Assembly: GCA_024696945.1 (NCBI GenBank)
Contig: JAILGF010000185.1
Span: 1 to 64,000 of the forward strand
Reading direction: 5' to 3'
Source of the DNA: Lachnospiraceae bacterium
Lineage (GTDB): Bacteria; Bacillota; Clostridia; Lachnospirales; Lachnospiraceae
DNA: 64,000 nucleotides
Position 1 is the first letter of the stretch, and every line of letters begins with the position of its first letter. The notes under the pieces are model-generated. The model had not been told where the DNA came from. It saw only the letters and a list, made by a program, of their open reading frames with translations, and ran no database searches. Position numbers and translations under genes: made by a program. Shown in pieces: positions 1 through 64,000 of this stretch.

Positions 1-55
1 GAACCAGCGAATGCAGGAGTCAAAGTCCTGTGCCTTACCGCTTGGCGATAGCCCT
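1..55 (-). tRNA. tRNA-Gln(TTG), 3' end cut by window edge
   Basis: Read on the minus strand, the acceptor arm starts at 55 (AGGGCTA), followed by the D-arm GCCAAGCGGTAAGGC and an anticodon stem CAGGA/TCCTG around loop CTTTGAC, giving anticodon TTG. The T-arm runs off the window at base 1. It is the last visible member of a five-tRNA array. Confidence 0.93.
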
Positions 56-60
56 AAGCG

Positions 61-135
61 GGTGGGTACTGGGACTCGAACCCAGGGCCTCCAGAGCCAC
101 AATCTGGCGCGCTAACCAACTGCGCCATACCCACC
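61..135 (-). tRNA. tRNA-His(GTG)
   Basis: The cloverleaf is complete on the minus strand. The anticodon stem CCAGA/TCTGG surrounds loop TTGTGGC (anticodon GTG). The extra 5' G (G-1, base 135) typical of tRNA-His faces discriminator C at base 61. CCA is not encoded. Confidence 0.96.
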
Positions 136-151
136 ATAAAAACAACACAAA

Positions 152-225
152 CGTGCCAGAAGGGATTCGAACCCCCGACACACGGCTTAGAAGGCCGTTG
201 CTCTATCCAACTGAGCTACTGGCAC
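152..225 (-). tRNA. tRNA-Arg(TCT)
   Basis: Acceptor stem GTGCCAG/CTGGCAC, anticodon stem ACGGC/GCCGT with loop CTTCTAA (anticodon TCT, reads AGA), T-loop TTCGAAT. No encoded CCA. It lies 16 bp upstream of tRNA-His on the same strand. Confidence 0.96.
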
Positions 226-339
226 TTACATTTTGTGCTTGTCTCGCACATCTCGCAAATCTTATTTTCGAGATGAACGCTCGCTCAACAAACGGATCAA
301 AAACAAGTTTTTGCCCGTTTTTATCGCTCCCGCACAAAA

Positions 340-410
340 AGCGGGTGATGGGAATCGAACCCACGTGTCCAGCTTGGAAGGCTGGTGTTCTACCATTGAA
401 CTACACCCGC
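340..410 (-). tRNA. tRNA-Gly(TCC)
   Basis: Acceptor stem GCGGGTG/CACCCGC, anticodon stem CCAGC/GCTGG with loop CTTCCAA (anticodon TCC, reads GGA). The 114-bp spacer towards tRNA-Arg (226-339) holds no gene that I can see. Confidence 0.96.
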
Positions 411-436
411 AAATCACAAAACTTATTAAGTTATCG

Positions 437-511
437 TCGGGGTGACAGGACTTGAACCTGCGGCCTCTAGATCCCAAATCTAGCACTCTAGCCAAACTGA
501 GCCACACCCCG
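437..511 (-). tRNA. tRNA-Pro(TGG)
   Basis: Acceptor stem CGGGGTG/CACCCCG, anticodon stem CTAGA/TCTAG with loop TTTGGGA (anticodon TGG, reads CCA). It is the first gene of the array after the promoter at 534-562. Confidence 0.96.
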
Positions 512-533
512 TCACTTTCACAACGCAAGGGAT

Positions 534-562
534 ATTATACTCTGTCTTTTTTAAGTTGTCAA
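534..562 (-). promoter_or_regulatory. Consensus sigma-A promoter of the tRNA array
   Basis: On the minus strand TTGACA (557-562) and TATAAT (534-539) are separated by exactly 17 bp. This is a perfect consensus placed just upstream of tRNA-Pro, as expected for a stable-RNA operon. Confidence 0.9.
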
Positions 563-586
563 CATTTTTTTTAAATTTCAAAAAAA

Positions 587-1207
587 TTATTTTTTGCTGT
601 CTTTTTCGAGCATTATCCTGGCCTTCATCAGAGCTTTCCCACGATGGCTTATTTTATTTTTTTCTTCGGGAAGAAGTTCACCGGAGTTGCAGCCTTTTTC
701 GGGAACATACATAATGGGATCGTAGCCAAAACCGTATTCTCCCTTGGCTTCGTAAGCCACCTTCCCCTCAAAGGTATCCCTTACCACCTCGCAGGTACCG
801 TCCGGGAATACACAGGCAATAGCAGCGACGAAACGGGCATCGCGGAGTTCATCCGGTACGCCCTTCATCTCATCGAGTATTTTCTGGTTTTTTATTGAAT
901 AAGGAGTATCGGTTCCCATGAACCGTGCGGAGTATATACCGGGCTTTCCTCCGAGATAATCAACCTCAAAGCCGGAATCGTCCGCCATAACAAGTGCGTC
1001 CGAATACTTTTCATATTCCCTTGCCTTTTCGGCTACGGCCTTTGCTTTTAGAATGGCATTTTCCTCAAAGGTTGTCCCTGTTTCATCAACATCGGTTTCA
1101 AGCCCCGCTTCCTTCATGGATATTATCTCATAGGGGAGACCTTCCATTATCTGTTTGATCTCTCTAAGTTTTCCCATATTTCCCGTGGCAAAAATAATCG
1201 TTCTCAT
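587..1207 (-). CDS. rdgB: Non-canonical purine NTP pyrophosphatase (RdgB/HAM1 family)
   Basis: This housekeeping enzyme hydrolyses dITP, XTP and similar deaminated purine nucleotides to the monophosphate, keeping them out of nucleic acids. At 206 residues it has normal family length. Visible family motifs are N-terminal ATGNMGK (7-13), TFEENAILKA around 46-55, the metal-binding ADDSGFEVD segment near 74-82 followed by GxPGIYSARF, GYDPIM in the C-terminal half, and SHRGKAL near 187-193. The gene ends 25 bp before the tRNA promoter, so the tRNA array lies directly downstream but has its own promoter. Confidence 0.95.
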   Translation of the reverse strand: MRTIIFATGNMGKLREIKQIMEGLPYEIISMKEAGLETDVDETGTTFEENAILKAKAVAEKAREYEKYSDALVMADDSGFEVDYLGGKPGIYSARFMGTDTPYSIKNQKILDEMKGVPDELRDARFVAAIACVFPDGTCEVVRDTFEGKVAYEAKGEYGFGYDPIMYVPEKGCNSGELLPEEKNKISHRGKALMKARIMLEKDSKK

Positions 1208-1265
1208 GATCAGTATTCTCTTTTCCTTGATTTTTTCCTCATTTTTTAAGTTTACTTCATTCTGC

Positions 1266-1293
1266 TTGCAATTTCAAGTAAATTTATTATAAT
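1266..1293 (+). promoter_or_regulatory. Sigma-A promoter for the 1363 operon
   Basis: TTGCAA (1266-1271), a 16-bp spacer, then TATAAT (1288-1293). It lies in the divergent gap between rdgB and the hydrolase gene and points at the latter. Confidence 0.75.
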
Positions 1294-1362
1294 ATATACA
1301 GGCAGGTCTGCCTAAAAAAGATTACTCGAAAGGAATACCGGTTTTTACCGGAAAGAATATAT

Positions 1363-2718
1363 ATGGAAACCAGCAGAATCACCCTCCGTCAGGAGGATAA
1401 GACCACAACCACCATCTATGCCAATCTTGCCGAGGTATCTACTCCTATAGGCTCAGTAGTTCTTCTTCATGATATGGCAGAGCACCACGGGCGCTTCGAT
1501 GATTTTTCGCGCATTTTAAATCAGAAGGGGTACGATACCTATTCCTATGACCACCGCGGGCATGGCTCGGAAATAAGATATGAAGAGCTCGGTTTCATCG
1601 CTGAAGAGAACGGGCATGACCTTCTTATAACGGATGCAATACATGTCATACAATATATAAAGAAAAACAACCGCGGCAGAAAACTCATCATTTTTGGCTA
1701 CGGAATGGGGGCCCTTATCGCCAGATGCGTAATACAGGCATTTGAGTCGATTGACGCATGCATTTTATGCTCTTCGCCGAATCCTCCCCATAAGGTGATC
1801 AATTCCCAGCTTACGGCTGCTAAATTTATACGTTTTACCAAGAAGCCCTGGCACAGATCGGTATATCTTTCAAAAAAACTTACCGAATTTAAGAGCTTTA
1901 CCAAGTATTCCAACAGGACTGCATATGACTGGATCTCGAGGGACAACCAGATGGTAGGAGCGTATATGAGCGATCCGCTGTGCGGTTTTTTGGGAACGGT
2001 TGCCTTTTATATCGATATACTGAACCTTATGGATGAAGCGGTTTCAAGGACAAACCTGAAACAGATTAGGAATGACCTTCCCATACTTCTTATCGGAGGA
2101 AGCAACGATCCCGTGTGCGACTACGGCGAAGATATTACAGACCTGTTTGATATTTTCCAGCACTATAAATTTACGGAGGTTGATTGCACCATATACGAGG
2201 AAGCCCGTCATGATCTTCTCCACGAAACCAACAGTGCGGAAATTATAAAGGATATCCTAGAATGGCTTAATAAGGCACTTGATAACAGACGGCTTAAAGC
2301 TGCGGCTGCCTTAAGGGCCAAGGATAAGAAAAAGAAGAAATCGAAGAACCGTACCGCCGCAGAGGCTGCCAGATCTGCCCTCGGTTACGCGTCAAGCAGC
2401 GAGGATGGCTCTGCGAACAGTTCTATCCAGGCGGATGATGTGGGAGATGATGACGATTTTCTTGATGATATGGGATATTTCAACGGACGCTCGGAAAACC
2501 GTCAGAACGGGGAACCCGAGGAAGAGGATGAGGATTTCATCATAATGGATGATGACGATTTCGACGAATTCGAAGAGCTTGACGAAACCGAAGAATCTGA
2601 CACTTCTAAGTCCGAAAAGCCCGGAACGGACAATAAAACCGGAAAAGAAACAGATAAGAAAAGCAAGGAAAAGGGAACAAAAAGCAGATCTGGTTCCTCT
2701 AAAAAACAAAAGAAATAA
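1363..2718 (+). CDS. Alpha/beta hydrolase-fold protein lacking the nucleophile Ser, with a charged C-terminal tail
   Basis: Residues 1-305 form an alpha/beta hydrolase of the monoglyceride-lipase/serine-aminopeptidase S33 type: oxyanion region LLHDMAEHHGRF, then YSYDHRGHGS at 61-69. The nucleophile elbow, normally GHSMG, reads G-Y-G-M-G at 112-116, so the serine position (114) is glycine (codon GGA at 1702-1704). The acid and base seem kept: Asp249 in GGSNDP and His283 in ARHDLLHE. Residues ~306-330 are lysine-rich, ~350-420 Asp/Glu-rich and the final 30 lysine-rich again. No signal peptide is seen. A paralogue with an intact GHSMG lies at 20845. Probably catalytically dead or repurposed; its role is unknown. 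The RNA methyltransferase gene follows 23 bp downstream. Confidence 0.85.
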   Translation: METSRITLRQEDKTTTTIYANLAEVSTPIGSVVLLHDMAEHHGRFDDFSRILNQKGYDTYSYDHRGHGSEIRYEELGFIAEENGHDLLITDAIHVIQYIKKNNRGRKLIIFGYGMGALIARCVIQAFESIDACILCSSPNPPHKVINSQLTAAKFIRFTKKPWHRSVYLSKKLTEFKSFTKYSNRTAYDWISRDNQMVGAYMSDPLCGFLGTVAFYIDILNLMDEAVSRTNLKQIRNDLPILLIGGSNDPVCDYGEDITDLFDIFQHYKFTEVDCTIYEEARHDLLHETNSAEIIKDILEWLNKALDNRRLKAAAALRAKDKKKKKSKNRTAAEAARSALGYASSSEDGSANSSIQADDVGDDDDFLDDMGYFNGRSENRQNGEPEEEDEDFIIMDDDDFDEFEELDETEESDTSKSEKPGTDNKTGKETDKKSKEKGTKSRSGSSKKQKK

Positions 2719-2741
2719 CGGATAAACATAAGGATCAATAT

Positions 2742-3893
2742 ATGGATTATGAGTTCATAGCCCCCTGCCATTTCGGTCTGGAGGCGGTATTAAAACGCGA
2801 AATACTTGCATTAGGCCTTGAAATAGTAAAGGTGGAGGACGGAAAGGTTACTTTTAAGGGTGACGAAAGTGCTTTTGCTAGAGCAAACATCTTCTTAAGG
2901 ACTACCGAAAGAGTTCTGCTTAAAGTAGGAAGCTTTAAGGCTTCTACCTTTGATGAGCTGTTTGAAGGGACCAAGGCACTTCCTTGGGAGAAATACATAC
3001 CGGCTGACGGGAGATTCTGGGTTACAAAGGCAAACTCGGTAAGGAGTGCACTTTTCAGCCCTTCCGATATCCAGTCCATCATGAAAAAAGCCATGGTGGA
3101 GAGAATGAAAGCCAAGTATGGGATCGAATGGTTCAGTGAAACAGGAGCGGATTATGCGGTAAGGGTTTCCATATTAAAGGATGAAGTGACAGTCGGGATC
3201 GATACCTCCGGGGACTCACTCCACAAAAGAGGATACCGAAAGCTTACAAGTAAGGCACCTATCACCGAAACGCTTGCGGCGGCCATTATTCTTCATACTC
3301 CTTGGAAGCCCGGGAGGATTTTGGTGGATCCGTTCTGTGGCTCGGGAACGTTTCCTATAGAAGCGGCCCTTATAGGGATGAATATCGCACCCGGCATTAA
3401 CAGAAGCTTTGCGGCGGAAAACTTCTCTTTCCTGGATAAAAAAGTCTGGGAGGATGCCCGCTCGGAAGCAAATGATATGATAAAACGTGACGCGGAGCTT
3501 GATATCAGCGGATATGACATTGACAGCGAGATAGTCAAGGCTGCGGTTCAGAATGCAAAGCTTGCAGGTGTCTCTGACAGGATACACTTTGAGGCTAAGG
3601 ACGTAAAAAAGCTTGCCGATACCGGAAAGTACGGCTTCATTATTACCAATCCTCCGTACGGAGAGAGAATGGAAGACAAAAAGTCCATGCCGGCCCTGTA
3701 TAAAACCATCGGTGATTCGTTCTCAAGGCTCGATTCCTGGTCGTGGTTCATTATTACAGGGTATGAGGAAGCAGAAAAATATATCGGACGCCAGGCTGAC
3801 AAAAACCGGAAAATATACAATGGTATGCTTAAAAGTTATCTGTATGAGTTTATGGGTCCAAAGCCTCCTAAGAACAAAGACAGACAGATATAA
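2742..3893 (+). CDS. THUMP-domain class I SAM-dependent RNA methyltransferase (RlmL/YpsC-like)
   Basis: Predicted to methylate guanine N2 in large-subunit rRNA, as for the RlmL N-terminal half and B. subtilis YpsC. The N-terminal third (MDYEFIAPCHFGLEAVLKRE onward) matches the ferredoxin-like/THUMP region of this family. The catalytic half carries the SAM loop VDPFCGSGTFPIEAAL near 195-210, an acidic SAM-binding strand GYDIDSEIV near 258, and the NPPYGERM motif near 303-310. The 383 residues fit the single-domain Firmicutes form, not the fused E. coli RlmKL. The start follows an AAGGA-type ribosome site. Likely co-transcribed with 1363-2718. Confidence 0.9.
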   Translation: MDYEFIAPCHFGLEAVLKREILALGLEIVKVEDGKVTFKGDESAFARANIFLRTTERVLLKVGSFKASTFDELFEGTKALPWEKYIPADGRFWVTKANSVRSALFSPSDIQSIMKKAMVERMKAKYGIEWFSETGADYAVRVSILKDEVTVGIDTSGDSLHKRGYRKLTSKAPITETLAAAIILHTPWKPGRILVDPFCGSGTFPIEAALIGMNIAPGINRSFAAENFSFLDKKVWEDARSEANDMIKRDAELDISGYDIDSEIVKAAVQNAKLAGVSDRIHFEAKDVKKLADTGKYGFIITNPPYGERMEDKKSMPALYKTIGDSFSRLDSWSWFIITGYEEAEKYIGRQADKNRKIYNGMLKSYLYEFMGPKPPKNKDRQI

Positions 3894-3908
3894 TAATTAA
3901 TATGGTAT

Positions 3909-3941
3909 AAGCACGGTTGTCCCGGATGACTGTGCTTTTTT
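3909..3941 (+). terminator. Intrinsic terminator after the methyltransferase
   Basis: AAGCACGGTTGTC pairs, with some G-T pairs, with GATGACTGTGCTT across a CCGG loop and runs into six T residues. Confidence 0.8.
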
Positions 3942-3965
3942 AAAGTATTATCGGAGCTATTTTAA

Positions 3966-5756
3966 ATGGGAAGAAGCAGGAAATATTATTATAAAAGCAG
4001 GAACAGGGACAGGCATTCCTATAAGCCTCAGATGAATGTGGTTAAGGACGGAGTAACCTGGTATACGGCTCACGGCGTAAGTGCCATGCTGGGCGTAAAA
4101 TTGGATATTGTAAAGAAATACGTTGTTCCTTCGGCCGATCAGCCCGAAAAAGACAGGATACTTTATTCAAGAAGCGATATAGCTCACGCCATGTCTAACA
4201 AAATACTGAGTACAAGGGTAAAATCTTCGGCATTTCTCGCAAACGCAAGAAAGATTTCGGATATTCATGAGCTTTTCAGTCATTATACCGCAGAATACTA
4301 TATGGCAAGAGCCGGTGAACTGGACAGAAAATTCATTCTTCATGTGGGTCCGACCAACAGCGGTAAGACCTATGAAGCAATACAGCGGCTTATGGAGGAA
4401 AAGGACGGTCTTTATCTTGCACCTTTGAGGCTTCTTGCCCTTGAGATGTTTGATAAGATGAACCGTGAGGGCATTCCCTGTGACCTGCTGACGGGAGAGG
4501 AACACGAGGAGGTTCCGGGTGCCAACGTCATATCCTCAACCATAGAATTATGTGACTATAGCAGGCACTATAAGGTGGCGGTAATAGATGAAGCTCAGAT
4601 GATCGCTGACAAATACCGCGGAGCACAGTGGACAAAAGCTATCTGCATGGTGGATGCCGAAGAAGTACATATCTGCTTGGCACCCGAAGCACTGCAGATT
4701 ATCCGTGAGATCATCAAAGAATTCGGAGGACAGTACGAAAGGGTTAAACATCAGCGTCTTGCTCCTTTAGTGTATTCCGGAAATTTCAGTTCCCTAAAGG
4801 ATGTACAGAACGGAGACTGCCTCATAGTCTTTTCGAGACGTTCCGTGCTTTCGCTGTCAGCAGAGCTGGCAGATGCGGGGATAAATGCCTCTGTTATTTA
4901 CGGAGCGCTTCCACCGACATCGAGACGCGAAGAGGTAAGGAAATTTGTTGAGGGCGAGACAAAGGTAGTCGTTGCCACCGATGCCATAGGAATGGGAGTA
5001 TCAATCCCCATAAGGCGCATAGTATTTATGGAAACCGAAAAGTATGACGGTTCCACCACAAGACGGCTTAATTATACCGAAATACGCCAGATCGCGGGAC
5101 GTGCCGGCAGATTTGGAATTTATGATGTGGGCTATGTAGCGGCTATAAAAGACGAAGACCTCATAATGAAAGGACTCGAGAGAAGTCCGTCATGGATAAC
5201 TACATATACAATACCGTTTCCTGAGGAGCTTGCCGAATCAGGACATGATTTCGGAAGCCTTTTCGAGGAATGGAGCTTTTCACCGTCCGGAAGCAAGCTT
5301 GCGATAAAAGAAGATATCAAGGATATGGCAAAGCTTTATCATATGCTTGAGCCTTATATACCTAAGGATGCAGACAGAAGACTGGTATTCAGCCTTATCA
5401 CCTGCCCGGTGGACACCGGAAGCCCGGAGCTGGCGGAATACTGGCTTGCATGTGCGGTTCCCGTATTGCAGGGAAATCCTGAAGATGTACCCAAACCCGA
5501 TTTCGGAGAAAAGACTTTGGAGGAATGTGAACGCCAATATAAGGGCTATGACTGTTATAATCAGGTCCTCCGTCGTGTAAATATCGATGCCGGATGCTAC
5601 GATGAGAGAGAACGCCTGAGCAGGAAAATAAACGAGCTTTTGTCAAAAGACATACAGGGATACCGCATAAAGTGTCCGGGTTGCGGAAAAATAATGAAGT
5701 TCATAGAAACCTCGTCAGGAAAATACTGTGCAAAATGCAGGCGAAAATACTTGTAA
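3966..5756 (+). CDS. SUV3-like superfamily 2 RNA helicase with C-terminal zinc ribbon
   Basis: This 596-residue protein contains a helicase core close to the SUV3 family, best known as the mitochondrial RNA degradosome helicase. Walker A is GPTNSGKT (128-135), Walker B DEAQM begins at Asp208, and motif VI is QIAGRAGRFG near 375. VVATDAIGMGVS precedes motif VI. The basic N-terminus (MGRSRKYYYKSRNRDRHSYK) is followed by a possible winged or MerR-like segment (30-80). The C-terminus adds a CPGCGK...CAKC zinc ribbon (about 569-590). Likely an ATP-dependent RNA helicase in RNA turnover. It stands alone between a terminator and the next promoter, so the context gives no partner. Confidence 0.82.
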   Translation: MGRSRKYYYKSRNRDRHSYKPQMNVVKDGVTWYTAHGVSAMLGVKLDIVKKYVVPSADQPEKDRILYSRSDIAHAMSNKILSTRVKSSAFLANARKISDIHELFSHYTAEYYMARAGELDRKFILHVGPTNSGKTYEAIQRLMEEKDGLYLAPLRLLALEMFDKMNREGIPCDLLTGEEHEEVPGANVISSTIELCDYSRHYKVAVIDEAQMIADKYRGAQWTKAICMVDAEEVHICLAPEALQIIREIIKEFGGQYERVKHQRLAPLVYSGNFSSLKDVQNGDCLIVFSRRSVLSLSAELADAGINASVIYGALPPTSRREEVRKFVEGETKVVVATDAIGMGVSIPIRRIVFMETEKYDGSTTRRLNYTEIRQIAGRAGRFGIYDVGYVAAIKDEDLIMKGLERSPSWITTYTIPFPEELAESGHDFGSLFEEWSFSPSGSKLAIKEDIKDMAKLYHMLEPYIPKDADRRLVFSLITCPVDTGSPELAEYWLACAVPVLQGNPEDVPKPDFGEKTLEECERQYKGYDCYNQVLRRVNIDAGCYDERERLSRKINELLSKDIQGYRIKCPGCGKIMKFIETSSGKYCAKCRRKYL

Positions 5757-5779
5757 AAAAACGGATTTACAGGTATAAT
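5751..5779 (+). promoter_or_regulatory. Sigma-A promoter for the GH18 gene
   Basis: TTGTAA (5751-5756), 17-bp spacer, TATAAT (5774-5779). It overlaps the helicase stop codon and starts transcription about 30 bp before the next coding start. Confidence 0.75.
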
Positions 5780-5813
5780 CTAATTCATAAAAAACAAAAG
5801 ATCGGGGCATAAC

Positions 5814-7637
5814 ATGTATAAAAAAGTATTGGTCGGGCTGACTGCAGTTATCCTTTTGGGACTGCTGGCCGCAGCAGGTATAATAATATATGAAAAGATA
5901 GCTGAAAAATATAAGGAAAGCGAAGTAAAGACAGAACTGCGTGATTATTACAATGTTCCTCAGGGCGAGGCTATGCTTATTTTTGATGAGAAGATATATG
6001 AGAAGAACGCCATGCTTTTCGACGGCGAGCCATATCTTGACTTTGCGACCGTTACGGAACGTTATACCACTCTTTTTATGTGGAGTCCCGATGAAAACAG
6101 GATGTATTATACAACACCTTCGAAGGAATATATGATTACTCCGGGGGCGAAGGACATACTGGTAAACGAAGAGAAAATAATATATGATATTCCTCCCGTA
6201 ATGATGAAAGAGGATACCCTTTATGTTTCCATGTCGTTTCTTAAGGAGTGCAGTAATATCACTTATGAAATGTATGACGATCCGGCCAGGATACTTGTGA
6301 CATACAGTACCGATGAATTCCTCTGTGCGACCGTAAAGGAAGAGTCTTCGATAAGGGTTTCTCAGGATATAAAGGCAGACTATCTTGAAAAGCTTCCCGC
6401 GGGTTCTGTTGTCAGGATCATAGAGGGAGGAGGGATACAGCAGAAGGGGTTCATAAAAGTGATGAGCTCCGACGGCGTTAGGGGATATTTCCTTCAGGAA
6501 AAGCTTGACTGGGGAAACAGATACAATACCCAGCCGGTATTCAACGATTTCGAAGAGGAAAAGAATAAACCTCTGCTAAGTCCGGAAAAGATTTATCTTG
6601 TATGGCATCTTTTTTACGGCATGGGTCATATTGATGAGATGACCGAGTATATTGAGACAAATCCGGAATTGAATGTAGTGGCTCCAACATGGTTCTTTAT
6701 GAACGGAACAAATGGGGAGATAGTTTCCTACGGTGATATGGACTATGTGGTAGCGGCTCATGACAGAAAGGTGAATGTCTGGGCGGTACTAAACCAAGAA
6801 ACGCTTACAGGAGATTATTATACCGCAGACCAGATGCATGAGCTGTTCTCGAAATATGACAGCAGGATGAGGCTGGCAAGGAATCTTGTGGAAGCTGTGA
6901 AAAAATGCGGCGCAGACGGAATAAATATAGATATTGAGGGGCTTAAGGTTGAGACCGGCATTTATTTCGTACAGTTCTTAAGGGAATTAAGTATTAAGTG
7001 CAGGGAATACGGGATCGTTCTTTCGGTAGATAACTACATTCCCGAGGAGTACAACGCATTCTTCAATATTCCCGAACAGAGCAGATTTGTGGATTATATA
7101 GTGATCATGGGTTATGACGAGCATTATGCCGGTTCCGATGCCGGTTCTGTAGCGTCTCTTTCATGGTTTAAGCATGCGGTAGACATTTCACTTAAGAAGT
7201 GCGGTCCGGAGCAGATAATCATGGGAATTCCGTTCTATACCAGATTATGGAAGGAAGCTCCTGACGGGGATACTATCAAGGCCTATGTAATAAAGACCAT
7301 GAATATGAAAGAACAGGATGAATATATTGCTTCCTCTGGGCTTGAGGGAAAATGGCTTGAAAAAGAAGGTCAGTATTATTATGAATACGAAGTAGAGGAC
7401 GGACGATTCAGGCTTTGGGCAGAAGATAAAAAATCCTTGGCGTTGAAAGCAATGGTTATCGGTGAAAAGGATCTGGGAGGTACCGCAGCCTGGATGCTCG
7501 GCGGAGATCCCGAAGGTACGTGGATGATAGTAAAAGCTGCGGTAAACGGGGATGTTTCCATACTTTTGGGAGAAGATCAAGGCGATGTGGGAATAATCAA
7601 CGATGATGAAGAAACAGGTGCAGTGATAGGACCGTGA
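5814..7637 (+). CDS. Membrane-anchored GH18-family protein with SH3-like domain
   Basis: Residues 4-27 form one hydrophobic anchor, so the 580-residue remainder is probably outside the membrane. Residues ~55-165 resemble the copper-amine-oxidase-N-like domain common in cell-wall proteins, ~170-230 a bacterial SH3 segment (SSIRVSQDIKADYLEKLPAG, then GYFLQE), and 250-590 a GH18 TIM barrel like spore-cortex-lytic YaaH/SleL enzymes. The active-site strand reads D-G-I-N-I-D-I-E near 366-373: the catalytic Glu and its partner Asp are kept, and the Asn inside the motif is usual in YaaH-like proteins. VIMGYDEHYAGS and MGIPFYTRLW are further GH18 signatures. Likely a peptidoglycan N-acetylglucosaminidase or carbohydrate-binding relative. 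Confidence 0.85.
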   Translation: MYKKVLVGLTAVILLGLLAAAGIIIYEKIAEKYKESEVKTELRDYYNVPQGEAMLIFDEKIYEKNAMLFDGEPYLDFATVTERYTTLFMWSPDENRMYYTTPSKEYMITPGAKDILVNEEKIIYDIPPVMMKEDTLYVSMSFLKECSNITYEMYDDPARILVTYSTDEFLCATVKEESSIRVSQDIKADYLEKLPAGSVVRIIEGGGIQQKGFIKVMSSDGVRGYFLQEKLDWGNRYNTQPVFNDFEEEKNKPLLSPEKIYLVWHLFYGMGHIDEMTEYIETNPELNVVAPTWFFMNGTNGEIVSYGDMDYVVAAHDRKVNVWAVLNQETLTGDYYTADQMHELFSKYDSRMRLARNLVEAVKKCGADGINIDIEGLKVETGIYFVQFLRELSIKCREYGIVLSVDNYIPEEYNAFFNIPEQSRFVDYIVIMGYDEHYAGSDAGSVASLSWFKHAVDISLKKCGPEQIIMGIPFYTRLWKEAPDGDTIKAYVIKTMNMKEQDEYIASSGLEGKWLEKEGQYYYEYEVEDGRFRLWAEDKKSLALKAMVIGEKDLGGTAAWMLGGDPEGTWMIVKAAVNGDVSILLGEDQGDVGIINDDEETGAVIGP

Positions 7638-7679
7638 TGGAAATCAGTGGTCTAAGGTGTTAAATATGGGAGGTAGAAT

Positions 7680-8483
7680 ATGTTGAGTATTATTGAATAT
7701 CTGAAACAACTGGGTACGGATGTCGGGTTAAAGATAATTTTTGGACTGATAGTCCTTTTTGTGGGTCTGAAGATAGCTAAATTTGTTGTGAAGCTCGTAT
7801 CAAAGGGTAAAGCTTTCAGCAAGCTGGAGGTTAGTGTTCAGAGCTTTCTGTTAAGCTTTATTAAGATCATTCTGTACGCACTGGTCATTGCAAGTGCGGC
7901 TATTATCTGGGGTATTCCTACCACATCATTCCTTACGATCTTTACCTCGGCAGGCGTAGCTGTAGGTCTTGCTCTCCAGGGAGCTCTCTCTAACTTCGCA
8001 GGCGGACTTATGATCCTTATTTTCAAGCCCTTTAAAATCGGGGACTTTATCGAGAACGGTGCAGTTATGGGTACGGTAAAGGATATTACGATCATATATA
8101 CAATCCTTCATACTGTTGACAACAAGGTGGTAACAATTCCGAACGGTACACTGACAAACTCCAATGTCATCAATTATTCGACACTTCCCGAAAGACGTGT
8201 GGATATTAAATTCAGTGCGGGGTATCATGATGATATCGAGAAGGTGAAGACGGTACTTATGGGTGTTGCTGAAGCTCACGAGAAGGTTCTAAAGGATCCT
8301 GCTCCTTTTGTGAGGCTTACGGCTCAGGCTTCCAGCTCATTGGATTATACCTTTAGGGTATGGTGCTCCGGTGCTGATTACTGGGAAGTATACTTTGATA
8401 TGATGGAACGTGTGAAAAAAGCCTTTGATGAAAATGGAATTACCATTCCGTTCCAGCAGGTGGATGTTCATATGGATAAATAA
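7680..8483 (+). CDS. MscS-family small-conductance mechanosensitive channel
   Basis: Mechanosensitive channels of this family open on membrane tension and release solutes on osmotic downshock. The 267 residues give the short MscS layout: N-terminal helices around 17-35 and 55-80, the glycine/alanine-rich pore helix FTSAGVAVGLALQGALSNFA near 90-110, then the beta domain (GDFIENGAVMGTVKDITIIYT, IPNGTLTNSNVINYS) and the C-terminal alpha/beta domain. GGGAGG ribosome site 5 bp before the ATG. It lies 42 bp after the GH18 gene with no visible terminator, so it may share its transcript. Confidence 0.94.
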   Translation: MLSIIEYLKQLGTDVGLKIIFGLIVLFVGLKIAKFVVKLVSKGKAFSKLEVSVQSFLLSFIKIILYALVIASAAIIWGIPTTSFLTIFTSAGVAVGLALQGALSNFAGGLMILIFKPFKIGDFIENGAVMGTVKDITIIYTILHTVDNKVVTIPNGTLTNSNVINYSTLPERRVDIKFSAGYHDDIEKVKTVLMGVAEAHEKVLKDPAPFVRLTAQASSSLDYTFRVWCSGADYWEVYFDMMERVKKAFDENGITIPFQQVDVHMDK

Positions 8484-8493
8484 TAAAAAACAC

Positions 8494-8521
8494 TTGAAAA
8501 ATCTGAAAAAAATGATATGAT
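8494..8521 (+). promoter_or_regulatory. Sigma-A promoter for asnS
   Basis: TTGAAA (8494-8499), 16-bp spacer, TATGAT (8516-8521). The leader to the asnS ATG is only about 25 nt, which rules out a T-box riboswitch. Confidence 0.65.
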
Positions 8522-8553
8522 GTTTTTTATTATATATTTAGGAGGTACTAGAA

Positions 8554-9939
8554 ATGAGGACTAAGATTAAACAATTGTTTAGAAACACGAGTGAGTATGC
8601 TTCAAAGGATGTAACTGTATGTGCATGGGTGCGTACGAACAGATCGCAGGCACAGTTTGGCTTCCTGAATATAAATGATGGTTCATTTTTTGAGAACCTG
8701 CAGGTTGTTTACGAGCAGGGTATAGAGAATTTTGAAGAGATTTCGAAGATAAGGGTCGGCATGAGTGTGAAGGTTGTAGGTACGGTAGTGCTTACTCCCG
8801 AGAACCAGCAGCCTTTTGAGGTTAAAGCTAAGTCGGTTGAAATTCTTGGGGATTGTCCTGAGAGTTATCCGATTCAGCCTAAACGTCATACAAGAGAGTT
8901 CCTTCGTACTGTAGCGCATCTTCGTCCACGTACAAATCTGTTCAGTGCAGTATTCAGAATAAGAAGCGTTGCGGCAATGGCTATCCATACATATTTCCAG
9001 GACAGGGGATATCTTTATGTACATACACCCCTTATTACCTGTGCAGACTGCGAGGGTTCGGATCAGATGTTTAAGATTACTACCTTAAACATGAACGACC
9101 TTCCTCTTACTGAGGACGGAAAGGTTAATTTCAAGGAAGATCTGTTCGGAAAGCAGTCGTTTATAACCGGTTCAGGTCAGCTCCAGGGTGAAACCTTTGC
9201 GATGGCTTTCGGTGACATTTATACATTCGGTCCCACCTTCAGAACCGAGAATTCCAATACGCAGACTCATGCAAACGAATTCTGGATGATAGAGCCCGAG
9301 ATGGCATTCTGCGATCTTCAGGGACTTATGGATATCGAAGAGGAGATGCTTAAGTTTATTGTTAAGTATGTAATGGAGAAGTGTCCTGAGGAAATTGATT
9401 TCTGTGATAAGTTCGTTTCCAAGGGACTTAAGGATAAGCTCAATGCCATTGTAAATGCCAAGTTTACCAGAATCTGTCATCATGATGCCATAGATCTTTT
9501 AAAGAAGGCTGACGTGAAGTGGGAATTCCAGCCCGATTACGGCGAGGATATTGCTAAAGAGCATGAGAAATATCTGGTTGATTATTTCAATGGTCCGGTA
9601 TTCGTTACCAACTGGCCTAAGGAGATCAAGGCTTACTACATGAAGGTTAATCCTGATAACGCTACCGTAGCTGCAGTTGACCTTCTGGTTCCTCAGGCAG
9701 GCGAGCTTATGGGTGGAAGCCAGAGAGAGGAAAATCTTGACAAGCTTCTCGAGAGAATGGATGAAATGGGCGTAGATAAGAGCGGTATCGACTGGTATCT
9801 GGATACCCGTAGGTACGGCGGATGCGTTCACAGCGGTTTCGGCATGGGCTTCGAGCGACTTATCATGTATCTTACCGGTGTTGAAAACATCAGAGACGTT
9901 ATACCTTATCCCAGAACACCTAACAACTGTGAGTTCTAA
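8554..9939 (+). CDS. asnS: Asparaginyl-tRNA synthetase
   Basis: Class IIb synthetase charging tRNA-Asn with asparagine. The N-terminal OB-fold (VTVCAWVRTNRSQAQFGFLN) binds the anticodon. The catalytic domain shows motif 2 FGPTFRTENSNTQTHANEFW near 230-250 and motif 3 SGFGMGFERLIMYLTG near 429-444, ending RDVIPYPRTPNNCEF. The NTQTHxxEFW form separates AsnRS from AspRS. The 461 residues are normal length. AGGAGG lies 7-8 bp before the ATG. The Nudix gene begins one base after its stop codon, so the two are translationally coupled. Confidence 0.97.
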   Translation: MRTKIKQLFRNTSEYASKDVTVCAWVRTNRSQAQFGFLNINDGSFFENLQVVYEQGIENFEEISKIRVGMSVKVVGTVVLTPENQQPFEVKAKSVEILGDCPESYPIQPKRHTREFLRTVAHLRPRTNLFSAVFRIRSVAAMAIHTYFQDRGYLYVHTPLITCADCEGSDQMFKITTLNMNDLPLTEDGKVNFKEDLFGKQSFITGSGQLQGETFAMAFGDIYTFGPTFRTENSNTQTHANEFWMIEPEMAFCDLQGLMDIEEEMLKFIVKYVMEKCPEEIDFCDKFVSKGLKDKLNAIVNAKFTRICHHDAIDLLKKADVKWEFQPDYGEDIAKEHEKYLVDYFNGPVFVTNWPKEIKAYYMKVNPDNATVAAVDLLVPQAGELMGGSQREENLDKLLERMDEMGVDKSGIDWYLDTRRYGGCVHSGFGMGFERLIMYLTGVENIRDVIPYPRTPNNCEF

Positions 9940-9940
9940 A

Positions 9941-10486
9941 ATGGAATTAATAGAGAATACATTAAATACTAAGAGCATATTTGACGGCAAGATAATCCAT
10001 GTGCATGTGGACGATATAGAGCTTGCAAACGGAAAGCCGGGATACAGGGAAGTTGTTGAACATCCGGGCGGAGTGTGTATAGCGGCTCTGACGAAGGATA
10101 ATGAACTCCTGTTTGGCAGACAGTTCAGGTATCCATTTAAGGAGGTTCTCTTAGAACTTCCTGCCGGCAAGTTGGAAAAGGGCGAGGATCCGTTTGTGGC
10201 AGCCCAGAGGGAACTTAAGGAAGAAACCGGGTGCACAGGCAAAGATTGGGTATCAATGGGAAATATGTATCCCACTCCCGGCATTTGCAGTGAGATAGAC
10301 CGTCTGTACTTCTGCCACGTAGATAAGGAATCGGATAAGCTGGAGCTTGACGAGGATGAGTTCATAGAACCTGAGCGCATTCCGATAGAAAAAGCTGTTG
10401 AGATGGCTATGAACGGTGAGTTGCCGGATGCAAAGACACAGCTCATGGTGCTTAAGGTAGCAAGGTATCTTAAAATGTCATTCTGA
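9941..10486 (+). CDS. Nudix hydrolase, ADP-ribose pyrophosphatase type
   Basis: Likely hydrolyses ADP-ribose or related nucleotide-sugars to AMP and a sugar phosphate. The Nudix box is complete: GKLEKGE, seven residues, then RELKEETGC. The upstream LLELPAGKLEKGEDP and downstream YPTPGICSE are typical of the NudF/YqkG branch. I start it at ATG 9941, which follows the asnS TAA by one base; upstream in-frame codons lie inside asnS. No separate strong ribosome site is seen, which fits coupling to asnS. The last codons and stop lie in a dispersed repeat motif at 10477-10502. Confidence 0.9.
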   Translation: MELIENTLNTKSIFDGKIIHVHVDDIELANGKPGYREVVEHPGGVCIAALTKDNELLFGRQFRYPFKEVLLELPAGKLEKGEDPFVAAQRELKEETGCTGKDWVSMGNMYPTPGICSEIDRLYFCHVDKESDKLELDEDEFIEPERIPIEKAVEMAMNGELPDAKTQLMVLKVARYLKMSF

Positions 10487-10502
10487 GCATAGCGAAGAAT
10501 CT
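10477..10502 (+). repeat. Dispersed GTCATTCTGAGC...GAAGAATCT motif at gene end
   Basis: The sequence begins GTCATTCTGAGC and ends GCGAAGAATCT, an imperfect palindrome. Closely similar motifs (GTCATTCTGAGCGAAGCGAAG) recur in many bacterial genomes at gene ends. Here it supplies the final Ser-Phe codons and TGA stop of the Nudix gene. Resemblance recalled from general knowledge, not searched. Confidence 0.5.
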
Positions 10503-10656
10503 TAATAAAAATATAATGATTTCCCGCGTGCTGCTATCTTGTTTTTTCAAAAATTCTATGGTAGTATATCCCTAGGTACAAAGTGGACACCCTGATTTAG
10601 AGTCAGGAGATCTGCATTGGGTTAAAATATTTGGAGTACTACAAGGAGGTAGCGGT

Positions 10657-10851
10657 ATGGATGTTGGCGGCGTTTTAACAGTTACATTATCAGATGCTAA
10701 GACACGTAACGATATAGGCATGGCTGTGCTTGCAAAGCAGATGGATACCGAAAACCAGGCCGGTGCTGCCATGATAGATATGATGAACAGGACATTTATG
10801 GAGACAAGCGTGAACCCCAATGTCGGCAGCAATATCGATATAAGTATTTAA
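10657..10851 (+). CDS. YjfB-family putative motility protein
   Basis: A 64-residue protein with the YjfB family layout: MDVGGVLTVTLSDAKTRNDI start, central AVLAKQMDTENQAGAAM helix and C-terminal SVNPNVGSNIDI signature. In B. subtilis YjfB is a small protein of unknown biochemical role in the sigma-D motility regulon. AAGGAGG sits 7 bp before the ATG. It is flanked by its own terminator. I find no clear sigma-28 box upstream; a TTGTTT/TAGTAT pair with 17-bp spacing is a possible sigma-A promoter. A small CCTGA/TCAGG hairpin lies in the leader (10592-10608). Confidence 0.88.
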   Translation: MDVGGVLTVTLSDAKTRNDIGMAVLAKQMDTENQAGAAMIDMMNRTFMETSVNPNVGSNIDISI

Positions 10852-10879
10852 AATGTGGATTAAAAGATGATTATTGATT

Positions 10880-10909
10880 CCCCTTGCCATAAAAGGTAAG
10901 GGGATTTTT
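10880..10909 (+). terminator. Intrinsic terminator after yjfB-like gene
   Basis: CCCCTTGCC pairs with GGTAAGGGG (one G-T pair) across loop ATAAAA, followed by ATTTTTA. Confidence 0.88.
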
Positions 10910-10993
10910 ATATTCAAATAATCTCGCAAAGCGTTGAAAATAAAGGGCTTATGGCATTTGAAAAAAAATTTTGAAAAAATTTTAAAAAAGTAC

Positions 10994-11022
10994 TTGCATT
11001 TTTTAAAATATGGGTGTATAAT
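10994..11022 (+). promoter_or_regulatory. Sigma-A promoter of tRNA-Lys
   Basis: TTGCAT (10994-10999), 17-bp spacer, TATAAT (11017-11022), 29 bp before the mature tRNA. Confidence 0.88.
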
Positions 11023-11051
11023 ACCGCTTGTGCTTGTGAAAAACAAGAAAT

Positions 11052-11124
11052 GCACCTTTAGCTCAGTTGGTAGAGCACCTGACTCTTAATCAGGGTGTCC
11101 AGGGTTCGAGCCCCTGAAGGTGCA
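11052..11124 (+). tRNA. tRNA-Lys(CTT)
   Basis: Acceptor GCACCTT/AAGGTGC with discriminator A, D-arm GCTCAGTTGGTAGAGC, anticodon stem CCTGA/TCAGG with loop CTCTTAA (anticodon CTT, reads AAG), T-loop TTCGAGC. CCA is not encoded. A monocistronic unit with its own promoter and terminator. Confidence 0.97.
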
Positions 11125-11133
11125 TATTTGGGA

Positions 11134-11166
11134 AAGCCTTGAAACAATAATGTTTCAAGGCTTTTC
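11134..11166 (+). terminator. Intrinsic terminator of tRNA-Lys
   Basis: A perfect 12-bp stem AAGCCTTGAAAC/GTTTCAAGGCTT with loop AATAAT, followed by TTCATTT. Confidence 0.9.
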
Positions 11167-11241
11167 ATTTGTGTGACAATCGAATGCCCTCGATGCAAGC
11201 CTGCTTGCAAACGGAGAGCCTTAGTGAACGGAGTTTTTGTA

Positions 11242-13899
11242 ATGATATGGATAATAAATAATTATGCCTTGCTTATATTTGGAACCATTGCCGGTGTTAT
11301 GGGAGTGAGCTTTTATCTAAGGAACAACAGCTCTGCCGGCAGTATTCGGCGTTACATCCTTTTTTATGGTTTGTTTTCCGCACTCTGGTGCCTGAGTTAT
11401 GCCATTCTTGGAGTAATGCAGGATCTTTCGCTTTGTCCGTACATAAGGATTATAGGATTGATATCAATAAACTGTTTCCTGATGAATGAGGTATTCCTTG
11501 CAACAGAAATGGCGGGCATAGGCAAACGTGTGTCAATAATTTTACGCGTTTCTGCAGCAATTGCATCCGTTATCGATCATGTTCTATTTGCAAACAAAAA
11601 AATTGATATTTTTGTGTGTGAGGACGGTTATACCAGGTGGTATGCCAATTCTCAGATGCAGCTGGGGCGTTATGTACACAATGTTTATGAAGTCCTGATG
11701 TTTTTGCTACTTTTTACTTTAGCACTTATATGGCTGAAAAAGACCAGGCTAAAGCGTTCGAGAAAATTCATGGCTTTTCTTTTTATGGCAAATTTCTCAC
11801 TGCTCTTTTTTACTATTCCTGATAGTATCTTCCCTAATTTTGGACTCCCGGGTGTTGCAACATCAGGCATTGGCGGGGCTGTTTGTACGATCGTAATGTG
11901 GTATGGCGCGATCATAGCCAATTCGTTTAACGTCAGTGTGGGCAATATCACACACAGGCTGTTTGATTTTATAGAGGCAGGTGTATTAGTATTTGATACT
12001 GACAGGCATATTGCTATTATGAATGCTTATGCCGAAAATCATTTGTCCGGAGAAAAAAGAGATAAGCTTAATGATCTGTTTAACATCAGTGATGCGGATA
12101 TCAGCCATATGTTTGAAAAAGGTGCCAATGAGATCTACTCTACCCGTTTATGGGATAAGAAGGGCTAAAAGGCATATTCTGTAAAGCTTAATTCCGTAAA
12201 GGATACTTATGGAGAGCCTTACTGTATCCTTATGGTTTTTTCTGACATTACTGAGGAAATAGAGCTTGCGGATAAGTTCGCCGTTGCAAGCCAGGCAAAG
12301 AGCCAGTTCCTGGCCAACATGTCACATGAGATACGTACCCCGATTAACGGTATCATGGGTATGAACACAATGCTTATTGACGAGCTCGATGAGGGAAATA
12401 CTGATGATGCCCGTAAGTATGCGATGAACATAACCAGCGCGAGCCAGACACTTCTGTCGATAATCAATGATATTCTTGATATATCCAAGATAGAATCAGG
12501 TAAAATGGAACTCATACCCGTTGAATACGAGATTTTCTCGGTGCTTAATGACTGTTATAACATGACATTGTCAAGGGCGGAGGAAAAGGGGCTTAAGTTC
12601 GAGATAGACATTGACAGCAGAATTCCTTCGGTACTATACGGTGATGAGGTACATTTCCGACAGATCATAAACAATTTCCTTTCCAATGCGGTGAAATATA
12701 CTCGGACCGGAAAAATATCACTTCGCCTTAAGGAACTGTCAAGAAAAGGTGATAATGTTGAACTGTCCGTAGAGGTAGCTGATACGGGTATCGGTATAAA
12801 GAAAGAAGATGTCGGTAAGCTCTTTAAGAATTTCACCAGACTGGATGAACAGAAGAACCGTAACATTGAGGGAACAGGACTCGGGCTTTCTCTCACAGAA
12901 AAGCTTGTAAAGCTTATGGGTGGAGAGATAAACGTGGAGAGCGAATACGGAAAAGGCTCGACATTTAGTGTAAAATTGTCACAGAAAATAGTAAATGCTG
13001 CACCTGTCGGTAATTTCTCAGATCAATACAATGAGTTTGTAAATCAGAAAAAAGAGAATACCAATGTGATTGACATCCATGATGCTTCAATACTTGTTGT
13101 TGACGATGTCGATATGAATATCCAGGTTGTAAAGGGTATGTTAAAGAGGACACGCGCCAACATAGATACTGCATACAGCGGTGAGGAATGCCTTGAAAAA
13201 ATCAAAAAACGGCATTACGATATTATTTTCCTTGACCATATGATGCCTGAAATGGATGGTATTGAAACTCTGGAACAGATGAGAAAACAGGATAATCCCA
13301 ATAAAGATACACCTGTCATAATTCTCACTGCGAATGCTGTTGTCGGAGCAAAGGAGATGTATCTTGAAAAGGGCTTTGCGGATTATATTTCAAAGCCTAT
13401 ACGACGTGATGATCTGATAGACATGCTGTTCAGGTATCTCCCAAAGACGTTGGTAAATGTACCTTCTAAAGAAAATCCGGATATAAAGAAGGATGATAAA
13501 GCCGTAAAGAATGTGCCGGAATGTGGGACAGTTAAGGTAGACAAACCAGCAAGTCTTACTGAAAGATTTCCTATGCTTGATACAACGACCGGGATGAATT
13601 ACTGCATGAATGATGAAGAGTTTTATGTCGAAATAATCGGAACATATGTGGAAAATGATAAAAGACAGCTAATAGCGGATACGTATGCAGCTGAGAACTG
13701 GAAGGATTATAAAACATATGTCCATGCACTGAAAAGCACTTCCTTAAACATCGGTGCCGTCGAACTTTCAGAACATGCCAAAGCGCTTGAATTTGCTGCA
13801 AAGGAAGGAAACTACGACTATATAAGGGAAAATCACAAAAAAGTTTTTGATGAATATAGTGAAATGCTTGATAAGTTGAGCGATAAATTAACAGTTTAA
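11242..13899 (+). pseudogene. Hybrid sensor histidine kinase (7TM-PAS-HisKA-HATPase-REC-HPt) interrupted by one in-frame TAA
   Basis: Both halves are in one reading frame, and translation across the TAA at 12166-12168 (codon 309) stays continuous: ...RLWDKKG[34 protein letters not shown]. Residues 1-235 hold seven hydrophobic segments like the histidine-kinase 7TM sensor. A PAS-like segment (about 245-335) follows, then HisKA with His362 ([12 protein letters not shown]), HATPase (DTGIGI, GTGLGLS), a receiver with Asp665 ([12 protein letters not shown]) and HPt with His828 (YVHALKSTS). The start is ATG 11242, eight bases after CGGAG; an in-frame GTG at 11173 lacks a site. The second half has ATG 12232 but no close ribosome site. 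It could be a decayed gene, readthrough or a sequence error. Confidence 0.85.
12166..12168 (+). other. In-frame TAA stop splitting the hybrid kinase
   Basis: A single TAA lies between GGC and AAG with no frame change on either side. A C, G or A at the first position would restore Gln, Glu or Lys. It falls in the PAS-like region, so the truncated product would be sensor only. Confidence 0.85.
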
Positions 13900-13958
13900 A
13901 ATATAACTGATGGTTAAGCGGATATTTCCGATTATTATCTTCATTCTTTAGAAAAATC

Positions 13959-13967
13959 TGTTATAAT
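13959..13967 (+). promoter_or_regulatory. Extended -10 promoter for the XRE gene
   Basis: TG-T-TATAAT (13959-13967) with no convincing -35, about 48 bp before the ATG of the regulator. Confidence 0.6.
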
Positions 13968-14015
13968 GTAGTTACGACGTCGAAATAAAACTAAAAGAAG
14001 GAAGGATTATGATCT

Positions 14016-14903
14016 ATGGAAATATTGATAGGTGAAAATATAAAAAGATTACGAACAGACAGAAATATCACACAGGAGCAACTGGCAGAAGCCTTGAATG
14101 TATCGGCTGTGGCAGTCAGCAAATGGGAACGATGTGAGACAATGCCGGATATATCCATGCTTCCGAGACTGGCATATTATTTTCAGGTATCGATTGATGA
14201 ACTCATGAGTTATGATGCATGTGCCGTTGACCTTGCGATCAAAGACTTTATTACAGAACATACAAAAGCCGCAGAAGCATATAATGCCAAGGAGTGCCTG
14301 CGACTTTCAAAGGCTGCATATAAAAAGTATCCTCAGGATTACAGGGTCATGGAGCTGTATATGTGGGACCTTATAGGTGGATATGCGGATAATAACCCTG
14401 ACACTATATTGAAACACAAAACAGAAATTGGACAGATATGTGATAAGATCCTAAAGAACTGCCGGGACGACTTTATTAGGAGAGACGCCTACGTTATGCA
14501 AGGGAAAATACTGCATTCATCAGGGCATACCGAAGAAGCCGTGGCGCTATACGCTGAAAAACTTCCTGACTGGTATCAGACCGCTGGTCAGAAAACGGAA
14601 CAGCTGTTTGAAAAGGATACTCCGGAATTTATATCCCATCTTCATGATAATACTTTAGAACTCGGAAAATTTCTCCTGAATAAAGTGTCAAAGTATATCT
14701 GGTTTGATAAAAGCCTGTCCCCGCTGGAAAAGGCAAATAAAGCTTTGCTATTATGTGAATACTTGGAAAAATGTCCGAAGATCATTGATAATGGTATTCT
14801 TGAGGAACTGAAATCATACTTCTCGGGAGATTTTATTTCGAAATTGAAATCTGATAAATCTCATAAAGATTTAATCGGTAGATTTCAGGGCTATATTGAT
14901 TGA
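14016..14903 (+). CDS. XRE-family transcriptional regulator with helical C-terminal region
   Basis: Residues 4-62 form a Cro/C1-type helix-turn-helix (IGENIKRLRTDRNITQEQLAEAL, VSAVAVSKWERCETMPDISMLPRLA, ending QVSIDELM). The remaining 230 residues are mostly helical with TPR-like spacing (KAAEAYNAKECLRLSKAAYKKYP) and no known catalytic motif. Regulators of this build are common in Lachnospiraceae and are usually cytoplasmic repressors or activators of neighbouring or unlinked genes. It has its own promoter and a strong terminator, so it is a single-gene unit; target unknown. Confidence 0.9.
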   Translation: MEILIGENIKRLRTDRNITQEQLAEALNVSAVAVSKWERCETMPDISMLPRLAYYFQVSIDELMSYDACAVDLAIKDFITEHTKAAEAYNAKECLRLSKAAYKKYPQDYRVMELYMWDLIGGYADNNPDTILKHKTEIGQICDKILKNCRDDFIRRDAYVMQGKILHSSGHTEEAVALYAEKLPDWYQTAGQKTEQLFEKDTPEFISHLHDNTLELGKFLLNKVSKYIWFDKSLSPLEKANKALLLCEYLEKCPKIIDNGILEELKSYFSGDFISKLKSDKSHKDLIGRFQGYID

Positions 14904-14910
14904 AAACAAA

Positions 14911-14941
14911 AACAACTAACTTTTGGTTAGTTGTTTTTTTT
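14911..14941 (+). terminator. Intrinsic terminator after XRE gene
   Basis: A perfect 10-bp stem AACAACTAAC/GTTAGTTGTT with loop TTTTG and a run of T residues. Confidence 0.9.
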
Positions 14942-15032
14942 ATATTATGGGTTTATTATGACAGTACAAGGTTGATACAAAAAGGGGAATCAATGGAGCA
15001 GGCTTTTACTGCCTGACAGAAATGGAGGGAAT

Positions 15033-16133
15033 ATGCTGAAAGTACTGGAAATATTGGCTTATCCGATAAGATATGGCGGTATAGATATGTTTGTTTGGCA
15101 ATTGATAAGGTCTGTTGACAAGTCGATACATTTGGATTGCCTTACACCATTGAACTGTGTAAATGAGGATTTCAGAAAAGATTTAAGTGAACGGGGTGGA
15201 AATCTTTTCGAACTAAATCTGAAAAAAAACGGGAACCTGAATTATGCGTATCGCCCTATAAAATCTTTTTTGAAAGAACATCATTACGATGTTGTCCATA
15301 TACATGCTTCTTCAATACAGGAATTGGCCGCTATAGCAGCTGCAGCAAGCAGTAAAGATACCAAGGTAATTGTCCATTCCCATGGGACTGGTTCCAAATT
15401 TACATTTGTAATGCGTGTTTTCAGAAGAATTGCAGGATTTAGCATGAGCAGGCATGTTGACTGCTTTTGTGCTTGTTCAAAGGTTGCTGCCGAGTGGAAA
15501 TATATTCCCAAACATCAAAAACAGGCCCATATAATAAATAACGGTATAAACACGGAACAATTTATGTTTGATCGTGAGCGCCGGAAAGAAATACGTGAAA
15601 GAATGAATATATCCGATTCTGAATTTGTTCTTGGAAATGTCGGCCGTCTTAGTTATGAAAAAAACCAGGGTTATCTGATAAATATATTTGAGAAGTTTTT
15701 GCAGATTAAACCTGATGCTAAACTGGTATTGGTCGGTGATGGACCGGATCGGGATGCGTTAGTGAAATTAGTAGAACAAAAAGGCTTGAACGAGCGGATA
15801 ATCTTTGCGGGCAATACGACTGATGTGGCAGGATACCTTATGGCAATGGATGTATTCGTATTTCCGTCCGTACATGAGGCATTTGGATTTGCGGTTGTAG
15901 AGGCACAAGCATCCGGTCTTCCAGTGCTTGCGTCAGATATCCTTCCTGATGATGTAAAGATGTGTGAAAGTGTTAGGTTTTTACCCATTGGTGATGAAAA
16001 CATATCCAAATGGATTGATGCTATTCCGATAACATACTGCGAGGACCGTAAAAAGGGAGTGGAAGCTGTCCGAAAAGCCAGATTTGATATAAAGAATACC
16101 GCAAAACAGGTAGAGAAATTATACTTATCTTAA
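15033..16133 (+). CDS. Glycosyltransferase family 4 (EpsF-like)
   Basis: A retaining GT-B glycosyltransferase of the GT4/GT1 class, 366 residues. The N-terminal Rossmann half contains GGIDMFVWQLI and VVHIHASS; the C-terminal half has the GT4 pattern FVLGNVGRLSYEKNQGYLI, LVLVGDGPDRD, IIFAGNTTDV and the EX7E-type nucleotide-sugar motif HEAFGFAVVEAQASGLPV near 280-297. Layout is close to EpsF-like exopolysaccharide transferases. GGAGGG precedes the ATG. The GT2 gene follows after 35 bp, so this pair probably builds one cell-surface glycan; acceptor and sugar unknown. Confidence 0.92.
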   Translation: MLKVLEILAYPIRYGGIDMFVWQLIRSVDKSIHLDCLTPLNCVNEDFRKDLSERGGNLFELNLKKNGNLNYAYRPIKSFLKEHHYDVVHIHASSIQELAAIAAAASSKDTKVIVHSHGTGSKFTFVMRVFRRIAGFSMSRHVDCFCACSKVAAEWKYIPKHQKQAHIINNGINTEQFMFDRERRKEIRERMNISDSEFVLGNVGRLSYEKNQGYLINIFEKFLQIKPDAKLVLVGDGPDRDALVKLVEQKGLNERIIFAGNTTDVAGYLMAMDVFVFPSVHEAFGFAVVEAQASGLPVLASDILPDDVKMCESVRFLPIGDENISKWIDAIPITYCEDRKKGVEAVRKARFDIKNTAKQVEKLYLS

Positions 16134-16168
16134 AGTGTGAAAATGGTTCATTAATAGGGAGGTTGCAT

Positions 16169-17173
16169 ATGCTTTTTTCTGTAATTATTCCGATATATAA
16201 TATTAAAGACTTTTTACGCAAATGCATAGACAGCGTCTTATCACAGAATTTTGATGATTATGAGATCGTTTTGGTTGATGACGGATCTACTGACGGTTGT
16301 TCTGCAATATGTGATGAATATGCTCAAAACAATAGTCAGGTACGTGTGATCCATAAAGAAAACGGTGGTCTGGTAAGTGCAAGGAATACAGGCATAAAAG
16401 AGGCACAAGGGGAATACATCCTTTATGTGGATGGAGATGATTGGGTATCACAGAACTGGATGGAGGTAATCTCGACCCAAATATATTCTGCGCCTGAAAA
16501 CCCGGATATCGTGGTCTTCGGATCGATGGGTATTTATGCCGATAGACAGTCGATACATATTATTAATGCTTCTGAAGGTTTTTATGACAGACACCGGCTC
16601 GAAACGGAAATATTTCCAAGCCTAATCAGTGACAGGACTAGGTATATAGAGGATTCCATCATTTTACCTGCCCCTTGGAATAAGGCATATAAAAGAAGCT
16701 TGCTGGAAGAGCATCACTGTTATGATGAAGGAATCAGGATCGGCGAGGACACAGCTTTTGTTTTCGAGTGTTTTCTTAATGCTCAAAGCGCTGTTATCTG
16801 TAAGGAAATATTGTATAATTGCAACCGGCTGAACCCGACTTCTATTTTATCAAAGGATGATCCGGAACGGATCAGAAAACGTTTACGGCTTTTCCAATAT
16901 ATTCAGGAACGCCTTTCGTCCTATGGGCAGGTGATCGATCAGCAGATGGACTGTTTTTATGCAAGCAGGATATTGTACGATGTTATCAGTATGCGAAAAA
17001 AGACTTCCGATATTAATAGAACCGGCAGTCTTTTGAAAAAAGAGTTAAGAGAAACGGATATTATAAAGTATGTTCATATCAATAAAATACCTTTCCGTGC
17101 GAGAATTGTCATGCGTATGCTTAAGATGGGCATGTGCAGAACGGTTCTTTGGGGACTCGGAATGGTGTCTTAA
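16169..17173 (+). CDS. Glycosyltransferase family 2
   Basis: An inverting GT-A enzyme. The N-terminus MLFSVIIPIYNIKDFLRKCIDS is the classic GT2 entry, followed by VLVDDGSTDGCS, NGGLVSARNTGIKEAQGEYILYVDGDDW (nucleotide-sugar and metal-binding DGDD) and APWNKAYKR plus GEDTAFVFE near 195. The 334 residues include no membrane span. I choose ATG 16169, with GGGAGG seven to eight bases upstream, over an in-frame TTG at 16163. Second gene of the glycosyltransferase pair. Confidence 0.93.
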   Translation: MLFSVIIPIYNIKDFLRKCIDSVLSQNFDDYEIVLVDDGSTDGCSAICDEYAQNNSQVRVIHKENGGLVSARNTGIKEAQGEYILYVDGDDWVSQNWMEVISTQIYSAPENPDIVVFGSMGIYADRQSIHIINASEGFYDRHRLETEIFPSLISDRTRYIEDSIILPAPWNKAYKRSLLEEHHCYDEGIRIGEDTAFVFECFLNAQSAVICKEILYNCNRLNPTSILSKDDPERIRKRLRLFQYIQERLSSYGQVIDQQMDCFYASRILYDVISMRKKTSDINRTGSLLKKELRETDIIKYVHINKIPFRARIVMRMLKMGMCRTVLWGLGMVS

Positions 17174-17187
17174 TAAGATATGATCGG

Positions 17188-17640
17188 TTAAAGTTTGTAC
17201 TGCATAAAGTTTCCGTTTTTTACAAAACCAAAATCTGTATATAACAATACACCCATATCGGATGCGGTAATCTGCACAGACCCGCATCCGTATTTTTTGG
17301 CCTCATCCACCACTCTTGAAAGCAGTTCCTTTGCTATTCCCATACGGCGATAGGAGGGATCGGTGAACATACTCGAAAGCAGTCCTATTTTGCCTGTAGG
17401 ACAGCTGAAATAGGGTGGCTTTTCCACAAATGACATACCACTGGTACCGACTATTTTCTCACCATCTACAGCAAGCCATGATACAAAGGTACCGTCAGCC
17501 ATATGTCTGCCGTAGTAATCCTTAAGTGCCGGTATAAGGTCTATATCCTCTGTGGCACCCTCTTCACGCAATTGCCTTATACGCATGGCTATGAAGGTAT
17601 CAACATCGGCGGGAATCATTTTTCTATATTGTATTTTCAT
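17188..17640 (-). CDS. GNAT-family N-acetyltransferase
   Basis: The 150-residue protein has a full GNAT fold: N-terminal YRKMIPADVDTFIAMR, central GTSGMSFVEKPPYFSC, the acetyl-CoA loop SYRRMGIAKELLSRVVDEAKKYG (motif A Q/RxxGxG/A as RRMGIA) and the C-terminal YTDFGFVKNGNFMQY. The start is ATG 17640, with GAGAGG nine bases upstream; an in-frame ATG 33 bp further up has no site. Substrate unknown. It sits convergent to the GT2 gene and 56 bp downstream of the Nudix gene on the same strand. Confidence 0.9.
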   Translation of the reverse strand: MKIQYRKMIPADVDTFIAMRIRQLREEGATEDIDLIPALKDYYGRHMADGTFVSWLAVDGEKIVGTSGMSFVEKPPYFSCPTGKIGLLSSMFTDPSYRRMGIAKELLSRVVDEAKKYGCGSVQITASDMGVLLYTDFGFVKNGNFMQYKL

Positions 17641-17696
17641 AATCTTTTTCCTCTCAAGTTTACTTTTGCTCACCGGTGGTTGCCATGAAGTATTTC

Positions 17697-18158
17697 TTAT
17701 GTATAAAGATAGTTCCTCGGCCTGGTAGTATTATAAGGAGTCAGTACCATCCCGCCATCCTTGACTGCGGCCTCTATCATTGTTTTGGTAAGTCCGGGAA
17801 CAGTTTCATCCCTGAGAGCTTCTTCTATATCCATCCAGATGACCTCGCTGTTTTCGTCTCCGTCGGACCTTGCTTCACCTTCGATATATTCTGCAATAAA
17901 TACGGTGTACCAGTCTTTTTCACTGAAACGGATGCCTATCATTTTGCCTGCTTTTACAGTGACACCTGTTTCTTCCATAAATTCCCTGGCTAAGGTTTCC
18001 TGCGGTATCTCTCCGAACTTCAGATAACCGCCCGGGATAATAAGCTTACCGTTGCCTGAACCATATGTGTGACGTCCCAGCAAAACCCTGCCGTCTTTTA
18101 TGCATACACCTGCCACTGACTGTGTCCAGTTCGTGCTTTTGATCTCTTCTTCTGTCAT
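17697..18158 (-). CDS. Nudix hydrolase (MutT-like)
   Basis: A 153-residue single-domain Nudix protein. The box reads GGYLKFGE, seven residues, REFMEETGV, with the upstream VLLGRHTYGSGNGKLIIP typical of MutT/DUF4743-like nucleotide or NADH-type pyrophosphatases. Substrate cannot be told from sequence. The start has GGGAG upstream on the minus strand. Same strand as the GNAT gene and probably co-transcribed. Divergent from the LytTR regulator, with a 234-bp gap holding the palindrome and promoter of the latter. Confidence 0.9.
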   Translation of the reverse strand: MTEEEIKSTNWTQSVAGVCIKDGRVLLGRHTYGSGNGKLIIPGGYLKFGEIPQETLAREFMEETGVTVKAGKMIGIRFSEKDWYTVFIAEYIEGEARSDGDENSEVIWMDIEEALRDETVPGLTKTMIEAAVKDGGMVLTPYNTTRPRNYLYT

Positions 18159-18287
18159 TTACTTACACTCCCTAAATAATATCAATTTTGTTCTATTTCT
18201 GTAAGTATCATAACAAAACTCTGAGATCAAGTCAAACGATTCCGTATTTTGTCCTTGATATAGTTGTAAATAATCAAAGTATGACAC

Positions 18288-18341
18288 ATAAACTGCAATC
18301 CATGACAAAAGGGTTGCAGTTTATCTGTTTATGTGTATAAT
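18288..18341 (+). promoter_or_regulatory. Sigma-A promoter with palindromic operator over the -35 (LytTR gene)
   Basis: An 11-bp perfect inverted repeat ATAAACTGCAA (18288-18298) / TTGCAGTTTAT (18314-18324) with a 15-bp spacer. The right arm contains a -35 box TTGCAG (18314-18319), followed by 16 bp and TATAAT (18336-18341). A protein bound to the palindrome would cover the -35. The regulator is unknown; LytTR proteins normally bind direct repeats. Confidence 0.65.
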
Positions 18342-18392
18342 CAAATCATCGACAAAATGCTTAAGCAAAAAATAAGTAGGAGGATAAATGAT

Positions 18393-18842
18393 TTGAAGGT
18401 CAGACTTTCAGTGAGTGAAAATAGATATTATGAAATAAAAAACGAACTTTGTGATCACGGAATAGATATAGATGATGATGCGGATCTTGAGCTTATAGAA
18501 AGATTTGGACAGGCAGAATTCCTAAATGTGAAAAATGATGTCGGAGATCGGATGAGGATACCTGTTAATGACATAGTTTTTATAGAAAGCTTTGGCAGGA
18601 ACATGGATGTTCATACCGAACAAGAGGTGTTCAGAGCATCTGAGAGGATGTATGTTCTGGAACAGGAGTTAGCCGGCAGGGACTTCATAAGGGTCAGTAA
18701 TTCGTGTATTATTTCCAAAAAGAAGATAAAACGGATCAAACCATCACTTTCTATGAAATATGTACTGGAAATGACGGATAAGTCCTTGGTGGATGTTACG
18801 AGAAGTTACTACCATGCATTTAGGGAACAAATGAGAATCTGA
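18393..18842 (+). CDS. LytTR-domain DNA-binding regulator, TTG start
   Basis: The 149-residue protein has a short N-terminal segment (KVRLSVSENRYYEIKNEL, acidic DIDDDADLEL) and a LytTR DNA-binding domain over ~50-148: VNDIVFIESFGRNMDVHT, RASERMYVLEQEL, FIRVSNSCIISKKKIKRIKPS, ending DVTRSYYHAFREQM. There is no receiver domain. I start it at TTG 18393, nine bases after AGGAGG (18378-18383). An in-frame GTG at 18333 overlaps the -10 box and cannot be in the transcript. Stand-alone LytTR genes often control an adjacent membrane protein; the next gene, 90 bp downstream, encodes one. Confidence 0.88.
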   Translation: MKVRLSVSENRYYEIKNELCDHGIDIDDDADLELIERFGQAEFLNVKNDVGDRMRIPVNDIVFIESFGRNMDVHTEQEVFRASERMYVLEQELAGRDFIRVSNSCIISKKKIKRIKPSLSMKYVLEMTDKSLVDVTRSYYHAFREQMRI

Positions 18843-18932
18843 TTGAATTATACTATGGATGTTTATAAATTCAAAAATAAAACTATAAAACCATAAAATT
18901 ATAAAGAATTCGAACAAGAAAGGAACGGAAAA

Positions 18933-19964
18933 ATGGCAGTATCAGGAATAAGAATCGCAGGAATAGCAATAATAATAGGTGTGGCTTTGATCATAGGTAT
19001 AATAATATATGCGATATACAGATCAAAGGTAAAAAAGGCACTTGCAGGAGAGATGAGCGGGGCACATATCGGAGTTCCGGCACCGGCGGATACCTTTAGC
19101 GCAATAATGAAGATAGTGGTATTGATACTTCTTGTATGGATAATTATCAGTCTGGGGAACATTTCTGAATTAAAACAGGAAATCGAGAATCTCAGATTAA
19201 GTAACTCAGCAGAGTTTTCATCTCTGTCGTTTGAACTTTCAAACCTTAAGGATGATATGGTACAGGCTAATAGCAGGGTTTTATCTTACAAAAGGTATAT
19301 ATCTGATGTTAATGCCGAGGATAATACTTGTGTCGTTAAACATAATTTACGTCTAAAAACATACAGCGATGCAACCACGGTAAAGCTTACGCTGCCGGAT
19401 GGCACACAGGTTGATATGTTTAGAAAGGCAGCAGGTATTTACGAAGCAGAAACAAAGATAAATCTATTCGCAAATACTGAAAGTGATACATCGTTTTCCA
19501 TTAAGGAAGGGGATATGAGCTATGTGGAATCTTCATATCCCGAAAATGATGACGCTGACGAATTCTGGCAGTTGGTGATCCCTTCGCTGGACAGTGCAGG
19601 TTATGATATTTATCATACTTCAGATAAAATATCTGTAGGTACCATCAATCTGTTTTCATATCACAAGGCGCAGTATCATATTTCATCTGCAAAACTTATC
19701 GTAGAGAAGAACGGGGAAGTATTGGAAACGATCGATGCTATGGCTTATATGAATAAGGCTGTGGGGGATTGCAGCATCCTTGTTGATAAGGATTATGATA
19801 TAAAGAGTGAAGACAGCCTAAGCATGAAATTAATTTTAAACACAGAAGAAGGCTATACCTTAGATCAGGAAATTTTTGAATGGATCAAGGGAAGCGGTAT
19901 TAGGACATATGGCAATAAGTTTTCTATAATTGATAAAAATGGGAATAAGGTTTACGGGAACTAG
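18933..19964 (+). CDS. Two-TM membrane protein of unknown function, coiled coil and beta-rich C-terminus
   Basis: I do not recognise a family. Two hydrophobic helices (about 8-30 and 55-78) are followed by a predicted coiled coil, NISELKQEIENLRLSNSAEF through LKDDMVQANSRV (about 80-120). The remaining 220 residues are hydrophilic, beta-rich and repetitive in feel (VVKHNLRLKTYSDATTVKLTLPDG; HKAQYHISSAKLIVEKNGEV), suggesting two similar beta-sandwich modules outside the membrane. AAAGGA precedes the ATG. It follows the LytTR regulator on the same strand with no terminator between, and a strong terminator follows it, so the two form one unit. Confidence 0.75.
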   Translation: MAVSGIRIAGIAIIIGVALIIGIIIYAIYRSKVKKALAGEMSGAHIGVPAPADTFSAIMKIVVLILLVWIIISLGNISELKQEIENLRLSNSAEFSSLSFELSNLKDDMVQANSRVLSYKRYISDVNAEDNTCVVKHNLRLKTYSDATTVKLTLPDGTQVDMFRKAAGIYEAETKINLFANTESDTSFSIKEGDMSYVESSYPENDDADEFWQLVIPSLDSAGYDIYHTSDKISVGTINLFSYHKAQYHISSAKLIVEKNGEVLETIDAMAYMNKAVGDCSILVDKDYDIKSEDSLSMKLILNTEEGYTLDQEIFEWIKGSGIRTYGNKFSIIDKNGNKVYGN

Positions 19965-19977
19965 ATTGGTTTTTGAG

Positions 19978-20014
19978 AATGTCCTGCGGTTGGATATACC
20001 GCAGGACATTTTTT
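19978..20014 (+). terminator. Intrinsic terminator
   Basis: A perfect 12-bp stem AATGTCCTGCGG/CCGCAGGACATT with loop TTGGATATA, followed by TTTT. Confidence 0.92.
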
Positions 20015-20063
20015 ATATATGGAACTTATGACAGATGCTTGGATAGGCATAAACTTAAAGTAT

Positions 20064-20092
20064 TTGTGTTATTCTTAAAAATGGTGTATAAT
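20064..20092 (+). promoter_or_regulatory. Sigma-A promoter for the MBL-fold gene
   Basis: TTGTGT (20064-20069), 17-bp spacer, TATAAT (20087-20092), about 39 bp before the start codon. Confidence 0.75.
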
Positions 20093-20130
20093 AGTAAAAA
20101 TACAATTAACGGGGAGGCAAAGAAAAAACT

Positions 20131-20817
20131 ATGATGGACATAATGCAACTAAACGAAAATACTTACAGAGTCGAGGATGACAGAGTCCGTTTCTTTATCC
20201 TTGAGGGTACGGAAAAAGCTCTGATGATTGACAGCAGCATGAATAATCCCAACGCTATCGATGCGGCAAAGAAGGTGACAGGCAAACCGATAGAGCTTAT
20301 CAATACTCACGCTGACAGAGATCATATTGCGGGGAATATCGCCTTTGATAAGGTATATATGCATCCCGCAGAGGAAGAAAATTACAGAAAAAACGGTGGA
20401 CAGTGTACCATCATCCCTGTAAAGGGAGGAGATATCATTAACCCCGGTGACCGTCCCTTGGAGATTATCGATATGCCCGGCCATACTCCCGGAAGCATAG
20501 GTATTTTGGATATAAACAACAGAGTTCTTTATTCAGGCGACTCTGTACAGTCGGGTATCATTTTCATGTTCGGTCAATACAGGAATCTGGAAACCTATAT
20601 TGAAAGCATGAAGAAGCTTAAGGCATATGAGGGCAGATTTGATATTGTCTATCCCTGCCATGATAAATGCCCGGTATATCCCGACATTATACCCAAGCTT
20701 ATAGAGGGGGCTGAACAGATACTTGCAGGTAAAGCGGAAGGTAAGGATATGGATCTGTTCGGGAACAAGGTAAAAATGTATAGATTTGAATATGCCGGCT
20801 TTTTCTGTGAGGCATAA
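20131..20817 (+). CDS. MBL-fold metallo-hydrolase (glyoxalase II-like)
   Basis: The 228-residue metallo-beta-lactamase fold carries the metal motif THADRDH near 59-65, further ligands in MPGHTPGS (near 116) and the bridging Asp in LYSGDSVQSG (near 137), and a final His in YPCHDKCP (near 177). The arrangement resembles hydroxyacylglutathione hydrolase-like and other hydrolytic MBL proteins. Substrate unknown. No signal peptide, so cytoplasmic. Start ATG 20131 has a second ATG immediately after. The intact alpha/beta hydrolase follows by 27 bp and may be co-expressed. Confidence 0.9.
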   Translation: MMDIMQLNENTYRVEDDRVRFFILEGTEKALMIDSSMNNPNAIDAAKKVTGKPIELINTHADRDHIAGNIAFDKVYMHPAEEENYRKNGGQCTIIPVKGGDIINPGDRPLEIIDMPGHTPGSIGILDINNRVLYSGDSVQSGIIFMFGQYRNLETYIESMKKLKAYEGRFDIVYPCHDKCPVYPDIIPKLIEGAEQILAGKAEGKDMDLFGNKVKMYRFEYAGFFCEA

Positions 20818-20844
20818 CTTTTTCTGGATTATTATGAGGTGGCT

Positions 20845-21801
20845 ATGATTTTCAATGAATACAGATACACACATATATCAAAAACGGACGGATTACCATT
20901 GTCTGTGCTTCGAATAGAGCCTGACGAAAACTGCAGGATAAAGGGTATCGTCCAGTTGGTTCATGGTATGGTTGAACATAAGGAAAGATATATAGCTTTT
21001 ATGAAATATCTTGCTGAGCATGGATATATTACGGTTATCCATGACCACAGAGGACACGGAGAAAGTGTCAGAAGCAAGGATGATTACGGATACTTTTATA
21101 AAGGAGGCTACGAAGCCCTTATAGAAGATATTCATGAAATAACTCTCGAAACAAAATTATATGCAGAAAATGAACGCGGCCTGCTTATTGGCGGAAAAGA
21201 GGGTGTACCTTTTATCCTGCTCGGACACAGTATGGGTTCCTTAGCGGTAAGATGTTATATAAAACAATACGATAAAGACATAGACCGATTATGCGTGATA
21301 GGATGTCCTTCAAATAAACCGGGTGTAATACCGGGACTGATCATAGTTAATATCCTAAAGCTATTGAAGGGCGGACGGGAGCATTCAAAATTCATGGATT
21401 ATTTAGTCATGGACTCCAATTACGGCAATAAATTTAAGGATGAAGGTCCCGGTGCATGGATATGCAGCGATCCCGAATTGGTTGCTGAATATGCTAAGGA
21501 CCCGCTAAGCGGGTTCAGCTTCACAATAAACGGCTATGAAAACCTGCTGAAGCTCACAAAAGAAACATATTCCGGATCCGGGTATGCTATGAATAACCCG
21601 GAACTGAAGATCAAATTCTTTTCCGGCAAGGACGATCCGTGCGCGGTATCTTATAAAGCATTCAGAAATGCCATGTTGTTATTGAAACATCAGGGTTACA
21701 AGAATGTAAGCGGTAAGATGTATAAAGGAATGAGGCACGAAATATTAAACGAAATCGGCAAAGAGAGGGTATACAGAGATATCCTGGATTTTATAAAGTA
21801 A
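20845..21801 (+). CDS. Alpha/beta hydrolase, monoglyceride lipase-like
   Basis: The 318-residue serine hydrolase of the S33/monoglyceride-lipase type has QLVHGMVEHKERY, DHRGHGES, nucleophile elbow LLGHSMGSLAVR with Ser129, Asp in FFSGKDDPCAV and His in GMRHEILNE. It keeps the full triad, unlike its paralogue at 1363. No signal peptide, so an intracellular lipid or ester hydrolase is likely. I prefer ATG 20845 with GAGG five bases upstream over the in-frame GTG 20839. It follows the MBL-fold gene closely and precedes glpK; a lipase releasing glycerol next to a glycerol kinase would be coherent but is inference. Confidence 0.9.
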   Translation: MIFNEYRYTHISKTDGLPLSVLRIEPDENCRIKGIVQLVHGMVEHKERYIAFMKYLAEHGYITVIHDHRGHGESVRSKDDYGYFYKGGYEALIEDIHEITLETKLYAENERGLLIGGKEGVPFILLGHSMGSLAVRCYIKQYDKDIDRLCVIGCPSNKPGVIPGLIIVNILKLLKGGREHSKFMDYLVMDSNYGNKFKDEGPGAWICSDPELVAEYAKDPLSGFSFTINGYENLLKLTKETYSGSGYAMNNPELKIKFFSGKDDPCAVSYKAFRNAMLLLKHQGYKNVSGKMYKGMRHEILNEIGKERVYRDILDFIK

Positions 21802-21817
21802 GTGGAGAATGACACTA

Positions 21818-21847
21818 ACCCAATTGATCCTACAAAAAGGATTGGGT
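21818..21847 (+). other. Small hairpin in the glpK leader
   Basis: ACCCAAT (21818-21824) pairs with ATTGGGT (21841-21847), with an inner CC/GG pair, just upstream of the glpK ribosome site. No T-tract follows, so it is not a terminator. Function unknown. Confidence 0.45.
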
Positions 21848-21866
21848 ATCCCGGAGAAAAAAGATT

Positions 21867-23342
21867 ATGAATAAATACATTATGGCATTTGATGCCGGTA
21901 CCACATCGGAAAGAGCGATCATATTTAACAAAAACAGTGAAATAGTTAGTGTGGCGCAGAAGGAATTTAGCCAGATATATCCTCAGCCGGGATGGGTGGA
22001 GCATAATCCTATGGAAATATGGTCATCTCAGATCGGAGTGGCGGTCGAGGCTATGACAAAGGCCGGTATAAGTGCTGAACAAATAGAAGCCATTGGTATT
22101 ACAAATCAAAGGGAAACCACTATCGTATGGGATAAGAACACGGGACTTCCCGTCTATAATGCAATAGTCTGGCAGTGCAGGAGAACTACGGAATACTGTT
22201 CGGAGCTTAAAGATTACTCAGAAATGATCCGTACAAAGACCGGTCTGATCGTCGATCCGTATTTCTCAGCCACAAAGCTTAAGTGGATACTTGATAATGT
22301 CGAGGGGGCAAGGGAGAAAGCCCAAAAAGGCGATCTGCTGTTCGGAACGGTTGAAACATGGCTTATTTGGAAGCTTACCAAGGGAAAGGTACACGTAACC
22401 GACTACAGTAATGCATCCCGTACAATGCTTTTTAACATAAATACTCTTGAATGGGACGAAGACATATGTAAGCTTCTTGATATTCCTATGTGTATGCTTC
22501 CGACTCACGTTTCAAACAGTGAAGTTTACGGCGAGTCTGCACCTGAATATCTCGGCGGAAGCATTAAAATAGGAGGTGCGGCAGGAGACCAGCAGGCAGC
22601 CTTGTTCGGACAAAAATGTTTTCATAAGGGCGATATGAAAAATACATATGGTACCGGTTGTTTCCTGCTAATGAATACCGGTGAAAATCCCACGTTTTCC
22701 AAAAACGGGCTGGTAACGACGATTGGCTGGGGAATAAACGGAAAGCGGACATATGCACTTGAAGGCTCTGTTTTCATGGGCGGAGCATTGGTTCAATGGC
22801 TAAGGGACGAGCTCCATATGATAAATAAAGCATCCGAAACGGAAGAAATAGCCGGAAAGGTGAAGGACACAAACGGCTGTTATATAGTACCTGCTTTTAC
22901 GGGACTTGGAGCACCGTACTGGAAGCCTGATGCGAAGGGTATTATCTGCGGGCTTACCAGAGGCGTCGGAAGGGACCATATAGTCAGAGCCGCTCTTGAC
23001 GCCATAGTTTATCAGGTAAACGACATTGTTTCCGCAATGGAGCAGGACGCCGGATGCAAGGTCAGTGCCCTGCGGGTTGACGGAGGGGCAAGCAATAACA
23101 ATTATCTGGTAAAAACGCAGGCGGATATCAGCGACACCCTTGTCATAAGACCTGCGTGCGTGGAAACAACTGCGCTCGGAGCAGCATATCTTGCAGGACT
23201 GGCAGTGGGCTTTTGGAACGATGAAGCCGATATAGAGAAATCTTCGAAGGATTATACGGAGTTCAGACCGGATATGGATCCCAGTGAACGCAGGAAGAGA
23301 TTAAGTGGTTGGAAGGACGCGGTTTCTCTGCTTGTAAAGTAA
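21867..23342 (+). CDS. glpK: Glycerol kinase
   Basis: Phosphorylates glycerol to sn-glycerol 3-phosphate with ATP, feeding glycolysis or lipid synthesis. FGGY-family sequence of 491 residues: N-terminal [13 protein letters not shown] (phosphate loop), [76 protein letters not shown] and [14 protein letters not shown], all standard for GlpK. No glycerol facilitator or glycerol-3-phosphate dehydrogenase gene is adjacent. The cstA gene follows by 31 bp on the same strand. Confidence 0.97.
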
Positions 23343-23373
23343 TGGAATATGTTAAAGGAAAGGAGCCTAAACT

Positions 23374-24894
23374 ATGCTTACTTTTGTTATCGGTTTAATG
23401 ATTCTTTTTGTGGGCGGCGGTCTTTACGGCGCATTCTGCCAGAAGGTGTTCAGGCCCGATGACAGAAAAACACCTGCATATACAAAGGGTGACGGTGTTG
23501 ATTACGTGCCGATGCCGAAATGGAAAAACTCACTGATAAACCTGCTTAATATAGCCGGAACAGGCCCGATCCTCGGACCTATACAGGGTATTCTTTTCGG
23601 CCCCATTGCTTTTATTACAATTCCTATCGGTTGCGTGATCGGCGGAGCAATGCATGACTATTTCTCAGGAATGATCTCTGTCCGGGAGGGCGGAATACAG
23701 ATGCCCGAAATGGTAAAGCAGAACACAAATGCGGGTATTCATAAGCTTTATACGTTATTTATTTGTCTGGTATTATTCTTAGTCGGCGTAGTTTTTATCT
23801 ATACACCCGGTGATATCATGGCCACCCATGTATTTGGCTTCGGCGGGACGGCCGGAGAAGCATCGACTTGGATAATATATTCCGCGATATTTATATATTA
23901 TCTGATAGCGGCGGTACTGCCGATAGATAAGATCATAGGAAGGATATATCCTCTGTTCGGAGCAATCCTTTTGCTGTCAGCCGTAGGCATATTTGTCATG
24001 CTCTTTGTGAATGGCTATCCCATGGCAGAGCTTTGGGGTTCATGGAATCTTAACGGATTTGACTTTGGAGCTTATTTTAGCGGGGAACATTTTATACCAA
24101 CCTTCTTTGTAACCGTTGCGTGCGGTATCCTTTCGGGATTTCATTCCACTCAGATCACTCTTGTTACCAGGACCATGGAGCATGAGAAGGAAGGACGTGT
24201 TACCTTCTATAACATGATGATAGTCGAAGGCTTTATAGCTATGGTATGGGCAGCAGGAACAATGGCTATGATCGGACTCGGAGCAGGAGACCTTGGCATT
24301 ACCATGCAGCAGACTGAAAAGGGCTGGGCATATTTTATGCTCGTTGAAGGTCAGCTTAAGCAGATTTCAGCCACCAGTGTTGTCGGAGTAGTATGTAAAA
24401 ACATGCTCGGATCTGTAGGTGGGATAATTGCTATCATTGGAGTTATAGTTCTTCCCATAACCTCGGGGGATACGGCGCTCAGGTCTATGAGGCTTATCCT
24501 TGCGGACACCTTCAATATAAAACAGAACAAGAATGTTAAGCGACTGATGCTGGCAATACCGATCTTTGCACTGGCGTTTATAGCTCTCATAATAGCTAAG
24601 GTTAATCCGAACGGATTTAATATTGTATGGAGATATTTCGGCTGGTCGAACCAGACGGTTGCGATATTTGCCCTGGCTTCCATCCTGATATGGCTGATGC
24701 AGCATGATAAGAAAAAGTATCTGTGGATACCGCTTATCCCTTTGGTATTCTATTCGTTTGTAACGTGCTCGTATATAATGGGAGCGGAGATCGGATTTTC
24801 TTTACCCTACGGAGTATCTCTTGCAATAGGTGCGGTATTTGCATTTTTGATTGCAGCTCTCGCTATCTATAGGGGGAATAAAAAATCAACCTGA
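23374..24894 (+). CDS. cstA: Carbon starvation protein CstA family transporter
   Basis: The 506-residue polytopic membrane protein carries the CstA signatures: PMPKWKNSLINLLNIAGTGPILGPIQGILFGP near 45-75, GGAMHDYFSGMISVREGG, HSTQITLVTRTMEHE and LPITSGDTALRSMRLILAD. Family members take up peptides or pyruvate under carbon limitation. About 12 hydrophobic segments. AAAGGAG precedes the ATG. The shared orientation and short gap suggest co-transcription with glpK, linking two nutrient functions. Confidence 0.94.
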   Translation: MLTFVIGLMILFVGGGLYGAFCQKVFRPDDRKTPAYTKGDGVDYVPMPKWKNSLINLLNIAGTGPILGPIQGILFGPIAFITIPIGCVIGGAMHDYFSGMISVREGGIQMPEMVKQNTNAGIHKLYTLFICLVLFLVGVVFIYTPGDIMATHVFGFGGTAGEASTWIIYSAIFIYYLIAAVLPIDKIIGRIYPLFGAILLLSAVGIFVMLFVNGYPMAELWGSWNLNGFDFGAYFSGEHFIPTFFVTVACGILSGFHSTQITLVTRTMEHEKEGRVTFYNMMIVEGFIAMVWAAGTMAMIGLGAGDLGITMQQTEKGWAYFMLVEGQLKQISATSVVGVVCKNMLGSVGGIIAIIGVIVLPITSGDTALRSMRLILADTFNIKQNKNVKRLMLAIPIFALAFIALIIAKVNPNGFNIVWRYFGWSNQTVAIFALASILIWLMQHDKKKYLWIPLIPLVFYSFVTCSYIMGAEIGFSLPYGVSLAIGAVFAFLIAALAIYRGNKKST

Positions 24895-24972
24895 ATGACT
24901 GTTCTTTGATTGAAATTTTTGAAATACGGTAATATATGTGGTGTGGCTATTATTTAAAAGAAAGACAAGTAT

Positions 24973-26331
24973 ATGGGGAAGAAGTACAAAAAGAAAAAAC
25001 AGAATACCAAAAACACCTCAGTTGCCAGGATAGAAAATGAAGAGTATGAGGATAGGGAAGACTACGGGTACGTCGGAGGTTTCTATGATGAAGAACTGGA
25101 AGGCAGTATAAATGACGGCTCTCATTTTGAAAAAATGGATGATGATAATTATGTGGATTACCCTTTCAGTCACTTCAATACGGATTTCGGTAATCTGAAA
25201 TTTGATAACGAATTAAGCAGAAAATATCCTTATTATGAAAAATATGTAAGACTTGCTACAAAATCCCGTCCGATACTTAACTATGATTTTTATAATGCTT
25301 ACAGAAATACGCTAACGGATGATAAAAAATTCAGTACCTTCTCTGCTCTTTCTACCAGGATCGAAAACCTGAAAAAAGAGCATTTTGAATATATGGTACA
25401 ACAGCCAAGCTCCGGTCGTTTAAGCAGGAGATTGCAGCAGGAAGAAAACAAACTGAAAAAATCATCGATAAAGCTGACCGTAGAATTGGCATTTATTTTT
25501 ACCGTTATCGGTCTTTTACTGTTTATACTTCTGTTTGCTTTTTTGGACGCTCTGCTTGATCTTAAAAAGAATTCCGGGATATGGAAATTCCTGGCTGTAG
25601 GTGTCCTTGAAGCAGGGATCATTTATGCCGTTTATAAATGCTTTACCGGTAAAAAGACCAAAAAGAAACTGAAGGAACTGGCCGATACTCAGCCATATTA
25701 TAAGCTGGCGCTCGATCTTCATTTTGTTGAGGCGAGGCATATTCAGTTTGATTTCCCGACAAAACGGATCGACGGGAATTACAGAAGATACAAAAATAAT
25801 ATTGAGCTGGAGTGGAAGGCTTCGTCCCATGATTTCATAACGGATATGTTTTTCAGAATGAAGGCATTTGACTGCTTCTTTCCGAATTACGGACACATGC
25901 GGTTTTTTGTGGAGATAAAATATGAGTCGTGTTTCCCGGACTATCCTGAACTGATAGGAATAGAAAAGCAGCTCGAGTTTTTGCCTTTTATACCTAAAGA
26001 TGAATACAGACCGAAGGCAAAAATTCAGCATTATAAGACATTGATCAGGGAAAATGTCCTACAGCTTATAAATACCCGTATCCCCAAAATGAAGGTCAGG
26101 GATATAGTTGTTGCTGTGGGTATTCTGGAGCATAACACAAAAAAACCGGAGCAGTATGATGAATGGGGAAACTTCCAAAACACACCAAAGGAGAAACCCA
26201 AGAAGGAAGTAAAGACAAAATGGCCTACGGACAAACCGATGTATATGGAGACCGAGTCGGAGAGAGAATCAAAAACAGTTTATAAAAACGATTATTACCT
26301 TCATATTGAGAAGTACAGAAAGCCGGATTAA
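24973..26331 (+). CDS. Two-TM membrane protein of unknown function
   Basis: I recognise no family. The 452-residue protein begins with a strongly basic stretch (MGKKYKKKKQ), then an acidic low-complexity segment to about 75. Residues ~165-190 and ~203-222 are two hydrophobic helices (ELAFIFTVIGLLLFILLFAFLD; FLAVGVLEAGIIYAVYK), with both ends probably cytoplasmic. The C-terminal 220 residues are soluble and aromatic-rich (ARHIQFDFPTKRIDGNYRRY, MKAFDCFFPNYGHMRFFVEI) and end basic. A weak TTGATT/TAATAT promoter is possible. The next gene, ybaK-like, follows 17 bp on and may be co-transcribed. Confidence 0.7.
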   Translation: MGKKYKKKKQNTKNTSVARIENEEYEDREDYGYVGGFYDEELEGSINDGSHFEKMDDDNYVDYPFSHFNTDFGNLKFDNELSRKYPYYEKYVRLATKSRPILNYDFYNAYRNTLTDDKKFSTFSALSTRIENLKKEHFEYMVQQPSSGRLSRRLQQEENKLKKSSIKLTVELAFIFTVIGLLLFILLFAFLDALLDLKKNSGIWKFLAVGVLEAGIIYAVYKCFTGKKTKKKLKELADTQPYYKLALDLHFVEARHIQFDFPTKRIDGNYRRYKNNIELEWKASSHDFITDMFFRMKAFDCFFPNYGHMRFFVEIKYESCFPDYPELIGIEKQLEFLPFIPKDEYRPKAKIQHYKTLIRENVLQLINTRIPKMKVRDIVVAVGILEHNTKKPEQYDEWGNFQNTPKEKPKKEVKTKWPTDKPMYMETESERESKTVYKNDYYLHIEKYRKPD

Positions 26332-26348
26332 AAAGGGTTGGATATATT

Positions 26349-26822
26349 ATGAAAAAAGAAGTAAAAACAAATGTCATGCGAGTGCTTGACGGAAAGAAAA
26401 TTACCTACGCGAGCCATTCATATGAACCGGATGCAACATTGACAGGGGAGGAAATAGCAGGAATCCTTGGAGAAGACCCTGCCAAGGTATTTAAGACACT
26501 TGTTACTCAGGGAAAGAGCGGAGCTTACTATGTATTTGTGGTTCCCGTTAAGGAGGAGCTTGATCTGAAAAAAGCTGCAAAGGCTTCGGGAGAGAAGGCA
26601 GTAAGCATGATAAAACAAAAGGAGCTGTTGCCGCTAACGGGCTATGTTCACGGCGGCTGTTCACCCATTGGGATGAAAAAACAGTTTCCGACTTTTATAC
26701 ATGAAACTGCTGCAGGGTTTGATAAAGTATTTGTAAGTGCAGGTAAGGTCGGATTCCAGATAGAACTTGCACCTTCAGATCTTATTTCGGTTGCGGGATG
26801 TAAACCGGCGGATATAGTCTGA
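26349..26822 (+). CDS. ybaK: Cys-tRNA(Pro)/Cys-tRNA(Cys) deacylase YbaK
   Basis: A trans-editing enzyme that hydrolyses cysteine wrongly attached to tRNA-Pro by ProRS. The 157-residue YbaK/EbsC domain shows MRVLDGKKITYASHSY, the GEDPAKVFKTLV motif with the family lysine, PVKEELDLKKAAKASGEKAVSM and HGGCSPIGMKKQFPTFI. Length and order match E. coli YbaK. Cytoplasmic. Confidence 0.95.
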   Translation: MKKEVKTNVMRVLDGKKITYASHSYEPDATLTGEEIAGILGEDPAKVFKTLVTQGKSGAYYVFVVPVKEELDLKKAAKASGEKAVSMIKQKELLPLTGYVHGGCSPIGMKKQFPTFIHETAAGFDKVFVSAGKVGFQIELAPSDLISVAGCKPADIV

Positions 26823-26883
26823 AAACGGTTATAATTTTACAATATAATACCTTTATTTTCTGTGGATAATACAAATACTCCGA

Positions 26884-26892
26884 TGTTATAAT
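26884..26892 (+). promoter_or_regulatory. Extended -10 promoter for the SDR gene
   Basis: TG-T-TATAAT at 26884-26892, 27 bp before the chosen ATG; no strong -35. Confidence 0.6.
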
Positions 26893-26919
26893 ATGACAAA
26901 AACACGGGAGGGTATAAGA

Positions 26920-27672
26920 ATGTTGGATTTAAACGGAAAATGGGTTCTGATAACAGGGGCGAGCCGCGGTATAGGCAGGCTTTCGGCCCTTTTTATGGCT
27001 GAACAGGGATGTAATCTTATATTGCATTCCAGGACCAAGGAGGGAACAAAGAGTCTTTTGGACGAAGTGCAATCCAAGGGTATAGTGGCTTTCAGTGTGG
27101 CGGCAGAGCTTTCAGATATGGATGAAGTGGAGGCTATGCTTAAAACAATAGATGAGAGCGGTGCCCAGGTGGATATTGTTCTGAACAATGCGGGACTGCA
27201 GATAGCCTATAGGACGGATTATCTTGCCACACCGGTGGATGACTATGAAAAGAGCTTTCTTATAAATACTATGGCACCCATGAAGATATGTTATCATTTC
27301 TTGCCAAAGATGATAGAGCGGGGGTTCGGAAGAATAGTCAACACTACGAGCGGCATCGCATTAGAGGCTGAACAGGCAGGGTATTCGGCAAGCAAGGCCG
27401 CCCTGAATAAGGTGACCGTAGATTTGGGATATAAGTTGAACGGAACGGATGTCATCTTGTCACTTGCAGATCCCGGATGGTGCAGAACGGATCTTGGAGG
27501 CCCCAATGCTCCGAATGCACCCGAATCGACCATACCCGGAATAGTGGTAGGAGCTTTTGTTAACGACGGTAAGTCCGGCAGGTTATTCGGAGCACAGGAC
27601 TTTAACGGAATGACCTTGGAGGATGCGGTAACGAAGGCAGAGTCATATCCTTCACCTTATAACAAAAACTGA
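26920..27672 (+). CDS. Short-chain dehydrogenase/reductase
   Basis: NAD(P)-dependent oxidoreductase of the classical SDR type, 250 residues. The cofactor loop is TGASRGIG (near 13-20), with LNNAGLQ near 90, the catalytic Ser in NTTSGIALE, and YSASKAALNK giving the YxxxK pair near 155-159. Substrate unknown; the C-terminal GALGP-like and PGWCRTDLGGPNAP segment resembles sugar or ketone reductases. I choose ATG 26920, seven bases after GGGAGGG; the in-frame ATG at 26893 overlaps the -10 box. Confidence 0.92.
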   Translation: MLDLNGKWVLITGASRGIGRLSALFMAEQGCNLILHSRTKEGTKSLLDEVQSKGIVAFSVAAELSDMDEVEAMLKTIDESGAQVDIVLNNAGLQIAYRTDYLATPVDDYEKSFLINTMAPMKICYHFLPKMIERGFGRIVNTTSGIALEAEQAGYSASKAALNKVTVDLGYKLNGTDVILSLADPGWCRTDLGGPNAPNAPESTIPGIVVGAFVNDGKSGRLFGAQDFNGMTLEDAVTKAESYPSPYNKN

Positions 27673-27696
27673 AAATACAGAACATCGCTTAGTACT

Positions 27697-27726
27697 TAGG
27701 AAATGCTGAATGCGTTTTCGAGGTTA
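27697..27726 (+). repeat. Degenerate copy of the GCTGAAGGC hairpin element
   Basis: TAGGAAATGCTGAATGCGTT followed by TTCGAGGTTA. It resembles the copies at 32840 and 57889: GAAA, a GC-TGAA-GC stem-loop, TTTT and GGTTA. Here the stem is weakened by changes on both arms. Confidence 0.45.
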
Positions 27727-27746
27727 AAATGTAGAAAGGAATTGAA

Positions 27747-28721
27747 ATGGATAGAGTTAAATGGGGCGTTATGGGAACGGCGAACATTGCCCGCTGGGCA
27801 ACAATTCCCGGTATGAAGCTTGCCGAGAGCTGTGAACTTTATGCCATAGCCGGCAGGAGCATAGAAAAAGCTGAGAAGTTCAAAGAGGAATATGGATTTG
27901 AGAAAGCCTACGGAACATATGAAGAGCTTCTTATGGATAAGGAAGTGCAGGCAGTATATATTCCTCTTCCGAATGATATCCATCTTAGATGGGTGAAGGA
28001 ATGCCTTAAAGCAGGAAAACATGTGCTTTGTGAAAAGCCCTTGGCATTAAATGCGGATGAAGCTACCGAAATGTATGCGGAAGCTTCAAAATACGGAGTT
28101 CATCTGATGGAAGCGTATGCATATCTGCACAGTCCTTATGTTGAGGCTTTGAAGCAGGACGTTAACAGTGGTATTATCGGTGATGTTGATTATATAGAAT
28201 CTGCATTTATTACCCAAGGGTATAAAGAGGATTTTAGATTGCATAAGGAATTCGGCGGTGGGGCAATGTATGATCTTGGCTGTTATTGTACCACTATGAT
28301 CCTGTCGCTTGTAGATTCTGATCCTGATCTTGTAAAAGCGGTAGCGGAATTCTCAGATCTTGCTGTGGATCTTAATACCTCAGGTATTATCCGCTTTCAA
28401 AATGGTGTAAGGGCTTCCTTTAATGTGGGAATGATACTCGGTGAAAATACAAATTCCAGATTCGACAGGCTCTATATCCACGGTTCAAGGGGTTCGATAA
28501 GATCCGAGGTTGAATACAATCAGGCAGGAGAACTGTCATATCGGATATTTAATGCAGATGGTGTCACAGAAAGAAAAGTATCCGTCCCTCAGAACTATTC
28601 CCTTGAAATAGAAAATATGAGCAGATGTATCTTATATGGTGATAAGCCACATATATCACCGGCATTTTCTATAAGAAATGCAGAATTGATAGACAGAGTA
28701 CTGAAAGAGATAGGGTATTAA
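27747..28721 (+). CDS. Gfo/Idh/MocA-family oxidoreductase
   Basis: NAD(P)-dependent dehydrogenase of 324 residues acting on a sugar, cyclitol or related compound. The Rossmann half shows WGVMGTANIARWATIPGM, YAIAGRS, VYIPLPNDIHLRWVKECLKAGKHVLCEKPLALN with the family EKP lysine near 96-98. The C-terminal half has MEAYAYLHSPYV, GGGAMYDLGCYC (substrate Asp/His region) and SRFDRLYIHGSRGSI. AAAGGAA lies upstream of the ATG. The adjacent SDR gene suggests redox metabolism of the same or a related substrate, not provable here. Confidence 0.93.
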   Translation: MDRVKWGVMGTANIARWATIPGMKLAESCELYAIAGRSIEKAEKFKEEYGFEKAYGTYEELLMDKEVQAVYIPLPNDIHLRWVKECLKAGKHVLCEKPLALNADEATEMYAEASKYGVHLMEAYAYLHSPYVEALKQDVNSGIIGDVDYIESAFITQGYKEDFRLHKEFGGGAMYDLGCYCTTMILSLVDSDPDLVKAVAEFSDLAVDLNTSGIIRFQNGVRASFNVGMILGENTNSRFDRLYIHGSRGSIRSEVEYNQAGELSYRIFNADGVTERKVSVPQNYSLEIENMSRCILYGDKPHISPAFSIRNAELIDRVLKEIGY

Positions 28722-28765
28722 AAAAGAAACAGGGAACTATGTCCGCTGTCTCATAGGAAGGTTGT

Positions 28766-29278
28766 TTAAATAGAACGGAGAGATTTCCGTAACTGCTTAA
28801 AGAATTTTTGCAGTATAGCCGTGCTTTCTTCTGCACATATATCCCTAGTAATTTCAACTTGATGGTTAAATTCAGGACGGTCTAAGAGATTTAGGATTGA
28901 ACCTGCACAACCTGCTTTGGGGTTTGCAGCACCTATTACAATACGGTCTATGCGGGACTGGACTATAGCACCTGAGCACATCTGGCAGGGCTCTAAGGTG
29001 ACATACATGGTACATCCATCGAGCCTCCAGTCACCAAGCTTTCTGCAGGCTTGGGATATGGCTGTGATCTCTGCATGAGCCAATGCTGTCTTTTTGGTAT
29101 TACGCTTGTTAAAACCGCGTCCGATTATTTTTTTATCATAAACTATTACACAACCGATGGGAACCTCACCAAGCTCTAAAGCATGCTCAGCCTGCTTTAG
29201 AGCTTTTTTCATGAATATAATGTCCTCTTCCGGTGTCAGAGGAGTCCTTTTTACATTTTTGGCTGCTTCCGGTTTCAT
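28766..29278 (-). CDS. tadA: tRNA-specific adenosine deaminase
   Basis: Converts adenosine 34 of tRNA-Arg(ACG) to inosine. The 170-residue cytidine-deaminase fold has the zinc and catalytic motif HAEITAI and the PCQMCSGAIVQSRIDRIVIGAANPKAG segment with the PCxMC zinc cysteines. EVPIGCVIVYDKKIIGRG and CAGSILNLLDRPEFNH are TadA-specific. The first 20 residues (MKPEAAKNVKRTPLTPEE) are a non-conserved extension; a start nearer FMKKALKQA is possible, since the ribosome site before 29278 is weak. Confidence 0.93.
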   Translation of the reverse strand: MKPEAAKNVKRTPLTPEEDIIFMKKALKQAEHALELGEVPIGCVIVYDKKIIGRGFNKRNTKKTALAHAEITAISQACRKLGDWRLDGCTMYVTLEPCQMCSGAIVQSRIDRIVIGAANPKAGCAGSILNLLDRPEFNHQVEITRDICAEESTAILQKFFKQLRKSLRSI

Positions 29279-29322
29279 GAGCTTATTACACTCCGTTCCT
29301 TGTGGTATTTTTGATCAGATGT

Positions 29323-29877
29323 TTATGCGGAATGAGAAACATCGAGTACATAAAGCAGGCTGTCCCTTTCGCCCATCCCGAATTCGTGAGCATGCCTGAG
29401 AACCTTCTCAAAACGGAATCCCAGTTTTTCTATCAATGCCTTTGACGGTAGATTTTCCGGTAGTATTTCTGCTTCAAAGCGCTTCAGGCCATATTCTTTG
29501 GCTACTATGGGAATCAGATAGGAAGAAGCTTCGTAGGCATATCCCTTTTCACGCTCCGACGCATCGATCTTATATCCGATGATACAGGCATGATCCTCCT
29601 TGTTATCTGTTAGGGCAAAGCTTATATTGCCTATAACTATATGCGGATTGTTCTTTAGGAAAAGATAATACCGCGCCCCTTCACCCTTTAGGAATATCCT
29701 CTGTTCGGCTTGCACGGCCCTTATCTGATAATTCATGGTAAAATAGCTGTCATTAAGCTTCAGGTCCCACTTTGAGAAATCCTCACGGTTACGTACAAGG
29801 TATTCATTTATTTTATCTGCAAACATCTCATTGCCTATGGCAAGAACGAGATGTTCGGTTTCATATCTCAGTTTCAT
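29323..29877 (-). CDS. GNAT acetyltransferase, RimJ/RimL-like
   Basis: A 184-residue acetyltransferase of the ribosomal-protein-acetyltransferase-like branch: RYETEHLVLAIGNEMFADKI at the N-terminus, GNISFALTDNKEDHACIIGYKIDASEREKGYAYEAS with the acetyl-CoA loop, and RFEAEILPENLPSKALIEKLGFRFEKV near 135-160, the usual GNAT end. Substrate unknown. It lies between tadA and nrdG on the same strand with gaps of 19-44 bp, so the three are probably one unit. Confidence 0.9.
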   Translation of the reverse strand: MKLRYETEHLVLAIGNEMFADKINEYLVRNREDFSKWDLKLNDSYFTMNYQIRAVQAEQRIFLKGEGARYYLFLKNNPHIVIGNISFALTDNKEDHACIIGYKIDASEREKGYAYEASSYLIPIVAKEYGLKRFEAEILPENLPSKALIEKLGFRFEKVLRHAHEFGMGERDSLLYVLDVSHSA

Positions 29878-29896
29878 GTGAACATTCCTTAATTAT

Positions 29897-30607
29897 CTAT
29901 ACCACTCCGCGTAATTCGGTCTGTGGAATGAAGGGGAGAAGAATATCTCTGTAATGCTGCATATCTTCCACGGAAACAGTATAGAGTCCCGCAGGGTTTA
30001 ACTGGTCCTCGGAAGTCCTGTAGCCCTGAAGAAAATAGGCCTTTGCTCCCCTAAGCCATTTACCGATCTTCATAAAATCTTTTTCAGTGTGTATCCCTCC
30101 AACCACGGTGGTGCGGAATTCATAATCGATCTTTCCTTGAGAACCGCTCTGCATAATAAGATCGGTGCTTTCAAATATGGGACTCATATCAAAGCTGGTA
30201 AGTCCTATTGCAATTGCGTAGTTATCGGGAGAAGCCTTTATATCCATTGCTATGCAGTCTATCAGTGCATCGTCGATAAGCCTTTTTATCATATCAGGGG
30301 AGCTTCCGTTGGTGTCGAGCTTGACTGAAAGCCCCATGTCCTTGACTTTCATACAGAAATCCGGCAGATCGGTATTAATGGTAGGTTCTCCGCCGGTAAT
30401 CGCAACACCCTCAAGCCTGCCGCCCCTGTTTTTCAATAAGTCAAATACCTCTGATTCGGGTTTTAAAGGCTGCGAATCAGGGTTAAGTACAAGAGTGGCG
30501 TTATGGCAGAAGGGACATCTGAAATTGCAGTGCCCGGTAAAGACCGTACAAGCCATCTTGCCGGGATAATCAAGTAATGTTAATCCGTTTATTCCATGTA
30601 TTTTCAT
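29897..30607 (-). CDS. nrdG: Anaerobic ribonucleotide reductase activating protein (radical SAM)
   Basis: Radical-SAM activase that installs the glycyl radical in NrdD, making deoxynucleotides under anoxia. The 236-residue protein has the cluster motif CNFRCPFCHNA near 24-34 (CxxxCxxC), preceded by MKIHGINGLTLLDYPGKMAC, and TGGEPTIN near 78, typical of SAM binding. It is the longer form with a LDTNGSSPDM segment, as in Clostridia. I choose ATG 30607, with AAAGGT upstream, over longer in-frame options. No nrdD gene is present in the window. Confidence 0.9.
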   Translation of the reverse strand: MKIHGINGLTLLDYPGKMACTVFTGHCNFRCPFCHNATLVLNPDSQPLKPESEVFDLLKNRGGRLEGVAITGGEPTINTDLPDFCMKVKDMGLSVKLDTNGSSPDMIKRLIDDALIDCIAMDIKASPDNYAIAIGLTSFDMSPIFESTDLIMQSGSQGKIDYEFRTTVVGGIHTEKDFMKIGKWLRGAKAYFLQGYRTSEDQLNPAGLYTVSVEDMQHYRDILLPFIPQTELRGVV

Positions 30608-30635
30608 TATAAGTGGTACCTTTATATTTTTTGTT

Positions 30636-30674
30636 AAAAAAGCCACCCGAAGAACAACCCGTGCTTCGAGTGGC
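30636..30674 (-). terminator. Intrinsic terminator after veg
   Basis: On the minus strand GCCACTCGAAG pairs with CTTCGGGTGGC (one G-T) and runs into TTTTTT. It separates veg from nrdG. Confidence 0.85.
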
Positions 30675-30705
30675 ATATCATCGGTTTATGTTAATGACGT
30701 AAATA

Positions 30706-30939
30706 TCAGAAAACCAGCTCTACGTCCCTGATAAGAACATCTGTATAACTAAAGGAAACGGTCTTGAAGCAGTCATCTTCGCCAACCTTTACGCAGAAAA
30801 CGTGAGGATGCATTTCTTCGATAACGCCTTCCTCTTCATCAAAACGGTTGCGGCCCTGATTTGTTCTTACCAGAACTCTTTTTCCTATATTGTCTTGGAT
30901 CAGATTGTAAACCTTACACATATTAGCCGGTTGTCTCAT
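30706..30939 (-). CDS. veg: Veg family protein
   Basis: A 77-residue protein matching Veg, a highly expressed small protein linked to biofilm matrix gene control in B. subtilis. Family features are the central NIGKRVLVRTNQGRNRFDEE, the GVIEEMHPHVFCVKV strand and the end VSFSYTDVLIRDVELVF. I choose ATG 30939, six bases after AGGAGG; a longer in-frame start lacks a site. It has its own promoter and terminator. An SH3-like beta-barrel is known for the family; biochemical role unclear. Confidence 0.93.
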   Translation of the reverse strand: MRQPANMCKVYNLIQDNIGKRVLVRTNQGRNRFDEEEGVIEEMHPHVFCVKVGEDDCFKTVSFSYTDVLIRDVELVF

Positions 30940-30990
30940 TTGCGTCCTCCTGTATTGTATGTATTTTTTTACTACCACAATATGTAGTGT

Positions 30991-31019
30991 ATTGTATCAC
31001 ATTAACCCACTAAAGTCAA
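30991..31019 (-). promoter_or_regulatory. Sigma-A promoter of veg
   Basis: On the minus strand TTGACT (31014-31019), 17-bp spacer, TACAAT (30991-30996). Near-consensus, as expected for the abundant veg transcript. Confidence 0.88.
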
Positions 31020-31061
31020 AGAGTTATTTGTGAAAAACAGGAGGAAAATGTTCTCTAAAAA

Positions 31062-31105
31062 GTAAAATTGCACAAAATCCAACGAGGGAAATTGTGCAAT
31101 TTTAC
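31062..31105. other. 14-bp perfect inverted repeat in the veg/31208 gap
   Basis: GTAAAATTGCACAA (31062-31075) and TTGTGCAATTTTAC (31092-31105) with a 16-bp loop. No T-tract follows on the plus strand; on the minus strand a T-rich CTTTTTAG follows, so it may terminate the upstream minus-strand gene. The 229-bp gap (30979-31207) also holds GTGTACA/TGTACAC (about 31153-31171) and no convincing gene. Confidence 0.55.
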
Positions 31106-31207
31106 GGAGTCAAGGAAAATGAAAGTATTAAGAAAAAGGCAATGTTGTAAAATGTGTACAAAAATGTACACGCATTTCTGTAAAAAACCAACAAAATATC
31201 GGCTTTT

Positions 31208-31813
31208 TTATCCTAATTCATCGATCCACTTATTTACTTTTTCAAGGGTAAGCTTCATGGTATCCTGGCATAGACCGGGCAGATCTTCTCCCCATGCCTT
31301 GCCTGCTTCCTCGAAGCCCTGTTTGATGGCATTCAGCATATCTTTGGCCAGCTTCGGGTCATCACCAGCCAATGCCTTTGCGAAAGAAAGCATTCTTTCC
31401 GAGGTCTGTTCCGCACCCCAATATCCGTCTTCAGCGGTGTCCTTCTGAGCCTGGAGTCTCGTTTCTTCATCTACGTCGAGGTTCTTGAAGATCTCCGCAA
31501 GATTTGTACCGTTCTCAAAATCAAGCACACCCGATTTGGCAACAGTCATTCCCTGCTTAGTCATCATTTTCTCTACAAGGGTACGAAGCGAAGCGGTTCT
31601 TTCCTCTGCGTCTGCTTTCAGTTTAGCGATAGTCTCGCTGTCGATCTTACGTTCCGTCTTGGTGACGGTAGCGGTCTCATCACTTTTTTCATATACCGCA
31701 GCTTGGGAAGAATCAGCCTTATTAGACTTTGTCTCATCGGTTTTCTTAGCGCTTGAGCTATATGTTTTTCCAGTGGTGAGTCCTGTGTTCGTAGTAATTC
31801 CGTTTACAGACAT
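31208..31813 (-). CDS. Helical protein of unknown function behind a sigma-28-like promoter
   Basis: The 201-residue protein starts MSVNGITTNTGLTTGKTYSS, is Ser/Thr/Lys-rich to about residue 60 and then helical. The C-terminal SERMLSFAKALAGDD...MLNAIKQGFEEAGKAWGEDLPGL and LEKVNKWIDELG pattern reminds me of DUF5610-type proteins, but I am not sure. ATG 31813 has GGAGG five bases upstream; the longer reading frame to 31936 overlaps the promoter. A sigma-28-type promoter upstream suggests membership of the motility regulon. No signal peptide. Confidence 0.72.
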   Translation of the reverse strand: MSVNGITTNTGLTTGKTYSSSAKKTDETKSNKADSSQAAVYEKSDETATVTKTERKIDSETIAKLKADAEERTASLRTLVEKMMTKQGMTVAKSGVLDFENGTNLAEIFKNLDVDEETRLQAQKDTAEDGYWGAEQTSERMLSFAKALAGDDPKLAKDMLNAIKQGFEEAGKAWGEDLPGLCQDTMKLTLEKVNKWIDELG

Positions 31814-31899
31814 AGTAACCTCCGTTCTGTGTGAAAATCTCCCCTGTTTTAAGCTTCCGTTCCTAAAAAAGAGAAGTGATATTAATGTATCTATGAAGT

Positions 31900-31926
31900 A
31901 TATCGGCAAAAAATGCCGGATACTTA
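31900..31926 (-). promoter_or_regulatory. Sigma-28 (SigD/FliA)-type promoter
   Basis: On the minus strand TAAG (31923-31926), 15-bp spacer, GCCGATAT (31900-31907). The consensus is TAAA-N15-GCCGATA(A/T); only the last -35 base differs. It points at the 31208-31813 gene with an ~80-nt leader. Confidence 0.7.
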
Positions 31927-31948
31927 ACTCCAACATAAATGTAAATAG

Positions 31949-31977
31949 TTGATTTTTTTAAATTTTAATATTATAAT
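31949..31977 (+). promoter_or_regulatory. Sigma-A promoter for the Big2 protein
   Basis: TTGATT (31949-31954), 17-bp spacer, TATAAT (31972-31977), 73 bp before the ATG. Confidence 0.75.
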
Positions 31978-32050
31978 AATATTTACCGGAGTTCCTTAGG
32001 TTCTGCGGCAACGGATCAATCCGTGTATTTTACAGAAGGGAACCAGTATA

Positions 32051-32833
32051 ATGAAGAAAATATTATTGATGCTTGTTGCAGCTATTGCACTGACAATAGG
32101 TACAGCTGTTTTAGCAGAACCTTTCGTAGTTCAGGCAGCTGCAGCTAAGCTGAACAAAACCGAAATCTCCATGGATGTGGGAGAGAGGATCAAGCTTAAG
32201 GTTAAGAATAATAAGAAAAAGGTTAAGTGGAAATCCGATAACTCTAAAGTGGCCAGAGTATCCAAAAAGGGAAACGTTTATGCGCTGTCACATGGAGAGT
32301 GCACGATAACCGCCAAGGTAGGAAAAAAGACATTTACATGTAAAGTAACGGTTAAGGATACTGCACTGGAGCTTTTGGACAGCGCCGTAACAATTAATGA
32401 GGTAAGGCTTCCTATCAGTTCTGTATGGGAATATTCCGGAGCAGTTCAAACACAGATATATCAGTATAGCCTCGGAAGCGATGTTTTCAAATGGGTATGT
32501 GCTGAGGTGGCCGACCTTCAGGAAGCCGAGATGGAAATGATAAACAGCTCGGAAGAGAATTTCATGAATGCCTGCAGTATAGTAGTGGATTCCTTCAAAA
32601 AGGACTTCAACACTGAAGATGTGGTAATGGAAATAATCAGCACCGATGACGGATATCTCGGAAGAGTAGCCGGAACTTGTGTCAGCAATAAGAATGACGT
32701 TTCGGTCATCATCTACATAAGGGTGCTGGATAAAAAGGTGGTAGTGGTAATGGGAATGGAAATAGACGAAACTGACCCTTACACCGAAAGGATAGTAAAG
32801 ACCATATGCACCGAAGCAAGGGTTTCGGAATGA
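32051..32833 (+). CDS. Exported protein with one Big2 (Ig-like) domain
   Basis: A 260-residue secreted protein. Residues 1-30 are a signal peptide (MKKILLMLVAAIALTIGTAV, cleavage near AAAAKL). Residues ~33-100 form a bacterial Ig-like group 2 domain (KTEISMDVGERIKLKVKNNKKKVKWKSDN, VARVSKKGNVYALSHGECTITAKV). The remaining 150 residues match nothing I know; they include an acidic helix and a beta-rich end. No anchor or sorting signal is seen. Likely surface-associated or secreted, with the Ig domain serving adhesion or spacing. Confidence 0.85.
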   Translation: MKKILLMLVAAIALTIGTAVLAEPFVVQAAAAKLNKTEISMDVGERIKLKVKNNKKKVKWKSDNSKVARVSKKGNVYALSHGECTITAKVGKKTFTCKVTVKDTALELLDSAVTINEVRLPISSVWEYSGAVQTQIYQYSLGSDVFKWVCAEVADLQEAEMEMINSSEENFMNACSIVVDSFKKDFNTEDVVMEIISTDDGYLGRVAGTCVSNKNDVSVIIYIRVLDKKVVVVMGMEIDETDPYTERIVKTICTEARVSE

Positions 32834-32839
32834 TAAAAC

Positions 32840-32870
32840 GAGGAAACGCTGAAGGCGTTTTAGAGGTTAC
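32840..32870 (+). repeat. Copy of the GCTGAAGGC hairpin element
   Basis: GAGGAAACGCTGAAGGCGTT followed by TTAGAGGTTAC just after the Big2 stop codon. The core AAACGC-TGAAG-GCGTTT is a perfect stem-loop shared with 57889-57932. Confidence 0.6.
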
Positions 32871-32882
32871 TTATTGATATTA

Positions 32883-32918
32883 AAAAGAGCACTTACATAA
32901 AATCGTAAGTGCTCTTTT
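32883..32918. terminator. Bidirectional intrinsic terminator
   Basis: AAAAGAGCACTTAC/GTAAGTGCTCTTTT is a perfect 14-bp stem with loop ATAAAATC. A on one side and T on the other let it serve both the Big2 gene (+) and the FecR gene (-), which converge here. Confidence 0.92.
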
Positions 32919-32934
32919 GAGGTTTAAGAATATT

Positions 32935-35079
32935 TTATGGTGTTGAATATCCGGATATAGTAAATGTAAATTCCGCACCCATTGAAGTGGTGAGGGTACC
33001 GATCGACTGACCGGCGTTAACAGTTACCTCGTTTGCACTGTCTACCCACTTTTCAGGAACGGTATAAACACCTCCGGAAAACAGTGATGAGAAAGAGCTT
33101 GGAGCAGTAACAGTACTTCCGTAAGTTATTTTTTTATGTTCAAAACCTTCAACCGGATATGAATACTGGTCATAGAAGGTGACATAGAATTCTATTGGTT
33201 CCCACTTAGCAGTAAGATTATAATCCGTGGTTGCTGTGTTGGGGTCGATATCGTAAACCGGCTGTCCTGTACTGTCTGCCCAGTATAAAAATTCATATCC
33301 TGTTTTTGTAGCCGGATGGATTGATATCATTTGAGATGTCTTGGTAGGATCCTCGGTATAGCTTGAAGGGTTACCGGGGTCATTCGTTCCGCCATCCGGG
33401 TTATAAGTTATTTTATGCGTCTTAGGAACAGGTATAGGCGTACTGATCGGTGTTGGTAAAGGTGTCGGTGTACTTGTAGGTATGGGTGTCGGCGTACTTG
33501 TCGGTACCGGCGTCGGTGTTGATGTTGCTGTCGGTGTCGGCGTTGATGTAGCCGTAGGTGCTGCGTAAGCCGTAGGCATCGGTGTAGCTGTAGGCTTCGG
33601 TGTAGCCGTAGGCTTAGGCGTGGGCTTTGGAGTAGCCGTAGCCTTCGGAGCCTTTGTAGGCTTCGGAGTAGGGGTAGCTGTTGCCTTAGGTGCCTTTGTA
33701 GGCTTAGGTGTAGCTGTAGGTTTAGGTGTAGCCGTGGGCTTAGGCGTAGGCTTCGGTGTAGGTTTAGGTGTAGCCGTAGGCTTCGGTGTAGGCTTCGGTG
33801 CGGCTGTCGGCTTTGGTGTAGCTGTAGGCTTAGGTGTGACCGTAGGTTTAGGTGTAGCTGTGGGTTCCGGAGTAGCCGTAGGCTCAGGAGTTGCTGTGGG
33901 CTCGGGAGTCGCAGTAGGTTCCGGAGTCGCAGTAGGCTCATCGGTGACAGGTACAGCTGTTACAAGCTCAGGTGTAGCGGTAGGAACTTCGGTTACAGGT
34001 TCCTCTGTAGGAGTGAGTTCCGGAGTAGCCGTGGGTTCCGGAGTCGCTGTAGGTTCGGGAGTCGCAGTGGGCTCGGGAGTTGCTGTATCTTCGGGAGTGG
34101 GTGCAGCTGTAATAATTCTTGAAGAATCGATTTTTCCGATTGTGTCTTCGGACAGTGAACCGTTTGCACCTTTTATGCTCCTTGGATCGATCATGGTACT
34201 AAACAGTTCTTTTACAGCATAGTCTTCATCTATGGTTCTGGTCTTTCCGGCGAATTCTTCTTCGGTTGCTTCAACCGTTTCAATCGTTTCTGGCGTCTCA
34301 GGTTGTTCATTATTGGAGGAAGTATTCTGTGTTTCTTCGCCCCAAGTAATATCCATATCTTTTTCACGATTTTCTTCTACGTAGGGCATTCCTGCAGTTT
34401 CATCTACTGCAGTAACAACATGAAGACCTGTTCCTTCAGTATAAAGCTTGGTAAAGTAATATACCTTATGATTTTTATTCATGTACGTGGTAATATAACC
34501 TTGGCCTTCAAAGAAGTAGTTATCGGTAATATAACTTAACTTTCCTTTACCATCTTCTGATTCGTTAAACTGACCGGAATCGTCAGCATCAGTGTAATCG
34601 GTGGTTTTGGAAGTTGTGTAATCAAGCTTTACACTTGTAGCTGCAACCGTTCCTCTTATTGCCATAGTCGTATTGGGGGTTACAACATTAAATGCGGATT
34701 GAGAAGAGAGCTTGCTCTGAATCTCTGTGAGCATATTTCCCTGTTCAACATATATTATTGTTTTGCTGTTAATATCATCACCTTCGGCTTTAAGCGAGAT
34801 GATCGTATTTTCATCAAGGTATACATACTTATCTCCATCGAGTTTAAGTCTGGCAAAAGCATTTCCTCCTACCTCGACACCGTCACCCGAACGGAGCTTC
34901 ATATTAGGATATGCACTCACTGAGGAACCGTCTCTTTTAACACTGACAGTACCCTCACATTCAAGGATTATAATGGAACGGTAAGCCTTCTCACCGCCCG
35001 AGAGAATAATTATAAGCACAACTGCGATAGCGATCACAGCAGTTCCTATTCCCCCAAACATTAAGATTTTCTTATTCAC
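32935..35079 (-). CDS. Surface FecR-domain protein with Pro/Thr repeat linker and InlB-type B-repeat
   Basis: The 714-residue protein starts with a membrane anchor (MNKKILMFGGIGTAVIAIAV to about 28). A FecR-like domain follows (about 35-165: GTVSVKRDGSSVSAYPNMKL, RSGDGVEVG, MAIRGTVAA). Residues ~335-555 are TATPEP/TPKPT repeats, acidic first and lysine-rich later. Residues ~560-635 resemble the InlB B-repeat/Listeria-Bacteroides repeat (ITYNPDGGT, GYEFLYWADS, YNLTAKWEP), then a beta-rich end. No sorting signal, so the N-terminal anchor holds it. FecR domains are sensing or scaffold modules. Last gene of the minus-strand signalling run. Confidence 0.88.
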   Translation of the reverse strand: MNKKILMFGGIGTAVIAIAVVLIIILSGGEKAYRSIIILECEGTVSVKRDGSSVSAYPNMKLRSGDGVEVGGNAFARLKLDGDKYVYLDENTIISLKAEGDDINSKTIIYVEQGNMLTEIQSKLSSQSAFNVVTPNTTMAIRGTVAATSVKLDYTTSKTTDYTDADDSGQFNESEDGKGKLSYITDNYFFEGQGYITTYMNKNHKVYYFTKLYTEGTGLHVVTAVDETAGMPYVEENREKDMDITWGEETQNTSSNNEQPETPETIETVEATEEEFAGKTRTIDEDYAVKELFSTMIDPRSIKGANGSLSEDTIGKIDSSRIITAAPTPEDTATPEPTATPEPTATPEPTATPELTPTEEPVTEVPTATPELVTAVPVTDEPTATPEPTATPEPTATPEPTATPEPTATPKPTVTPKPTATPKPTAAPKPTPKPTATPKPTPKPTPKPTATPKPTATPKPTKAPKATATPTPKPTKAPKATATPKPTPKPTATPKPTATPMPTAYAAPTATSTPTPTATSTPTPVPTSTPTPIPTSTPTPLPTPISTPIPVPKTHKITYNPDGGTNDPGNPSSYTEDPTKTSQMISIHPATKTGYEFLYWADSTGQPVYDIDPNTATTDYNLTAKWEPIEFYVTFYDQYSYPVEGFEHKKITYGSTVTAPSSFSSLFSGGVYTVPEKWVDSANEVTVNAGQSIGTLTTSMGAEFTFTISGYSTP
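33425..34112 (-). repeat. 18-bp-type tandem repeat coding for TATPEP/TPKPT linker
   Basis: Imperfect 18-base units (GGAGT-GCTGT-GGTTC style when read on the plus strand) repeat through the FecR gene, coding for TATPEP hexads, then TPKPTA, then TSTPTP units. Low-complexity, prone to length change. Confidence 0.9.
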
Positions 35080-35114
35080 CCTTTTATCCTCCTAATCTAT
35101 ACTGACGGGATGCA

Positions 35115-36602
35115 TCACGATCCTGTCGGATTACTCTTTGCTTCTTCGTTAATAAAATCCGTAAACTGTTCTACAAGTCCTTTGTCGAGCTTACCCTCAT
35201 CCGCCATGGAAGCGAGTATTGAGAGAGCTCTCTCTTTTGATAATGCCTTTTTGTATGGACGGTCATCTGCGGTAAGCGAATCAAAGATATCTGCTATAGT
35301 AAGAATCCTAACTTCAAGGGGAAGATCATCGGCCGTAAGTCCGTTCGGATAACCGCTTCCGTCCAAATATTCATGGTGTGCTGCCGCAAATTTGCGGACG
35401 AGCTTATAATTATCCTGGAATTCGATCTTTGAAAGAATCTTATCTGTATACACAACGTGCATTTCAATGATCTTACGTTCCTCTGCGGTAAGAGTACCTT
35501 TGACAATCAGCATTTCATGAAGCTCTTCGTCGGTTAGGAATTCTACGGTTTCATTGTTATCTCTGTCAACAATAACAAGCTTCTTTAAACCCTTGATAGC
35601 CTCGAGCTTTTCCGGGGACAGGTATGGAGCGGTATTACAGGTTCGTATAAGCTCCTTGCCTTCTTTTAATGTATTACTCTCTTCATGATATTTTTCCTCG
35701 GAAATGATTTTATCATACAGATCGATCTTAAGCAATGCTTCAAAATATTTCCATCTGCTCTCCATAATGGGGAGACGCCAGTCAAGCCTGTCAGGCTTAT
35801 TCATTATTTCGATGGGAGTAATGAGCTTACCCACATCATGCAGCATAGCGGCCATCCGCAGCTGTTCACGCTCACTGTCCGTGATATGTTCAAAATCCGA
35901 ACGTTCCTTTTCTTCACGCATCAGGAATTTTGCAAATTTGTTGCAATAAGCAGCCACGTTATAGGTATGATTTGCATTGTAAGGGGTTCTTTCGTCAATA
36001 GCCGTTGTAAGGGAACGGACGAAGGAGTATAACATTTTTCTCAATTGGCGGACCAGGATCATGTTCGATAATGAGATGGCCGCCTCTGACGCAATGGAGA
36101 AAACAATGCTTTCACTATCTACCGAAAAGCAGGTGATATCACCGTTTTCGTCCAGCGCATTTATAAGCTGGATAACACCGATCACCTTGTTGTCGTGGTC
36201 TATAAGAGGCACAACAAGCATGGATTGTGTATGGTAACCTGTAATCTTGTCATATTTTCTTGGTCCCTGCCAATCGAAGGAGAAGTCGTTATACACATCC
36301 AGGATATTTACGGTCTCCTTGTAAATAGCAGAGTGGGCGCAGACATATTTATCGTCGAGCTCCACCGGAGGCATGGAATCTATGGGTTCACCCTCGCCTC
36401 CGCGGTAAACGTTCATTGTATTGTTTCTGAGGATCATGAATTCGAGCTTATCATCCTTAAGTATGTAAAGCGTTCCGGCGTCACACCCGGAAAGCTCCAT
36501 ACATTCACTAAGGAGATAATCAAGAAGCTTGGAATAGTTTTTCTCAGCTGTGAGATTTATTGCTATATCCAGGATCCTCTTAAGATCATTTGTTATTTTC
36601 AT
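35115..36602 (-). CDS. GAF-HD-GYP cyclic-di-GMP phosphodiesterase-like protein
   Basis: The 495-residue cytoplasmic protein joins an N-terminal GAF domain (about 15-180: MELSGCDAGTLYILKDDKLEF, VPLIDHDNKVIGVIQLIN) to an HD-GYP domain (200-480). The metal motif HDVGK and signature HHEYLDGSGYPNGL are present; the usual second residue after HHE, Arg, is Tyr here. Between them lies an ~80-residue insert absent from minimal HD-GYP domains. HD-GYP proteins hydrolyse c-di-GMP or related cyclic nucleotides; the neighbouring cyclase makes that coupling plausible. It lies 35 bp upstream of the FecR gene and 10 bp downstream of the TIM-barrel gene, in an operon. Confidence 0.9.
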   Translation of the reverse strand: MKITNDLKRILDIAINLTAEKNYSKLLDYLLSECMELSGCDAGTLYILKDDKLEFMILRNNTMNVYRGGEGEPIDSMPPVELDDKYVCAHSAIYKETVNILDVYNDFSFDWQGPRKYDKITGYHTQSMLVVPLIDHDNKVIGVIQLINALDENGDITCFSVDSESIVFSIASEAAISLSNMILVRQLRKMLYSFVRSLTTAIDERTPYNANHTYNVAAYCNKFAKFLMREEKERSDFEHITDSEREQLRMAAMLHDVGKLITPIEIMNKPDRLDWRLPIMESRWKYFEALLKIDLYDKIISEEKYHEESNTLKEGKELIRTCNTAPYLSPEKLEAIKGLKKLVIVDRDNNETVEFLTDEELHEMLIVKGTLTAEERKIIEMHVVYTDKILSKIEFQDNYKLVRKFAAAHHEYLDGSGYPNGLTADDLPLEVRILTIADIFDSLTADDRPYKKALSKERALSILASMADEGKLDKGLVEQFTDFINEEAKSNPTGS

Positions 36603-36612
36603 CTATTTTCCT

Positions 36613-37386
36613 TTACTCCATAAACCCCATAGCTTTAAGAAATCCGATCGATGCATCAAGTCTTTCTCTGGTTGAAACCTCTATCAGAACAGATGGATTC
36701 AGCTTAAAAAGCTTTTCGCATTTAAGAACGGACCAGTCGATTTTTCCGCTGCCTACCGCAAGATGCAGATCTTCGCAGCCATCGTTATCATTTATATGTA
36801 TATGCTTTATGAATCCCTCAAGTGTTCCTATCCATTCTCCGACAGGTACCTGTGAAAGAAAGGCATGAGCAATATCTAAGCATATTCCGAAATTCGGCAG
36901 CTCCTTCATTCCTTCTGCAACCCTTCCGATGAGCTCGGGCGATTCATCAAACATATTTTCCAGATAGATATTTATATCGGGATGATTTTGGCATTTTTCG
37001 GTCCAGTAGAGAATATTGGCATCCACCCAGTTATCCCTGTAGGGAACAGATTTAAAATCCGTAAGATAATTGGTATGGAAAACAACACCTCTTGCATTTA
37101 AGGCTTCAGCGATCTCTATGCTCTGGGAAACCCGGTAGTCTGAGGCATTCCTTATAAGAGGATCGGAGCTTGAAACTGTGATATCGAAAAAAGCTCCGTG
37201 TACGGTATCGTTGGAGGTATCCCTGTTAAGGCTACGGTATATACTTATTATTTCCTTTATTTTTTCATTGTCTTCCAAAACCGTAGGATTAAAAAATTCG
37301 TTATACTCAAAAACCAGCTTTTCCTTTTCAGCCAGCTCTGCCCAGTCTTCAGCTTCCCTGTAATCGGGAATACATTCAAGTATCAT
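36613..37386 (-). CDS. Sugar phosphate isomerase/epimerase-like TIM-barrel protein
   Basis: A 257-residue AP-endonuclease-2/xylose-isomerase-like TIM barrel. The typical pattern is seen: EYNEFFNPT, RGVVFHTNYLTDFKS, INIYLENMFDESPELIG (metal Glu), FGICLDIAHAFLSQ (Asp/His), IKHIHINDNDG (His) and VLIEVSTRERLDAS. Substrate unknown; family members isomerise or epimerise sugars or act as endonuclease IV-like metal enzymes. It sits between the cyclase (22 bp) and GAF-HD-GYP gene (10 bp). Why a sugar enzyme lies inside a signalling operon is not clear. Confidence 0.85.
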   Translation of the reverse strand: MILECIPDYREAEDWAELAEKEKLVFEYNEFFNPTVLEDNEKIKEIISIYRSLNRDTSNDTVHGAFFDITVSSSDPLIRNASDYRVSQSIEIAEALNARGVVFHTNYLTDFKSVPYRDNWVDANILYWTEKCQNHPDINIYLENMFDESPELIGRVAEGMKELPNFGICLDIAHAFLSQVPVGEWIGTLEGFIKHIHINDNDGCEDLHLAVGSGKIDWSVLKCEKLFKLNPSVLIEVSTRERLDASIGFLKAMGFME

Positions 37387-37408
37387 AAACCTCTCCGCTT
37401 GTTTTACT

Positions 37409-39379
37409 TTATCGTTTTACATTATCGTCATTTTCTTTTAAATGTTTAACCCTGTATACAAAAATTTTGTTGGATTTACCTTTAAGAGGAATCTCGCCGA
37501 CATCCTCAGTCTCGATCCTTCCTTCAAGACGCTTCTTAACTTCTTCGCTGATCAGGATCTCACCCGCCTTAGCATTGCTCTCAAGACGTGAAGCGGTATT
37601 AACGGTATCACCTATGGCGGTATAGTCCATTCGGAAGTTGCTTCCTATATTACCGATAATAGCTTGGCCGCAGTTAACACCGATACCATAGCTTACCTTT
37701 TTGCCAAAGCGTTCCATAAGCTTTTCTCCCAAGGCTTCGGAAGCCTTAGCTATGTCACACGCAGTTGCTACCGCACGGTATACATAGTCATCTAGATCAA
37801 AAGGAGAGTTGAAAACCGCCATGGCAGCATCGCCTATGAACTTATCAAGAGTTCCTTTGTTTTTAAAGATGGCATCGGTTATAACTCCGAAATATTCGTT
37901 CAGGATCTCAACCACCTCTTCGGGAGCAAGGTTCTCTGACATGGTTGTAAAACCTCTTATATCTACGAAAAGAACCGCAATATCCTTATTCCTTCCACCG
38001 AGATGCAGCTCATAAGAACCGGATTCCGCTACATCATCAACAATTTCAGGTGCCACGTACATTCGGAAGGCGTTGTTTATCTTTACCCTTTCTGCACGGA
38101 CCGAAATGTAGTGGAAAACTACTATTCCTATGACAAGCATGATACATGCAAATATCATGTGCACAAGCATGATGTAGATTCCGTTGTTATAAAGGATAAG
38201 GGAAACAATCAAGTGTAATATAAGCGTACCAAGGCTTATAAGGATACCCTTTATAATAGTAACGGAAAGCATTGCAAAAGCAAGTCCCGCTGAGATCAGA
38301 CCGTAGATTACAGCCATTAGGGTTTTGTTGGCATCTGTCTGATACCGGTCTGCAAATGTGGCCTCCATGATGTTTGCATGTATTTCAACACCGTACATTC
38401 TGGATTCTCCGTTGTCACCGGTTATAAGAACACTAAAATCATCACCGAAACCTGAAGCATAGCATCCTACAAGCATAATATTGTTTTCAAAACTTCTGGG
38501 ATCTACTTCACCTGTAAGGATATCGATAAGGGAAACCCATCCGAATCCTCCCTGAGCTTCAAAAAATGAAAATCTGTAGATGTTATTTTCTTCATTTGAA
38601 TAATCCGGAAGAACTAGATTTGCATAATCAGGATGGAAGGAAGAATACTCTTCATCATTAGCGGTGTTTTCGGCAAATTTTTTTAAGGTACTTATTGCAA
38701 GACTGTCGTACCACTTGCCTTCAAACCACGTTCCTGTAATGGTTGTGGTAATATAGTCATACTGATCGGGCTGGCAATTGACGAGACCGAGGTCTACAAC
38801 ATTTTTCAGTTCATCATAAGGAAGCGAAACAGAATCTATGTGTGCTACAAGGTCAGTTATTGAAAGCTTGTTCCTTCCGCTTCCTTTTTCCGAATAATTG
38901 GCTTTGATCCCTGCAATAATGTTGCCGTATTTTGCGGCAGCATCGGCGAGCGCTGTGTCGCCGGCCTCATCCTTGTAACCGGAAAACAGTATATCGAAGG
39001 CAATAACAGAAGGAGCATTCCCTGATCCGTCCAGCTTTTCTATAAGATCGGCATAAACCTGTCTGCTCCATTCCTGCGGCTGACCTAAAGCATCTATCGT
39101 CTTTTCGTCTATTCTTACTATAGTAATGGGAAGGACGCTTACGGATCTGGCCTGGTATATAGTGTCTGAAACACGTATGTTAAAATTGTTGATGAATTCG
39201 ATATCCGAACGCGCCAAAAGAAAGACGCATATGCCGACGAGTACAGATACGCCTATCTTTATCCTAATATCGAGATTCTTGTGTTTAAACCGCTGTTTAT
39301 TATTCGTCTTCTTCGTCTCCGAACATTTCGTCAAATTCTTCGTCATCCATGAGGGCGTCGAAGGCTTCGCTGGCGGCAT
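37409..39379 (-). CDS. CHASE2-domain adenylate cyclase (class III)
   Basis: The ~656-residue membrane receptor has one anchor near 45-62, an extracellular CHASE2 sensor (about 65-350: SVLPITIVRIDEKTIDALGQ, WSRQVYADLIEKLDG, YGVEIHANIMEA), three further helices (350-440) and a class III cyclase domain (about 465-645). Metal Asp lies in LFVDIRGFTT, then KFIGDAAMAVFNSP, GIGVNCGQAIIGNIGS and DYTAIGDTVNTASRL. Lys in DKFIGDA and Asp in MDYTAIG fit an ATP, not GTP, cyclase. The start is uncertain: ATG 39379 has GAGG six bases upstream but overlaps DUF1292; ATG 39346 is an alternative. It may feed the adjacent HD-GYP phosphodiesterase. Confidence 0.9.
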   Translation of the reverse strand: MPPAKPSTPSWMTKNLTKCSETKKTNNKQRFKHKNLDIRIKIGVSVLVGICVFLLARSDIEFINNFNIRVSDTIYQARSVSVLPITIVRIDEKTIDALGQPQEWSRQVYADLIEKLDGSGNAPSVIAFDILFSGYKDEAGDTALADAAAKYGNIIAGIKANYSEKGSGRNKLSITDLVAHIDSVSLPYDELKNVVDLGLVNCQPDQYDYITTTITGTWFEGKWYDSLAISTLKKFAENTANDEEYSSFHPDYANLVLPDYSNEENNIYRFSFFEAQGGFGWVSLIDILTGEVDPRSFENNIMLVGCYASGFGDDFSVLITGDNGESRMYGVEIHANIMEATFADRYQTDANKTLMAVIYGLISAGLAFAMLSVTIIKGILISLGTLILHLIVSLILYNNGIYIMLVHMIFACIMLVIGIVVFHYISVRAERVKINNAFRMYVAPEIVDDVAESGSYELHLGGRNKDIAVLFVDIRGFTTMSENLAPEEVVEILNEYFGVITDAIFKNKGTLDKFIGDAAMAVFNSPFDLDDYVYRAVATACDIAKASEALGEKLMERFGKKVSYGIGVNCGQAIIGNIGSNFRMDYTAIGDTVNTASRLESNAKAGEILISEEVKKRLEGRIETEDVGEIPLKGKSNKIFVYRVKHLKENDDNVKR

Positions 39380-39623
39380 CAAATTCCTCGTCGCTTTCGA
39401 TGTCGTCTAAATCATAGTTGCCTTCACCGTTGTCAATAAAGCGGTAGAGAAGGAAATCTCCGTCAGGGTCATCCTCGGGAAGAAGGGCAATATAGTCCCT
39501 GTCCTCGCAGGGGAAGATGGCGATGACGTCGCAGGTCATTTCCTTTCCATCCTCTAATGTGAGGGTCACCTGGTCAAATGCGTCATCCATTTCGTCGGGG
39601 TTTAGATTGTTGTTCTCACTCAT
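39300..39623 (-). CDS. DUF1292 protein
   Basis: A 107-residue acidic protein of the DUF1292 family (VTLTLEDGKEMTCDVIAIFPCEDRDYIALLPEDDPDGDFLLYRFIDNGEGNYDLDDIESDEEFDAA). Members are cytosolic and of unknown role; many Firmicutes carry one near yrrK/yrvC-like genes. The C-terminus is strikingly acidic (FDALMDDEEFDEMFGDEEDE) and the gene's 3' end overlaps the cyclase start. GGAG lies upstream of its ATG. Probably translationally coupled to the cyclase. Confidence 0.88.
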   Translation of the reverse strand: MSENNNLNPDEMDDAFDQVTLTLEDGKEMTCDVIAIFPCEDRDYIALLPEDDPDGDFLLYRFIDNGEGNYDLDDIESDEEFDAASEAFDALMDDEEFDEMFGDEEDE

Positions 39624-39673
39624 AACAGTTACTCTCCTATATATTTTTACATTACAAAAATTTACAATAATGA

Positions 39674-40990
39674 TTATTCGGGCTTATTGTTTATTATTGC
39701 TGAATCCATGATAATGGACTCTGCCTTGTCATGGAGTACATAGCCCCTTACGGTTTCATTCGTCAGATCCTCGCCTACCTGCTGATAAACCTCTTCCTTG
39801 GAAGTAAATCCATAATTATCTATAAATGTCTCTTGGAACATCTGATCAAATTCTTCATCGCTGCAGGTGAGATTTTCGACATTTGCAATCTCATCGAGAA
39901 GTGCGTTGTATTTAACCGAAAGAGTGGTTTCTTCCTCAACGATGGCAAGATATTCGTCTTCGGTCACGCCCCAGATATATCCAAAATATACCGCACCTGA
40001 AACTCCGTACATGCTCTGGTACAGGGAATCGTAATAATCTATGCAATCCTGGATCTCATATGCGATCTGTTCATCTATCTGGCCTCCGAAGGTTGCATTG
40101 TCAATGACCTTCTGGATGATGTCATTGTTTACCTTTGAGTCCGCATACTCAACAGCTTGACGTTCAAGCTCAGTCTTAGCGGCAGCCCTGTAGTCCTCAA
40201 TGGAAGCATACTCCGAATTTGCTGCTACCAGTTCGTCGGTAAGCTCGGGAACTACATATTCGTAAGCTTCGTTGATGTTTACAAGGAAATTGACTGCTTT
40301 TCCGGCATGATCTGGATTGTTGGGGTAGGGGTCGGGAAATGTTAGATCAAGGGATACCGAATCTCCGATATTTTTGCCGACCAATCCGTCCTCAAAACCG
40401 TTGATAAAGGTTCCTGAGCCAAGCTCAAGTTCCATCCCTGTAGCAGATCCGCCGTCAAAAACTTCTCCGTCCATGGTTCCGACATAATCAATGACTGCGA
40501 TATCCCCGTCTCTTAAAGCTCTGCCCGATACGGCTTGTTTCTCCGTAAGAGTCTCAGCTAAGTAAGTAAGTGCTCCTTCAATGTCTTCCTCGGTGACGTC
40601 GGGTACTTCATAATCTACCTCGATACCCTTGTACTGGCCGAGTTCAACGGTAACGTTAAATTTAGGTTCTTCGGGAAGCGTGGTAATTTCATCGGAGGTA
40701 CCGTTTTCGGTTCCGTTGACGTCGCCGTTTACATTTGGATCGGCCGATATGGTTGTTTCAATTTTTGTTGGGTCTGCTGATGAAGAAATGGGTTTATCGT
40801 CTTTGCTTGCTAGCTTTACAATGATAAATATGATCAGTCCGATTATTACCAGACCAAGAGCAACAACCACTCCTACAAGCACCTTTGAACTTCCCGCGGG
40901 CGCGGCGGTGGGAGAGTAAGAAGTAGGATTGTTGGTTTCGAGCTCATTTTCAACCTGGGTTTCAAGCTCGTTTTCATTTTGATCGTTCAT
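39674..40990 (-). CDS. Membrane-anchored trigger-factor-like FKBP peptidyl-prolyl isomerase
   Basis: The 438-residue protein has an acidic cytosolic N-terminus (MNDQNENELETQVENELETN), one transmembrane helix at 37-62 (VLVGVVVALGLVIIGLIIFI) and an extracellular part that copies trigger factor without its ribosome-binding domain. An FKBP-type domain (about 140-240: DGDIAVIDYVGTMDGEVFDG, LGSGTFINGFEDGLVGKNIG) is followed by a trigger-factor C-terminal helical domain (PELTDELVAANSEYASIEDYR to the end). Likely a prolyl isomerase and chaperone for exported proteins. ATG 40990 has AAAGGA eight bases upstream. Upstream of DUF1292 by 50 bp on the same strand. Confidence 0.88.
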   Translation of the reverse strand: MNDQNENELETQVENELETNNPTSYSPTAAPAGSSKVLVGVVVALGLVIIGLIIFIIVKLASKDDKPISSSADPTKIETTISADPNVNGDVNGTENGTSDEITTLPEEPKFNVTVELGQYKGIEVDYEVPDVTEEDIEGALTYLAETLTEKQAVSGRALRDGDIAVIDYVGTMDGEVFDGGSATGMELELGSGTFINGFEDGLVGKNIGDSVSLDLTFPDPYPNNPDHAGKAVNFLVNINEAYEYVVPELTDELVAANSEYASIEDYRAAAKTELERQAVEYADSKVNNDIIQKVIDNATFGGQIDEQIAYEIQDCIDYYDSLYQSMYGVSGAVYFGYIWGVTEDEYLAIVEEETTLSVKYNALLDEIANVENLTCSDEEFDQMFQETFIDNYGFTSKEEVYQQVGEDLTNETVRGYVLHDKAESIIMDSAIINNKPE

Positions 40991-41022
40991 TTTGATAGTC
41001 CTTTCTTTTATTGGATTATTTC

Positions 41023-41946
41023 TTAGTATGACATCTGCCATCTTCCGGAGGCACCACATGGGAGTACCAGTCCGGAGGATGATACAGGAAGCCCTATTTC
41101 GTCTGCTTCCGTTTTGCCACCGAAGCGTTTGGCAATAAGATAATTTATCATATATGAAAGCACTGCGGGCTGAAGTCCTGTGGTATAGGAATTGATAAGG
41201 AAAAATACCGGTTTTTCGCTTAAGATTTTCGTGCACAGTTCAACAAAAGGGAAAAGACTTTCTTCCAGCTTCCATATTTCTCCCTTAGGTCCTCTTCCGT
41301 AAGAAGGGGGATCCATTATTATGGCATCGTAGCGGTTCCCACGCCGTATCTCACGCTCAACAAATTTCTGGCAGTCATCCACGAGATATCGTATAGGCGC
41401 ATCGGCGAGTCCTGAAGAAGCAGCATTTTCCTTTGCCCAGTTCACCATTCCCTTTGATGCATCTACATGCGTTACGCTTATGGGGCTTGACTGACCGTCA
41501 CCGGGATTTGCTCTGTGGATATATCCTTCAGCTGCGCATGCTAAGGTTGCTCCTCCTGTATATGCAAAAAGGTTAAGTACCTTGAATTCCCTTCCGGGGT
41601 TTTTACTAATGGCTTCTTTTAAAATGCCTCTCATCCAGTCCCAGTTAACAGCTTGTTCAGGGAACAAACCCGTGTGCTTAAAACTGAAGGGTTTAAGATT
41701 AAATTTTAGATCCAGGTAGCCTATGCTCCACTGCTCGGGAAGGTCAAAGAATTCCCATTCACCTCCGCCCTTTGTACTGCGGTGGTAGTGAGCGTTTAGC
41801 TTACCCCACAGGGAAGGCTCTTTGGGAGTATTCCATATTACCTGAGGATCCGGCCTGAGCAGTCGGTATTTTCCCCATCGCTCGAGCTTTTCTCCTTCAG
41901 AGCAGTCCAGGACCTCATAGTCCTTCCAGTTGTCTGCAAGCCACAT
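41023..41946 (-). CDS. Class I SAM-dependent RNA methyltransferase (RlmK/RlmI-like)
   Basis: The 307-residue Rossmann methyltransferase has FKHTGLFPEQAVNWDWM before the fold, the SAM loop VLNLFAYTGGATLACAAEG, VTHVDASKGMVNWAKENA and the catalytic-region MDPPSYGRGPKGEIWKLEE. These match the RlmI/RlmK-type rRNA methyltransferases (PF10672). I choose ATG 41946, nine bases after AAGGAG; the longer reading frame runs into the intergenic repeat. The target base is unknown. The trigger-factor-like gene lies 32 bp downstream. Confidence 0.87.
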   Translation of the reverse strand: MWLADNWKDYEVLDCSEGEKLERWGKYRLLRPDPQVIWNTPKEPSLWGKLNAHYHRSTKGGGEWEFFDLPEQWSIGYLDLKFNLKPFSFKHTGLFPEQAVNWDWMRGILKEAISKNPGREFKVLNLFAYTGGATLACAAEGYIHRANPGDGQSSPISVTHVDASKGMVNWAKENAASSGLADAPIRYLVDDCQKFVEREIRRGNRYDAIIMDPPSYGRGPKGEIWKLEESLFPFVELCTKILSEKPVFFLINSYTTGLQPAVLSYMINYLIAKRFGGKTEADEIGLPVSSSGLVLPCGASGRWQMSY

Positions 41947-41983
41947 GGTTTGGTTCTCCTTGTACTGATTACAAATATCGTCA

Positions 41984-42097
41984 GCTACTATCCACGTCTG
42001 TCCAATCCGCACTCATAATCCATCCGGCTTCGCCGTATGTCGCTGCTTCGCAGCTTATGATTACTCGTGCGTCTTGCCCAGCCTCAGAGATAGTAGC
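41984..42097. repeat. Palindromic REP-like element
   Basis: Outer 9-bp arms GCTACTATC (41984-41992) and GATAGTAGC (42089-42097) enclose two tight hairpins, CGGC-TTC-GCCG and GCTGC-TTC-GCAGC, inside CATAA...TTATG. It fills the gap between the methyltransferase and histidine kinase genes. The TGC-TTC-GCA core recurs at 45439, 50845 and 51466. Confidence 0.55.
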
Positions 42098-42101
42098 GTT
42101 C

Positions 42102-43574
42102 TCACATGTCTTCTTCGTAGATTTCATCAAATGTAAAGATGAATTCGGTTCCCTTGCCGGGAGTGCTCTTTACATCGATTGTTCCGCCATGCTTCAGCGC
42201 GATCTGCTTGGCTATGGGAAGACCAAGACCGGTGCCTTTAGCGTTCTGGCGGAGCTTTGATTTATAGAATTTGTCGAAAATGTTCGGAAGTTCTTCCTCA
42301 CTGATGCCTATTCCTTCATCCCTTATGCTGCATATTATCTTACGTTTAACGGAGGTAAGATTTAAGTGGATGGTCTTTCCGGGATCCGAGAATTTGATCG
42401 CATTGTCTAAGATTACGATAAACATCTGGCGGAGTCTGTCGTAATCGCCCATGATCATATATACGTTGCTCTCACGGTGCATTAGGATCTGTATACCCCG
42501 TTCGGCGCTTATCGCTAGGGCGGAACGTACAACCTCGTCGAAGATATGTACGAGATTGACCGGTTCAGCATCTATCTTGAAATCGGGGTTCTGCATCTTT
42601 GAAAGAGTAAGAAGATCGTCTACAAGGCGCTGCATGCTCTTACATTCTGCAAGGATCCTGTTGTTGTACTGAGCAACCTTATCCGGGTCGGTAACAACTC
42701 CGTCAACCATTGATTCCGTATAAGCACGGACAACCGCGATGGGAGTGCGCAGCTCGTGGGAAACATTGGCAAAGAAATCCTGACGCATCTGTTCCAGATT
42801 GTTTGCTTCCTGCTGGTTTTGATACAGCCTGTCGGAAAGCATATCGATGCTTTTGGCCATCTCACCGATCTCATCATCTCTTTTGAGATTTGTTTTAACG
42901 GAATAATCACCGTTCTGCAGGGAAGTTGTCACTGCTTTTATCTTCATCACAGGTCTTGTTATCTGGCTTGCAAACAAGGCAGATACGATTATGGTAACCA
43001 GAAATCCGACGATAACGCTTGTAAGGACCATTTTAAAACCGGTACTTCTTACTTCGTCAACGTCAGACATTTCCTCAATGATGATAAGGGCACCGCAAAC
43101 TTCGTTCCCTTTACCTTTGAGCGGTATTCCTGCGGAAATGGTGGTAGCTCCGTGTATATCACTGAAAAAGCTGGCAATTTTGGTTTTTGCTTTAAAAGCA
43201 TTGTCCAAAAGGTCGGAGAATTCAGCCTGTGACCTTACCGTTGAAAGCTTGACACTTTCTAAGACAGAGTCTATCGGACGATAGGCATCGGGATTGGATA
43301 CGATCCATATTTCTCCCGATTCGATATCGTTGAACATACTGAGGTATTCAAGCGCACCTTCAAAGTCATCGTCCAGGATAAAACTTCTCAGATTGTTGGC
43401 AACGTTATTCCCGACACGTTCAAGGTCAGTGCCTCGGTGGTCTACATTCGAGTTTGTATAGAGGTTCATGAACGTAAGCCCGAGAACCACTGCAAAGAGC
43501 AACAGAAGCACAACATAGTAGCTGAATACCCTTAAGAATATGCTGCTGATCAATTTTTTGCCCTTTAAAGCCAC
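42102..43574 (-). CDS. Sensor histidine kinase (HAMP, HisKA, HATPase)
   Basis: A 490-residue sensor kinase. Two membrane helices (about 12-36 and 175-198) enclose an extracellular sensor of ~140 residues. HAMP (about 199-250) leads to HisKA with the phosphorylated His in FFANVSHELRTPIAVV, then HATPase motifs ILDNAIKFSDPG (N), DEGIGI (G1) and GTGLGLPIAKQIALKHGG (G2). The gene overlaps or abuts the response regulator, forming a two-component pair. I prefer GTG 43574, seven bases after GAGG; ATG 43589 overlaps the regulator stop and lacks a spaced site. Confidence 0.93.
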   Translation of the reverse strand: MALKGKKLISSIFLRVFSYYVVLLLLFAVVLGLTFMNLYTNSNVDHRGTDLERVGNNVANNLRSFILDDDFEGALEYLSMFNDIESGEIWIVSNPDAYRPIDSVLESVKLSTVRSQAEFSDLLDNAFKAKTKIASFFSDIHGATTISAGIPLKGKGNEVCGALIIIEEMSDVDEVRSTGFKMVLTSVIVGFLVTIIVSALFASQITRPVMKIKAVTTSLQNGDYSVKTNLKRDDEIGEMAKSIDMLSDRLYQNQQEANNLEQMRQDFFANVSHELRTPIAVVRAYTESMVDGVVTDPDKVAQYNNRILAECKSMQRLVDDLLTLSKMQNPDFKIDAEPVNLVHIFDEVVRSALAISAERGIQILMHRESNVYMIMGDYDRLRQMFIVILDNAIKFSDPGKTIHLNLTSVKRKIICSIRDEGIGISEEELPNIFDKFYKSKLRQNAKGTGLGLPIAKQIALKHGGTIDVKSTPGKGTEFIFTFDEIYEEDM

Positions 43575-43578
43575 AGCT

Positions 43579-44283
43579 TTACCTCGCATCCTTATTTATA
43601 ACAAATTTATAGCCTGCACCCCATACGGTTTTGATGCTCCAGTCCGGATGCGGATAAGCGTCCAGCTTACCGCGGATACGCTTGATATGTGTATCGACGG
43701 TCCTGGTTTCACCGTAATAGTCATAGCCCCAGATACTGTTAAGCAGATTATCCCTTGTAAAGAGCTTTTCCGGATTATTGGCCAGAGTCCAGACGGTTTC
43801 AAGCTCTTTTTTTGTCATGCTGACCTGAACATCATCCATATACAGGGAGTATTCTTTGATGTCGATGGTCATATTTCCTATGGTAAGTCTTGTGCGTTCA
43901 CCGTCTTCTTCGTGCTCCTGACGGTTCATACGACGGAGTACCGCACGTACCCTTGCCATGACCTCGCTGGGACTGAAGGGTTTAACAATATAGTCATCCG
44001 CACCGATATCAAGCCCCATGATCCTTTCAAAATCTTCACCTCTGGCTGTTACCAGGATTACAGGAGTATCGGAAGTCTGCCTAATGTTTCTGCAAACGTC
44101 ATAACCGTCCCTCTTAGGCATCATGACATCGAGAAGCACTACGACCGGCTGGTATTCCTTGAATTTTTCAAGAGCCTCATCTCCGTCACTTGCAATCAAC
44201 GGTTCAAAGCCTTCCTTCCTTACATAATTGGACAATACATCGGTTATGTCCGGATTGTCATCAGCTATAAGAATGTATTGCAT
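43579..44283 (-). CDS. OmpR-family response regulator
   Basis: The 234-residue regulator has a receiver (1-115; acidic DDNP near 8-10, phosphorylated Asp in VVLLDVMMPKRDG near 53, Lys in DYIVKPFSPSEV) and a winged-helix DNA-binding domain (about 130-230: LTIGNMTIDIKEYSLYMDDV, LTKKELETVWTLANNPEKL, GYDYYGETRTVDTHIKRIRGKL). It pairs with the kinase just downstream. AAGGAAAG precedes the ATG. A 7-bp-arm hairpin lies in its leader (44299-44330). Layout resembles PhoP/WalR-type systems, but the target is not known. Confidence 0.95.
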   Translation of the reverse strand: MQYILIADDNPDITDVLSNYVRKEGFEPLIASDGDEALEKFKEYQPVVVLLDVMMPKRDGYDVCRNIRQTSDTPVILVTARGEDFERIMGLDIGADDYIVKPFSPSEVMARVRAVLRRMNRQEHEEDGERTRLTIGNMTIDIKEYSLYMDDVQVSMTKKELETVWTLANNPEKLFTRDNLLNSIWGYDYYGETRTVDTHIKRIRGKLDAYPHPDWSIKTVWGAGYKFVINKDAR

Positions 44284-44298
44284 ATTACTTTCCTTGAC

Positions 44299-44330
44299 GC
44301 AGGCATAGTGACCATCGGTACCGTGCCTGC
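44299..44330 (-). other. Leader hairpin upstream of the response regulator
   Basis: Arms GCAGGCA (44299-44305) and TGCCTGC (44324-44330) fold in the leader mRNA just before the ribosome site. Could modulate translation; no known riboswitch class is recognised. Confidence 0.4.
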
Positions 44331-44402
44331 AGCGGTATCGAAGAAAGCTTGAAAAACTTCTCGAGCTTTAGTCCTGATTTTATAAAAATTTCATATATAA
44401 AT

Positions 44403-44411
44403 ATCATACCA
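44403..44411 (-). promoter_or_regulatory. Possible extended -10 promoter of the two-component operon
   Basis: On the minus strand TG-G-TATGAT at 44403-44411, without a good -35, about 120 bp before the regulator ATG. Confidence 0.4.
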
Positions 44412-44493
44412 CATATTAATACCATTTGGCTATGAAAAAAGTGTGAATTTCAAAAAAGTTTTCATAAGTTCACAAGTTTGTTACAAAATCGCC

Positions 44494-44522
44494 TTGATTT
44501 TGCCAAAAAGGGAGAGTATTAT
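44494..44522 (+). promoter_or_regulatory. Sigma-A promoter for the second Big2 protein
   Basis: TTGATT (44494-44499), 17-bp spacer, TATTAT (44517-44522), 50 bp before the ATG. Confidence 0.7.
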
Positions 44523-44571
44523 GTAAGCTACCAAAGGTGACGATATTAAGTTTAGGAAAGGAGGATCTGCC

Positions 44572-45360
44572 ATGGACAGGAGTGTTTCAATCAAGCATAT
44601 AGCCCGTCTGTTCGGATTGGTTCTTCTTTTTACGCTTGTTTTTGCCGCTTTCGGAGAGAATGTTTCCGCAAGGGCAGATGAAGAGATCCGCCTTAACGTT
44701 ACCGAGACAGCCATTGCAAAGGATGGCGTTTTTAGACTCCGTATTTACAATGTGCCCAAAAATTCAAGGATACTTTACAGATCGAGCGATACATCCGTAG
44801 CTTATGTTGACAGCAGAGGTTATATCACAGGCATTTCGAACGGCGAGTGCATTGTTACTGCCACGGTGGTTGTTGAAGACACTCCTGTAGATACTCTGAA
44901 ATGCAACATTACGGTCGGTCCTGCAGCTATCAGCATTAAGCTTACCAAGTCAGAGCTGGTGCTTAGCGTAGGAATGAGAAAAACCTTGAAAACCATTATT
45001 TCTCCGCTTAATACGGTTGAAAAACCGGTATTCTACTCATCGGATAAGGATGTTGCATCCGTTTCTTCGATAGGACGTGTAAGAGCCAAGGGAGTCGGTG
45101 AAGCGAGCGTTTTTGCTTTCCTTCTCAACGGTGAATCGGCAGAATGCCAGGTATATGTTCTTGATGAAGAAAGCTATGAGAAATACCTTGAGACCGGAAG
45201 CCTTGAGGGCCTGATAGATGTGGATAACGGAACCGAAGACGGAAATGAGAACGGAGGGCTCGATGAGAATCCCGGCGAACAGACAATAACCGGTACACCT
45301 TCCGAAGCAACTACAACAGTAATACCTGAAGTAACACCGACACCTGTTGTTGCTGAGTAA
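44572..45360 (+). CDS. Exported protein with two Big2-type Ig-like domains
   Basis: The 262-residue protein has a signal peptide (IARLFGLVLLFTLVFAAFGE, cleavage near ARA/DE at 35), then two bacterial Ig-like units: about 38-115 (FRLRIYNVPKNSRILYRSSDTSVAYVDS...GITCVTAT-type strands) and 120-195 (ISIKLTKSELVLSVGMRKTL, FYSSDKDVASVSSIGRVRAKG). The C-terminal 60 residues are an acidic, Thr/Pro-rich tail (DNGTEDGNENGG, TVIPEVTPTPVVAE). AAGGAGG sits seven bases before the ATG. No anchor, so probably secreted. Divergent from the two-component operon. Confidence 0.85.
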   Translation: MDRSVSIKHIARLFGLVLLFTLVFAAFGENVSARADEEIRLNVTETAIAKDGVFRLRIYNVPKNSRILYRSSDTSVAYVDSRGYITGISNGECIVTATVVVEDTPVDTLKCNITVGPAAISIKLTKSELVLSVGMRKTLKTIISPLNTVEKPVFYSSDKDVASVSSIGRVRAKGVGEASVFAFLLNGESAECQVYVLDEESYEKYLETGSLEGLIDVDNGTEDGNENGGLDENPGEQTITGTPSEATTTVIPEVTPTPVVAE

Positions 45361-45389
45361 TTAAAACAGAATAATATGATCAGATAAAA

Positions 45390-45420
45390 GCCACACTTGA
45401 AATAATTTTTCAAGTGTGGC
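45390..45420. terminator. Intrinsic terminator after the Big2 gene
   Basis: GCCACACTTGAAA pairs with TTTCAAGTGTGGC (13 bp). The flanking T-tract is weak on the plus strand; an AAAA stretch on the left suggests it could also work on the minus strand. Confidence 0.7.
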
Positions 45421-45428
45421 ATTATATA

Positions 45429-45596
45429 TTGTAAGGTGGCTGCGAAGCAGACGGAACCTTACAATGTGGCTCCATCGCTTTGCGATGGAGTTCTATAAAT
45501 TGAGTTTGCAGCTGACGGAACCTTACAATGTGGCTCCATCGCTTTGCGATGGAGTGCTAAAGATTGAGTTAGCAGCAGACGGAACCTTACAATGCG
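45429..45596 (+). repeat. 64-bp tandem repeat with nested hairpins
   Basis: Two full 64-bp units (45450-45513, 45514-45577) and a partial third (45578-45596) begin GACGGAACCTTACAA. Each full unit holds a perfect 9-bp hairpin CTCCATCGC-TTT-GCGATGGAG. The first is also enclosed by TTGTAAGGT (45429-45437)/ACCTTACAA (45456-45464) around CTGC-GAA-GCAG. The 189-bp gap to the next gene contains nothing else. A diverged copy is at 59842. Confidence 0.8.
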
Positions 45597-45609
45597 AAAG
45601 GTATATATA

Positions 45610-46494
45610 ATGAAGATCGTATCTAACAGAACACTCGTGGACCTCCACGTCCACTCAAATATATCGGACGGAACAAAATCTCCCCGGGAGGTTGTTAAAC
45701 ATGCCTCGGATGTGGGAGTTTCCGTGATGGCGCTTACGGACCATGACACTGTTGGAGGAGTGGCCGAGGCAAAAGAGGCAGCCAAGGAGTTTGGAATCGT
45801 ATTTATACCCGGAATCGAGATATCCGCGGGGTTTAAAGATAGGGATATCCATATTCTGGGTTATTTTGTTAATGAAGGATCTGAAGAATTCAACAATATC
45901 CTCAAGGCAGCATGGGAAAAAAGAGAGGAAAGAAACATAAAGATTGCCGATAAATTCGACAACTTCGGAATACATATTGATTTAGAAGCCATTAAGAAGA
46001 TGAGCGGAAGTTCTGTTATAACCAGGGCACATTTTGCAAGATGGCTGGTAGAAAACAGATATTGCAAGTCGAATTCAGAGGTTTTTGAGAAATACCTTGG
46101 AAATGACGGCCCCTGTTACGTACCGAGGGACTATATGACAAGGGAAGAGGCCGTAAAAGCCATTATTAATGCGGGAGGAATACCTGTGCTTGCACACCCC
46201 ATGCTTTACGGACTTAATTCCAGCGAGGTTGATCTTCTTGTGAAAGACCTGAAGGAAATGGGGCTAAAGGGAATAGAGACATATTATTCTTCAAACATGG
46301 GAATGGATGAGGGGATAGTAAAAGGCTTGGCCGCCAAATACGATCTCATTATGACCGGCGGCTCGGACTATCACGGAGACAATAAACCCGGCCTCGAGAT
46401 CGGTACCGGTCGCTGTGACAATCTCCGGGTTCCCATGAAGTGTGTAACCGATCTGTTTGCTGCTGCAGGCATCGACTTTGAGCAAATGGCTTAA
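45610..46494 (+). CDS. PHP-domain phosphoesterase (YciV/RNase AM-like)
   Basis: The 294-residue PHP (polymerase and histidinol phosphatase) domain has the metal motifs DLHVHSNISDG, ALTDHDTVGG, PGIEISAGF, ILGYF, AHF, VLAHP and GGSDYHGDNKP. This order is that of 3',5'-nucleoside bisphosphate phosphatase/RNase AM (YciV), a 5'-3' exonuclease on short RNAs. Cytoplasmic. I choose ATG 45610, eight bases after AAAGG; the in-frame ATG at 45592 lies in the repeat. It probably takes its transcript from further upstream or from a promoter in the repeat. Confidence 0.88.
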   Translation: MKIVSNRTLVDLHVHSNISDGTKSPREVVKHASDVGVSVMALTDHDTVGGVAEAKEAAKEFGIVFIPGIEISAGFKDRDIHILGYFVNEGSEEFNNILKAAWEKREERNIKIADKFDNFGIHIDLEAIKKMSGSSVITRAHFARWLVENRYCKSNSEVFEKYLGNDGPCYVPRDYMTREEAVKAIINAGGIPVLAHPMLYGLNSSEVDLLVKDLKEMGLKGIETYYSSNMGMDEGIVKGLAAKYDLIMTGGSDYHGDNKPGLEIGTGRCDNLRVPMKCVTDLFAAAGIDFEQMA

Positions 46495-46507
46495 AGACAA
46501 TCGGTTT

Positions 46508-46516
46508 TGCTATGAT
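46508..46516 (+). promoter_or_regulatory. Extended -10 promoter for the ComEC-like lipoprotein
   Basis: TG-C-TATGAT at 46508-46516, about 43 bp before the ATG; no good -35 seen. Confidence 0.5.
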
Positions 46517-46558
46517 ATACGGGATATATAAAACAGAACCCATTAAAAAGGAGTAAAA

Positions 46559-47464
46559 ATGAATATACGACATAAACTGCTGGCAATCATTCTTACAATG
46601 ACACTTGTCCTTGCACTGACCGCTTGTGATGAAAACAACGGAAACCCTAACGGCTCCGATGCTACCGGAACTCCCGTGCAGGGACAGACAGAAAACGATA
46701 ACCCTGAAAAACTTGCTGAGGATCCCATGAAGGTGGTATTTTTTGAAATCGGAAAAGCGGATGCTTTCCTTATATATAATTCCGGTGCGGCAATCCTTAT
46801 TGACACAGGAGAATCCGAATCAGCCGAAGATATATTAACATATATGGAAAAGAAAGAGATCGGAACCCTGGACTATATGTTTATCACCCATTTTGACAAG
46901 GACCATGTGGGAGGTGCGTCCAGGATAATCGATGCTGTTGAAGTCAAGCAGATTTATACCGGCAACTATCCGAAATCCTCCGGAGAATATGATAATTTTA
47001 AGTCCGCGGTAAATAAGAAGAAGATTTCGGCAGCAGTTTTAAGGGAAAATTCCGAATATGAAATTGCAGGGATAAAGATTGAAGTTAACACACCCATACA
47101 GGACATTTATGAAGAAGATCCCAGCAACAATTCTTCGCTTATAATCAGGGTAAGCTATGGGGAGAAATCGTTCCTGTTCATGGCTGATGCCAAGGGAGAG
47201 AGGATAAAGGAATATCTTTCGACGGATGTTAAGCAATGTTCGGTTATTAAAATGCCTTATCACGGAAAGTATCTTCCCGGGCTTGATGAGCTTTTGAAGA
47301 AGACACAGCCCAAATATGCTGTTATTACTTCTTCGAAAGACGAAAAGGAAGCGGATGAGACAAACCAGACCTTAAAGGACCACAATGTCCAGATATATAA
47401 GACGAGAAAGGGCCGCGTCATTATCGAAACCGACGGAAAGGATATTTCCGTAACCCAGAAATGA
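46559..47464 (+). CDS. ComEC/Rec2-type MBL-fold lipoprotein
   Basis: The 301-residue lipoprotein has a lipobox LALTAC (Cys22) and a low-complexity Asn/Gly/Pro linker to about 55. The rest is the ComEC/Rec2-related metallo-beta-lactamase domain: FFEIGKADAFLIYNSGAAIL, LIDTGESE, THFDKDHVGGASRII (metal motif), NNSSLIIRVSYGEKSFLFMAD (Asp ligand) and MPYHGKYLPGL. It is the stand-alone form without the membrane channel of ComEC, tethered outside the cell. A nuclease or hydrolase role is plausible, substrate unknown. Confidence 0.87.
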   Translation: MNIRHKLLAIILTMTLVLALTACDENNGNPNGSDATGTPVQGQTENDNPEKLAEDPMKVVFFEIGKADAFLIYNSGAAILIDTGESESAEDILTYMEKKEIGTLDYMFITHFDKDHVGGASRIIDAVEVKQIYTGNYPKSSGEYDNFKSAVNKKKISAAVLRENSEYEIAGIKIEVNTPIQDIYEEDPSNNSSLIIRVSYGEKSFLFMADAKGERIKEYLSTDVKQCSVIKMPYHGKYLPGLDELLKKTQPKYAVITSSKDEKEADETNQTLKDHNVQIYKTRKGRVIIETDGKDISVTQK

Positions 47465-47506
47465 CGTTCGGATCGCGGCTCTTAAAGACGATCAAGAGGA
47501 TGAAAT

Positions 47507-48904
47507 TTGAGAAATAAAACGTACAGAATGGATATGTGCGAGGGTGCGGTATTGCCGAAAATGCTGAAATTTGCGGTCCCGCTTATGCTCTCGAGCATTC
47601 TTCAATTATTATTTAATGCAGCTGACGTGGTCGTGGTAGGCAAATTTGCCGGAGATAACGCATTGGCTGCCGTAGGCTGCACGGGTTCATTGATAAATCT
47701 CCTGTGCAATCTTTTTATCGGCTTAAGTGTTGGTGCAAATGTAATGGTGGCAAGGCACTATGGTGCCAAGCAGGAGGATGAGCTGAAAAAAAGCGTTCAT
47801 ACAGCCATGCTCCTTTCTGTTATAGGCGGCTTGATACTTATGTTCGTCGGCGTGCTTTTTACGGAAGGCATACTGGGACTTATGAATACTCCCGAAGAAG
47901 TGCTTCCTTTAGCGGCACTTTACCTTAGAATATATTTCCTTGGTATGATACCGAACATGGTCTATAACTTCGGAAGTGCAGTACTTCGTGCCATAGGAGA
48001 TACCAGACGTCCCATGTATTTCTTAAGCCTTGCCGGAGTGGTAAATGTAATACTTAACCTTATATTTGTCATAAAATTTGAAATGGGAGTGGCAGGAGTT
48101 GCCATAGCTACGGTTATATCGCAGACAATATCCGCGACGCTCGTCGTTATCTGTATGATGAAGGAAAAGGGAGCTATAAAGCTTATCCTGAAGGATCTAA
48201 GGATTGACAGGAAAGAGCTGTTATCGATCCTTCGCATAGGTCTTCCTGCGGGAATGCAGGGGTGTATATTCTCTCTTTCAAACGTTGTGATACAGAAATC
48301 TATAAACGGTTTCGGAAGCACTACCGTTTCGGGAAGCTCGGCAGCTTCAAATCTCGAAGGCTTCGTATATGTTTCCATGAATTCCTTCCATCAGGCGACA
48401 TTGTCTTTCATGAGCCAGAATTACGGAGCCGGAAGATATGACAGACTTAAAAAGATCACGTTCGGCGGTCTGTTCTGCGTAACGATCACGGGACTTACAC
48501 TGGGAAACCTCGAGTTTTTCCTAGGCAGACCGCTTCTCAGTATCTATACCTCAAGTGAAAGCGTAGTGGAAGCGGGACTGACCAGATTGTCAATCATATG
48601 CACAAGCTACTGCCTGTGCGGTGTTATGGACGTTATGGTAGGAGCCTTAAGAGGACTCGGTTATTCCTTCGTGCCGATGATAGTGTCACTTTGCGGAGTC
48701 TGCGGTATAAGGTTGGTATGGCTGTTTACGATATTTGAGATACCGGAATTTCACAAGATAGAGATGGTGTATATTTCTTATCCGATATCATGGACTGCGA
48801 CCTTTGTGATACATTTTACAAGCTATCTGGTAATAAAACGAAAACTCGACAGGCGAGTGAGCAATATCCCGGCACTGCCGGATCATAGCAATACAGTCAC
48901 ATAA
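47507..48904 (+). CDS. MATE-family efflux transporter
   Basis: A 465-residue MATE transporter with 12 hydrophobic segments in two homologous halves. GAVLPKMLKFAVPLMLSSIL, QLLFNAADVVVVGKFAGDNALAAVGC, GANVMVARHYGAKQEDEL and the second-half copy SFMSQNYGAGRYDRLKK are typical of the DinF/NorM-like family. It probably exports cationic drugs or metabolites with H+ or Na+ exchange. TTG 47507 is the start, six bases after AGAGGA; an ATG is found only nine codons later with no site. It lies 42 bp after the ComEC-like gene. Confidence 0.92.
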   Translation: MRNKTYRMDMCEGAVLPKMLKFAVPLMLSSILQLLFNAADVVVVGKFAGDNALAAVGCTGSLINLLCNLFIGLSVGANVMVARHYGAKQEDELKKSVHTAMLLSVIGGLILMFVGVLFTEGILGLMNTPEEVLPLAALYLRIYFLGMIPNMVYNFGSAVLRAIGDTRRPMYFLSLAGVVNVILNLIFVIKFEMGVAGVAIATVISQTISATLVVICMMKEKGAIKLILKDLRIDRKELLSILRIGLPAGMQGCIFSLSNVVIQKSINGFGSTTVSGSSAASNLEGFVYVSMNSFHQATLSFMSQNYGAGRYDRLKKITFGGLFCVTITGLTLGNLEFFLGRPLLSIYTSSESVVEAGLTRLSIICTSYCLCGVMDVMVGALRGLGYSFVPMIVSLCGVCGIRLVWLFTIFEIPEFHKIEMVYISYPISWTATFVIHFTSYLVIKRKLDRRVSNIPALPDHSNTVT

Positions 48905-48923
48905 TAATCCGGGGGAAATATAA

Positions 48924-49847
48924 ATGTCAGAAAGGCAGCCTCACAAATTAATAGTAATCCTTGGTACAAATGCCTCGGGCAAGAGCGGGCTGGGGATAGA
49001 ACTTGCGCTTAAATTTGGGGCGGAAATAGTATCCGCTGATTCAAGGCAGGTTTTTAAGGGACTTGACCTCGGAAGCGGAAAGGTAACCGAAGAAGAGATG
49101 AAGGGTGTTCCGCATTATCTTCTTGATGTTGCTGAACCGGGAGATTATTTTTCCTTAAAGGACTATCAGAAACTGGCATACGAGGCTATAGACGGGATAA
49201 CGGCACGAGGTAAGATACCGTTTCTCGTAGGAGGTACCGGGCTTTATGTAAACGCCGTTACAGACGGATACGAGCTGACGGATGCTCCTGTGGATGAGAC
49301 CTTGAGAAAGAAAGTCGAAGCCATGAGCCTGGAGGAGTTACAGAAGCTTATCAGGGAAAAAATGAGTGCCGGAATGAACTATAAAGGGATTCCGGACAAC
49401 CTGGATATGAACAACAAACGACGCCTGGAGCGAGCGGCTGAGAAGCTTATCATGAATAAACCGCTGAACTTGGAGAGCGTTAAACGCTATGATACACTTT
49501 GCCTCGGAGTTACATGGGAGAGACAGAAGCTATACAAAAGAATAGAGGAAAGACTTGACAGAAGACTGGAGCAAGGTATGATAGAAGAAGTAGAAGGTCT
49601 GATGTCAAGAGGGGTTTCCGATGATTTTCTGTATAAGCTGGGGCTGGAATACAGATATATAATGCTCTATCTTAAAGGAAATTTTCCTTCGAAGGAAGCC
49701 TTCAGGGACAAGCTTTTTATGGAGATAAGACACTTGGCAAAGGAACAGATGACCTGGTTCAGGAAGCGTAAGGATATCATCTGGCTTGACATGGAGGCCG
49801 ATCCTTTATCACAGGCTGAGAAGCTTGTTGCAGACTTTTTATCTTAA
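48924..49847 (+). CDS. miaA: tRNA dimethylallyltransferase
   Basis: Transfers a dimethylallyl group to A37 of tRNAs reading UNN codons. The 307-residue protein shows the P-loop GTNASGKSGLGIELA near 14-28, the SADSRQVFKGLDLGSGKVT substrate region, VPHYLLDV, FLVGGTGLYVNAV, the LGVTWERQKLYKRIEERLDRRLEQGMIEEV block and the C-terminal EQMTWFRKRKDIIWLD. Normal length. Follows the MATE gene by 19 bp on the same strand. Confidence 0.96.
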   Translation: MSERQPHKLIVILGTNASGKSGLGIELALKFGAEIVSADSRQVFKGLDLGSGKVTEEEMKGVPHYLLDVAEPGDYFSLKDYQKLAYEAIDGITARGKIPFLVGGTGLYVNAVTDGYELTDAPVDETLRKKVEAMSLEELQKLIREKMSAGMNYKGIPDNLDMNNKRRLERAAEKLIMNKPLNLESVKRYDTLCLGVTWERQKLYKRIEERLDRRLEQGMIEEVEGLMSRGVSDDFLYKLGLEYRYIMLYLKGNFPSKEAFRDKLFMEIRHLAKEQMTWFRKRKDIIWLDMEADPLSQAEKLVADFLS

Positions 49848-49914
49848 ATAGATAGGCGCTTGAAATTTATTGCTGGTTTTATGGATTCATTAATTGAAAG
49901 GCAAGGGACTTAAC

Positions 49915-50814
49915 ATGAAACTACTCATACTTACCGGGATGAGCGGATCCGGAAAATCAAAGACCATGAAAATGCTTGAGGACAACGGCTTTTATTGTGT
50001 GGACAACCTCCCCATAAAGCTGTTCTCGGGCTTTGTAAACATGATGCTTCAGATGGAAGATATTCCGAAATACATGGCTATTACTGCAGATGCGAGAAAC
50101 CCGCATATTTCCAAGGAACTTTCCGGTGAGATAGAAGAGATAAAAAGGCGTATTGATGTAAAAATCCTGTTCCTTGACAGCGAGGACGGAATCCTGCTTA
50201 AACGATACAAGGAAACCAGAAGGCTCCATCCTCTTATGGTATTTGACTCAAAACTGGATCTTAATTCTGCGATACAGGAAGAAAGGCATCAGCTTGAGAG
50301 CATCCGTCAGATATCCGATTATATTATCGATACATCATCACTTTCCACTTCGGAGCTAAGAGAAAAACTGCTACAGGTGATAAGCGAAAGCGGTGACGGC
50401 AGGATGAAGCTGAATTTTGTTGCTTTCGGTTATAAATACGGAATACCTTCCGATGCCGATCTTGTATTTGATGTACGCTGCCTTCCGAACCCGTTTTACA
50501 GGCCGGAACTCAGGAATCTTACCGGTATGGATAAAGAGGTACGCGACTACGTTATGGCACAGCCAGAATCCCAAGCACTTTATCAGCGTATTATCGATTA
50601 TCTTGAATGTACATTGCCTATGTACGAAAAGGAAGGAAAGGCCCAGCTGGTAGTCGGCTTCGGGTGTACGGGCGGACAGCACAGGTCTCTCACCTTTGCA
50701 ATCCTGATGGCAAAATACTTTGAAGAAAAAGGCTATGTAACCCAGAAATGGTCAAGGGATAAGAACAGAAACGTCGCTGAGATAAAACAGAGGGACGGGA
50801 TTGACAAAACTTAA
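49915..50814 (+). CDS. rapZ: RNase adapter protein RapZ (YvcJ)
   Basis: A 299-residue nucleotide-binding adapter. The P-loop is GMSGSGKSKTM near 8-18, with YCVDNLPI near 29 and SDYIIDTSSL before the C-terminal domain; the latter has FVAFGYKYGIPSDADLVFDVRCLPNPFY, VGFGCTGGQHRSLTFAILMA and SRDKNRNVAEI. In E. coli RapZ directs RNase E to small RNAs of the amino-sugar pathway; in B. subtilis the YvcJ orthologue affects competence. I choose ATG 49915, seven bases after AAGGG, over an in-frame TTG at 49894. The promoter of the next gene lies inside its 3' end. Confidence 0.95.
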   Translation: MKLLILTGMSGSGKSKTMKMLEDNGFYCVDNLPIKLFSGFVNMMLQMEDIPKYMAITADARNPHISKELSGEIEEIKRRIDVKILFLDSEDGILLKRYKETRRLHPLMVFDSKLDLNSAIQEERHQLESIRQISDYIIDTSSLSTSELREKLLQVISESGDGRMKLNFVAFGYKYGIPSDADLVFDVRCLPNPFYRPELRNLTGMDKEVRDYVMAQPESQALYQRIIDYLECTLPMYEKEGKAQLVVGFGCTGGQHRSLTFAILMAKYFEEKGYVTQKWSRDKNRNVAEIKQRDGIDKT

Positions 50815-50828
50815 AAATATGCTATAAT
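50801..50828 (+). promoter_or_regulatory. Strong sigma-A promoter inside the rapZ 3' end
   Basis: TTGACA (50801-50806), 16-bp spacer, TATAAT (50823-50828). Initiation would fall at about 50835, the base before the left inverted-repeat arm at 50836. Confidence 0.85.
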
Positions 50829-50835
50829 GCGTGCT

Positions 50836-50859
50836 AGTCATCTCTGCTTCGCATATTAT
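50836..50859 (+). repeat. Left arm of long inverted repeat flanking the 50939 lipoprotein gene
   Basis: The 24 bases start AGTCATCTCTGCTTCGCA and end TATTAT. They match the reverse complement of 51460-51483 exactly. Beyond a 4-base gap on the right the similarity continues as GGAGGGA, giving imperfect arms of about 31-32 bp. Confidence 0.92.
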
Positions 50860-50887
50860 GGAGGGATATTTGAAATTGAATGTTATC

Positions 50888-50922
50888 GATCGCCCGATGA
50901 GTAAAAATGACATGGGGCGGTC
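50888..50922 (+). other. Leader hairpin of the lipoprotein transcript
   Basis: GATCGCCC (50888-50895) and GGGCGGTC (50915-50922) pair with one G-T, in the ~100-nt leader between promoter and start codon. No riboswitch class is recognised. Confidence 0.4.
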
Positions 50923-50938
50923 TTATCTGGAGGGAAAG

Positions 50939-51415
50939 ATGAAGAAAGTATTAGCAGTAGTAATGGCACTTGTATTAGTGCTTTCAATGACAGCTTGCGG
51001 AAGCAAAGCAGATATTGACGGAAGCTGGAAGCTTGTATCAATGACGATCAACGACAAGGACGCATTTGAGGGAATCGACCTTAATGCATTGGCTCAGAAG
51101 GGCTACTATCTTGGCGCGACCTGTAAAGATGGTAAGGGTAACCTGACCTTTGGTGATGAAAGTATAGAGTTTACATACGATGACAAGAAGTTCGAAATGA
51201 AGAATGATGACGGAACAACGGATTACATGGATTATTCACGTAACGGCGATAACCTGTCACTTACAAAGGTACAGGATGATGGAAAAATGGTTGTCGCACT
51301 TAAGAAGATGACTGATGATGAAGCTAAGAAGTTTGCATCCCAAACTGAAGAGGATTTAGAGAAGGCCATTCTGCAGATGGTTCTTGAAAGCTATGGCCTC
51401 AGTGCTGATGATTGA
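50939..51415 (+). CDS. Small lipoprotein inside an inverted-repeat cassette
   Basis: The 158-residue protein has a lipoprotein signal MKKVLAVVMALVLVLSMTAC (lipobox Cys20), then a single beta-rich domain (DIDGSWKLVSMTINDKDAFE, YYLGATCKDGKGNLTFGDES, FEMKNDDGTTDYMDYS, MVVALKKMTDDEAKKF) of lipocalin-like look, common in Lachnospiraceae lipoproteins of unknown role, and a short acidic helix. I choose ATG 50939 right after GGAGGGAAAG. It is alone between the two inverted-repeat arms and is driven by the promoter inside rapZ. Confidence 0.85.
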   Translation: MKKVLAVVMALVLVLSMTACGSKADIDGSWKLVSMTINDKDAFEGIDLNALAQKGYYLGATCKDGKGNLTFGDESIEFTYDDKKFEMKNDDGTTDYMDYSRNGDNLSLTKVQDDGKMVVALKKMTDDEAKKFASQTEEDLEKAILQMVLESYGLSADD

Positions 51416-51459
51416 TTTTTTGAAACTTTTTTAATTGTTGAAAGGCAGTCCCTCCATTA

Positions 51460-51483
51460 ATAATATGCGAAGCAGAGATGACT
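51460..51483 (+). repeat. Right arm of long inverted repeat
   Basis: Starts ATAATATGCGAAGCAGAG and ends ATGACT: exact reverse complement of 50836-50859. It lies 45 bp after the lipoprotein stop and 14 bp before the AEC transporter start. Confidence 0.92.
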
Positions 51484-51497
51484 GTTAAGGTGAAAAA

Positions 51498-52436
51498 ATG
51501 TTTGATAACATAGTTTCGGTGGCGACTCAGGTCGTCATTCTTTTTATTATCATAGGTGTCGGCGTAATATTGTCTAAGACAAAGGTCCTTACAAAAGAAA
51601 GAGTCGCGGGACTTATAGATATCGTCGTATATATTGTTACACCATCCAACATAATTATTTCTTTTCAGAGGGAGTTTAAGAATGAGCTGATAGTAAATCT
51701 CGGACTCTCTTTTCTTGCTGCATTTATCGTGTTTTTTATAAACTGCGTGATGGCAAAAATTGTGATCAGGGAGAAGAATCCTGATAAAAACTGCGTTATC
51801 CGTTTCGCTTCGGCCTTCCCGAATGCCGGTTATTTTGCACTTCCCCTGCAGCGTGCGATATTAGGGGACATAGGTGTATTCTTCGGCGCTGCTTACATCG
51901 GCATGTTCCATTGCTATATATGGACGTACGGGGTGAAGCTGCTCGAGAAAAAGGAGACAAGGAACGGTTCCGTTTCTCCGCTGAAAAAGATCCTTCTTAA
52001 TCCTCCCATAATAGGCATTTTTATCGGAATGATCCTGTTTGTGACCGAAATTAAGCTGCCGGATATCGTATACTCCCCGTTACAGGCGTTTTCTTATCTG
52101 AATACTCCGCTTCCTATGCTCATTATCGGGTTTTATCTGGCAAATGCAGACTTGAAGGCAACTTTTTCAAATCTGTGGGTATACATAGGAGCATTTTTAA
52201 GGCTTATTGCATCACCTGCGGTGGCGCTCGGAATATGCTTTCTGCTTAAGGCTGACAGTGATGTGGCAACCTCCTGCATTATAGCTTGTTCAGCTCCTTC
52301 CGCAGCACTTTCGGGCATGCTGGCACAGAAATTCGGCAGGGACACCGAGGTACCGGCAGGAATGATATCCTTTACGACGATCGTATGTATAATCACAATG
52401 CCGGTTATGGTGGCGCTGGCACAGTTCCTGTTTTGA
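51498..52436 (+). CDS. AEC-family (auxin efflux carrier-like) transporter
   Basis: The 312-residue polytopic protein has about ten hydrophobic segments arranged as two five-helix halves. AEC family marks include GVGVILSKTKVLTKERVAGLIDIVVYIVTPSNIIISF in the first half, RFASAFPNAGYFALPLQRAILGD, PPIIGIFIGMILF, LPMLIIGFYLANADL and ACSAPSAALSGMLAQKFGRD in the second. Substrate probably an organic anion or amino-acid derivative. AAGGTG precedes the ATG, just after the right inverted-repeat arm. Confidence 0.9.
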   Translation: MFDNIVSVATQVVILFIIIGVGVILSKTKVLTKERVAGLIDIVVYIVTPSNIIISFQREFKNELIVNLGLSFLAAFIVFFINCVMAKIVIREKNPDKNCVIRFASAFPNAGYFALPLQRAILGDIGVFFGAAYIGMFHCYIWTYGVKLLEKKETRNGSVSPLKKILLNPPIIGIFIGMILFVTEIKLPDIVYSPLQAFSYLNTPLPMLIIGFYLANADLKATFSNLWVYIGAFLRLIASPAVALGICFLLKADSDVATSCIIACSAPSAALSGMLAQKFGRDTEVPAGMISFTTIVCIITMPVMVALAQFLF

Positions 52437-52555
52437 ATTCCTAATTTATTGTATATTTGATATTTTTTGTATATTATGCGTTTTGATACCGTTTTAGTGT
52501 ATTTGAGTTTATTTGATGTACCTACTTCTGTTTTAAAAAAAACAAGATAATAGGG

Positions 52556-52584
52556 TTGCTTAAAACGTTATTTTATTATATAAT
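52556..52584 (+). promoter_or_regulatory. Sigma-A promoter of the GH43 operon
   Basis: TTGCTT (52556-52561), 17-bp spacer, TATAAT (52579-52584), 36 bp before the first GH43 ATG, in an AT-rich gap. Confidence 0.78.
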
Positions 52585-52619
52585 ATTTTTCAAGTTTGAA
52601 AAATGTATGGAGGTTTACA

Positions 52620-54026
52620 ATGAAAAAACAGGCTTTTAATCCTTACCTGCCCTCTTGGGAATATGTTCCCGACGGAGAGCCTTATGTATTCGACGGACGT
52701 GTGTATGTCTATGGTTCACACGACCTGTATAACGGACAGGCATTCTGTCTTGGGGATTACGTAGGCTGGTCAGCACCAGTGGACGATCTGGGAAACTGGA
52801 GATATGAGGGGATCACTTACCCCAGGCTTGCAGACCCGGCAAATGACGGAAGAATGGTTCTCTACGCACCCGACGTTACAATAGGACCTGACGGCAGATA
52901 TTATATGTATTATTGCCTCGACAAGGTACCGATTGTATCCGTTGCGGTATGTGATACACCTGCCGGAAAATATGAATTCTACGGACACGTTCATTATCAG
53001 GACGGAACCCGTTTAGGTGAAAGAGAGGGTGACGAGCCTCAGTTTGATCCCGGTGTCATTACCGAGGACGGAAAGACCTATCTTTACACAGGCTTCTGCG
53101 GAATGGGCGATAAATCAAGGACAGGTGCCTTCTGTACAGTCCTTGACAAGGATATGCTTACAATAATAAAAGACCCTGTAAGAGTGGTTCCCGGCTGTAT
53201 GTACAGCGAGGGAAGCGGATTTGAGGGACATGCGTTCTTCGAGGCTTCTTCTATCAGAAAGCGCGGAGATACATATTATTACATCTATTCTTCACAGGTT
53301 ATGCACGAGCTCTGCTATGCGACTTCAAAGTATCCCGATAACGATTTCAAATACGGCGGAGTTATAGTTTCAAACGCAGATATAGGTATTGACAGCTATA
53401 AGCCCAAGGAGATGGTAGCGGGAACAGTCGGAAACGATCACGGAAGCATCGTGCAGATTGGGGAAGACTGGTATATTTTCTATCACCGTCAGACAAACGG
53501 AACATGGTTCAGCCGCCAGGGCTGTGCCGAGAAGATCCATTTCGAAGAGGATGGTTCCATAAAACAGGTTGAGATGACATCCTGCGGACTTAACGGCGGA
53601 CCGTTGGTAGGCAAGGGTGAATATCCCACATATATCTGCTGCAACCTTTTCAATAAGGATGCAAAGCCCGGACCCTTCGGTATGGGAGCCTTCGGAAACA
53701 ATGCAAAGATCATCATGGACGGGCGCGACGGTGACGAAGAGCTCGGATATGTATATAACGTTAAGAAGGGTGATGTCATCGGATTTAAGTACTTTGACTG
53801 CAAGGGCATCACCAAGGTAAGAGTTACCACCAGAGGTTACTCATACGGCTACTTTGAGGTTAGGACCAAATGGGACGGTGAGGTACTCGGAACCATCAAG
53901 CTCGAGAGCTCCAATTTCTGGGAGGCTCACGAGGCCAATATCGCAATACCCGACGGAATAAACGCCCTTTACTTCACATTCTGTGAAGGCGGAAGCTGCA
54001 GCTTCAAATCATTCGAACTGATCTGA
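52620..54026 (+). CDS. Glycoside hydrolase family 43 with C-terminal beta-sandwich
   Basis: The 468-residue enzyme has a five-bladed GH43 propeller over the first ~320 residues: VPDGEPYVFDGRVYVYGSHD (general-base Asp region), YAPDVTIGPDGRYYMYY, FDPGVITEDGKTYLYTG and GHAFFEASSIRKRGDTYYYIY (general-acid Glu region). A CBM6-like beta-sandwich fills ~340-468 (FKYFDCKGITKVRVTTRGYSYGYF). There is no signal peptide, so it acts in the cytosol on imported oligosaccharides, probably as an arabinofuranosidase or xylosidase. I choose ATG 52620 with ATGGAGG six bases upstream. Confidence 0.9.
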   Translation: MKKQAFNPYLPSWEYVPDGEPYVFDGRVYVYGSHDLYNGQAFCLGDYVGWSAPVDDLGNWRYEGITYPRLADPANDGRMVLYAPDVTIGPDGRYYMYYCLDKVPIVSVAVCDTPAGKYEFYGHVHYQDGTRLGEREGDEPQFDPGVITEDGKTYLYTGFCGMGDKSRTGAFCTVLDKDMLTIIKDPVRVVPGCMYSEGSGFEGHAFFEASSIRKRGDTYYYIYSSQVMHELCYATSKYPDNDFKYGGVIVSNADIGIDSYKPKEMVAGTVGNDHGSIVQIGEDWYIFYHRQTNGTWFSRQGCAEKIHFEEDGSIKQVEMTSCGLNGGPLVGKGEYPTYICCNLFNKDAKPGPFGMGAFGNNAKIIMDGRDGDEELGYVYNVKKGDVIGFKYFDCKGITKVRVTTRGYSYGYFEVRTKWDGEVLGTIKLESSNFWEAHEANIAIPDGINALYFTFCEGGSCSFKSFELI

Positions 54027-54043
54027 TAAAAGGAGAATTACAA

Positions 54044-55024
54044 ATGGCAAAACAGAGAGAAGCTTTAGTAACAAATATTTTCACTGCGGATCCTTCCGCA
54101 CATGTATTTAACGATAAGATTTATGTTTATCCTTCACATGACCTTCCTCATGACGGAGCTGACGATGATGAAGGTATAGAGTACGCAATGGAGGATTATC
54201 ATATCCTTTCCATGGATAATCTTGATGAAGCAACCCCCTGCATCGATAACGGCGAAGCACTTCACATGAAGGATATCCCGTGGGTAAGCAAGCAGATGTG
54301 GGCACCCGACGTTGCATTCAAGGATGGAAAATACTACCTTTACTTCCCCGCAAGGGATCAGCAGGGTGTATTCCGTCTTGGCGTAGCCGTAAGCGACAGC
54401 CCCGTAGGTCCCTTTAAGGCAGAGGAAAGCTTCATCCCCGGTAGTATGAGCATCGACCCCGCAGTGTTTGAGGAAAACGGAAGATATTATTGCTACAACG
54501 GCGGACTCTGGGGCGGACAGCTTGAGAAATGGATGACAGGTTCATTTGTTGAGAATCCCAGGGAAATCGGTGAAGACGAGCCCGCACTCGGACCGTTCTT
54601 TGCAGAACTGAACGATGATATGAAGACCTTTAAGGCAACTCCCAAAATGGTACAGATTCTTGATGAGAACGGAGAGCCTATAAAAGCCGGTGATGAGGAC
54701 AGACGTTACTTCGAGGGCCCTTGGATGCATAAATATAACGGACTTTACTACCTTTCATATTCAACCGGTACAACTCATTATCTTGTATATGCTACCGGTA
54801 CTAGTCCCGAAGGTCCGTTTACCTACAGAGGAAGGCTAATGGAGCCCGTAATCGGATGGACAACACATCATTCCATAATCGAATATCACGGAAAGTGGTA
54901 TCTCTTCTATCATGACTGTGAGATTTCAAAGGGTATCAACCACAGAAGAAACGTTAAGTTTACCGAGATATTCTATAATGAGGACGGAACCATTAAGACG
55001 GTATTCCCCTATGACCATAAGTAA
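54044..55024 (+). CDS. Glycoside hydrolase family 43, single-domain
   Basis: The 326-residue intracellular GH43 propeller has FTADPSAHVFNDKIYVYPSHD with the general-base Asp, WVSKQMWAPDVAFKDGKYYLYFPA, SIDPAVFEENGRYYCYNGG, FEGPWMHKYNGLYYLSYSTG with the general-acid Glu, and WTTHHSIIEYHGKWYLFYHD. No signal peptide. It follows the first GH43 gene by 17 bp with GGAG upstream, so both are expressed together and probably split xylan- or arabinan-derived oligosaccharides in the cytosol. No transporter gene is adjacent. Confidence 0.92.
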   Translation: MAKQREALVTNIFTADPSAHVFNDKIYVYPSHDLPHDGADDDEGIEYAMEDYHILSMDNLDEATPCIDNGEALHMKDIPWVSKQMWAPDVAFKDGKYYLYFPARDQQGVFRLGVAVSDSPVGPFKAEESFIPGSMSIDPAVFEENGRYYCYNGGLWGGQLEKWMTGSFVENPREIGEDEPALGPFFAELNDDMKTFKATPKMVQILDENGEPIKAGDEDRRYFEGPWMHKYNGLYYLSYSTGTTHYLVYATGTSPEGPFTYRGRLMEPVIGWTTHHSIIEYHGKWYLFYHDCEISKGINHRRNVKFTEIFYNEDGTIKTVFPYDHK

Positions 55025-55078
55025 TGGCGGTTAAAGCCCTTCACTTGTAAAATCTGCTTTTTATATAAGGAAGAAAGA

Positions 55079-55678
55079 ATGGCAGCATCAAGATCAAGCT
55101 ACTCTTCGAGCAGCAAACCCAAATTGAAAATAGTCATCAATTCTCCGGTAATACTTGCTTTTACTGCCATATGCGTGGTAGCGCTCATATTGGACAAGGT
55201 TACCGCTCAGAATTCAACAGCCGCGGTGTTTTCCGTTTACCGATCATCGCTTGCCAGTCCGTTTACCTACATCAGATTCTTTGGCCATATATTCGGTCAC
55301 AACGGTGTAGAGCATCTTGTTGGCAATCTGATGATGATACTGGTACTCGGACCCATGCTTGAGGAAAGATATGGCGGAAAGAGCATTGCGATAATAATAG
55401 CAATTACCGCACTGGTAACAGGAATCGCAAGCTTTATTCTGTTCCCGAACATCGCGCTTATGGGAGCAAGCGGAGTTGTTTTCGCATTTATACTTCTTTC
55501 AAGCTTTACAAGCTTTAAGGACCGTGAGATACCGCTCACCTTTATCCTTGTAGCTGTTTTATATTTAGGGCAGCAGATATACCAGGGAATCTTCGTAGAT
55601 GACAACGTATCCCAGTTTACCCACATACTCGGAGGTATAACGGGAACGGTGATAGGATACAATCTTAATAAGAAATAA
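55079..55678 (+). CDS. Rhomboid-family intramembrane serine protease
   Basis: The 199-residue rhomboid cleaves membrane proteins inside the bilayer. A positively charged N-terminus precedes six hydrophobic helices. The catalytic Ser lies in LMGASGVVFAF and the His in FTHILGGITGTVIGY. The helix-2 HNGVEHLVGNLMMI motif is conserved. The expected oxyanion HxxxN is seen as HLVGN. It follows the GH43 gene by 54 bp, and a terminator follows it. Confidence 0.93.
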   Translation: MAASRSSYSSSSKPKLKIVINSPVILAFTAICVVALILDKVTAQNSTAAVFSVYRSSLASPFTYIRFFGHIFGHNGVEHLVGNLMMILVLGPMLEERYGGKSIAIIIAITALVTGIASFILFPNIALMGASGVVFAFILLSSFTSFKDREIPLTFILVAVLYLGQQIYQGIFVDDNVSQFTHILGGITGTVIGYNLNKK

Positions 55679-55684
55679 CAGACA

Positions 55685-55717
55685 AAAAGGGCGGAATAGT
55701 TACTTTTCCACCCTTTT
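55685..55717 (+). terminator. Intrinsic terminator after the rhomboid gene
   Basis: AAAAGGGCGGAA pairs with TTCCACCCTTTT (one mismatch); the right arm ends in T residues. Confidence 0.75.
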
Positions 55718-55746
55718 CGTTTGGGTTAAAACAAAAGGATGATAAA

Positions 55747-56385
55747 ATGAGATTAAGACATAACCCCAAGGCAGATATAGCTGTTGAAAACAGCGAATAC
55801 GTTGAGCAGGACCCAAAGTCGAGAAAGAGCCGTTGGAAAGAGGTTTTCGGGAATGAGAATCCCATCCACATAGAGATCGGAATGGGCAAAGGGCAGTTCA
55901 TTACCACTTTGGCCGTAAATAATCCCGAGATCAATTATATAGGTATAGAACGTGTTCCGACAGTGCTGTACAAAGCCCTGAGAAAACAGGAGGAGCTTAA
56001 GCTGAAGAACCTTATTCTTATTGCTTTCAACGCTGATGAGATCGGGGAGGTATTTGAACAGGGCGAAGTAGAGAGGATATATCTTAATTTTTCAGATCCC
56101 TGGCCTAAGGACAGGCATGCGTCAAGAAGACTTACATCACCGCGCTTTCTTGAAAAATATAACGGATTCCTGAAAAAAGATGGGTATATTGCATTTAAAA
56201 CAGATAACCGGAATCTTTTTGATTATTCCCTTATAGCTGCTGCGGAAGCCGGCTGGAAAACAAGAAACATAACCTACGATCTTCATAACAGTGAGTTTAA
56301 TGCAGGCAACATCATGACTGAATATGAAGTACGTTTCTCATCCGCCGGAGTCCCCATAAATAGGGTGGAAATATATAGGGATTGA
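55747..56385 (+). CDS. trmB: tRNA (guanine-N7-)-methyltransferase
   Basis: Methylates G46 of tRNAs at N7. The 212-residue TrmB has PIHIEIGMGKGQFITTLA (SAM loop), NYIGIERVPTVLYKALRK, NLILIAFNADEIGEVF, IYLNFSDPWPKDRHASRRLTSPRFLEKY (the DPWPK active-site motif) and the C-terminal TEYEVRF. Normal length. The next gene's promoter overlaps its stop codon. Confidence 0.96.
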   Translation: MRLRHNPKADIAVENSEYVEQDPKSRKSRWKEVFGNENPIHIEIGMGKGQFITTLAVNNPEINYIGIERVPTVLYKALRKQEELKLKNLILIAFNADEIGEVFEQGEVERIYLNFSDPWPKDRHASRRLTSPRFLEKYNGFLKKDGYIAFKTDNRNLFDYSLIAAAEAGWKTRNITYDLHNSEFNAGNIMTEYEVRFSSAGVPINRVEIYRD

Positions 56386-56410
56386 CTTTATGAAAAAAAA
56401 ATGCTACAAT
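56382..56410 (+). promoter_or_regulatory. Sigma-A promoter overlapping the trmB stop
   Basis: TTGACT (56382-56387), 17-bp spacer, TACAAT (56405-56410). The 105-nt leader that follows holds a CGGTATT/AATACCG hairpin (about 56451-56470). Confidence 0.8.
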
Positions 56411-56521
56411 ACTCTGTCGTTGGCGGCGCCGCAGACACGCTGCCCATGCATCGGTATTATTCGGAATACCGGTCAGTAGCTTTATGAGGACCGTAGCATG
56501 TCTGCAGAAAGGTATAAGGAA

Positions 56522-57856
56522 ATGAAAAAAAATTTAAAAAAACTGATCGCCGTATTGATCATGGTTTTAGCGATGACGGCACTTGCTGCATGTTCATCCG
56601 ATGAACCCGCACAACCCGAAAATGTCACCGAGGCCGTTACAAAGGCACCCGAGACCACACCTACAGAGGAAGTAACTGCTACACCGGATCCCACATCAAC
56701 ACCTACACCCGTTCCTACTGAAGAGCCTACGGCAGAACCTACGGCAGAACCTACTGAGGCTGAAAAGGCTGCGGATAGCGGACTGAGCGGCACCGATATT
56801 ACAGGTACCGAAGAGATGGATCCCGTGATTACCGGAACTGACGACCCCGATATTATCGAGATCGATCCTATTGACGATGTGAATAGTCCTCTTGAAACAA
56901 AATACAGTGAATTTTCATCGGATGTTGATGCTTCCGCAAAAGCAGTTGCCGAGAAATTCATGAATGCATTCGTTACTTACAATGCAGAGGATATGGTTGC
57001 AACAATAGCTTATGACGAGGAACATAAGAGCGAGCTTGATGAAATTGAAAGCGCTTTTGATGAAATTAAAACAGAAATGGCTGCAGCTCTCGGAGGAGAA
57101 ACAGATCTTTCCAAATTCATTACCATAGAGCTTATCGGAGGAACGGCTGTATCCTCAGAGAACGTTGATATGATCTACGGAGCGCTTGTTAATACTGATG
57201 AAGTAACCGATCTTCAGGTATTTACCGCTGCAATGTCATCCACTATTCCTTACTTACAGGAAGCAAGCAGCGACACTTATCAGAATGTCATAGTAGGAAA
57301 GTATAAGGGCGAGTACAAGGTTATCGCTACCGATGAGGTTTATGAAAATGATGATGACGATATCATCGATATCGATCCTTCAATCGACGATACTGAGAAT
57401 ACTACACTCAGCAGAGAAGAAATCGAAGCATTAATGTATCAGTTCAACGGCAGCGAGAGTGCCGATGAGATCGCAGACCTGTTTATTGCAGCTTATTCCA
57501 AGCTTGACATGATCAAAATGTATTCATGTATTGGCATGGATGAGGCAACAAAGGAAGAAGCCATTGCAGAACTTGGCAGTATAATGCAGGAGATGGAGCT
57601 TATCACAGCTTTCATTACCGATGATTCGATCAAGATTACCAGAGGAGAGGCTGAAGAAGTTACCACTGAGGAGCTTGACACTATTGCATTAAACGCAAAA
57701 CAGGTATCAATGGATGACGTAAGCGATATCGTAAAGTATTCCTTACATATCGACATGAACGTTATGGGACAGTCACAGTCACAGGATACCTACCTTTATA
57801 TCGGAAAATACAAGGGCGAATACAGAATTATCTACACAGAAGCATTCGGATTATAA
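56522..57856 (+). CDS. Lipoprotein with Thr/Pro/Glu linker and duplicated domain
   Basis: The 444-residue lipoprotein has a signal ending LAAC (Cys about 24), a low-complexity TPTEEVTATPDPTSTPTPVP linker to about 110 and two homologous domains. Each ends with the same strand pair: VIVGKYKGEYKVIATDEVYE (about 270) and YIGKYKGEYRIIYTEAFGL at the C-terminus, with similar helical starts (SAKAVAEKFMNAFVTYNAEDM; SADEIADLFIAAYSKLDMIKM). The fold looks NTF2-like. No catalytic residues are evident. I choose ATG 56522, nine bases after AAAGG. Function unknown; probably extracellular substrate binding or signalling. Confidence 0.82.
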   Translation: MKKNLKKLIAVLIMVLAMTALAACSSDEPAQPENVTEAVTKAPETTPTEEVTATPDPTSTPTPVPTEEPTAEPTAEPTEAEKAADSGLSGTDITGTEEMDPVITGTDDPDIIEIDPIDDVNSPLETKYSEFSSDVDASAKAVAEKFMNAFVTYNAEDMVATIAYDEEHKSELDEIESAFDEIKTEMAAALGGETDLSKFITIELIGGTAVSSENVDMIYGALVNTDEVTDLQVFTAAMSSTIPYLQEASSDTYQNVIVGKYKGEYKVIATDEVYENDDDDIIDIDPSIDDTENTTLSREEIEALMYQFNGSESADEIADLFIAAYSKLDMIKMYSCIGMDEATKEEAIAELGSIMQEMELITAFITDDSIKITRGEAEEVTTEELDTIALNAKQVSMDDVSDIVKYSLHIDMNVMGQSQSQDTYLYIGKYKGEYRIIYTEAFGL

Positions 57857-57888
57857 TGTAATTGAAGATACGAAGCATCATTTTGTTG

Positions 57889-57932
57889 CCGAGGAAACGC
57901 TGAAGGCGTTTTCTCGGTAACTTTTTATTTTT
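57889..57932 (+). terminator. Intrinsic terminator formed by the GCTGAAGGC hairpin element
   Basis: CCGAGGAAACGC pairs with GCGTTTTCTCGG (one G-T) across TGAAG, followed by TAACTTTTTATTTTT. This is the best-preserved copy of the element also seen at 32840 and 27697. Confidence 0.82.
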
Positions 57933-57997
57933 CTTGAAAAACTCTGAGTGATATGGTAAAATTTTCATTTAGATATATTGTTCTGAAAGGATGATAA

Positions 57998-58882
57998 ATG
58001 AGAAAATATTGCGTGATAGGATATCCTGTCGGTCATTCCAGATCACCGCAGCTGTTTGAGAGATTTTCGACAGAAAGAGGTCTGGTTTACGGAACGGATG
58101 TAATATACGAACGGAATGAGATAGAAAACAAAGAAGAGCTTTTAAGATTTGTCGATGAATTAAAGACAGGCATATGGAGCGGCTGCAATGTAACGATGCC
58201 ATGGAAGACCGAAATGATGCAATACATGGATGACATATCCGACATTGCCCGCATCACAGATGCCGTTAACACGATATCCTCGAGAAGAGGAAAGCTGTAC
58301 GGGGATTCTACCGACGGACGGGGGATGCTGAATCCATTAAAAGACGTCCTGGGAAAGGAACGTATCGGAGCCATGGTTATCCTTGGATGCGGCGGCGCCG
58401 CCAGATCCATAATAGCTGAGGCACTATTAAGGAATACCGGGAAAGTCAACATAGTATGCCGCGGTATAAATGAGGATATGAGTTCCGGATCCGGGCAAAA
58501 CGAAGAAAACAGCCCAAAGCCCCCTTCAAATCTGGAGCTGACGCTGAAGATGCTGAGCAGGATAAAGTCCGGCAATACTGAGACGGTATTTGTTGACAGT
58601 GACGACCACGAAGGCATTCAGGCAGCAATAGACGAAGCGGAGGTCCTTATAAACTCCACGCCTTTAGGAATGGCAGACGGACACGGGAATGAGAACCGGT
58701 TGCCGATTTCGGAAAGTATCGTTTTTGACAAACGGCTTATAGTTGCCGACTGTGTATATAATCCTGACGAAACACTTCTGATAAAAAAAGCGTTATCGTC
58801 AGGCTGCAGGACGATTAAAGGAATAAAAATGCTCGAAGAACAGGCACGCTGCGGTGTGGATTTTTTACTTGGAAGATATTAA
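57998..58882 (+). CDS. aroE: Shikimate dehydrogenase
   Basis: NADPH-dependent reduction of 3-dehydroshikimate to shikimate in aromatic biosynthesis. The 294-residue AroE has VIGYPVGHSRSPQLFERF, NVTMPWK with the catalytic Lys, TDAVNTISS, LYGDSTDGRGML with the catalytic Asp (the family GDNTDG reads GDSTDG here), and the Rossmann loop VILGCGGAARSII, then STPLGMADG near the end. A longer loop (about 160-200) separates strands. Length is slightly above E. coli AroE (272). Quinate/shikimate dehydrogenase cannot be excluded. Confidence 0.92.
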   Translation: MRKYCVIGYPVGHSRSPQLFERFSTERGLVYGTDVIYERNEIENKEELLRFVDELKTGIWSGCNVTMPWKTEMMQYMDDISDIARITDAVNTISSRRGKLYGDSTDGRGMLNPLKDVLGKERIGAMVILGCGGAARSIIAEALLRNTGKVNIVCRGINEDMSSGSGQNEENSPKPPSNLELTLKMLSRIKSGNTETVFVDSDDHEGIQAAIDEAEVLINSTPLGMADGHGNENRLPISESIVFDKRLIVADCVYNPDETLLIKKALSSGCRTIKGIKMLEEQARCGVDFLLGRY

Positions 58883-58916
58883 AGACAGAATAATTTAGAA
58901 AGGTGAGGTACAACAC

Positions 58917-59843
58917 ATGACACTCATTATCATGGCTGCCGGAATGGGCAGCAGATACGGCGGTTTAAAACAGCTCGATCCCTTAGGACCCGGAGGAGAA
59001 TTCCTTCTTGACTACTCGATATACGATGCCATAAAAGCAGGCTTCAATAAGGTTGTATTTGTTATAAAGAAAGAAAATCTTGAGCTCTTTAGGGAAACAG
59101 TCGGCGAAAGGATAGAAAAAGCCATAAAGGTTGAATATGCATTCCAGACCATAGAAGACATACCCGACAACGGCACCATACCCGAGGGTAGGGTAAAGCC
59201 CTGGGGTACCGCACACGCAGTGTATTGCTGCAGAAAATATGTTGATGAGCCGTTTGCGGTTATCAATTCCGATGATTTCTACGGAGCGGAAGCATTTAAA
59301 TGCCTGGCAGAATACCTGGGTAAGACTGCAGAAAACTCTGAGAGCGAAAAGGTTCACAGATACTGCATGGCAGCATATATGCTTAAAAACACCCTCACCG
59401 AGAACGGATCTGTATCACGCGGGGTATGTCTTGATAAAGACGGCAATCTTACCTCCATCACCGAGCATACAAAGATCGAGAGACTATCTGACGGCAGGCT
59501 GATCAATACCGATGAGAACGGTAATATTGAAGAACTTGATGGGAATCTTCACGTATCTATGAACTGCTGGGGCTTTACTCCGGAATTCTTCGGAACTCTT
59601 GAAAAGGGCTTAAAAGAATTCTTTGATATCAATAAGGGTGAGAAGCTGAACAAAGCTGAGTATTATCTACTTACAGCTGTTCAGGATGAAATTGATGCGG
59701 GCTCGGCAACTGTAAAACTGCTTGAGACAGATGCAAAATGGTTCGGAGTAACCTATAAAGAGGATAGACCGAAGGTAGTGGAAGCCATCAGAAAGCTGAT
59801 CGATGCCGGAGTATATCCGGAGAAATTATGGAATATGTCATAA
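58917..59843 (+). CDS. Sugar-phosphate nucleotidyltransferase-like protein
   Basis: A 308-residue protein with the nucleotidyltransferase fold: MTLIIMAAGMGSRYGGLKQL with the NTP-binding GMGSRYGG loop, a lysine just after, and VINSDDFYGAEAF with the metal Asp pair near 117-119. It resembles UTP- or CTP-sugar pyrophosphorylases but is not a clear GalU or RfbA. A hexose-phosphate substrate is likely. It is 34 bp after aroE and just before galE, with which it may supply nucleotide sugars for cell-surface glycans. Confidence 0.87.
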   Translation: MTLIIMAAGMGSRYGGLKQLDPLGPGGEFLLDYSIYDAIKAGFNKVVFVIKKENLELFRETVGERIEKAIKVEYAFQTIEDIPDNGTIPEGRVKPWGTAHAVYCCRKYVDEPFAVINSDDFYGAEAFKCLAEYLGKTAENSESEKVHRYCMAAYMLKNTLTENGSVSRGVCLDKDGNLTSITEHTKIERLSDGRLINTDENGNIEELDGNLHVSMNCWGFTPEFFGTLEKGLKEFFDINKGEKLNKAEYYLLTAVQDEIDAGSATVKLLETDAKWFGVTYKEDRPKVVEAIRKLIDAGVYPEKLWNMS

Positions 59844-59889
59844 GGTGACGGAACCTTGTGACACAGCTCCATCCTGTAAGGATGGAATT
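59842..59889 (+). repeat. Diverged copy of the 64-bp repeat family
   Basis: AAGGTGACGGAACCTTGTG, then CTCCATCC-TGTAA-GGATGGAA, aligns with the GACGGAACCTTACAA...CTCCATCGC unit at 45450. It lies between the nucleotidyltransferase and galE genes and keeps the hairpin though its sequence has changed on both arms. Confidence 0.6.
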
Positions 59890-59914
59890 ACTATAAAGAA
59901 AGGAAGAGCGTATT

Positions 59915-60928
59915 ATGTCAATATTGGTAACCGGCGGAACCGGATACATTGGAAGCCATACAGTGGTTGAACTGCAGAATGCAGGCTACGAAGCAGTAAT
60001 AATCGATAACTTAAGCAACTCAAATCCCGAGGTATTAAACAGGATTGAAGCGATTACAGGAAAAAGACCCAAATTCTATGAGGCCGATATCCGTGACAAA
60101 GCAGCATTGAAGAAGATATTTGCTGAGAATCCCGACATAGAGTCCTGCATACATTTTGCAGGCTTAAAGGCTGTCGGTGAATCCGTAAGCAAGCCCATGG
60201 AATATTACAACAATAACATATACGGAACTTTGTGCCTGGTTGAATCCATGCGCGATGCAGGGGTAAAGAACATAGTATTCTCTTCATCGGCAACAGTTTA
60301 CGGAGATCCCGCCTTTGTTCCCATAACCGAAGAATGTCCTAAAGGCCAGTGCACAAATCCTTATGGTTGGACCAAATCCATGCTCGAGCAGATACTTTCC
60401 GATATCACGGTGGCTGACAAGGACTGGAACGTAATACTTCTCCGTTATTTCAACCCTATCGGAGCTCATAAGAGCGGAACAATGGGGGAAAATCCCAGCG
60501 GTATCCCCAATAACCTTATGCCTTATATCACTCAGGTAGCCGTAGGAAAACGCGACCATTTGAACGTATTCGGAAATGACTATGATACACATGACGGAAC
60601 GGGTGTAAGGGATTATATCCATGTAGTAGATCTTGCACTCGGTCATGTAAAGGCATTGAACAAAATAAAAGAAAACTGCGGTCTGAAAATTTACAATCTC
60701 GGAACGGGACACGGCTATAGCGTTCTTGACATCGTAAAGGCCTTTGAACAGGCAAGTGGCGTAAAGGTTCCTTACGAGATAACTGCAAGGCGTCCCGGCG
60801 ACATTGCTACCTGCTACGCAGACGCATCACTTGCAAAGAAAGAGCTTGGCTGGGAGGCACAGTTCGGTATTAAAGAAATGTGCGAAGACTCATGGAGATG
60901 GCAGAAAAACAATCCTGAGGGATATTAA
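59915..60928 (+). CDS. galE: UDP-glucose 4-epimerase
   Basis: Interconverts UDP-glucose and UDP-galactose using bound NAD. The 337-residue extended SDR has [29 protein letters not shown], the catalytic Ser in [10 protein letters not shown] and [12 protein letters not shown] (Tyr-xxx-Lys), [32 protein letters not shown], and [21 protein letters not shown]. Normal length. AAAGGA precedes the ATG. It supplies UDP-sugars for surface polysaccharide together with the preceding gene. Confidence 0.96.
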
Positions 60929-60938
60929 TATTAATTTA

Positions 60939-60976
60939 AAATCAATCACAGAACCATACCTGTGATTGATTTTATT
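60939..60976 (+). terminator. Intrinsic terminator after galE
   Basis: A perfect 13-bp stem AAATCAATCACAG/CTGTGATTGATTT with loop AACCATAC, followed by TATTG. It overlaps the upstream part of the next reading frame, so the next gene must start after it. Confidence 0.85.
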
Positions 60977-60988
60977 GTGGAAAAAAAC

Positions 60989-62149
60989 ATGGGATTCAAC
61001 AAAAAAAGCATAACCTCAATACTTTTAATAATTCTTTCCGTTGTATCGGCATTTGCCCTATATACCTACGGTAATTCAAGTCTAAATCAGATACTGATTT
61101 TGGTTCATTTTGGTATATTGTTTACACTTGCTTTTTTGAACGACATACTGTCCGATAAGCTTGTTCTGATGGTGTTTTTTGTAAACCTTGCTTCAATAGT
61201 TATCACTATGGTCTACCATGCGAGTTTTGGAGTGTCCATCGTATTTCTGAACATGCTTTTGGCCTGCTTTGTATTCAACAACATACAGGTGGAAAGAAAT
61301 ATATATCTGTTTATACATCTGATTCCGGCAATACTCTGGACGATAATAGTTGTTTTCTCTGTAAAAGGTGATTATCCTATATCCACCGGAGAAATATTCG
61401 ATTACAGCTTTTTTGGGATCATTTATCAGAAAAACACCGTCGGAATAGTTGCACTGGGCTGCATCTACAATTGGCTGAGCATCCTGGAAACGTTTGAAAT
61501 TCGAAGAATTACAAAAAACATAGTTTCAGCACCGATAATAATAGTCTTTTTGCTGAAGATACTTGAATCAAATTGCCGTTCAGCTACCTTTGCCACAATA
61601 CTGTTCTGTGTGCTGTATTACTTTATCAGGAATGAGATCCCGTATAAGTATTATTATATAATAATTTTTGTCGGAATAGTGCTTTCCGGGCTTTTTACAA
61701 TCTACTATGTGAACAACGTTGTGGAAATAGATCTCGGAGACGTAATGGGACGAAACACCTTCCATCGTCTTGGTACATGGGAAGCGGCATTTGCGCTCAT
61801 AAGAAGATTTCCTATTTTCGGTTCCGGAACAGATATAAAGATGCTTATATATGACTCGGCACATAATACGGTCTTAAGCATATTGAAAACAATAGGAATT
61901 GTTCCTACTCTGACTTATGCACTCTGCTTTGCCAAGAGATTGCCTGAAGCCAAAATGGATACATATATAAGAGTATGTCAGATGGCTGTAATTTCAGCTC
62001 TGATGGTTTCGGTATTTGAGTCATTCTATGTAGAATCATACTTTTATCTAACATTCCTTATGCTATTACTAAACCCAAAACAAAATAGATCAGAGGCTCA
62101 TTCCTCTGATTACTGTTTAGTAAAAACTACGCCTTGTCGGGGAGCCTGA
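60989..62149 (+). CDS. O-antigen ligase/polymerase-like membrane protein
   Basis: The 386-residue polytopic protein has about ten hydrophobic helices and one large loop carrying the Wzy/WaaL motif: RLGTWEAAFALIRRFPIFGSG and HNTVLSILKTIGI (about 250-310). Such proteins ligate or polymerise lipid-linked glycans outside the membrane. I choose ATG 60989, after the galE terminator; a GTG at 60962 lies in the terminator hairpin. The 3' end overlaps its own terminator. Confidence 0.82.
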   Translation: MGFNKKSITSILLIILSVVSAFALYTYGNSSLNQILILVHFGILFTLAFLNDILSDKLVLMVFFVNLASIVITMVYHASFGVSIVFLNMLLACFVFNNIQVERNIYLFIHLIPAILWTIIVVFSVKGDYPISTGEIFDYSFFGIIYQKNTVGIVALGCIYNWLSILETFEIRRITKNIVSAPIIIVFLLKILESNCRSATFATILFCVLYYFIRNEIPYKYYYIIIFVGIVLSGLFTIYYVNNVVEIDLGDVMGRNTFHRLGTWEAAFALIRRFPIFGSGTDIKMLIYDSAHNTVLSILKTIGIVPTLTYALCFAKRLPEAKMDTYIRVCQMAVISALMVSVFESFYVESYFYLTFLMLLLNPKQNRSEAHSSDYCLVKTTPCRGA

Positions 62150-62165
62150 CAAGGCGATATTTTTA
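62130..62165 (+). terminator. Intrinsic terminator overlapping the ligase stop codon
   Basis: CGCCTTGTC (62130-62138) pairs perfectly with GACAAGGCG (62148-62156) across GGGGAGCCT, followed by ATATTTTTATT. The TGA stop (62147-62149) lies in the hairpin. Confidence 0.85.
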
Positions 62166-62211
62166 TTATTGAAAAAGTAACTTTTGGTGACTTTTTGAAT
62201 CTTCGGTTGTG

Positions 62212-62220
62212 TGATATTAT
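62212..62220 (+). promoter_or_regulatory. Extended -10 promoter for the first DUF6273 gene
   Basis: TG-A-TATTAT at 62212-62220, about 100 bp before the start codon. Confidence 0.5.
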
Positions 62221-62323
62221 ATCTTTGTAGCATATTTTATAGAAGGTGGCTGCACGACAATCAGCCTGATCCTGTTTTGTTGGTTGTGCCGTGGGAACCG
62301 GGAAAAATGAAAGGACGGAGAAA

Positions 62324-63577
62324 ATGAAAGCAAAAAAGATGAAGAAGATTTTGGGAGTTGCTCTTATGTTAGTGCTGGTGCTGATCCTGCTCCCTGTTCG
62401 TGAACGTGTATCAGCAGCCACAAAGCCTGCAAAACCAAAGATAACCCTTGCGTTATCCAAAGACAAAGCATCGGCTACCCTTACGATCAAGAAAACAAAG
62501 CGTGCCGAAGGGTATCAGATAATGGTAAAACTGCCCGGAGCTAAGAAATACACAGAGCTTACTATATTAGAGCTTGACGGAAAGAAAAAGAGAAGCTTTA
62601 CTATAGGGAATGTTCCGAGCGGAAAGTATACCGTAAAGGTAAGAGGTTATGCAATACAGAACGGAAATACTGTTTATGGCAAATACAGCAAGGCTAAGTC
62701 TGTTACGATCGAGAACAACAATGCGTTAGATTCTGAAATAAAGCAGGGCGATATCGTTACCTTTGGCTCTTTCGAACAGGATGGCGATGAAGATAACGGC
62801 AAAGAACCCATAGAATGGATCGTGCTTTCAAATGATAACGGAAAGCTCTTTATGGTAAGTGTATATGCATTGGAAGGTGGCATCATTGATGAGTGTTTTT
62901 ATGATGACGACGATGACGACGATGATGACGACGATGACGACGAGGATTATGATGAGGACGATGACGATGATGGTTTCTATCATGATTCAAACAGCTGGCT
63001 TGACAATATTTTCGACGGTACATGGAAAAACAGCCAGCTCAGAAAGCATCTTAACGAAGAGTTTTTAATATCGGCATTTAACGAAAAAGAGATCGAGTTT
63101 ATTGCGGATACAGAGCTTGCGGATTCAGATTGCACTGACAAGGTGTTCCTGTTATCCCTGGATGAAGTAACGAATAAGGATTATGGTTTTGAACGCGAGG
63201 CAGATCGTACCTGTGCACCTTCAAAGGCTGCCAAAGGAGTATATGTTTACAAAGGATATGCAGATTATGGGAAAACACATGTAGCAAACGAAGACAAGTT
63301 TGCATGCTATTATTGGCTGCGGACTCGCAAAGATACTAAATATACATATGATTACGGATTCTATCTTGTTGAGGATGACGGTCAGATCGGCTCTAATGTT
63401 TGTTGGGGAGATGAATATCCGACAGGTACCGGCTACTATATGGAAGATGAATTATATATAGAGGATGATGAATTTGGTATCCGTCCGGCACTTGTAATTG
63501 AACTGAAGAGCGGCATCGAAAATGTACTGTCCAAGACCGGAAAGACCATGAAGGAAGAGTGGAAGAATGCTAAATAA
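62324..63577 (+). CDS. Exported DUF6273 protein with fibronectin-like N-terminus and poly-Asp run
   Basis: The 417-residue protein has a signal peptide (MKKILGVALMLVLVLILLPV, cleavage near VSAA), a fibronectin type III-like domain (about 35-135: ITLALSKDKASATLTIKKTK, AEGYQIMVKLPGAKKY, SGKYTVKVRGYAI), and a DUF6273 domain (about 145-410: GDIVTFGSFEQDGDED, EPIEWIVLSNDNGKLFMVSVYALEG, then YWLRTR and GIRPALVIEL near the end). Thirteen Asp in a row followed by a mixed Asp/Glu stretch interrupt it near 198-222. ATG 62324 has AAAGGA eight bases upstream. Function unknown; DUF6273 is common in secreted Clostridia proteins. Confidence 0.85.
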   Translation: MKAKKMKKILGVALMLVLVLILLPVRERVSAATKPAKPKITLALSKDKASATLTIKKTKRAEGYQIMVKLPGAKKYTELTILELDGKKKRSFTIGNVPSGKYTVKVRGYAIQNGNTVYGKYSKAKSVTIENNNALDSEIKQGDIVTFGSFEQDGDEDNGKEPIEWIVLSNDNGKLFMVSVYALEGGIIDECFYDDDDDDDDDDDDDEDYDEDDDDDGFYHDSNSWLDNIFDGTWKNSQLRKHLNEEFLISAFNEKEIEFIADTELADSDCTDKVFLLSLDEVTNKDYGFEREADRTCAPSKAAKGVYVYKGYADYGKTHVANEDKFACYYWLRTRKDTKYTYDYGFYLVEDDGQIGSNVCWGDEYPTGTGYYMEDELYIEDDEFGIRPALVIELKSGIENVLSKTGKTMKEEWKNAK

Positions 63578-63631
63578 TTATTGACATTGAGAATAAGTTT
63601 GAGCTGAGTTCGTTGGAGGAGGAAAAAGAAG

Positions 63632-64000
63632 ATGAAACAGAAACATCGATACATCGTAAAGTGTATCGTTACATTTGTGCTTGCTATCTGTATAGTGCTG
63701 GGGAGTATCCCGGTGCTGCCCGAGGTTACAGATGTAAAGGCGGAAACAATATATCCTATCATAGATACACCTGAGCTTGGTATAGGAAAGATAGGGAACC
63801 CTAAGGCACCGGAATCTGCAGATGATCCATGGACAGGCAGTTATGTTTATTATGGTAAGTATTCTGCTTTTGAAGACAACACACCGTTGCCTATAAAATT
63901 TAGAGTGCTTCAAAACGATACTACGGATTTTAGTAAGGAAGTAGAACAAGGGAAAGCACATACAATGTTCCTTGACAGTGATAGGATATTAGATAATGTT
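63632..64000 (+). CDS. Exported DUF6273-like protein, 3' end beyond the window
   Basis: An open frame of 123 codons runs to the window edge from ATG 63632, which has GGAGGAGG nine bases upstream. The N-terminus MKQKHRYIVKCIVTFVLAIC continues as a signal peptide with probable cleavage near VKAETIYP. The mature part has GSYVYYGKYSAFEDNTPLPI then KFRVLQND and MFLDSDRILDNV, which match the start of DUF6273 domains (fGkY...pI.WrVL). It follows the other DUF6273 gene by 54 bp and is probably co-transcribed with it. Confidence 0.85.
   Translation, partial: MKQKHRYIVKCIVTFVLAICIVLGSIPVLPEVTDVKAETIYPIIDTPELGIGKIGNPKAPESADDPWTGSYVYYGKYSAFEDNTPLPIKFRVLQNDTTDFSKEVEQGKAHTMFLDSDRILDNV

Follow-up and report, generated by a model that had tools for sequence, protein, structure and literature searches.

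Complementary arms around a Lachnospiraceae lipoprotein gene: probable pairing between the 5' and 3' ends of its mRNA

What are two perfectly complementary 24-nt arms doing on either side of a single lipoprotein gene? The question is raised by a locus of a gut-type Lachnospiraceae bacterium (GenBank assembly GCA_024696945.1, contig JAILGF010000185.1) within the window, i.e., the whole stretch of 64,000 nucleotides that was analysed. The first-pass annotation of this DNA had left three readings open: a segment that is inverted to switch the gene on and off, a non-autonomous mobile element with a passenger gene, or an mRNA whose 5' and 3' ends pair. The comparative evidence favours the last and speaks against the mobile element; the invertible segment is left without support. 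We consider it likely that the arms work as RNA and clamp the 5' UTR to the 3' UTR in cis within the lipoprotein mRNA. Control of a bacterial gene by end pairing of this sort has rarely been described. In the following, G000 stands for the genome under study and G0xx for genomes of the same genus, of which 24 were searched.

The features of the locus are compiled in Table 1. The arms had been described as exact reverse complements, which they are; the left one reads AGTCATCTCTGCTTCGCATATTAT. They do enclose one lipoprotein gene, as judged from a signal peptide and a lipobox. The promoter had been called strong and had been placed inside rapZ and outside the arms. Its match to the consensus is indeed complete and it lies outside the arms, but it is not wholly inside rapZ: it straddles the stop codon of this gene (50812-50814). 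The predicted +1, at about 50835/50836, coincides with the left arm's first base. The leaders of G008, G022 and G012 are preceded by a similar -10 element (TGYTATAAT).

Table 1. Positions of the features read or predicted at the lipoprotein locus (window coordinates)
Feature	Position	Strand	Basis or remark
Sigma-70-type promoter, TTGACA-16-TATAAT with TG before the -10	50801..50828	+	12/12 consensus matches
5' arm, 24 nt	50836..50859	+	Begins at predicted +1, 7-8 nt past the -10; reverse complement of 51460-51483
GGAGGGA extension of the 5' arm	50860..50866	+	Shine-Dalgarno-like, about 70 nt before the ATG of the lipoprotein; MFE fold
Local leader hairpin, GATCGCCC/GGGCGGTC	50888..50922	+	Leader folds
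Lipoprotein Shine-Dalgarno, GGAGGG	50929..50934	+	Sequence reading; lies outside the terminal duplex
Lipoprotein, 158 aa (MKKVLAVVMALVLVLSMTACG...)	50939..51415	+	Signal peptide and lipobox by eye; no named family
TCCCTCC, anti-SD-like complement of 50860-50866	51449..51455	+	Sequence, MFE fold
3' arm, 24 nt	51460..51483	+	3' UTR, lipoprotein-permease gap; less than 70 nt past the stop
Permease Shine-Dalgarno, AAGGTG	51487..51492	+	3 nt past the 3' arm; sequence reading
Downstream permease (Mem_trans)	51498..52436	+	Pfam
Terminator-like hairpin with T run within the start of the permease CDS (about codons 7-14)	51518..51539	+	Consensus scan, folds

Pfam gives the lipoprotein no family, and its NCBIfam matches all stay below the cut-off and mostly concern signal peptides. 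An open in-frame stretch (50858-50941) with ATG and TTG codons and the Shine-Dalgarno-like GGAGGGA runs into the lipoprotein ORF; a similar open stretch, there without a standard start, precedes the lipoprotein in G012 (by eye). An N-terminally extended lipoprotein beginning at one of the in-frame upstream starts was considered and set aside, because its signal peptide would end up buried. The gene that follows encodes a permease, which we take to be of the AEC type. Beyond it lies a GH43-type gene pair (52596-55024), the orientation of which, taken against the permease, is reversed in G008, G022 and G012. A consensus scan of the plus strand found no terminator-like site between rapZ and the lipoprotein gene and none between the latter and the start of the permease; the transcript of G000 may therefore run on. 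Rfam had no match at E ≤ 1 in 50700-51600.

The complementarity does not end with the perfect arms. It can be extended without gaps to 31 nt at 90% identity. A bulge of 4 nt (51456-51459) also allows GGAGGGA, next to the left arm, to pair with TCCCTCC, next to the right one; an imperfect continuation into a GGAGGGA block had been noted before. In the MFE fold of the predicted transcript, about 31 bp join both ends (energy z = -8.6; 0 of 20 shuffles). When the full-length transcript is folded, positions 1-22 of the 5' arm pair with probabilities of 0.89-1.0, the last two with 0.64 and 0.20.

Arms of this length are exceptional in this genome. Only three perfect inverted repeats (24, 15 and 14 nt) reach 14 nt or more with a spacing of 150-2000 between the arms in 195,602 non-N bases, a sample that comprises the window and the readable part of 20 further stretches of the same genome, two of which were all N and contributed nothing. 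The repeat around the lipoprotein gene is the longest perfect one of its kind in these 195.6 kb. Since there are just three in so many bases, a chance origin of the 24-nt arms is excluded. Nor is the arm a common dispersed repeat, a suspicion that called for a genome search: a 22-nt piece of it has no third copy at up to 3 mismatches in the 3.9 Mb assembly (232 contigs, 86% complete) and is thus unique to its two places. The core of the arm, TCTGCTTCGCA, had also been reported from other repeats of the window, and rightly so. One more exact copy is found at 45441-45451, within a hairpin repeat, and at up to one mismatch there are 7 copies in the window, compared with 1.05 in shuffles. The hairpin repeat itself (45425-45600) consists of tandem-like units (TTGTAAGGT...GCTGCGAAGCAGACGGAACCTTACAATG, then CTCCATCGCTTTGCGATGGAG) and has the TGCGAAGCAGA core in common with the arms.

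How often, then, are the flanks of a gene complementary to each other? For each of 144 ATG ORFs of the same genome, 140 nt of upstream flank were compared with 110 nt of downstream flank. In 143 of them the longest perfect match measures 5-10 nt; the remaining one is the lipoprotein gene. Its score was 22 nt here, since the scan took an ATG inside the arm as the start of its ORF. Matches of 10 nt occurred in 3 other ORFs of the 144, and when GTG and TTG starts are allowed, one other ORF, the tRNA-Lys case described at the end, reaches 14 nt. In the relatives, one unrelated gene has a match of 12 nt and another one of 13 nt, in a sample of overlapping loci that counts some genes twice. Length alone can therefore not single out the orthologues in G012 or G007, which are discussed below. 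An unrelated gene of G003 (L037:4473-5375, minus strand) has 13-nt complementary flanks that read TGACAGCGGGAGA.

In the genus, the lipoprotein yielded 18 matches in 11 of the 24 genomes. In the 10 genomes other than G000, the best match has 33-52% identity. We used 10 matches, one per genome and G000 included, and left out 8 second or weak ones, the sole match of G004 among them. The gene follows rapZ in six genomes (G000, G001, G003, G006, G007 and G019). A -10-like box stands upstream of it in 10 of 10 orthologues, as TATAAT in nine and as TTAAAAT in G018.

Three of the nine orthologues other than that of G000 also have complementary ends. G008 and G012, with 52% and 46% protein identity, respectively, carry CTCTGCTTCG in the leader and CGAAGCAGAG past the stop codon, and the letters around these cores have diverged. 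G007 has a different pair of 13 nt, ATTCACATATTAC and GTAATATGTGAAT; its arm begins at nucleotide 78 of the leader. In G000, G008 and G012 the arm starts at the predicted +1 or about 16 nt past it. The 3' core is located just upstream of a terminator-like hairpin in G007 and G012 and within the loop of such a hairpin in G008 (by eye). Out of the 24 arm columns, 15 still pair in G008, 14 in G012 and 19 in G007. The longest perfect complementarity between leader and 3' UTR is 24 nt in G000, 11 in G008, 10 in G012 and 13 in G007, lengths that were matched by 0, 0, 2 and 0, respectively, of 300 dinucleotide shuffles of the 3' UTR, the extents of the UTRs being predicted. In 6 of the 10 orthologues (G022, G019, G001, G003, G006 and G018) the complementarity is unremarkable (59 to 272 of 300 shuffles), and pairing as a property of all orthologues had to be rejected. 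All ten distant homologues tried, three genes of G120 and G423 and seven loci from the wider searches described below, are without pairing (6-7 nt); for the seven loci the match length was equalled in 162-292 of 300 shuffles.

Folding of the full-length transcripts predicts a long-range helix in 4 of 4 cases. The cores pair with a probability of 0.86-1.0 in G008, G012 and G007, as do 22 of the 24 arm positions in G000. Two other measures single out G000. The expected number of pairs between leader and 3' UTR is above that of the shuffles there alone (0/40; G008 6/40, G012 6/40, G007 12/40), and there alone is the RNAduplex energy clearly unusual (0/300; the next one is G006 with 18/300). The anti-SD-like extension was not seen in the relatives.

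If the sequences of G007 and G000 are aligned by TTCRCATATTAY, 14 pairs form one continuous helix, in which three two-sided changes keep the pairing (C-G to A-U, G-C to A-U and U-A to C-G) and one change is one-sided, a count drawn from few sequences. The 3' UTRs are identical at 14 of 18 positions, which 4 of 300 shuffles matched; the homology of the arms is thus moderate. Isolated two-sided changes outside helices occur at chance level.

Searches were extended beyond the genus. Among genome contigs at large, at least 27 loci were matched, with no further close one; in 21 of the 27 listed, the match does not go past residue 57. Across the family, 334 of 397 genomes were matched, again with no further close locus, and many of the matches listed concern the signal peptide alone. 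A scan of viral contigs for the lipoprotein produced 14 pattern matches and no relative.

One point in favour of pairing of the mRNA's ends is the position of the arms, the left one at the predicted +1 of a unit and the right one shortly past the stop codon of the same unit. The lipoprotein mRNA would start at the left arm and would hold the right arm in its 3' UTR. Once transcribed, the two ends would anneal to a perfect terminal duplex of 24 bp, or of about 31 bp with the bulge. As the first nucleotides would be tied up in a helix, 5'-end-dependent decay and RNase Y would have poor access to the 5' end; the lipoprotein's own Shine-Dalgarno sequence would remain outside the helix. What the DNA shows directly is the sequence of the arms, their place with respect to promoter and stop codon, and the pattern among the relatives; the start of transcription, the 3' end of the transcript, the pairing itself and its consequence are all things that we infer. 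Most likely, protection of the 5' end would be the role of the helix, with processing by RNase III as the strongest rival.

Three bacterial RNAs have been named as pairing their own 5' and 3' UTRs, RNAIII, icaR and hbs, and a wider use of such pairing is said to need investigation (PMC7821165). In icaR of Staphylococcus aureus, a UCCCCUG motif in the 3' UTR, 260 nt past the stop codon, pairs with the Shine-Dalgarno sequence of the same mRNA, blocks its translation and invites RNase III (PMC3868564). As in icaR, the 5' and 3' UTRs of our mRNA are complementary to each other, the duplex is a possible substrate of RNase III, and an anti-SD-like TCCCTCC faces GGAGGGA. In contrast to icaR, the arm begins at the predicted +1, is perfect over 24 nt, lies less than 70 nt from the stop codon and leaves the gene's own Shine-Dalgarno sequence free; a helix over the own ribosome binding site, the feature of the icaR subtype, is thus absent.

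In hbs of Bacillus subtilis, a 14-nt helix between the 5' and 3' UTRs masks a site for RNase Y and makes the mRNA more stable (PMC7821165, PMC8406224). The likeness again is a helix between leader and 3' UTR, and its length is near the 10-13 nt of G008, G012 and G007; the matches in these relatives look more like hbs. The helix of G000, however, has roughly double that length and starts right at the 5' terminus predicted for the mRNA, and its protective effect is presumed. In RNAIII of S. aureus the long-range pairing of the ends consists of a 7-nt helix (A24-G30 with 452-458), and the molecule acts also in trans (PMC7821165). It resembles our case as an RNA that encodes a small protein and pairs its distant ends, yet the helix measures 7 nt there and belongs to a trans-acting regulatory RNA. 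Conservation is not guaranteed in the known cases either: icaR of S. epidermidis is without the pairing motif, and the 3' UTR of hbs is not conserved in close relatives (PMC7821165). A literature search, made largely at the level of records, found no example of 5'/3'-UTR pairing from Lachnospiraceae. The class of mechanism is known, but this search turned up no other 24-bp clamp that starts at the predicted +1 and recurs in shorter form in three other species. If true, the present case would offer a natural series of helix lengths for testing end pairing against mRNA lifetime and sensitivity to RNase III.

Of course, the same helix could serve a different end. A duplex of 24-31 bp, as in G000, is long enough for a substrate of RNase III, one of 10-13 bp is short for this enzyme, and the leader/trailer stems around rRNAs are a precedent for processing. 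The duplex might exist mainly to be cut, in which case RNase III would trim or destroy the lipoprotein mRNA or excise it from a rapZ-lipoprotein-permease read-through. Such cutting shares the pairing with the protection that we prefer and differs from it in effect; we regard it as possible, if rather less probable. It is in line with the lack of plus-strand terminator-like sites before the gene and before the permease start, and with icaR, the 5'/3'-UTR duplex of which is cut by RNase III (PMC3868564). The relatives, however, do not fit well: the perfect cores of G008, G012 and G007 extend over just 10-13 bp, and the units of G012 and G007 have a terminator-like hairpin of their own and no co-directional permease after them.

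The hairpin within the start of the permease gene adds another aspect. By eye, a stem of the GCGAC/GTCGC type is present in 6 of 6 genomes that have the lipoprotein gene directly before the permease (G000, G008, G022, G003, G019 and G006) and absent in 8 of 8 others (G012, G013, G016, G007, G009, G004, G023 and G021); the comparison was made without G001, where a second lipoprotein-like gene lies between the lipoprotein gene and the permease. The pattern may reflect shared descent, since most of the six genomes are close relatives. The hairpin could be where the lipoprotein mRNA ends, and it could attenuate the permease. It is conceivable, though we say so tentatively, that a class of end-clamped mRNAs exists in Lachnospiraceae, in which the 5' terminus would be locked by the mRNA's own 3' UTR. 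Its helix would be kept by compensatory change and drift in length from 10 to 31 bp, and the self-closed mRNA would gate its decay and possibly, together with the terminator-like hairpin, transcription into the permease.

The arms might not pair with each other at all. They could be two binding sites on DNA, an operator pair with DNA looping, or they could act in trans on other RNAs, as the authors of the icaR study leave possible for their case (PMC3868564). Both places have retained the core in three species, which would suit these ideas, too. In G000, G008 and G012 both locus copies of the 10-mer are mutually inverted, as RNA pairing needs; sites for a protein, though, could be arranged likewise. 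Altogether, the 10-mer is rare, with 12 copies in G000, 7 in G008 and 12 in G012, compared with 5, 5 and 6 for the reversed control. Apart from the two at the locus, the 10 copies of G000 lie without exception in mechanical ORFs of at least 100 aa, by a crude rule under which the left arm, too, counts as in an ORF; because of this no regulon is visible, and a regulon of binding sites was rejected. In G007, moreover, several pairs have other letters than in G000 on either side. We therefore think that sites on DNA or an action in trans are improbable.

To about the same degree we doubt that the arms of G000 are a recent inverted duplication without function and that the shorter matches in the relatives are inherited or coincidental. 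The 6 of 10 genus orthologues without pairing would agree with this view, as would the 10-nt matches in 3 of 144 other genes. A 10-11-mer shared by both UTRs of three diverged species, in addition to a perfect match of 24 nt, is however unlikely to have arisen by chance.

Inverted arms around a gene are also typical of MITEs and of phase-variable invertible segments, and here the likeness lies. It ends with the arms being unrepeated, with no recombinase nearby, and with arms that track the ends of a transcript, not those of a moved segment. Pfam named no recombinase among 10 genes between 46.6 and 56.4 kb, the lipoprotein gene being one of them, and no target-site duplication could be read in the flanks of the arms; in both respects the first-pass annotation holds.

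The locus is arranged differently in G012, a MAG of 83% completeness and 6% contamination. Its rapZ abuts the permease gene, with no gap for a lipoprotein unit, and the junction is devoid of promoter and arms. The lipoprotein gene is found about 1.9 kb beyond the permease, after a gene for an AAA-type ATPase, with its own TATAAT, its leader and both cores. The gene has thus changed place. Since G012 differs in the place of promoter, gene and 3' UTR together, the arms do not delimit the segment that moved.

For an ON/OFF switch, a recombinase would have to flip 50836-51483 at the arms and thereby uncouple the gene from the outside promoter. The exact inversion of the arms and the position of the promoter comply with this idea. 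Yet the genes scanned around the locus include no recombinase, a -10-like box precedes the gene in 10 of 10 orthologues, all of them in one orientation, the perfect match in the relatives is just 10-13 nt, and the arms of G007 differ jointly from those of G000, all of which makes the switch very improbable. A MITE-like element carrying the gene between terminal inverted repeats, or a dispersed repeat of any such kind, is the least credible of all: G012 does have the unit beyond the permease and not between rapZ and permease, but 22 nt of the arm have no further copy in the genome at up to 3 mismatches, the flanks are without target-site duplication, and the relocated part includes the promoter that lies outside the arms and that the G012 junction lacks as well.

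The tRNA-Lys case mentioned above is of a different nature. Before a small gene that starts at 10657 and is presumably YjfB-like, a stretch of 30 nt (10584-10613) complements the region of the anticodon arm of tRNA-Lys(CTT) (11051-11125) at 90%. An exact 23-mer of this stretch occurs here alone among 24 genus genomes, and the 19 other 23-mer matches listed all carry the letter of tRNA-Lys at the single differing position.
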